This document shows, piece after piece, positions 1-24,820 of a stretch of 24,820 bases of DNA (the first letter of the stretch is position 1; each line of letters opens with the position of its first letter). The DNA is from a virus: positions 1 to 24,820 of the IMG/VR virus record IMGVR_UViG_3300031656_000035; one strand, written 5' to 3'. The position numbers and the translations under genes are program-made. The notes beneath the pieces were generated by a model that saw only the letters and a program-made list of their open reading frames with translations, did not search any database and was not told the origin of the DNA.

Positions 1-593
1 CAGTTCAATGTTTTTAAATGTTCATAGTTTTTAATAGTATGATATTTTTTAACGACATCATATCCATTTTCTCTGAAAGTATCTAATGAATACTCTTCAC
101 CAGAAATAGTTCCGATTCTACCTAATAAAACCAGTCTATTTTCTCCCGCATAATCTACTACAATTCTATTTGTAGGATAAATGATTTCATACATATAAGT
201 TGAGTTAGTGTCAAAATCAGATTGTTGAAACTTATCTCTAAACATCTCACCGCCTTTAATCGATTGCTCTGAAGTGAATGAGCCTCTACTAGCAAATACC
301 CACTTACCATTATAGTAAAATGCGATACCTAATGAACCATCCATCTTTTCATAGATATCGAATTCTTTAGTTGATGTATGTTGTGCTTCTTCAATGTTAA
401 AGAATTTCCTAAATGGTCTAGCAACTATGTTACCATCATTATCAGTAACTAATCCCCTACATTGTAATGTGATACTATCCCACTTTTTCTCAAATTGTGT
501 TTTCTGAGAATAATTCCAAATAGTTAATGGAAGTGTTGGGTGTGTTTGTTTGATTAACCAACCCGCTTCATAATATTCTTCTAATAGTATCAT
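1..593 (-). CDS. rnlA: RNA ligase, T4 Rnl1-like (3' end outside window)
   Basis: This is a reading frame of 197 codons that runs off the left edge, so the C-terminus is missing. Seen: the nucleotidyltransferase motif KMDGS at residues 83-87, where K83 would be the adenylated lysine; an upstream CRG at 45-47; RPFRKFFN at 59-66; SRG at 102-104; and EIIYPTNRIVVDY at 136-148. The order and wording of these blocks match T4 RNA ligase 1. The family seals 3'-OH and 5'-phosphate RNA ends with ATP, and in T4 it repairs tRNA cut by host anticodon nucleases. The start is ATG at 593, 11 nt after the stop of the kinase gene, so the two are probably cotranscribed from the promoter at 1053-1084. The Rnl1 assignment is strong. 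That it repairs tRNA in this host is inference. Confidence 0.9.
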   Translation of the reverse strand, partial: MILLEEYYEAGWLIKQTHPTLPLTIWNYSQKTQFEKKWDSITLQCRGLVTDNDGNIVARPFRKFFNIEEAQHTSTKEFDIYEKMDGSLGIAFYYNGKWVFASRGSFTSEQSIKGGEMFRDKFQQSDFDTNSTYMYEIIYPTNRIVVDYAGENRLVLLGRIGTISGEEYSLDTFRENGYDVVKKYHTIKNYEHLKTLN

Positions 594-604
594 ATGTGTT
601 TTTA

Positions 605-1006
605 TTATCTTAATTTAACTTCAAATCTAGCTCCCATTTTATCTAAGGATTCAATTGGTACATTGTGGATACTCTCACCATCGTGTCTGTTCTCAACAAT
701 TAATGAATAAACTTTATACCCATATTCTTTTGCCATATCATAATATGCTTTCATTTCCCATTCTTGTGTAAATGTATTTGAAACAACAATCTTATCAACA
801 TTAACTTGCTCACCATCTGTTTTCATCCATGCCATAGTTTGATTTTGGCAGTAATTATGTGCTAACTTTAATTTGGTTGCATCAAAATTATATACACCAT
901 CTTCCATAAAATATTGGTCAGCCTCTACGTTAATACCACCAACCGATTTGGCTAATGTACTTTTACCCGCTCCCGGCAAACCTCTTAGTAAATATAATTC
1001 TTTCAT
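605..1006 (-). CDS. P-loop polynucleotide kinase-like protein
   Basis: A 133-residue AAA_33/zeta-type P-loop kinase. The Walker A motif GLPGAGKST is at residues 9-17, an acidic D30 follows in EADQYF, and a lid-like segment NRHDGESIHNVP lies near the C-terminus, as in the kinase domains of T4 Pnk and NEDD4-binding-protein-2-like proteins. Such enzymes transfer phosphate from ATP to 5'-OH nucleic-acid ends. There is no room for the 3'-phosphatase domain that T4 Pnk carries, so this is a kinase-only protein. It lies directly upstream of an Rnl1-like ligase, which supports a role in RNA end healing before sealing. It is the first gene after a strong promoter match. The fold is secure; the substrate (RNA, DNA or other) is inferred from the neighbour. 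Confidence 0.8.
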   Translation of the reverse strand: MKELYLLRGLPGAGKSTLAKSVGGINVEADQYFMEDGVYNFDATKLKLAHNYCQNQTMAWMKTDGEQVNVDKIVVSNTFTQEWEMKAYYDMAKEYGYKVYSLIVENRHDGESIHNVPIESLDKMGARFEVKLR

Positions 1007-1052
1007 AATATTGATTTTAATGTATGGGTACTCTCTAACCCACTTACAAATG

Positions 1053-1084
1053 TAAATATACGAAAAAAGCCTGGCATAACCAAG
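1053..1084 (-). promoter_or_regulatory. Promoter P1 for kinase and RNA ligase
   Basis: The minus strand reads CTTGGT (1079-1084), an 18-bp spacer ending in TTCG, then TATATTTA (1053-1060). A second TAnnTTTG match, TACATTTG, starts a few bases further on. The upstream hexamer lies inside the stem of the terminator of the preceding nuclease gene, so promoter and terminator physically overlap. Confidence 0.75.
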
Positions 1085-1089
1085 CTTTT
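1063..1089 (-). terminator. Rho-independent terminator after the nuclease gene
   Basis: On the minus strand AAAAGCTTGG (1089-1080) pairs with CCAGGCTTTT (1074-1065) over ten base pairs with one G-T wobble, around the loop TTATG. The last T residues run on to 1063, giving six in a row. It lies about 25 bp after the nuclease stop codon. It should end the operon that began at P2. Confidence 0.8.
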
Positions 1090-1112
1090 AATGTTAATAA
1101 ATTGTTAAGGTT

Positions 1113-1697
1113 TTAGTTTGTTCTAAACGATTCCCATTCTTTACCTGATACATCCTTATTTGGAAAATAGAAATGATATACAGTTGTATCATTAATGAAT
1201 ATCATCTTTGTAAACCCAGTTGGAATTCTTGCTCCGGTTGGTAATAACCCCCACTCTTTATCAAAATGGATTAAGATATATACAATAACAATCGGATTTG
1301 TTTTTGCTAACTCACGTTCAAACTTTTCTAGCTCCTTCCAAGGACCTCTATTTAGCCCCTGATGTTGTAGAGCGCAGTTTAAGTAACTGAATGTTTTTTT
1401 TAATGTTTCCTTATCACAATTAAATGATGCGGCTGGTGCCATATGACCTTTATCCCATACATTACTTTTATAATCATTGTTATCAGAAGTCGATACCGAA
1501 TCAACTCCATAAAAATCCATACCCTTACGGCTTGCATCTCCATTTGGACATTGAACGCTATACTCTACGAATAACGGTTGCTGATATTCCTCTGAATATA
1601 CTATTTTGAATATACTATTATGTACGGACTTAACTTCTTGCCCATATGTGGTAAATGTAAACATTACATATACCAACACCACCATCAACCTACTCAT
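1113..1697 (-). CDS. Exported DNA/RNA non-specific endonuclease
   Basis: A 194-residue protein. The N-terminus (Arg3, then a hydrophobic run to about residue 17 and TTYGQ) looks like a secretion signal. The mature part carries the NUC-family active site as WDKGHMAPAASF (81-92), in which H85 of DKGH would be the general base (DRGH in Serratia nuclease). SYLNCALQHQGLNRGPW (104-120) contains the expected metal-binding Asn (N107), and TGARIPTGFTKMIF follows. These ββα-metal nucleases cut DNA and RNA without sequence preference. The ATG overlaps the previous stop as TAATG. A phage nuclease with an export signal could digest host DNA in the periplasm or outside the cell, or act at lysis; which one is not shown by the sequence. 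Confidence 0.85.
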   Translation of the reverse strand: MSRLMVVLVYVMFTFTTYGQEVKSVHNSIFKIVYSEEYQQPLFVEYSVQCPNGDASRKGMDFYGVDSVSTSDNNDYKSNVWDKGHMAPAASFNCDKETLKKTFSYLNCALQHQGLNRGPWKELEKFERELAKTNPIVIVYILIHFDKEWGLLPTGARIPTGFTKMIFINDTTVYHFYFPNKDVSGKEWESFRTN

Positions 1698-2110
1698 TAC
1701 TTAGCCCACTTTTGTCGTTGTACTATTTGTGCTATTACCCCATATACACTTAAATCTTCGTATGTATCTTGTACAGGCTCACCTACTTCATCAGGCTGAC
1801 CCAATACTACTAATTGCTTTAATCTTTGAATTTTATCATTCATTCTGAACCACAGTCCAACTAATGATAATTTAACATCAGATTCAGTTGCTAATTGTGT
1901 ACCTACTGATATATTATCAGGTCCGTAGTTTCTTTGCTTTTTACAGAAAGTTCCATACATCTCATCCAATATGTTTTTAAACTCTTCGGTTGTTTCCGGA
2001 TACAATCTCTCACAATAATCAATTGCGTTTTCTTCGGTTTCAAGTACAGTTTCAACACGTCGTTCGCCTTTATGTACTACTTTTGATGTTGCTTCTTTTA
2101 TATTATCCAT
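1697..2110 (-). CDS. DUF1599/Nmad1-like protein
   Basis: 137 residues. The conserved-looking core is KKQRNYGPDNI (57-67), GLWFRMNDKIQRLKQLVVLG and EPVQDTYEDLSVYGVIAQ, ending in a basic tail. This arrangement (YG/YS, then RM.DK..RL..L, then DT..DL..Y..IA) is what I recall for the DUF1599 or nucleotide-modification-associated domain 1 family, an all-alpha domain found in phages and predicted to work alongside base-modifying enzymes. No catalytic activity can be read from the sequence. It overlaps the start of the nuclease gene by one base and the upstream small gene by eight. The family call is moderately sure; the role is unknown. Confidence 0.6.
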   Translation of the reverse strand: MDNIKEATSKVVHKGERRVETVLETEENAIDYCERLYPETTEEFKNILDEMYGTFCKKQRNYGPDNISVGTQLATESDVKLSLVGLWFRMNDKIQRLKQLVVLGQPDEVGEPVQDTYEDLSVYGVIAQIVQRQKWAK

Positions 2111-2372
2111 TCATTTGTTTTTTTGGTGGTTTAACAGCCGGAGTCGTTGGGACTGGGTTGGTTGGAACTGGGATGAAGTACTTTTGTAATGCTGCTAGCC
2201 TATCATCGGCATCCACTAACATTAACAGTGCTTCTTCAGCGTTTTTATAGAAATCACCAGTTGAATGGTCACCTATCCCAACTGAACGGGTTTCTAATAA
2301 CTCCAATGATAGGAGTGCTTTTGCTTTATCAGCCATTGCTGATGTTCTCAGCATATCTACTAATTTACTCAT
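2103..2372 (-). CDS. Small hypothetical protein
   Basis: 89 residues that I do not recognise. The first two thirds should be helical and rich in Ala and Leu (AMADKAKALLSLELLE, EEALLMLVDADDRLAALQKYF). The last third is a proline-rich tail with PVPTNPVPTTP followed by the basic KPPKK. It overlaps the upstream gp62-like gene by four bases (ATGA) and the downstream gene by eight, so it is translationally coupled within the operon from P2. No cysteines, signal peptide or membrane segment are visible. Confidence 0.7.
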   Translation of the reverse strand: MSKLVDMLRTSAMADKAKALLSLELLETRSVGIGDHSTGDFYKNAEEALLMLVDADDRLAALQKYFIPVPTNPVPTTPAVKPPKKQMNG

Positions 2373-2833
2373 TTCTTTTTATTTTTTAATAATGCTTTCG
2401 CTTGTTTATCAGTTAACCCATATTTCATTAATATCCCCAATACATCTTCCTTTGGTAAAAGTTCCATATAATCGATTACCTCTCTCTGAGAAACACCGTA
2501 CCAAGTAGATAGATACTTTAACATATCTTTGTTATACTTACCATCAGCCTTACCTTTGACATATTTGTCAAATGTTCTTTGCTTTGGTAAATAATCCGTA
2601 TATACTTTGTATGTATCTCTAGCAGAGAGAAGTCCGATTGTATATTTTTGAAGAATATTAACAATGGGTAATAAGTCCATATTCATACTTAACCATCGAT
2701 TGATAATAAAGGGGCTGAATGATTTCTTATCCATATCCGATAGAGATTTCCAAGATGTTTTCTTTTCCTTTATACCCGATAAGTGTTCGAATATTGATTT
2801 TGCTTTTACGCCTGTGCTTACTTTCTTCGCCAT
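2369..2833 (-). CDS. Candidate clamp-loader small subunit, gp62-like
   Basis: 154 residues, predicted all-helical and basic. The stretch SFSPFIINRWLSMNMD (38-53), followed by LPKQRTFDKYVK and later YLSTWYGVSQREVIDYMELL, resembles the pattern in T4 and cyanophage gp62 (PF.IN..LS near the N-terminus, then a short basic KR..KW segment and a final helical pair ending in a lysine tail). T4 gp62 is the non-ATPase subunit that joins four gp44 subunits to load the gp45 clamp. The gene lies in the same replication block as gp44 (3349-4284) but not next to it. The call rests on motif resemblance and context, so an unrelated helical protein remains possible. Confidence 0.65.
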   Translation of the reverse strand: MAKKVSTGVKAKSIFEHLSGIKEKKTSWKSLSDMDKKSFSPFIINRWLSMNMDLLPIVNILQKYTIGLLSARDTYKVYTDYLPKQRTFDKYVKGKADGKYNKDMLKYLSTWYGVSQREVIDYMELLPKEDVLGILMKYGLTDKQAKALLKNKKK

Positions 2834-2835
2834 AT

Positions 2836-3099
2836 TTATGGTAATAGTTCTTTTGGTAAAAATTGTTCTGATACATTACCACAATCTGCACATCTTTGTA
2901 CTGGGATTGGTAACATTGATTTCTTACCATTCGGTGATTGTACCGATGGTACTACTTTGTACATCGTTACCTCTTCAAAAAAGATACCTTCACATTCCTC
3001 ACACCTAATAGTATCCAACTTAGTTGGGTCTAATTGCATGTTCGGTGCCGCTGGAGCGGGGTTTTTATTGTTCATGCCAATTACTTTTCCTTTGCTCAT
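2836..3099 (-). CDS. Small zinc-ribbon protein
   Basis: 87 residues. Two CxxC knuckles are visible, RCEEC around residues 32-36 and RCADC around 69-73, separated by about 30 residues of mostly beta-type sequence. This is a typical zinc-ribbon layout. The first 30 residues (with NPAPAAPN) look disordered. Phages carry many such proteins, which may bind DNA, RNA or RNA polymerase; nothing here decides between these. It starts two bases after the stop of the histone-like gene and is followed two bases later by the gp62-like gene. Confidence 0.7.
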   Translation of the reverse strand: MSKGKVIGMNNKNPAPAAPNMQLDPTKLDTIRCEECEGIFFEEVTMYKVVPSVQSPNGKKSMLPIPVQRCADCGNVSEQFLPKELLP

Positions 3100-3101
3100 A
3101 A

Positions 3102-3272
3102 TTATTTGTTTTCTTCTACAGATACCTTTCTGTATTCAGTTACTAATTTTTTGATTTCTCCAATCGCCTTTCTAGCTCTACTTTTAGATGCCTTAGTTGT
3201 ACCATTGTGTTCTGCTTCGAATTCTGTATATAATTCTTTAATTGATTCGAAAATTTCATTTGAATTTGCCAT
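3102..3272 (-). CDS. Histone H1-like Hc1 family protein
   Basis: A 56-residue reading frame: ATG at 3272, TAA at 3102-3104. It is lysine- and arginine-rich in the second half. The core TTKASKSRARKAIGEIKK (25-42), followed by LVTEYRKVSV, matches the pattern of the small Hc1-type histone-like proteins common in Bacteroidota (TKAA..RARKA..EI.K...E.RK.S). These are short basic helical hairpins thought to bind DNA or nucleoid. It is the first gene after P2, which suggests strong expression. The A-rich leader AATAAAAACAAAGTAAAGTT lacks a Shine-Dalgarno sequence. The family call is good; whether it coats phage DNA or alters the host nucleoid is not known. Confidence 0.75.
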   Translation of the reverse strand: MANSNEIFESIKELYTEFEAEHNGTTKASKSRARKAIGEIKKLVTEYRKVSVEENK

Positions 3273-3312
3273 AACTTTACTTTGTTTTTATTTAATTTAC
3301 TTATTGTTTATA

Positions 3313-3344
3313 CAAATATACGAATTGTTTTCCGTATATCCTAA
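3313..3344 (-). promoter_or_regulatory. Promoter P2 for the Hc1 to nuclease operon
   Basis: The minus strand shows TTAGGA (3339-3344), an 18-bp spacer ending TTCG, then TATATTTG (3313-3320), a full TAnnTTTG match. The spacer and -7 form an imperfect dyad: ATATACG near the upstream end pairs with CGTATAT at the -7. It lies just past the gp44 stop. Confidence 0.8.
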
Positions 3345-3348
3345 TTTA

Positions 3349-4284
3349 TTAACCTTTAATATCGATTAGAATTTCTAATAACATTGCCATTATATTGATT
3401 TCCTTATCAACTACTGCTGAATCTTTGTACTGTGCATCTGCAATCTTTAGGATTGTATTACCTAATTTACCATTTGCGTAGTTATCCACTTCATCATACA
3501 TAAATCTGTAGAATGGGGTGAAATCTCTTACCTTAGAATCAGCAATAATCTGCCTCACTTTAGTAAATGAATCCTTAACACCACCATCCGATTTTAATAT
3601 AGCGAGCACCTCTTCCATATAGTTAGCCTGAATTGTTGATGTTTTATCAATTTTCAATTCATTACCCACAACCTGTCGTTGTGCTGCGTTTAACACTCTA
3701 CGAATATCAGGATACCCACTATTCACTAATACTGCTAAGTCGGTCATTTCATACTTCACCTCTTCAGTATCTAAGATTTGCTTCAATCTCATAGCTACAT
3801 CCTTTTTAGATGGTGGTGTAATTCCAAATGTCTGACATCTACTTTGAATCGGGTCGATTATCTTCTCTACATAATTACAAGTCAAAATGAATCTTGTAGT
3901 TCGGGAGAATGTTTCCATCAAATTCCTAAGTGCTGCTTGAGCATTTGGTGTTAAGTAATCAGCCTCATCTAATATTACGATTTTCCAATCTTTAAATCCC
4001 ATTGATGATGCGAATCCACGAATCTTATCACGAACTGCATCAACTGAATTCTCATCAGATGCGTTGATATACATTAAATCACAATCAATTTGATTAGTAA
4101 TGATTTTAGCTAATGTCGTTTTACCTGTCCCAGCTTGTCCATATAGTAACAAATGTGGTACATCGTTATTCTCTATATAAATCTTTACCTTTTCAATGAT
4201 GTGTTCATTACCAACGTAACCTTCCATTGAATCGGGTCTGTATGCCTCCACCCATAATGAGTGTTTTTCTTCTTTATTTACCAT
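3349..4284 (-). CDS. 44: Clamp-loader ATPase subunit, gp44-like
   Basis: A 311-residue AAA+ protein of the RFC/gp44 type; T4 gp44 is 319 residues. Seen: AYRPDSMEGYVGNE near the N-terminus (the RFC-box-like region), Walker A GQAGTGKTT (49-57), Walker B ILDEAD (104-109), a sensor-1 segment ILTCNY and the SRC motif at 148-150, whose Arg is the trans-acting finger. A helical collar domain follows. It opens the sliding clamp and places it on primer-template DNA using ATP. It sits 27 bp after the DUF4338 gene with no convincing promoter between, so both probably depend on P3 at the clamp gene. Confidence 0.95.
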   Translation of the reverse strand: MVNKEEKHSLWVEAYRPDSMEGYVGNEHIIEKVKIYIENNDVPHLLLYGQAGTGKTTLAKIITNQIDCDLMYINASDENSVDAVRDKIRGFASSMGFKDWKIVILDEADYLTPNAQAALRNLMETFSRTTRFILTCNYVEKIIDPIQSRCQTFGITPPSKKDVAMRLKQILDTEEVKYEMTDLAVLVNSGYPDIRRVLNAAQRQVVGNELKIDKTSTIQANYMEEVLAILKSDGGVKDSFTKVRQIIADSKVRDFTPFYRFMYDEVDNYANGKLGNTILKIADAQYKDSAVVDKEINIMAMLLEILIDIKG

Positions 4285-4311
4285 TTATGTATTATTTTCT
4301 TTTTAAATATA

Positions 4312-5529
4312 TTATCTTCCGATTTCTTTTAAGTAGGTCTTTTTCATTTCTTCCCAACTCATTCCAATTGCCTCTAAATAAAATAAATGCTCTGGCTTTA
4401 ACCTACCCTCTGAGTGTAATTTAGTATAACGTTTGATAGCTTTCTTCTTCCACCAATTGTTAATATAAGGAATTCCATCAACAAACTTCTTCTTCATTAC
4501 CAATTCAGATTCTTCAATCTCATCACGTAAAAATGCCTGCCCATTATCGTACATCATTGCAAGATATACACCACGTTTGAATCCATGATGGTATGCTGAT
4601 TGTTTGATACCACATTCTTTGAAAATCTTCCCAAGAATCTTTTGTTTGATACCACTCACAGGACCACTAGCTCCTTCACCAGCCCCCATATTAGCACCAT
4701 TACGAATTCGTTCGTTAGTGATTGCAGTTTTGTACCATTCTGCTTCATTTTCCTTCAACCATTGATGCCACGGGTCATAAAACTTATCATCAGGTTTCAG
4801 AGAAATCTTTCCTGCTGATTCACCTAATGTTTTAAAGTGAGGTATTCCATTGTATTGAGAATGAATCCCATATAATGAAGTTGTACCTACACCTATCAAA
4901 GTTTGACCGTATTTCTTTTTCCAAAATTCCCTTACTTCAGGAACTGTAGTCATCATAGCAACGAGTTTCCCACCTAAAAAGTTGTAACCCAATGGTTGTG
5001 TACAGACAATTGTTGATGCAATTGTAGTATGGTTTAATTTCCCCTTCTTAAACTTATCGTCCTTAGTCCAACCAATGTAGTTATCTCTAACTGCCATTGA
5101 TGTTACATCAGATGCTAATGATATTTGTCCTAAGAGTTTACCACTCTTTTTATCTTTAACATTGATTTTAACATTACGACCAGGATTAGCAGTAAAATCC
5201 ATCGAATGAATCATACGCCTAGCATATGTCCATTTAGTGGCATCTTTAGGGTCATCAAGGATTTCAACATATGGTTCTAACTCTTCAATTTCTTTAATAG
5301 TTTGTTCCAAATTGTTAATATCAGCAGGAGCCCATTGAGTATCATACATTGCTGCGATTTGAGATTTATCCCGAATCATTTTTACATCTTGTAATTCTAC
5401 CCACTTCTTATATAAAACTTGCTCTTGCACAGTCATTGTTGCGAGATAATCCATATTCTCTATCAACTCACGCTTCTGTGTTTCGAAGTCAAACTTCGGC
5501 TTTGCTGGCTCTGTATCCCAAAAACTCAT
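4312..5529 (-). CDS. DUF4338 (DruA-family) protein
   Basis: 405 residues. The central part carries the blocks I associate with DUF4338, the family of Druantia protein DruA: GRNVKINVKDKKSGKLLGQI, then SLASDVTSMAVRDNYIGWT, KLNHTTIASTIVCTQPLGYN, FLGGKLVAMM, VGVGTTSLYG-type residues and ESAGKISLKPDD. A basic, aromatic C-terminal region (NNWWKKKAIKRYTKL) follows an N-terminal helical segment of about 110 residues. The biochemical activity of this family is not known to me. In bacteria DruA belongs to an anti-phage defence system; here the gene sits between clamp and clamp loader, which suggests a DNA-transaction role or counter-defence. The family call is good; the function is open. Confidence 0.75.
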   Translation of the reverse strand: MSFWDTEPAKPKFDFETQKRELIENMDYLATMTVQEQVLYKKWVELQDVKMIRDKSQIAAMYDTQWAPADINNLEQTIKEIEELEPYVEILDDPKDATKWTYARRMIHSMDFTANPGRNVKINVKDKKSGKLLGQISLASDVTSMAVRDNYIGWTKDDKFKKGKLNHTTIASTIVCTQPLGYNFLGGKLVAMMTTVPEVREFWKKKYGQTLIGVGTTSLYGIHSQYNGIPHFKTLGESAGKISLKPDDKFYDPWHQWLKENEAEWYKTAITNERIRNGANMGAGEGASGPVSGIKQKILGKIFKECGIKQSAYHHGFKRGVYLAMMYDNGQAFLRDEIEESELVMKKKFVDGIPYINNWWKKKAIKRYTKLHSEGRLKPEHLFYLEAIGMSWEEMKKTYLKEIGR

Positions 5530-5657
5530 ACTTATTTATTTATTTATTGATTATTATTTAAAATATATTAGGAGAGGTATTGCCTACTCGATTATCCCTA
5601 TTGTAACACTGCGTATATATAGTAGTCCGAGTGTTCCTTTTATATTTATAACACCTT
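5530..5657. other. Intergenic leader with simple repeat and short inverted repeats
   Basis: 128 bp between clamp and DUF4338. Next to the DUF4338 start is a TTTA-type tetranucleotide run (5532-5548), read as A-rich leader on the minus strand. Further up, AACACT and AGTGTT form a 6-bp inverted repeat around 5606-5637, and an overlapping ACTCG/CGAGT pair gives an alternative fold. There is no T-tract and no yTwGGw-N18-TATATTTr promoter, so a partial attenuator or processing site is possible but not shown. Confidence 0.4.
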
Positions 5658-6353
5658 CTACTTAATTTCCACTAAATAATAGTTCGAAACTAAACCATCT
5701 CTTTCGAATTTAACATGTGCTAATCCAGCTGATGCTATTTTCAACGTTGCTGATTTAGAACCTTTGTTAGCGTTTAATATCTCCTTTAGATACTTTGCCG
5801 AAAATGAAATTGGTTTGATATCCTTCTCACATTTACATTCCACATTCATAGAAATTCTATTTGTGTTAATAGTTGAGTAACCTAATACAACTTCACCCTT
5901 TCCACCTTTACAAGTAAATGTAAATGTATCCGATTCGTTAAGTGCTCCTTTAGATTTAATAAATCTACTCGTAAACTCATCATCTAATGTAATTTCAGAA
6001 TCAAATGGTGGTACTTGCTTTAAATCCGGTACTACTGGTATTACTGATAAATCAGCCAACATATAGTTTACCGATGTCCCTTTATCTGAGAATGTAAGAT
6101 GTGATTGATGAGCTGCAACTTCTAAGTTGGATTCAACTACACCTAATAACGCCTTCATCTGAGATGTTGTATAGATACCGAATTCACCATTTGGAAAATC
6201 CTTCTCTGCCGATTCTACTGTACCCAATAGCGTTTTATCATCTGATATAAAACTTACCTTCAATGAATCATCAGTTGATTCAATTTTTACTGATTCTACT
6301 TCGCCACCTAAATTGTAACGATTGATGAACTGTTCAATACTTGCTTTTTTCAT
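5658..6353 (-). CDS. 45: DNA polymerase sliding clamp, gp45-like
   Basis: 231 residues, close to T4 gp45 (228). It has the low-complexity beta/alpha character of clamps: FGIYTTSQMKALLGVVES (about 78-95) corresponds to the gp45 segment with YDLNGFLGILSLV, and the end VKFERDGLVSNYYLVEIK matches VKFEGEHANYVVAL. Two repeated clamp folds are expected, and the protein should form a trimeric ring that tethers the gp43 polymerase. It follows the polymerase gene and its own promoter P3, and precedes DUF4338 and gp44. There is no catalytic motif to check, so the call rests on similarity to gp45, length and position. Confidence 0.88.
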   Translation of the reverse strand: MKKASIEQFINRYNLGGEVESVKIESTDDSLKVSFISDDKTLLGTVESAEKDFPNGEFGIYTTSQMKALLGVVESNLEVAAHQSHLTFSDKGTSVNYMLADLSVIPVVPDLKQVPPFDSEITLDDEFTSRFIKSKGALNESDTFTFTCKGGKGEVVLGYSTINTNRISMNVECKCEKDIKPISFSAKYLKEILNANKGSKSATLKIASAGLAHVKFERDGLVSNYYLVEIK

Positions 6354-6383
6354 GCTTTAAAATTATTATTTATTATTGTTTAA

Positions 6384-6415
6384 CAAATATACGAATTCTT
6401 TTCCGTATATCCTAA
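6384..6415 (-). promoter_or_regulatory. Promoter P3 for clamp, DUF4338 and gp44
   Basis: The minus strand reads TTAGGA (6410-6415), 18 bp ending TTCG, then TATATTTG (6384-6391). The core differs from P2 at only one spacer base, so the two promoters are near copies, including the ATATACG/CGTATAT dyad. It lies in the 91-bp gap after the polymerase stop. Confidence 0.8.
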
Positions 6416-6444
6416 TTTATTTACTGTTTTTTTCAGGTCTCTTA

Positions 6445-8961
6445 TTAAAATGAAAAGAATTGTCCGATTTTCTCTAAGTTTGGATTTGGGTTCTCCCAAT
6501 CCATGGCGGCGTAGAAATCATCTAACTTATTCTTTAATTCACGTTCCCATAACTTATCATAGTCGATGTATTGTTCTACCAAATCTAATATCTCTTTCGG
6601 GTCATTATATCCAGTCATACCTACAGTTTCCAATCCTAATGGATTATTCTTCAAATACACATACTTTATCTTATCACCATCTTTCATTGGTTCATATTTA
6701 AATGCTGCCTTATAATACTTCAATAACTGATTGTAAGTAAGTGCTGCTTTAACATGCGCTGGTGTACCTTTCATAAACTCACCTAATACTTGCGTTTTAG
6801 TAGAATACTTACTCATACCCTTTACTGCTGAATTCTTAGCAATATCGATGTAATTTCGATTCGGCATATCATCCTTATAATCTAAAATCTTCTGGTCCAA
6901 TAACATCTTATCTTCATCCTTTAGAATATCCCATAATACAGTTGACATCACCTCTTTAAAGTATGTTGGAAATGAACTACGTTTTACATCTAGCCCCTTT
7001 ACATCCAACTTATCACAATCTACGGAGTTATCATTGATAATCCATTGTGCGTATCGTTTCTTTGATACCCAAAAACCACCTTTTGCGATAGTCTCTTGCT
7101 TTATATCGAATCGATGATTAGTTACATTGAATAACTTCTTTGACATCATGTCATACGTTCCATTGATGTGAGCCTCAACCTCTTGTGCTACTTGCAATAT
7201 AGCAGGTATCATTTGTGCATCATCATTCTCATCAATTTCAGGGTTTCTAGCTTTCACTAATGGAGCTGCCTGATAAAATACAGAATCCGTATCTGTATAT
7301 ACATTGTAATCAGCCTCTTTACCAATATGCTTAACATAATAACTGTTAGCTATCATCTCAGTAGTTTTAATTACAGTCTGACCTGTAAGTGTAACTGCTT
7401 CTGCGTTATCCACATCATAGAATCTAAAGGCTGGTAGCCCTAATACACCATAAAGTGAATTTAACATAATTTTCTGAACTAACTGTCTTTGATGATAGAA
7501 TTTATATAAATCATCATTTCCAGCCTTTCCATGCTTTTTCATTTCATCTTTATACTGAACCCTCTTATCAAACCATACATTAAGAATCTCAGGTATTACA
7601 CCTACTTTTTCTAAAGAGTATAAAACACCATTAGATGCTATCGATACATTCATCTTCTTAGTGAAATCCTCAAACTTACCTTTATCCATAGTAGGATATT
7701 CATTACCATCATCATCTACAATGATATATTCATCAATTTTAGATTTCATATGGTCCTCTGCTGTATAACCTTTAACCTTACCAATCTTCGTTTCGGGTGA
7801 AATGTTAATTGTCATAATAATAGATGGATATAGTGATGTTAAATCTAAATCATATACCCACTTATAAAGACCTGGTTTAGGTTCTTTTACATATGCTCCG
7901 GTAAACTTACCTTCTGCATCTGAGCCATCGGAGTTTTTATTTCTTCTTAAAGGTCTATCTGGAGCTACACGCCCACTTCTTCGTAGGAATGTTAATATTG
8001 CCCCCTCTAACCACTTTGATGAGAATATGAAATCCTCATAGAATACGTGACCTGCATGACAGATTGCTCTGGCTAATTCAATGAATTGTAATTTCTTATC
8101 CATATCAACTACCAATTCAACATCCACTAAGTTATACTCAATGAACTTTTCAATATCATCTCTGAATAGTTGGTCTAAGTTCCCCTCATACTCAATCTTA
8201 CCTCTACCCAATTCCATTCTAGCGATAGTATCTAATCGATAATTTGGATATTCAGTATATGTAAAGTTTTTGAATAGAGCGATGTAATCTAATGCAGATA
8301 CACCAGCTATGATATAACGCTGTCTGTATTTATTCCAATGAACTTTTTGAATTGGTGAGAGTCTATCTGCGTTCTTCTTACCAACCATTCGCTTCATTCG
8401 GTTGTACATATAAGTTACATCAAAGAAATCAATATTCCATCCTGTAATAATAGTAGGTGCAATCTCTTCCCATTTGTTTAAGAATGCCATTAACATATCT
8501 TCTTCATTTTCAAACGAACGAACCATAGCACCTTTGATAGTTTTGTTTATCTCTTCACCTGGGGTGATAACATATACATAATAATCATTTGTTGCTGAAT
8601 CATGGAATGCTACTGAAGTCATTGCGTTTTTAGCTTCTGATATATCCGGTAGACCTGAATTCATTTCTACCTCAATATCAAATGTTAATACGATGTTACC
8701 TTCTGATACTTCATCCGAATCACCATACTCATCAATTAGGAAACGAGTTACCTCATTTACATCAGATTCATATAATTTCAGATTATCTTCTCTATTCCAA
8801 TAATTGATTTTCTTTAAACGCTCACCATAAATTGATTGATGTGAGCCATTCCCATCCTCAATATACGCATAATTTCGGTGCTTCTTTGTGAAGTACCCCT
8901 TCTTGTCATCCCAGCAATGTAGGATGCCTCCTTCTTTTTCCCAATATACATTTTGATACAT
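6445..8961 (-). CDS. 43: DNA polymerase, family B, gp43-like
   Basis: 838 residues. The 3'-5' exonuclease is intact: FDIEVE (94-99, Exo I), GWNIDFFD (174-181, Exo II) and YNLVDVELV (276-284, Exo III). The polymerase domain has motif A DLDLTSLYPS (371-380), motif B KIMLNSLYGVLG (497-508) and motif C YTDTDS (555-560) with both catalytic aspartates. The C-terminus ends EKIGQFFSF, an aromatic tail like the clamp-binding peptide at the end of T4 and RB69 gp43. It should be the main replicative polymerase working with the gp45-like clamp. It is transcribed from P4, which lies inside the end of the glycosyltransferase gene. The length is slightly under T4 gp43 (898). Confidence 0.97.
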   Translation of the reverse strand: MYQNVYWEKEGGILHCWDDKKGYFTKKHRNYAYIEDGNGSHQSIYGERLKKINYWNREDNLKLYESDVNEVTRFLIDEYGDSDEVSEGNIVLTFDIEVEMNSGLPDISEAKNAMTSVAFHDSATNDYYVYVITPGEEINKTIKGAMVRSFENEEDMLMAFLNKWEEIAPTIITGWNIDFFDVTYMYNRMKRMVGKKNADRLSPIQKVHWNKYRQRYIIAGVSALDYIALFKNFTYTEYPNYRLDTIARMELGRGKIEYEGNLDQLFRDDIEKFIEYNLVDVELVVDMDKKLQFIELARAICHAGHVFYEDFIFSSKWLEGAILTFLRRSGRVAPDRPLRRNKNSDGSDAEGKFTGAYVKEPKPGLYKWVYDLDLTSLYPSIIMTINISPETKIGKVKGYTAEDHMKSKIDEYIIVDDDGNEYPTMDKGKFEDFTKKMNVSIASNGVLYSLEKVGVIPEILNVWFDKRVQYKDEMKKHGKAGNDDLYKFYHQRQLVQKIMLNSLYGVLGLPAFRFYDVDNAEAVTLTGQTVIKTTEMIANSYYVKHIGKEADYNVYTDTDSVFYQAAPLVKARNPEIDENDDAQMIPAILQVAQEVEAHINGTYDMMSKKLFNVTNHRFDIKQETIAKGGFWVSKKRYAQWIINDNSVDCDKLDVKGLDVKRSSFPTYFKEVMSTVLWDILKDEDKMLLDQKILDYKDDMPNRNYIDIAKNSAVKGMSKYSTKTQVLGEFMKGTPAHVKAALTYNQLLKYYKAAFKYEPMKDGDKIKYVYLKNNPLGLETVGMTGYNDPKEILDLVEQYIDYDKLWERELKNKLDDFYAAMDWENPNPNLEKIGQFFSF

Positions 8962-8975
8962 AACTTAATTTTATT

Positions 8976-10115
8976 TTAACAAATATACAACTTTTTATGG
9001 AGATTACCAAGCATTTCCCCTTCATTTTTTGAAAGTTCTTTTGCTCTCTCTATAGCAAGTGTGTCTTTTTCCTTTCTTACTTCATCATTATCCAACAATG
9101 TATCTAACATCGAAAAGAAATCCTTTTTGAATTTAAAGAACATCCCATTCGGGTCTATTTCGTGATAACACTCTGAATCGTGCCATATCATTGGTGTACC
9201 ATTCATCATACAGTCAGTACCACTTACAGACCAACCGTAGTTAGTTTGCTTCATCTGAACACCTACCTTACAATTTTGTAATCTAGCATAGTATTCGTGC
9301 TTTGGTACTTTTGAATTATCAATCCAACTATGTGGTGGTGTACCATTCAACTGAGGAATCCATACTTTGAAATCCTGTCGTTTAGTTCTATACTCTTCCA
9401 TTAGTTCTATAAACTTAGGATATCCTTTATATGCTGCTGCTCTGTGATTAAATACAATAACATTTTCTTTAGTATCTTTAATAGTATCCACAATCTTTTC
9501 AGATTGTACACCTAAATTCCATACATTAAGAATATTATCTAATTTATCAACGAACTCATCATTGAAGGTTTCCTTTGCTTCTGCTAATACCCTATTCTTT
9601 TGGTCTTGTGTATTTAAATAACAAGTATCCATCTGAGATACACCTAATAATTCAATTGGTAACCATAACCACTTTGCTTTACCGGGTCTACGGTCAATTC
9701 CATTAGATGATTTCATTTCCCACCAATGACAATATCCTATTATCTTAGTATCGATTGAATTCTTATACCTACCAACTTGCGGCCAATCTGGTAAATGTGA
9801 ATATATTACATCATAATCAACATCCCTTAATATAGCGATTAACTTATCAGGTGGATATGCCCTCTGATTCATCATATCACCGGGAATGTCAGCCTGATGT
9901 TGTTTTACATTTGGTAAGTTAAGTTTCTTACTTACTTTACCAGTCGGCATTACGATGTGCCAAAAGTATTCACCATATTTATCTAACCCTTTGATGTGGT
10001 TATGTATTACATCTACAAAAGAGTCTTTCTCTATGTTTGAGGAGTTAGTGATATTTGGTATCACTAACACTTTCCTCGCTTTACTATAATCTATACTTTC
10101 CCAAAATTCCATCAT
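8976..10115 (-). CDS. GT-B glycosyltransferase-like protein
   Basis: 379 residues with a two-domain GT-B layout. The second half shows the signatures: FNHRAAAYKGYPKFIELMEEY (the start of the nucleotide-sugar domain with its loop and helix), the YYARLQNCKVGVQMK segment, and SVSGTDCMMNGTPMIWHD, which resembles the sugar-nucleotide-binding E/D-x7-E/P region of GT4 enzymes. The first half has alternating strands and helices (VLVIPNITN, YDVIYSHLPDW, KIIGYCHWW). It would move a sugar from a nucleotide donor. Possible acceptors are modified DNA bases, phage proteins or host glycans. Its start overlaps the ParB-like gene as ATGA, and it lies one gene from a Mom-like gene, which makes DNA decoration an attractive but unproven option. 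Confidence 0.75.
   Translation of the reverse strand: MMEFWESIDYSKARKVLVIPNITNSSNIEKDSFVDVIHNHIKGLDKYGEYFWHIVMPTGKVSKKLNLPNVKQHQADIPGDMMNQRAYPPDKLIAILRDVDYDVIYSHLPDWPQVGRYKNSIDTKIIGYCHWWEMKSSNGIDRRPGKAKWLWLPIELLGVSQMDTCYLNTQDQKNRVLAEAKETFNDEFVDKLDNILNVWNLGVQSEKIVDTIKDTKENVIVFNHRAAAYKGYPKFIELMEEYRTKRQDFKVWIPQLNGTPPHSWIDNSKVPKHEYYARLQNCKVGVQMKQTNYGWSVSGTDCMMNGTPMIWHDSECYHEIDPNGMFFKFKKDFFSMLDTLLDNDEVRKEKDTLAIERAKELSKNEGEMLGNLHKKLYIC
8980..9011 (-). promoter_or_regulatory. Promoter P4 for DNA polymerase gp43
   Basis: CTTGGT (9006-9011), an 18-bp spacer ending GTTG and TATATTTG (8980-8987) on the minus strand. The whole upstream element and spacer lie inside the last codons of the glycosyltransferase gene. 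The leader to the polymerase ATG is only about 18 nt and A-rich. Confidence 0.75.
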
Positions 10116-11425
10116 AATATTACTTTTTCACGTTTGTAAGTCATTTCTATTATTTCGTAAGTGTATCCCTTTGATGTTAACCAATAATCCAATCTCTCTC
10201 TTAATTTCATCTCTTCATCTACCCATAACTCTTCAGCTGCAATAAATGATGAATGATAAACGTAATAAGCAAGGTGTTTTCTACCCTGCTTATCATCTTG
10301 CATTTTCTCACATGCTCTATCCCAACGAAGTGAAGATGATGATTGGGATATAGCTAAAGTTTTATCGGTTGTACTTTCGGTTACAGCTTTAGTAAGAACT
10401 CCCTTATCTGCTTCTTGATAATCAATCAATACTACATTCTGAAGAGTTTCATACAAATATGATTTTTTAAGTTCTTCAGCTTTTTTAAAGATATCTCTTC
10501 TTTCAGCTGAATCTTTACCAGAATCTTTTAGAATACCAATATTCATATCTGAATCTATTTCCAGTCGATTTCTTAACCAAAATCCGAATATCGTTTTTGC
10601 TAAAGTTTCTTTACTATTTGGTTCTTTTCTAATTTCTTTATCTTTATTAAGCCCAGTCGCAATCAACTCAATCTCACTAGTCGATAAATCAGCATGTATC
10701 TCTTTAGGTATTCTGATTACTTTTATTGTAAGTGAGCCACAACTATGAGCGGCTTTTAATGTATGTGCTCCATCAATTCTTAAATCAGTTTCTCTATATA
10801 GTTTTTTATTTAATCTATCTTCTAATATAACAATTGGATTACAATTTTTAGTACTACCACTAACTTCGTTGATTTTAGATTTTATATATTTAAGTAAACT
10901 AGGAACATACTCCCCCAATCTAACTTGCCAAGTTGATATTTTCACCAAATTAGATACACTTTCAGTTGTAATGGGATATACACCATTCTCTATATTAGAT
11001 ACAATCTCTTTAACTAATGAAGGTCTCATTTTTTCTTTGTGATATGAACCATACATCTGATTCCAAAATTCGGGAGACCGAACAGCGTCATGCTTATCTA
11101 TTTCATCAGATTCTTTGTTTTTCATAGTAGAATACTCACCATATTCTAATATTTTATATTGAATACGCTTTTCATCACCTTGAAGAATTGCTTTTCCTTC
11201 CAAATGCTTCATAGAAGTCCAATATAATTTATCATTAAGTTTGTGTACCCCTAAGTACATACTACCAGATATCAAATCTTTAATATAATAAAGATATGCC
11301 TCATATGCCATTGGCTGATTTCCTAAATCAACTTCTTTCATTGATGGTATCTTATAAAAATCAGATTCAGATAACCTAAACTGATTTTTAATACCATTAC
11401 CACTACTTACTACTAATTCTGCCAT
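10112..11425 (-). CDS. ParB-like protein with possible GIY-YIG N-terminal domain
   Basis: 437 residues. The middle carries a ParB/sulfiredoxin-type core, LRIDGAHTLKAAHSCGSLTI (215-234) followed by KVIRIP, matching the IDG.HR..A....G...i.v pattern. Residues 155-215 (SVSNLVKISTWQVRLGEY, PIVILEDRL) would be its first part. The N-terminus reads AYLYYIKDLISGSMYLGVHK (43-62), like the paired GIY and YIG strands of a GIY-YIG nuclease, with conserved-looking Y and TS residues and an acidic ESDEIDKHDA (105-114). That would make a nuclease-like/ParB fusion. ParB-like domains bind DNA and some use CTP or ATP; activity here is not known. The leader has a long TTTA-type repeat. The ParB part is fairly sure and the GIY-YIG part tentative. 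Confidence 0.6.
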   Translation of the reverse strand: MAELVVSSGNGIKNQFRLSESDFYKIPSMKEVDLGNQPMAYEAYLYYIKDLISGSMYLGVHKLNDKLYWTSMKHLEGKAILQGDEKRIQYKILEYGEYSTMKNKESDEIDKHDAVRSPEFWNQMYGSYHKEKMRPSLVKEIVSNIENGVYPITTESVSNLVKISTWQVRLGEYVPSLLKYIKSKINEVSGSTKNCNPIVILEDRLNKKLYRETDLRIDGAHTLKAAHSCGSLTIKVIRIPKEIHADLSTSEIELIATGLNKDKEIRKEPNSKETLAKTIFGFWLRNRLEIDSDMNIGILKDSGKDSAERRDIFKKAEELKKSYLYETLQNVVLIDYQEADKGVLTKAVTESTTDKTLAISQSSSSLRWDRACEKMQDDKQGRKHLAYYVYHSSFIAAEELWVDEEMKLRERLDYWLTSKGYTYEIIEMTYKREKVIL

Positions 11426-11433
11426 AATTTTTA

Positions 11434-11459
11434 TTATTTATTTATTTATTTATTTATTA
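11434..11459. repeat. Tetranucleotide repeat in the leader of the ParB-like gene
   Basis: About six tandem TTTA-type units (AAAT/ATAA on the coding strand) end eight bases before the ATG. A shorter run stands in the same place before the DUF4338 gene (5532-5548). It gives an unstructured A-rich leader and could change length by slippage. Confidence 0.7.
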
Positions 11460-11493
11460 TAGGACTCAACTCTGTCCCTTTCTTATTACATAA

Positions 11494-11525
11494 TAAAGAT
11501 ACGAATAATATATTGAAATTCCTAG
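11494..11525 (-). promoter_or_regulatory. Promoter P5 for ParB-like and glycosyltransferase genes
   Basis: CTAGGA (11520-11525), an 18-bp spacer ending TTCG and TATCTTTA (11494-11501) on the minus strand. The -7 differs from the other sites by one C but still fits TAnnTTTr. The leader to the ATG is about 68 nt and holds the tetranucleotide repeat. Confidence 0.65.
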
Positions 11526-11565
11526 CCTTTTATGATTTATTTTAAAAAGTTATTAACAATTTAAT

Positions 11566-11592
11566 GTTTACAGTAGATTGTTTACTGTAAAC
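11566..11592 (-). other. Perfect 10-bp hairpin after the Mom-like gene
   Basis: GTTTACAGTA (11566-11575) and TACTGTAAAC (11583-11592) are exact reverse complements around a 7-bp loop. The hairpin begins three bases past the Mom-like stop codon. No immediate T-tract follows on the minus strand (only TTTTT about 15 bases on), so it may be a weak terminator, a 3'-end stabiliser or a protein-binding dyad. Confidence 0.55.
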
Positions 11593-11595
11593 TCA

Positions 11596-12399
11596 CTACC
11601 AAAAGTTTATTGCGTTCGATTCCTCAGGCGCATAAGTGGTATGTGTTACAACTTCGGTGTTGTATTCAGATGCATCCTTCGGATACGGTCTGATTGGGTG
11701 TTTTAAACTACCCATTAAATGTTTCTTTTCTTTTTTACTTTGAGGTAACAACTGAATGTACCTATGCTTTGGTGGTTCTTCACGTCTCCAAAATTCAGTA
11801 TGTCCTTCTTTACCGATTTCTTTACGAAGATGCTCTAAGTTACCACTACCCCATAATGAATATACAGTTCTACTATGAATCCAATTGTATGGGTCTTTGG
11901 TTAAAGATATACCCCAATTCGGCATAAGTGCTATATCAGTATTTAATCCCTGATACACCCAATTGGTTGCTTTGTAAATTCCACCAACATGCCCTTCACC
12001 GTTATTTGCATAACTAAGTAAACATTTGATGTTTTTATCGTTTTCTTTTAACCACTTAAATGTTTGTGACATTGCAAAAGATTCTATATTAGAACCATAC
12101 CCGTCATCTATATATAAACGAGTAAGTTCTAATACATTGTCTTTTGTTAATTCTTCAGATATTGAAGTTGCTGCTCTAGCCCCAACTGGGAAACCATATA
12201 CTGCAACACCGATTAACTTATCTTCACCAAATTGAAATGAACTATCATCTGCTTTGTAGTAAACACCTAATGCGTATCTACAAGCAGTCCAAGCATGCGT
12301 ATAATGCTTTTTGATAATCATATCTTTGGCAATAGATTTTGCTATTGGCGCTATATGTACCTTAGATACATCACAGTAATCCTTTCCCTCTTCTTTCAT
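11596..12399 (-). CDS. Mom-like GNAT-fold DNA-modification candidate
   Basis: 267 residues. The sequence follows the pattern I associate with phage Mu Mom and its relatives: IAKDMIIKKHYTHAWTACRY (23-42), then ALGVYY, LIGVAVYGFPVGARAA (62-77), LELTRLYIDD (90-99), NIESFAMSQTFKWLKEN (104-120) and SYANNGEGHVGGIYKATN (129-146). Mu Mom converts adenine to N6-carbamoylmethyladenine and so protects phage DNA from restriction. The GNAT-like core is followed by about 100 extra residues containing basic segments. It starts six bases after the stop of a small HTH gene under P6, so the two are cotranscribed. The Mom-family resemblance is good; the actual base modification is not shown. Confidence 0.65.
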   Translation of the reverse strand: MKEEGKDYCDVSKVHIAPIAKSIAKDMIIKKHYTHAWTACRYALGVYYKADDSSFQFGEDKLIGVAVYGFPVGARAATSISEELTKDNVLELTRLYIDDGYGSNIESFAMSQTFKWLKENDKNIKCLLSYANNGEGHVGGIYKATNWVYQGLNTDIALMPNWGISLTKDPYNWIHSRTVYSLWGSGNLEHLRKEIGKEGHTEFWRREEPPKHRYIQLLPQSKKEKKHLMGSLKHPIRPYPKDASEYNTEVVTHTTYAPEESNAINFW

Positions 12400-12405
12400 A
12401 ACTGA

Positions 12406-12609
12406 TTATTGATAATTGTTAAATTCCCCAAACAACAAGTGTTTCCAAGTCTCACCTTTCACTATCCTACGGATATTAGCTGACGATACTCCATTATTCC
12501 TCGCCAAAACCTTTATGTTTCGATGTCCTATTTTATATAGGGTTCTAATAGATTTCACTTGCTCTTCGGTAAGTTTATGTGCTGGGTGTGATTCTCCTCT
12601 TAATGCCAT
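12406..12609 (-). CDS. Small helix-turn-helix DNA-binding protein
   Basis: 67 residues from the ATG at 12609. The chain ALRGESHPAHKLTEEQVKSI, then RTLYKIGHRNIKVLARNNGV and SSANIRRIVKGETWKHL is the HTH module often found fused to phage HNH endonucleases (KLTEEQV..IR.LY...., then LA..fGVS...I..I..g..W). Here it stands alone without a nuclease domain. A longer in-frame reading from 12681 would run back through promoter P6, so the shorter start is chosen. It leads the operon with the Mom-like gene and could regulate it or help target DNA; that is inference. Confidence 0.75.
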   Translation of the reverse strand: MALRGESHPAHKLTEEQVKSIRTLYKIGHRNIKVLARNNGVSSANIRRIVKGETWKHLLFGEFNNYQ

Positions 12610-12634
12610 TGTTCTTCGTAACTTTTTATTATTG

Positions 12635-12666
12635 TAAATATACAAAACTTTTTTGGATTTTCCTAA
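12635..12666 (-). promoter_or_regulatory. Promoter P6 for HTH and Mom-like genes
   Basis: TTAGGA (12661-12666), an 18-bp spacer ending TTTG and TATATTTA (12635-12642) on the minus strand. The upstream hexamer and part of the spacer overlap the last codons of thioredoxin. The -7 ends 25 bp before the HTH start codon, which decides that start. Confidence 0.75.
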
Positions 12667-12667
12667 T

Positions 12668-12907
12668 TTATTTTGCTGCATTTATATAAGTAGATGCTTG
12701 CTGCACTCCTATGAACCGGTGTACTACCACACCATCATTTATTAATATCACAGTTGGTATATTTTTAACATTATATTGTGTAGCTACATCCGGTTGGGAA
12801 TCTACATCGATTTTTTGAACAGTAACCGATTGTCCTACTTGAGCCATAATCGGGCTTAGTGTTTTACATGGGCCACACCATTCGGCCGAAAAGTATAAAT
12901 ATTTCAT
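12668..12907 (-). CDS. trx: Thioredoxin
   Basis: 79 residues, a compact thioredoxin fold. The active site is WCGPC (10-14), KIDVDSQPDVATQYNV follows, and the cis-proline is in NIPTVILIN. It lacks the first strand and helix of bacterial thioredoxin (about 105 residues), as do several phage thioredoxins and glutaredoxins. It probably reduces the C-terminal Cys pair of the phage ribonucleotide reductase NrdA encoded just upstream, as T4 NrdC does. The ATG at 12907 follows an A-rich leader after a strong terminator-like hairpin. Confidence 0.93.
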   Translation of the reverse strand: MKYLYFSAEWCGPCKTLSPIMAQVGQSVTVQKIDVDSQPDVATQYNVKNIPTVILINDGVVVHRFIGVQQASTYINAAK

Positions 12908-12938
12908 ATTATTGTTGTTTTAAATGTTATTAAAAATG

Positions 12939-12964
12939 AAATGGGGGTAGCGAACCCCCCATCT
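12939..12964 (-). terminator. Terminator-like hairpin before thioredoxin
   Basis: On the minus strand AGATGGGGG pairs with CCCCCATTT (nine pairs, one wobble; 12964-12956 with 12947-12939) around an 8-nt loop, and a U-rich stretch (TTTCATTTTT) follows. It would stop or weaken transcription between nrdA and thioredoxin. No promoter matching the window's consensus lies between it and the thioredoxin ATG. Confidence 0.7.
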
Positions 12965-12966
12965 CT

Positions 12967-13006
12967 CCGTTACGAATAACGGTCCTAAAGGTGGTCGTTA
13001 GACCAC
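12967..13006 (-). other. Two tetraloop hairpins after nrdA
   Basis: Read on the minus strand, GTGGTC-TAAC-GACCAC (13006-12991) is a perfect 6-bp stem. Eight bases later CCGTTA-TTCG-TAACGG (12982-12967) is another 6-bp stem closed by a UUCG-type tetraloop. Together with the terminator-like stem at 12939-12964 they make three hairpins within 70 nt of the nrdA stop. They may stabilise the nrdA 3' end, set the nrdA to thioredoxin ratio, or be a small RNA. Confidence 0.65.
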
Positions 13007-13013
13007 ATTATCG

Positions 13014-14786
13014 TTACCCATCACAGGATAAACAATCCGGGTCCATTGCTCTTTCAGCAATATCACCTCTTAATACTGATTCAGTTCGTGTATAGTAAAG
13101 TGTTTTTACACCTTGCTTCCACGCCTCCATATGTACAGTATTCATCCATTTTGGTGTTGCTACTGATGGGAATGCCAAATTAAGCGATACCGATTGGTCT
13201 ATATACTGCTGTCTAATTCCAGCCTGTCTAACTAATTCCAGCTGATTGATTTCTTTGAATGTTTTAAATACATCCTTAATTTCATCAGTTACAGATAATT
13301 CTTTAACATCATCTCTACTAATAATCTTACCATCACAGAAAACCCAATTATCCAATTCAGTTAATCCTTGAACACTACCTTCATCTGCAAGAATCGTATC
13401 CCAAGTATCTTTATTATTCATACCAATCTTACGAAGAACTTTTTCTAATTCTTTGTTTTTTCTGATGAACGTTCCTTTTGATGTTTGTTCGGTGAATACA
13501 TTTGCAGCCCAAGGTTCAATACCCGGAGAAACATTACCACTCAGTTTAGAATTAGATACAGTTGGAGCGATTGCTCTTAAATGAGTATTTCTCATTGATT
13601 GACCAACACACCATAATGGTTCACCCATTTCCTCTGCCATATCTCTACTCGCTCTTTCAGATTCGATTTTCATTTGAGAAAATATCTTACGAGTTTCAAA
13701 TTGAGAAGTTAATGAATCAAACGGAATACCTCTTTGTTGTAAGTAAGTATGCCACCCTAATACACCTAATCCTAATGCTCTACCTTTTTGTGCTGAACGT
13801 ACAGAGTTTTCAAATCCTCTCATATTCTTAGCCTTTTGTATAAATTCCTCAAGTACACCATCTAAAAACCATGTAGCGGTATATACTAAATCAGTATCTT
13901 TCCACTCATCATATTTAGATAAGTTTAGTGATGATAAACAGCAAACAAATGAGTGATTTTCATCTGTATGTAAAGTAATTTCAGAACAAATGTTCGTCAT
14001 ATGTACTTTTAATCCATTTTTCTTATATGCTTCTGGGTTTTGTTTATTAACATTACCTTTATACATAATATAAGGTTCACCTGTTGCTTTACGCTTTGCG
14101 ATTACCTTACCCCACTTTCTACGAGCCTCTTCATCGCCATCTTCTAACTTTCTCATAAACTTATCACCAACAACTACACATTGGTGTAGATTTAAACACT
14201 GTCGGTTCACATCACCCTTTGGTTCACGGATATCAATCCATTCATCAAAATCAGAATGCTCTATGTTTAAGTTTACAGATGCTGCACCACGTCTTACAGA
14301 ACCTTGATTGGTTGCTATAACAGTAGAGTCGTATATCTTACAAAATGGAACTACACCATCGGATGTACCATTCTGTGTAATTTTAGCTCCGGCTGGTCTG
14401 ATTTGATTAATACCAATACCAACACCACCTCCATGTTTAGCTAACAACATCATTTCTAAATTCTTAGTTCCAATATCTTGTATTGAATCTGCTACATCTA
14501 CACCGAAGCAACTAATAGGTAATCCCCTATCAGTACCAGTATTTGATAATACAGGTGATGCTAAGTTCAACCAACCCTTCCAAACGTAATCAAAAAACTT
14601 AGATGCCATCTGTGGTTTATTTAATCTACGTGCTACTGTGGTACAAACTCGCCAATACGCATCCTTTGGTGTTTCTCCCGCTAAGAGATACCCATTACTG
14701 ATGGTTTTGACGTATATTTCTGTGTTTGCCCATTCTGGGAAATCTACACCGAGCTCCCATCCTAAATCTTCTGCTAAATTCTTCAT
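13014..14786 (-). CDS. nrdA: Class I ribonucleotide reductase, alpha subunit
   Basis: 590 residues. Seen: SCFGVD with C93 (first redox Cys), GGGVGIGINQIRP (119-131, the substrate loop), NICSEI (265-270) with the catalytic N-C-E set, a second redox Cys in SFVCCLSSLNL (C282 or C283), the radical-transfer pair YY in LYYTRTES, and a C-terminal CLSC pair (C585, C588) that is reloaded by thioredoxin. There is no N-terminal ATP-cone, so dATP inhibition of the usual kind is not expected. It reduces ribonucleotides to deoxyribonucleotides together with NrdB. It overlaps the MazG-like gene by four bases (ATGA). Confidence 0.96.
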   Translation of the reverse strand: MKNLAEDLGWELGVDFPEWANTEIYVKTISNGYLLAGETPKDAYWRVCTTVARRLNKPQMASKFFDYVWKGWLNLASPVLSNTGTDRGLPISCFGVDVADSIQDIGTKNLEMMLLAKHGGGVGIGINQIRPAGAKITQNGTSDGVVPFCKIYDSTVIATNQGSVRRGAASVNLNIEHSDFDEWIDIREPKGDVNRQCLNLHQCVVVGDKFMRKLEDGDEEARRKWGKVIAKRKATGEPYIMYKGNVNKQNPEAYKKNGLKVHMTNICSEITLHTDENHSFVCCLSSLNLSKYDEWKDTDLVYTATWFLDGVLEEFIQKAKNMRGFENSVRSAQKGRALGLGVLGWHTYLQQRGIPFDSLTSQFETRKIFSQMKIESERASRDMAEEMGEPLWCVGQSMRNTHLRAIAPTVSNSKLSGNVSPGIEPWAANVFTEQTSKGTFIRKNKELEKVLRKIGMNNKDTWDTILADEGSVQGLTELDNWVFCDGKIISRDDVKELSVTDEIKDVFKTFKEINQLELVRQAGIRQQYIDQSVSLNLAFPSVATPKWMNTVHMEAWKQGVKTLYYTRTESVLRGDIAERAMDPDCLSCDG

Positions 14787-15082
14787 GCTTTTATAAATAC
14801 CCCATTTGTTGTTACTCCCTTACGGTCCTTTATCTCATCCCATGCAGCAGTCAAACATTCTTCCGGTGTAAACCCACATTGTTTTGCTAAAATGATTAGA
14901 GTTACAAATGAATCCCCAATACCATCTTTTAATTCATGCTGGTCGTTCTTCGCAAGAGCTCCGGCGGTCTCACCAACCTCTTCCATCACTTTTAACATCT
15001 GCTTAGTTGCGTTCTCTGGTTTAAGAATTGATTTATCATCAGCCCATTCGAGTACATTATCAATTAATACATTAAATTTCAT
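14783..15082 (-). CDS. MazG-like nucleotide pyrophosphohydrolase
   Basis: 99 residues from the ATG at 15082. The MazG signature is present: KVMEEVGETAGALAKN, with EExxE-type metal ligands, then DGIGDSFVTLIILAKQCG with the second acidic group, and a final helix WDEIKDRKG. Family members hydrolyse dNTPs or NTPs to monophosphates and so cleanse the pool or dampen ppGpp signalling. A longer reading from 15130 would add a run of asparagines encoded by an ATT/AAT trinucleotide repeat and would overlap nrdB, so that extension is probably untranslated leader. It lies between nrdB and nrdA, fitting a nucleotide-pool role. Confidence 0.85.
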   Translation of the reverse strand: MKFNVLIDNVLEWADDKSILKPENATKQMLKVMEEVGETAGALAKNDQHELKDGIGDSFVTLIILAKQCGFTPEECLTAAWDEIKDRKGVTTNGVFIKA

Positions 15083-15100
15083 AACTGTTTGTTTTTTTAT

Positions 15101-15123
15101 ATTATTATTATTATTACTATTAC
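15101..15123. repeat. ATT trinucleotide repeat between nrdB and mazG
   Basis: Five ATT units followed by two degenerate units, directly after the nrdB stop. Read in frame it would give poly-Asn. It is more likely an A-rich unstructured leader. Confidence 0.6.
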
Positions 15124-16116
15124 TTACCACATATCACTAAAATCATCGCCTTCGTTAGGTTTACTATAATCAGTAGGTCTAACTGCGAAGAAATCGGTAT
15201 GTGTTGCCCCACCTGTAAGATGGTAAAACCAATCCAATTCATCGGCTTTCTTTTCATCGTATTCGAATATACCACCATATCCAAGTTCTTTTAATTTCTC
15301 ATTACCTCTTTTTGAGATGAAATGCTTTAAATCATCCTTCTTTAGGTTTTCTAAATCACCCATTTCAAATATCTTATCAATAAACTCATGTTCCATTCCT
15401 ATCATTAATCGGGCAGCCTCTTCTATTGATGATTTGGAAGCCTCTTTTAATTCAGGGTATTCTGAACACAGTTGATTGAATAACTGACATCCCATTTTAC
15501 TATGTAATGATTCATCCCTTACAGACCATTTCATTTGCTGTCCAATACCTTTTAATAAATTTCTCATTTGGAAACTATATAAAACTGCAAATGAACTATA
15601 TAAACTCACACCTTCTGCGAATGCTGAGAATATTGCTAATGAACGGGCTACATCCTCTCTAGCCTCACTACTCTTTGCTAAATCCTTATAAGTGTATTTA
15701 CCACCAGTACCCATTAGGTATTCGAATTTGTTAGCCATAGTCGGTTCATGTAGGAATCCATCAAAATCATCTAATCCCAATGATTCATTAAGGTAAGAGT
15801 ATGCAGTTGCATGTATCGTTTCCTGCGAACCAAACATTATAGCCATCTGCTTAATTTCCCACTTTGGAAACCAATCAGTTACCATTGTAGTCCAATAATC
15901 AGAAACAGCACATTCCGTTTGTGCAAATCCCAATAGGATATTCCCTACTAAATTCTTCTCAGATTCACTAAGATTCTCGTTCCAATCCTTTATATCACCC
16001 TGCATTGCGATTTCAGTATGTAACCAAAACGCTTGTGCTTGCTTTAACCAACCTTCAGTATAATACTCAGGGTATTCGAATGGTTTATATGCTACTCTTT
16101 CTTTAAATATTGACAT
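15124..16116 (-). CDS. nrdB: Class I ribonucleotide reductase, beta subunit
   Basis: 330 residues. All di-metal ligands have the spacing of E. coli NrdB: E68, E99 and H102 (QETIHATAY), E168 (FAEGVSLY), then E202 and H205 (RDESLH). Y106 stands four residues after H102, in the place of the tyrosyl radical Y122, so this looks like a radical-bearing class Ia type. The protein provides the radical used by NrdA. The C-terminus ends DDFSDMW, an acidic aromatic tail of the sort that docks on NrdA. The gene follows the helicase after a 54-bp gap with no promoter match, so P7 may drive it. Confidence 0.96.
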   Translation of the reverse strand: MSIFKERVAYKPFEYPEYYTEGWLKQAQAFWLHTEIAMQGDIKDWNENLSESEKNLVGNILLGFAQTECAVSDYWTTMVTDWFPKWEIKQMAIMFGSQETIHATAYSYLNESLGLDDFDGFLHEPTMANKFEYLMGTGGKYTYKDLAKSSEAREDVARSLAIFSAFAEGVSLYSSFAVLYSFQMRNLLKGIGQQMKWSVRDESLHSKMGCQLFNQLCSEYPELKEASKSSIEEAARLMIGMEHEFIDKIFEMGDLENLKKDDLKHFISKRGNEKLKELGYGGIFEYDEKKADELDWFYHLTGGATHTDFFAVRPTDYSKPNEGDDFSDMW

Positions 16117-16170
16117 AGATTTCTTTTTATTTTTAGTGTAATTTATTTATTGGGTGATTATAAGTATGGA

Positions 16171-17529
16171 TTAAAAATCAATATCATTATTCAATTCATT
16201 GTATTTTTGTAACAAATTCTTTCGTACCATACTCTCCCCTTTGTTCATCTCCGTTTTGGTATTTTGACCATCAATGGAATCATCTGAATAAATACTCATC
16301 CTACCGTTACTCATATTTGCTTTAGAAGGTAGAGTCATTCCATCCGGTCCGAATCTATTTTTAATAACGTGCCATCGACCCGTTCCTGCTAATTTATCTT
16401 CGATTTTTCTACTCAATGAAACTACGAAATCAGCGGTCATTAACTTAGAGAATGAACCTGCGATTGATGTACCTGTAATAACATCTTGGTCTGCTCCACT
16501 TCTATTAATCTGTGATGCTGTATATAACGGACATTCATATTCACCAGCAATTCCTCTTAAACCTTCCACCAATTCCTCTAACTCTTCATGTCGTTCCTTT
16601 CTACTATTCCCTTTCAGTAAATCAGCGTAATCACAAATTATTACATCAGGTTTCTTACCTTGTAGTATTAGTTTATCCAAACTAGCCCTCATTGCGTTCA
16701 ATCCTGCCGATTTAGTTGGCCAATATTTTACTATCAACTCACCTTCTAAATTAGCAACCTGTCGTTCAACATCTTCAATGTTAAATTTAAGGTTTTGTAC
16801 TGCAGTACCTGTTAGTATTGCATCATACCTCTGACCTACATACCCTTCATTTAACTCCAATGTATAATGAACTACAGTTTTACCAGCTTTTACAGCGGCC
16901 ATTCCAACATTAATTAATGCCCACGATTTACCAATACCCGGAGGTGCAGCAAATAGTATAAGTTCACCTTTTCCAAACCCACCATCAACTAATTCATCAA
17001 CAACATCCCATCCAGTCGGAATTACATTTCTGATATTCTCCTCATAACGGGCTTTTACATCAGCCTTATACTCATGACCGATATCAGTATCCTGCCCCTG
17101 CTTCATAGCGTTATCAATCTTCTCTTTGATAACATCAAATTTACCTTCTTCAAGTAATTGAACAGATTCTAAAATAACACCCTTAAAGTTTTGATTTTTA
17201 CAAAACTCTAACGTTTGCTCTTTAACGTAATCCAAATCATCGGATTCAATTTGCTTCCAAACTTGCTTTAAGTTGTCTAAAACCGATTGTTTTAATACAT
17301 CCCTCTGTACCTTATCTATCTCAACTTTAAACACATCTAAGGTTGGTAGTTCATTATATTCATCAAAATGTTTTAGTATAGTCTTTACCAACCACTCATT
17401 TGCATCCGAGTCGAATGCATCTGGTGATAATATATCATATACCGTTTGAAGGAATACCCTGTCAGATAGTAGCGCTGAGATTATTTTGATTTGAAAGCTC
17501 GTTCCAAATTTATTTCCGAATTTATCCAT
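16171..17529 (-). CDS. 41: Replicative DNA helicase, gp41/DnaB-like
   Basis: 452 residues. The N-terminal helical domain (about 1-150) is followed by a RecA-type motor: GGFGKGELILFAAPPGIGKS (183-202) with Walker A ending K201-S202, HYTLELNEGYVGQR (the H1a Glu region), DVIICDYADLL (Walker B), YTASQINRSG (H3-like with Gln) and KNRFGPDG (Arg-finger region near the end). This is the DnaB/gp41 arrangement of a hexameric 5'-3' helicase. It lies immediately downstream of P7, with RNase H and UvsX before it and the RNR genes after it. No primase gene is visible in the window. Confidence 0.93.
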   Translation of the reverse strand: MDKFGNKFGTSFQIKIISALLSDRVFLQTVYDILSPDAFDSDANEWLVKTILKHFDEYNELPTLDVFKVEIDKVQRDVLKQSVLDNLKQVWKQIESDDLDYVKEQTLEFCKNQNFKGVILESVQLLEEGKFDVIKEKIDNAMKQGQDTDIGHEYKADVKARYEENIRNVIPTGWDVVDELVDGGFGKGELILFAAPPGIGKSWALINVGMAAVKAGKTVVHYTLELNEGYVGQRYDAILTGTAVQNLKFNIEDVERQVANLEGELIVKYWPTKSAGLNAMRASLDKLILQGKKPDVIICDYADLLKGNSRKERHEELEELVEGLRGIAGEYECPLYTASQINRSGADQDVITGTSIAGSFSKLMTADFVVSLSRKIEDKLAGTGRWHVIKNRFGPDGMTLPSKANMSNGRMSIYSDDSIDGQNTKTEMNKGESMVRKNLLQKYNELNNDIDF

Positions 17530-17535
17530 AGGATG

Positions 17536-17567
17536 TAAATATACAAATTTTATTTTAAACTAACAAG
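17536..17567 (-). promoter_or_regulatory. Promoter P7 for helicase and RNR genes
   Basis: CTTGTT (17562-17567), an 18-bp spacer ending TTTG and TATATTTA (17536-17543) on the minus strand. The hexamer starts right after the RNase H stop. It is the only upstream element lacking the second G. Confidence 0.65.
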
Positions 17568-18605
17568 CTATTTCTTAGTTTGTTTTGAATAGGTGTCTAA
17601 TTCAGTCCAAGTATTAGCTAACCACACCTCAATATTCTTAAAGGCTGTATATAGTTTGTCAACCATAAAGTCTTTTTTGAACTGAAATGAGTTTAACCCT
17701 TCTATTGGCGAATCTATCATACTACGAACAGTTGATGTTATTGCTGAACTCAACATATCAGGTTCTTCTAACTGCATTAAGTCATAGTTCAATGTTAATA
17801 CATCTTTACTATCCATTATCTTTGCCTTTAGCTTTTCATCATCTAACTTTAACACATTTTCAAACAATTTATCCATACTCATATTATCTTCTTGTAAGAA
17901 TGGTAATTTGTTAATAATGGTTTTAGGTCCTACCCCTTTAACACCGGGGATATTATCTGATTTATCTCCATCGAATATTCTGAAATACACTAAGTTCTTT
18001 GATGGAACTCCATATAAATCTAAAACATCATCAGGATGCATCCATTTCTTTTTGGTTGGTTGATACACAGAGATTCTATCATCAACTAATTGTAAGAAAT
18101 CCTTATCAGATGAGATTATCATAACTTCCTTTTTGAATACATGCCTCGCAGCATATGCCATAATATCATCAGCTTCAACATAATCTACAAAACACACATC
18201 AAGTGGAAGTAAATCTAAGTACCTCATCAACGTATTGAATTGGTTCTTCATAGATTCTTTCTGGTCCTCTAAATCTTCGTATCCAGCTAATCTGTTTACT
18301 TTAGTCATCCCAGTTCTACCTTCCTTATAACCTTTATACATTTTCTTTCTACGAGTTGAACCACCCTTTCCATCAAATACCATAAAAACTCTAGTAGGTT
18401 TATTATTTCGGATAAGAGCGCCGAGGGATAACAGAAAACCTGTTACCCCGCCGACGTGATTCCCATCGTCATTTAATGTCGGAACTGCTCCAAAACATCT
18501 GATAAACATATTAAGACCATCAACAATCATTACTTTATCATTAACATCGCCATGCTTTGTCTCTGATAGATTGCTGAATATTTCTTTATATTTCGTGTCC
18601 ATCAT
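17568..18605 (-). CDS. rnh: RNase H / 5'-3' exonuclease (FEN family), T4 Rnh-like
   Basis: 345 residues. Conserved acidic clusters of the FEN/5'-nuclease fold are in order: MIVDGLNMF (D29), VFDGKGGSTRRKKMYKGY (D78 plus the basic helical arch), EADD (144-147), SSDKDF (D167, D169) and GDKSDNIPGVKGVGPKT (213-229), the helix-3-turn-helix that binds duplex DNA. The family removes RNA primers from Okazaki fragments and trims flaps; T4 Rnh does this with gp32. The first codons overlap the end of uvsX by 20 bp. Two in-frame ATGs start the gene (18605 and 18602) and either may be used. Confidence 0.9.
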   Translation of the reverse strand: MMDTKYKEIFSNLSETKHGDVNDKVMIVDGLNMFIRCFGAVPTLNDDGNHVGGVTGFLLSLGALIRNNKPTRVFMVFDGKGGSTRRKKMYKGYKEGRTGMTKVNRLAGYEDLEDQKESMKNQFNTLMRYLDLLPLDVCFVDYVEADDIMAYAARHVFKKEVMIISSDKDFLQLVDDRISVYQPTKKKWMHPDDVLDLYGVPSKNLVYFRIFDGDKSDNIPGVKGVGPKTIINKLPFLQEDNMSMDKLFENVLKLDDEKLKAKIMDSKDVLTLNYDLMQLEEPDMLSSAITSTVRSMIDSPIEGLNSFQFKKDFMVDKLYTAFKNIEVWLANTWTELDTYSKQTKK

Positions 18606-19707
18606 CTAATTGAGTTGTATCTGTGTTTGCGTTTCGGGATGCTTCTTTGTACCCCAAAATGTATGCATCACAGATTTGTTTATATATTTCCTCTTTAATT
18701 GCTGGATTCTCATCCAATTTCTTTTCGAAATCCTTTGCTTGAAATTTAATAATCTCACCAGTATCTTTAGAAGTCCATGTGTACCATGCACCACCTTGTT
18801 CTAGTAACTTATATGTTTTCATAGTGTTAAGCCATGAAGCATATCTATCAATTCCCCTATCAAAGTATATTTCAAAATCTATTGAACGTAATGGTGGGCC
18901 CATTCGGTTTTTAATAACCTGAACTCTTGTCTTAATTCCAACTGCCTGTTCAACTCCACCAATTTTAGCGTTAAGTTTACCCATCTGTTTCATTCTCAAT
19001 CTACAAGATGCGTGAAACCCTAATGCTTTACCACCTGAGGTTGTGTATGGGTCTCCAAAGGATACACCCAACCTAACTCTCAGTTGATTTGTAAATACCA
19101 CTAAGATTCTCTCTCTTCCAATAAGGTTAGTAATCTTTCTCATTGCTTTTGAAATGATTATAGCCTTTTGGGTTGCGTAACCCGCTTGGTCATAATCAGC
19201 TGCAAGTTCCACTTTAGTGGTTGCTGCAGCGACTGAATCAACTACAATTGTTACTAATCTTTTCTTATCTGATTTTCTTACTGATTCAATAATAGAATCC
19301 ATAGCTGCAAATATATCTTCCACCGTTTCCATAGGTACATAAAGTAACTTGGCGGTATCAATACCTAATGCTTCTAAAAACTCTTGATTGATTGCGTTCT
19401 CTGTATCAATGTACACTGCTAACCCACCCTTCTTCTGGCAGTTTGCTAATGTATGTGCTGATAGTAGAGATTTTCCACTTGCTTCTAAACCCGTAACTTC
19501 AACTATTCGTCCGACAGGAAATCCACCGTTAGGTCGATTCGATATTGCTAAGTCTAGCATATCATCCCCAGTAGACACCCACTCCGTTAAGTCGGTGGGT
19601 GTCTGTTCTGAGCCATCTAAGAAATAAGCAGCCTGTGCTTGTCCTTTGAACTTTTTATTAAGATTATCGGCGAGAAGTGAGGATAATTCATCACGATTCG
19701 TTGCCAT
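18586..19707 (-). CDS. uvsX: UvsX/RecA-family recombinase
   Basis: 373 residues, near T4 UvsX (391). Seen: Walker A GLEASGKS (73-80), the catalytic Glu region YIDTENAINQEFLEALGID, Walker B VTIVVDS (152-158), AGYATQKAII, and the L1/L2 DNA-binding region with VVFTNQLRVRLG and TTSGGKALGFHASCR. The C-terminal part has the RecA-core ending with RVQVIKNRMGPP. It should form filaments on ssDNA and drive strand exchange for recombination-dependent replication. It starts 12 bp after the gp32 stop, so gp32, uvsX and rnh form one operon under the triple promoter. Confidence 0.93.
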   Translation of the reverse strand: MATNRDELSSLLADNLNKKFKGQAQAAYFLDGSEQTPTDLTEWVSTGDDMLDLAISNRPNGGFPVGRIVEVTGLEASGKSLLSAHTLANCQKKGGLAVYIDTENAINQEFLEALGIDTAKLLYVPMETVEDIFAAMDSIIESVRKSDKKRLVTIVVDSVAAATTKVELAADYDQAGYATQKAIIISKAMRKITNLIGRERILVVFTNQLRVRLGVSFGDPYTTSGGKALGFHASCRLRMKQMGKLNAKIGGVEQAVGIKTRVQVIKNRMGPPLRSIDFEIYFDRGIDRYASWLNTMKTYKLLEQGGAWYTWTSKDTGEIIKFQAKDFEKKLDENPAIKEEIYKQICDAYILGYKEASRNANTDTTQLDDGHEI

Positions 19708-19719
19708 ATATCTTAATTT

Positions 19720-20517
19720 TTAGTTGTTAAATAAATCATCAAATGCGTCCTTTACATCAGCAGTCTTACCAGAAGGTACAGATGCTTTAGGTGCGTTTGT
19801 GTTGTTTGAAGTTGATTGTGGTTGTTGAGCCGGAGTAGATTCAGCTTCTGCTGTATCACCTACTTGCCCAGTTTCCATCCAAGTTTCCAATAAACCTTTC
19901 ATCTCATCATAATCATATTTTTTGAACATTGAAGGTAACTCAATTTGGTCTTTCAACATTGTTAAAATATTCTTATCTTCTGAGATAGATGTTTGATTTG
20001 GTTTTACTCTGATGTAAGTTTCTGGGTAGTTTTTCCCTAACTCTTTTGCTGTTTTGAATTCTACGGTGATATCTCTCCCACTCATTGGGTCAGTTAAATC
20101 TCCATAATCAGGATCTGCGAAGAACGCAAGTAGTTCCTGATAAACTGTTTTACCGAATCCCCAAAATTTAACTCCTTCAGATTCTTCACCACGAACCAAT
20201 ACTGGAACGTATGTTCTCATCTTAGGTGTTAATTGTTTTGATAAATTCCAATCGTTTCTATCACCGGTTGCCTTCAATTGTTGAGCGAACTCTACTAATG
20301 GGTCAGCCTCACCATGTGTTTGAGGTGAAAGGATATTCTTACCACCAAATCCGTAGTGGAAGAACAATTCAATAAACGGGTTGGATTCGTTGTGGATGTA
20401 AGGTACTATTCTTACTTGTTGTTTACCTGGTTTCGGTTTCCAAAGGTTATCTGTTTTTGTTACCTTCGTTTGTAGACTGTCTAGTCTGTTTCTAATTGCA
20501 TTTAAATCAATTGCCAT
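19720..20517 (-). CDS. 32: Single-stranded DNA-binding protein, gp32-like
   Basis: 265 residues. The OB-type core spans about 20-200, with LWKPKPGKQQVRIVPY (25-40) and FFHYGFGGKNILSPQTHG; the phrase KPGKQQVRIVPY is typical of gp32 relatives. A Gln/Ser/Asn/Pro-rich linker follows (about 210-248), then an acidic tail DVKDAFDDLFNN like the partner-binding C-terminus of T4 gp32. No cysteine is present, so the Cys-rich zinc site of T4 gp32 is absent. It coats ssDNA and organises replication and recombination proteins. It is preceded by three promoters and two hairpins, which suggests heavy and regulated expression. Confidence 0.9.
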   Translation of the reverse strand: MAIDLNAIRNRLDSLQTKVTKTDNLWKPKPGKQQVRIVPYIHNESNPFIELFFHYGFGGKNILSPQTHGEADPLVEFAQQLKATGDRNDWNLSKQLTPKMRTYVPVLVRGEESEGVKFWGFGKTVYQELLAFFADPDYGDLTDPMSGRDITVEFKTAKELGKNYPETYIRVKPNQTSISEDKNILTMLKDQIELPSMFKKYDYDEMKGLLETWMETGQVGDTAEAESTPAQQPQSTSNNTNAPKASVPSGKTADVKDAFDDLFNN

Positions 20518-20557
20518 AATTTACTCTGTTTTTGTTATTAATTAATTATTATTTATG

Positions 20558-20589
20558 TAAATATACGAAATATTTCTCAACATTCCTAA
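20558..20589 (-). promoter_or_regulatory. Promoter P8, proximal gp32 promoter
   Basis: TTAGGA (20584-20589), 18 bp ending TTCG, TATATTTA (20558-20565) on the minus strand. It is the closest of three to gp32, about 40 nt before its ATG, and unlike the other two it is not followed by the conserved hairpin. Confidence 0.75.
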
Positions 20590-20608
20590 TTATATTTCAG
20601 TTTTTATT

Positions 20609-20636
20609 TCAACACCTATTTAACCCCATGTGTTGA
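20609..20636 (-). other. Leader hairpin, copy 1
   Basis: On the minus strand TCAACAC pairs with GTGTTGA around a 14-nt loop (ATGGGGTTAAATAG). It starts nine bases past the P9 -7 box, so it would form at the very 5' end of the P9 transcript. Confidence 0.7.
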
Positions 20637-20644
20637 TATGGTTA

Positions 20645-20676
20645 CAAATATACGAAATATTATTTAATATTCCTAA
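20645..20676 (-). promoter_or_regulatory. Promoter P9, middle gp32 promoter
   Basis: TTAGGA (20671-20676), 18 bp ending TTCG, TATATTTG (20645-20652) on the minus strand. Transcripts would begin with hairpin copy 1. Confidence 0.75.
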
Positions 20677-20694
20677 TTATATTTAGTTTTTATT

Positions 20695-20722
20695 TCAACG
20701 CCTATTTAACCCCATGCGTTGA
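20695..20722 (-). other. Leader hairpin, copy 2, with a compensatory change
   Basis: TCAACGC pairs with GCGTTGA around the same 14-nt loop as copy 1. Against copy 1 one A-T pair has become G-C on both arms, so the pairing is kept while the sequence changed. Confidence 0.75.
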
Positions 20723-20730
20723 TATGGTTA

Positions 20731-20762
20731 CAAATATACGAAAAGAATTTGAATTAACCAAG
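20731..20762 (-). promoter_or_regulatory. Promoter P10, distal gp32 promoter
   Basis: CTTGGT (20757-20762), 18 bp ending TTCG, TATATTTG (20731-20738) on the minus strand. The -7 lies within a perfect 12-bp inverted repeat (20734-20745 with 20764-20775), whose other arm is in the 3' untranslated part of the upstream gene. Confidence 0.75.
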
Positions 20763-20775
20763 CCTTTTCGTATAT
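20734..20775. repeat. 12-bp inverted repeat over promoter P10
   Basis: ATATACGAAAAG (20734-20745) and CTTTTCGTATAT (20764-20775) are exact reverse complements, separated by 18 bp that hold the CTTGGT element. It follows the stop of the 210-residue protein by about 18 bp, so it could act as that gene's transcript end or as an operator. Confidence 0.7.
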
Positions 20776-20793
20776 ATTTTGTAATTTCTTTAT

Positions 20794-21426
20794 TTAGTAA
20801 GCGAATGCACCTTTGTGCTTTTTAGCCATTTTTAAAGCGGCTTTAATTGCAGTTGCTTCATCTTTGATATCACTAAATCCAAAGTCGAATTCGTTAGCCC
20901 AGATTTTCATACCTTTCTTAGCCTTTAATGTTACAACCCAGTAACCATCCATATCTTCTTCAACATCTAATTTGTTTTTTCCACCAGGAACACTAAATGA
21001 TGTGATAACTGATACACTACCGTTCTTTCTAGTAGTATGCTCAATTTCCTTATCTAGGATATTTTCTAAACCTTTCATTAGGAAATTGTTTTTACCGGGA
21101 GTCATTCCCATCCCTTCACTAAGGTTTTCAGTTAATGCGTTAGTTAACTCCAATTGTAAATCTTCTACTGCTACATCATAATCATCTTGGTCTGCATCAC
21201 CTTGTTCTAAATCGAAATCTAAAAGTTCAAGTGATTTATACTCTTCCATAATATCTTTATAATCTTTTTTAGATATTTTTGATTTCATCTTCTTAATGAA
21301 TTTTTCAAACTCTTTTGGTGTCTCAAGTCGTTTGATATCTCTATCGTGATTACCTGATTCATTTAAGCTTTTGAAGGATTTAATTTGCTCCATCATTAAC
21401 TTTCTATTTTCTTCTAAATTTGCCAT
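20794..21426 (-). CDS. Hypothetical phage protein, 210 residues
   Basis: I do not recognise this protein. The N-terminal half is strongly charged and helical (ENRKLMMEQIKSFKSL, then FEKFIKKMKSKISKKDYKDI), with an acidic stretch DFDLEQGDADQDDYD around 70-84. The C-terminal half has beta character (SVSVITSFSVPGGKNKLDV, GYWVVTLKAKKG) and ends in a basic helix (ATAIKAALKMAKKHKG). No signal peptide, membrane segment or cysteine is visible. It has its own promoter P11 and is followed by the gp32 promoter array, so it belongs to the replication-gene block. It may be a virion or DNA-associated accessory protein, but nothing settles this. Confidence 0.75.
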   Translation of the reverse strand: MANLEENRKLMMEQIKSFKSLNESGNHDRDIKRLETPKEFEKFIKKMKSKISKKDYKDIMEEYKSLELLDFDLEQGDADQDDYDVAVEDLQLELTNALTENLSEGMGMTPGKNNFLMKGLENILDKEIEHTTRKNGSVSVITSFSVPGGKNKLDVEEDMDGYWVVTLKAKKGMKIWANEFDFGFSDIKDEATAIKAALKMAKKHKGAFAY

Positions 21427-21452
21427 AGTATGCCTCTGTTGTTATTACTGTG

Positions 21453-21484
21453 TAAATATACAACATTTAATTGTATATTCCTAA
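21453..21484 (-). promoter_or_regulatory. Promoter P11 for the 210-residue protein
   Basis: TTAGGA (21479-21484), 18 bp ending GTTG, TATATTTA (21453-21460) on the minus strand. AATATACAA and TTGTATATT form a perfect 9-bp inverted repeat with a 7-bp centre across spacer and -7. Confidence 0.75.
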
Positions 21485-21523
21485 TTATATTCTTATTTTT
21501 CTTTTAATAAATATTAAGTTGTT

Positions 21524-21913
21524 TTAATTAACATCAACTATACTGAATAATTTAGTAGTTACTACCTTATATCCATCGCCATCTGTAAGTACCATTGAGT
21601 TTTTATACTCACTCCAATCAACTTGATATTGATTATCCACAACACCCCCATTTAAATCTAATATCAATCGATTCAATGCGTTAATAGTGTAGATAGTATT
21701 ACTTTCCTTCTTACGATGTACCATTATTGTATTTGGTACAAAGCTTGCGTTTCGGTCTGGTACGATGTTATAACTTATTACCAATTCTTTAGTTGGGTTA
21801 AGTTTTAATATAAATATCTTTCTACTGAATACCTCATGTCGTTTCAAAATGTTTGCTAACATCTCTTCGAATGTGGGTTCAGTTGTAAATGTACATAATA
21901 ATTGTGTTCTCAC
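21524..21913 (-). CDS. Conserved hypothetical phage protein, 129 residues
   Basis: 129 residues starting with GTG at 21913, preceded by GGAGAG, one of the few Shine-Dalgarno-like sites in the window. An ATG four bases upstream is in another frame. The sequence opens MRTQLLCTFTTEPTFEEML and later has NTIMVHRKKESNTIYTINAL and NRLILDLNGGVVDNQYQVDW. I recall this pattern from uncharacterised proteins of T4-like environmental phages, with no known function. Predicted alpha/beta, no membrane segment. It follows the 736-residue gene by 14 bp and is probably cotranscribed with it. Confidence 0.75.
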   Translation of the reverse strand: MRTQLLCTFTTEPTFEEMLANILKRHEVFSRKIFILKLNPTKELVISYNIVPDRNASFVPNTIMVHRKKESNTIYTINALNRLILDLNGGVVDNQYQVDWSEYKNSMVLTDGDGYKVVTTKLFSIVDVN

Positions 21914-21927
21914 TCATCTCTCCGATA

Positions 21928-24138
21928 TTATAATATATTTTTCCTAATATAGTTCATATTTACAACTTTTGAACCTTCAATTACAAATGTAGTTGAAGTT
22001 TTACTATTAGTTCTAAATGTTACCATATTGTACATAGGTGATTGTGTTTTTTTATTCAAATGACTTAACATAAGAGTTGAAACCGCCATATACCCATCAG
22101 CTTGTGCTGCTGAGTTAACTATAAGTACATTTTCAGGCATATCACTAAATGCTGATATACGTTCTTCTACGAATTCCTTTCCTGTTTTTAAGAATGTCCA
22201 CGCAGTACCACCACCATTTGGCTTTAACCCATATACTTTTACTAATGGTAATGATGTTCGTCCGAAGTACATTTCCTTTTCTAATGTCAGCATATCTTTA
22301 AATAATTGGTCCACTTCCTTTTGTTGACCACTAGCACCCGATAATATCCTCTCAATAGAATCGTATGCTTTGGCGTTTGCCATTAACTTTCTAACTATAT
22401 CAGCTGATGGTTTGGATGCCTTTGGGATTACGGTGTTACCTACTGATTTTAACCCAGGCTTTTTCGTTTTCTTTAATACTAATAGAAATTTATTTGAGGT
22501 GTATGTGTATAGTTTACCAAATGCATCTGCGTCTTGTGCAATTGCTTCAACTTTATCTTCTATTGAGATTTTTCCCTTTTTTTCTAATATCAAGGATTCA
22601 TCTAAATACTTCTTATCTACTGATAGATTCATTATGAAATCATCGGTTTTCTTTTCAGATTTCTTTTTAGCTGATTGTAGTGCTTTTAAATTAGCTTTAA
22701 AGAATGAACCAAACATAGTACTCATTTGAGAAATCTTATCAATGATAGCCTTTCCTACACTTTTTACAAACTTCAATCCCTTATCAAATAAATCTTTTAA
22801 TCCTTCATCTAACTGAACACCTTCATGTATAAACATATTAGCTAAATCATCATTTGACATCATTCCGAACTTTTTAGCGAAATCACTTGTGATTTTTCCT
22901 AATTGAGCCTCACCTTCTGCCTGTTTTAATGATATTTGGAAAAACTTCTCACCTGATGTTAATGTACATAACCCATTACTATCGTATGAGATTTTTTCGG
23001 TTTTTAAATTCTCTATGAAACTAGCAACACTACCCTTTACAATGACACAATCAGCAGTATTCTTTTTACTACCTTCGGCTTTCGTATGTGGGTTTTTACT
23101 TTCGGCTGTATAATAATCTTCGATTCTTCCGTGAATAATACTCCAACCCTTTGTTCCTTTAATCTTACAGAATCTATCCATTCCGGCCGCAATTGCACAT
23201 ACTTGAATAATATTTACAATAGAGGCTTTACTCAACATAGATACTATATCATTACTGGCCCAATCCTGTCCCGTCAACGTTGATGTTACTGTATTTTTAA
23301 AGGTAGTAACTAATTTTGGAAGTGTTTCATCGGTTGCGTTATTGAAATCACTAAGGAATTTCTCTGCATTAATATAAACACCTAACAGAGCGGCAGTTTC
23401 CTTATCACCTGTATCTAATTTAAATGAGGTATTATCCTTATAATGTTTGAACATATTACCAACTGATGTACCTTTACCTTTTATATGGTAAACTTTTCCG
23501 TTAGCCCCTTTTAGATAAACCTCAATTCCAGTATCATCACCGACTTGGATTGCATCAGCAGTTGGTTTAACTTTCGTAGCCGGCATTGTCATCATCGGTG
23601 CACCATCTTCAATTCTTGCGGCAAATGATTTTTGACCACTTGAACTCCACATCACTTTGTGTCCTAATCCATAATCATCGGAATAAACACTAGCCTCACT
23701 TAATATAGCCCCTAATTCAATTAATATATTTTCTTTTAACTTATCTTTTTCATAATCAGTAAGTCCATTAAGTTTAATATCTTTAACTGCATCATCCTTA
23801 TCATCAATTTCTTCATCAGGCTCTTCACCTTCGATTTCTTCAACTTCTTCATCTTCTGTAATTTCTTCATCATCAGACCAACTAGCTATTTGTGCTGAAA
23901 CTGATGTTTGTGTTTTATTTACCTTAGTACCAGAATCAATATTACCTTTAGGTATAAAATTTGTAGGTGAGTTTGTAACACTCTCTACTATATAATCTAT
24001 AAAGTCATCATCCAATTCTAAATCTTCCCTTAAAATTGTTTTAAGTGCTTTAATGGATGCTTCACTTTTTGGGTCTTTTAAAGCAACTCCTGCTTCAACC
24101 CACCATAACGTCATAATCTCTTTAAGAAAATTCTTCAT
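21928..24138 (-). CDS. Large phage protein of unknown function
   Basis: 736 residues, no confident family. Regions seen: a short helical N-terminus (1-60), an extremely acidic segment (88-119, almost all D/E with few other residues), a beta-rich part with YLKGANGKVYHIKGKG (208-223), a central region with NTADCVIVKG (360-369) and FFQISLKQAEGEAQLGKI (399-416), then a lysine-rich amphipathic helical stretch (440-495) and a C-terminal domain ending NMNYIRKNIL. The D...SLK pattern resembles the D-x(n)-(E/Q)xK core of PD-(D/E)xK nucleases, but that is only suggestive. The start is two bases after the end of the polymerase gene. It could be a nuclease, a virion-associated protein or a DNA-packaging accessory. 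Confidence 0.7.
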   Translation of the reverse strand: MKNFLKEIMTLWWVEAGVALKDPKSEASIKALKTILREDLELDDDFIDYIVESVTNSPTNFIPKGNIDSGTKVNKTQTSVSAQIASWSDDEEITEDEEVEEIEGEEPDEEIDDKDDAVKDIKLNGLTDYEKDKLKENILIELGAILSEASVYSDDYGLGHKVMWSSSGQKSFAARIEDGAPMMTMPATKVKPTADAIQVGDDTGIEVYLKGANGKVYHIKGKGTSVGNMFKHYKDNTSFKLDTGDKETAALLGVYINAEKFLSDFNNATDETLPKLVTTFKNTVTSTLTGQDWASNDIVSMLSKASIVNIIQVCAIAAGMDRFCKIKGTKGWSIIHGRIEDYYTAESKNPHTKAEGSKKNTADCVIVKGSVASFIENLKTEKISYDSNGLCTLTSGEKFFQISLKQAEGEAQLGKITSDFAKKFGMMSNDDLANMFIHEGVQLDEGLKDLFDKGLKFVKSVGKAIIDKISQMSTMFGSFFKANLKALQSAKKKSEKKTDDFIMNLSVDKKYLDESLILEKKGKISIEDKVEAIAQDADAFGKLYTYTSNKFLLVLKKTKKPGLKSVGNTVIPKASKPSADIVRKLMANAKAYDSIERILSGASGQQKEVDQLFKDMLTLEKEMYFGRTSLPLVKVYGLKPNGGGTAWTFLKTGKEFVEERISAFSDMPENVLIVNSAAQADGYMAVSTLMLSHLNKKTQSPMYNMVTFRTNSKTSTTFVIEGSKVVNMNYIRKNIL

Positions 24139-24139
24139 A

Positions 24140-24820
24140 TTATTTACCTGTTTCTTTTATATTAATCGACTTCATTTCTGAGTAACGATTACCCTTCTCT
24201 AATTTGGTAGGGAATCCATTTACTTCTATAAGTATCTTTAAATCTTTAATTAACTCAATTTCCGAAGGATGCATATCCAATAAATATGAATCATAAGTGT
24301 ATAACACCATTTTTGACTTCATATCTTTCATCTTATCCATTAATTTAGAAAGTATAACCATATTTAACTCTGTTTCGGTTGACTGTAATACATAATTAAA
24401 CAGTTTATTAGCGTTCATCTCATTTAGGTTACTTCTAACGAGCTTTCTCCCCATTGGAGTTCTAATATACCCATTACGTGTGAACTCAACCCACATCTTA
24501 TCTATCTTATGTGAAACCTTCTTAAATAACGGAATATGTAAGTACTCATCTTGTACACCACCATATAATTGTCGGAACGTTATCGGTTTTGATTCACTAT
24601 AGGAAACTCCATACATATCGGCTAATGCTTGGTGACCGGAAATATCTAATGGAATTGGCTCATCCACCATTTTACCAATGATACGAGGATGATAGGCATC
24701 ATAATCAAATTGTATTAATGTACCCCCATCAAATCTACTCACAAATCTATCTCTACTACCATTCTCTTTATTAAGTGCAGCATAGTTGATACCCCCAAAG
24801 TTGTTTGAAGGTCTTGATGT
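24140..24820 (-). CDS. Family A DNA polymerase, C-terminal part (5' end outside window)
   Basis: 226 residues are visible and the frame stays open to the right edge. A GTG at 24742 is internal, since the coding pattern continues before it with TSRPSNNFGGINYAALN. Motifs of the PolI palm and fingers are in order: TSRPSN (like TGRLSS), FDYDAYHPRIIG (motif A, catalytic D39 of the fragment), SKPITFRQLYGG (motif B), GYIRTPMGRK (the GYVETLLGR block), NYVLQSTETELN and LYTYDSYLLD (motif C, with D176; HDE has become YDS). The motif set is complete but divergent. It would be a second polymerase beside the family B gp43 at 6445-8961. Whether exonuclease domains precede it cannot be seen. Confidence 0.85.
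   Translation of the reverse strand, partial: TSRPSNNFGGINYAALNKENGSRDRFVSRFDGGTLIQFDYDAYHPRIIGKMVDEPIPLDISGHQALADMYGVSYSESKPITFRQLYGGVQDEYLHIPLFKKVSHKIDKMWVEFTRNGYIRTPMGRKLVRSNLNEMNANKLFNYVLQSTETELNMVILSKLMDKMKDMKSKMVLYTYDSYLLDMHPSEIELIKDLKILIEVNGFPTKLEKGNRYSEMKSINIKETGK

Follow-up and report, generated by a model that had tools for sequence, protein, structure and literature searches.

Is expression of a phage gp32 gene, which encodes a single-strand DNA-binding protein, controlled through an RNA structure in its own leader when the phage lies outside the T4 group? In T4, gp32 is described as binding a pseudoknot in the leader and extending from it across an AU-rich, unstructured region, which prevents initiation (PMC535899, PMC3014915). 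The locus examined here comes from a virus record of 24,820 bases, referred to below as the window, in which a gp32 homologue of 265 aa (19720–20517, minus strand; Pfam PF08804 gp32, E = 6.7e-15; PHROG 1192 single strand DNA binding protein, 2e-17) is preceded on the same strand by an array of promoter-like sites and inverted repeats. Genes for a UvsX-like recombinase, an exonuclease and a DnaB-like helicase follow 3' of gp32 (Pfam/PHROGs), and this gene order is the same in Flavobacterium phage immuto. On the 5' side, two minus-strand reading frames of 736 and 210 aa (21928–24138 and 20794–21426) gave no Pfam or PHROGs match at E 0.001. The promoters of the window fit the TAnnTTTG -7 type described for Bacteroidota (PMC7366714, PMC6847099), and because they are of this type the phage host is probably a member of the Bacteroidota.

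Read toward gp32 on the minus strand, the array consists of P1, element copy 1, P2, element copy 2 and P3, followed by the start codon at 20517. The P1 -7 element (TATATTTG, 20731–20738) predicts a transcription start near 20726, inside or next to the first strand of a putative helix, S1; the numbering, T-12 to G-5, is that given for F. johnsoniae (PMC6847099). Copy 1 comprises the S1 5' strand CCAU (20724–20727), the 5' strand of stem S2, UCAACGC (20716–20722), the S1 3' strand AUGG (20712–20715), the loop L2 GGUUAAAUAG (20702–20711; GnnUAAAU in relatives) and the S2 3' strand GCGUUGA (20695–20701). The spacer of P2 holds a hairpin, GGAAUAUU-AAAU-AAUAUUUC (20654–20673), and its -7 element (TATATTTG, 20645–20652) predicts a start near 20640, inside S1. 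Copy 2 repeats the order, with CCAU at 20638–20641, UCAACAC at 20630–20636, AUGG at 20626–20629, L2 GGUUAAAUAG at 20616–20625 and GUGUUGA at 20609–20615. Downstream of both elements lies P3, with a spacer hairpin that covaries across relatives (GGAAUGUU-GAGA-AAUAUUUC, 20567–20586) and the -7 element TATATTTA (20558–20565); transcripts from P3 would be without both pseudoknots and both hairpins. Since the predicted P1 and P2 starts fall inside the S1 5' strand, part of S1 might be absent from transcripts that begin there.

A preliminary description of this DNA had read the stretch as two promoter-hairpin units and a third promoter before gp32, which is borne out by the three -7 elements and by two direct repeats, one of 62 nt (95% identical, spacing 86) and one of 46 nt (85%, spacing 87). 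Its account of the hairpins also held: both copies have a 7-bp stem, which begins at the ninth base past the -7, and an identical 14-nt loop, ATGGGGTTAAATAG, and one stem pair differs on both arms, a G-C of copy 1 being replaced by A-T in copy 2. Of the three differences between the copies in the 62-nt stretch, two make up the change of this pair, suggesting that pairing was kept after duplication or that the pair was acquired from a relative by recombination; the TCAACGC stem of copy 1 is also present in L111 and L131. As a general arrangement the tandem array does not stand, however. Two copies occur at six loci on four contigs, whose identity to the window is 99.98% or higher wherever they align; a single copy is found in 116 locus entries (loci overlap). 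Judged by these comparisons, the array is a local duplication of one promoter-plus-element unit, confined to this one phage.

Two further inverted repeats were observed in the window. A perfect 12-bp repeat, ATATACGAAAAG/CTTTTCGTATAT, surrounds P1 (20734–20775) and might be a terminator overlapping a promoter; a second, less perfect one lies near position 1060.

Stem S2 and its occurrence with gp32

We took the best 80 of at least 599 viral loci from a gp32 protein search (L001–L080). Where gp32 was 79–100% identical (L001–L023), the element was present in 22/22 loci that include a leader; the contig of L015, with 12 nt of leader only, lies outside the 22. The conserved UAAAU ends 93–101 nt before the ATG in these leaders, and L001 and L002 have a further copy, at 186 nt. 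In L024–L080 the element was not found by pattern or by a stem covariance model, four of these loci (L036, L043, L044 and L056) being without most or all of the leader. Run over 73 sources, the covariance model matched only the elements themselves, the next best match having E = 0.55. Among 18 phage records with a gp32 match, two isolate leaders were examined, those of Mel-JY01 (gp32 43.7% identical) and immuto (36.7%), and the element was not found in either.

The pattern with which viral contigs were then scanned fixed ACCA, TGGG and the purine preceding the stem and left the entire 3' arm and four 5'-arm positions free. This gave 115 stretches, and a second pattern omitting the upstream CCA gave at least 119; the same contig was fetched more than once, so that loci overlap in the counts. 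For 28 of the 81 distinct pattern strings the listed example lies before gp32 (distance taken from one example per string), and all 28 pair at 7/7 positions. None of the other 53 does so, the best reaching 6, with the best offset allowed for both groups. When every occurrence of TGGGnnTAAAT alone was considered, 127 paired 7/7, each 80–260 nt before gp32 (loci overlap), one paired 7/7 away from gp32 (L176, with G-U pairs and no CCA upstream), and 159 were not fully paired. ACCA stands upstream of all 127 fully paired gp32 elements; it was not required in this test, but most of the loci had been fetched with the ACCA-containing pattern. In genome_contigs, which covers 84,980 species by its description, 0/43 pattern matches pair 7/7 and none has gp32 in the fetched stretch.

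The 81-string and TGGGnnTAAAT-only sets are the unselected tests of pairing; the 20 distinct core variants aligned below were chosen for 7/7 S2 pairing. Across these variants four of the seven S2 pairs show double changes, the G-C/A-T pair of the window among them, and one variant (L126) has a one-sided A-U to G-U change. No shuffle out of 500 reached the covariation score or the percentage paired of this alignment, in which 98.2% of cells pair compared with 26–45% in slid controls. The number of standard pair types was not above that in shuffles (479/500 reach it). Predicted stability of the leader is likewise unremarkable (z = -1.36; 19/200 shuffles fold at least as well), and the case for structure rests on covariation.

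Selection for pairing, proposed from the two copies in the window, is upheld by these comparisons (28/28 versus 0/53 strings; four of seven pairs doubly changed; 127 cases versus one). Relatives keeping the sequence and breaking the pairing had been named beforehand as evidence against it, and the reverse was observed: the sequence changes and S2 stays paired. We regard S2 as established by comparison. That S2 is paired only before gp32, bar one case, also supports the earlier suggestion that a structured gp32 leader is a likely site of autoregulation, and because the element goes with gp32, gp32 would be its likeliest ligand.

The interleaved helix S1 and a probable pseudoknot

The element had been described as a hairpin with a 14-nt loop. 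The stem stands, but the loop is probably not free: CCA and one base upstream of the stem can pair with one base and UGG at the start of the loop, giving a helix, S1, that interleaves with S2. Three S1 pairs (CCA/UGG) are invariant across the 20 variants, so conservation there could reflect sequence recognition. The fourth pair is U-A (CCAU/AUGG) in 12/20 variants, A-U (CCAA/UUGG) in 4/20 and a purine mismatch in 4/20, and the direct intermediates U-U and A-A occur in none of the 20.

We followed the fourth position on a gp32 tree of 59 distinct element-bearing rows, each with an ATG 108–125 nt further on and an open reading frame of more than 150 aa. It is paired in 44/59 rows and mismatched in 15/59; one-sided changes that break the pair do occur. 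Among the 44 paired rows, the U-A and A-U states interchange at least six times, and three gp32 proteins each occur in identical form with different pseudoknot states. Counts of independent pairs (6/6 and 4/4) were not taken as evidence by themselves, the 3' state following from the 5' state in the rows compared; the tree evidence for S1 is the number of changes (6). An alternative S1 made of UAACC and GGUUA was also rejected, fitting the window and not the L003-type variants (by eye).

From these comparisons S1 is a probable helix, and the element is probably an H-type pseudoknot. Its geometry would be 4 bp in S1, 1 nt in L1 (A or G), 7 bp in S2, no junction nucleotide, and 10–12 nt in L2 with GnnUAAAU. 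The L1 of the T2 gene 32 pseudoknot is also one nucleotide.

An unlikely alternative is that S1 does not form and that a simple hairpin, S2 with its GGGnnUAAAU loop, binds gp32 or another protein. S1 has only four pairs, three of them invariant and the fourth mismatched in 4/20 variants, and ViennaRNA assigns S1 alone -2.6 kcal/mol compared with -6.2 to -7.7 kcal/mol for S2 alone. Against this, a simple hairpin does not account for the repeated flips of the fourth pair between U-A and A-U, for the absence of U-U and A-A among the 20 variants, or for the upstream CCA, which is kept in 22/22 leaders retrieved by protein alone.

Candidate modes of control and comparison with known operators

With moderate confidence, we propose that the element forms an RNA pseudoknot within the gp32 mRNA leader and serves autogenous control of gp32. 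By analogy with T4, we infer binding, spreading and repression: gp32 in excess of its single-stranded DNA ligand would first bind the pseudoknot and then spread through the AU-rich leader, opening the weak hairpin of the promoter spacer, until it covers the start codon and initiation is blocked, as described for T4. The doubled unit of this phage would offer two nucleation sites on the longer transcripts, and transcripts from P3, which carry no pseudoknot, would escape control.

The position of the element relative to promoters bears on two other readings. The preliminary description had joined promoter and hairpin in one unit, and this stands for the 14/20 variants with a promoter-like site directly before the element; no -7 element adjoins in the other six (L088, L092, L128, L158, L188 and L194 types), five lying behind AAATTAAG and one behind AAAGTAAA in its place. 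An adjacent promoter is therefore not a requirement of the element. An insert separates an upstream promoter-like site from the pseudoknot in L010, L012 and L014; ARAGORN finds no tRNA gene in it.

We consider it distinctly unlikely that the structure is a 5' stabiliser, shielding the gp32 mRNA from decay with gp32 playing no part. The predicted P1 and P2 starts at the S1 5' strand would let the structure cap the transcript, but it would be internal in the six variants without an adjoining -7. A stabiliser should also precede other genes, whereas the element was found only with gp32 in the loci examined, bar one chance-like case, and a mere shield does not predict conservation of the loop. Less probable again is a DNA operator, in which the inverted repeat would be the site of a phage repressor or activator. 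The arms are 21 bp apart, two helical turns, in 17/20 variants and lie directly behind a promoter-like site in 14/20 (both by eye). However, the arm spacing is 23 bp in L189, L187 and L090, the conserved loop is asymmetric, and the L126 arm change is to G-U only; retention of the element without an adjoining -7, together with the 2-nt shift in arm spacing in three variants, argues against a promoter operator. We favour sense RNA rather than DNA as the active form, given the S2 G-U change in L126 and the sense-strand folding of the promoter-spacer hairpins described below.

How closely does the proposed autogenous pseudoknot resemble the gene 32 operator of T4, T2 and RB69, as described in the literature (PMC535899, PMC3014915, PMC5684407)? 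Both lie in the leader of the same gene and have an AU-rich region before the start codon, and the 7-bp H2 stacked on a short H1 in the known operators has a probable counterpart here in the putative H-type fold. Over 40 distinct leaders of the present kind, pairing is low only in the final 35 nt ahead of the start codon (0.28 to 0.03 per bin). The T2 pseudoknot is given as H1 5 bp, H2 7 bp and L2 7 nt (PMC5684407), compared with 4 bp in S1 and 10–12 nt in L2 here. The nearest pseudoknot of the window begins ~124 nt before the start codon, compared with ~67 nt in T4, and a promoter and a covarying hairpin stand between pseudoknot and gene where the T4 stretch is described as unstructured. UUAAA is not enriched in the pseudoknot clade (0.50 per 45 nt versus 0.81 in shuffles; 28 distinct ends), and UAAA is slightly enriched (2.57, as high as the top one of 100 shuffles, versus 2.15; 28 distinct ends). 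The unit is doubled in this phage, unlike the T4/T2/RB69 operator, the T4 leader being compared by description and not by sequence. That the element works like the T4 gene 32 operator is, by analogy, the best explanation of these features; we do not file it as a member of the T4-type operator, because its position and the intervening promoter and hairpin differ.

No Rfam family matched the window at gathering score, and at a lax threshold four leader matches appeared, all chance-like (E 1.1 to 9.1). STAXI RNAs, as described in PMC2864571, are likewise pseudoknots that occur in tandem, and the genes near them include those for single-strand DNA-binding proteins. In that description they have at least two repeats, usually three, and often UUCG loops, whereas here one copy is the rule and there is no UUCG loop; the STAXI Rfam model gave no match up to E 10 in 20500–20800 and none at gathering score in the window or in 17 loci. 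The gene 43 operator of T4 and RB69 (PMC3014915) is similar as a case of a replication protein controlling its own translation through a leader hairpin. It involves another gene and protein, and the -UAAC- of its loop is absent from the loop here, which sets it apart by description.

A full-text literature search, covering titles and the starts of abstracts with few subscription papers, returned no gp32-leader pseudoknot outside T4-type coliphages. Given that the T4, T2 and RB69 operators are already known, what is new here is probably a variant, tentatively assigned, of gene 32 leader control: a probable pseudoknot near T4-type geometry in phages with Bacteroidota-like promoters, alongside a distinct gp32-leader element in another clade (below). 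How common T4-style gp32 control is, an old question, thereby becomes testable, as does whether this leader arose independently or shares an ancestor with that of T4. The natural sequence variants are suited to compensatory-mutation tests.

Promoter-spacer hairpins and other gp32 leaders

The spacer of P3, between the -33 TTGG/TAGG and the -7, varies among relatives and yet stays complementary, with arms such as AAGTTT/AAACTT, ATAATT/AATTAT, ATTATT/AATAAT and AATGTT/AATATT, among others. At least 6 bp form in 15/17 distinct P3 strings and in 3/54 other promoters of the same loci (Fisher p = 1.1e-10), the P3 string pattern itself imposing two of the eight hairpin pairs by fixing GG and T[CT]. 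The two strings below 6 bp fail by a C-A and by a G-A, respectively. Promoters just upstream of the element reach 6 bp in 7/21 cases. In the P3 hairpin alignment 98.5% of cells pair and 27 are doubly changed, with 0/500 shuffles reaching either value; for two of five measures the excess over shuffles is not clear, 405 and 41 of 500 shuffles doing as well. Among the 15 hairpins, 13 have a GNRA-type loop and five contain one sense-strand G-U pair (by eye).

Spacers of gp32 promoters from all clades (n = 77 distinct) fold more stably in the sense strand in 50 cases, in the antisense strand in 20 and equally in 7, which argues against antisense folding, although the GG and UC of the promoter itself account for part of the sense advantage. 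Several of the 20 antisense-favoured spacers belong to the ACATTTGG clade described below. A z of -2 or lower was found for 29/46 gp32 spacers and 10/69 spacers of other genes; the immuto (L260) gp32 spacer has a 7-bp stem with a modest z of -1.3. As a general promoter trait the hairpin was rejected: p was ≤0.05 in 15/169 promoter-like strings (mean p 0.57), and 109 fixed-register strings gave 358/654 pairs, hardly above the 298–340 of slid controls. The spacer hairpin is enriched at gp32 promoters.

Transcription attenuation, in which the pseudoknot and the promoter-spacer hairpin would stop upstream transcripts and P3 restart them, finds a basis in this covarying, gp32-enriched P3 hairpin and in the overlap of P1 with the 12-bp inverted repeat, but we hold it to be highly improbable, as the P3 hairpin is followed by GUAUAUUU rather than by a U tract and no mutually exclusive pairing was noticed in an informal look. 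More speculatively, and in our estimate rather doubtfully, the gp32-binding pseudoknot and a hairpin sharing its DNA with the next promoter could form a modular pair, so that promoter choice would set the repressibility of the mRNA; other gp32 lineages would have swapped the pseudoknot for unrelated leader RNAs, many keeping the gp32-promoter hairpin.

Other gp32 leaders carry conserved features of their own. In another clade (L063, L066, L075, L077, L078 and further loci) we observed an element with the loop AGGAWAG on a 5-bp stem, followed by UAAAUAAAACC. Of its 39 distinct strings, 36 pair 5/5 and lie less than 200 nt before the gp32 start (54–121 nt in the examples listed), and the other three are neither fully paired nor with gp32 there; matches within 30 nt upstream or 45 nt downstream of a locus end were dropped from this count. 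Its stems include AGUGU/ACACU, CGAGU/ACUCG, CGUGU/ACACG and GGUGU/ACACC. UUAAA is enriched over all gp32 leaders (126 versus 64.9 in shuffles, 104 distinct ends; 1.21 per leader versus 0.55 in 163 AT-rich leaders of other genes). We did not use this enrichment as evidence, because it is carried mainly by the AGGAWAG clade, with 2.03 per leader compared with 0.50 in the pseudoknot clade.

A third kind of gp32 leader (L047, L049–L051, L053, L055, L057, L058, L060, L061, L064 and L074) has a conserved TTCTAGAC (CCTAGGC in L057) with a promoter hairpin and a longer helix. RNAalifold on 12 sequences predicts 28 pairs, 9 of them doubly changed, and many pairs break in some sequences. A sister clade without the pseudoknot (L024, L026–L042) has an inverted repeat, ACATTTGG-9 nt-CCAAATGT, across the -33 of its gp32 promoter; L034, L035, L040 and L042 show G-U or U-G changes in this repeat. 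Lastly, the gp32 leader of Microcystis phage Mel-JY01 (L261, 2409–2464) has a Bacteroidota-type -7, CGTATATTTGTAAC, though its stated host is a cyanobacterium, and a 9-bp inverted repeat, TAATGAATT/AATTCATTA, follows this -7 (by eye).
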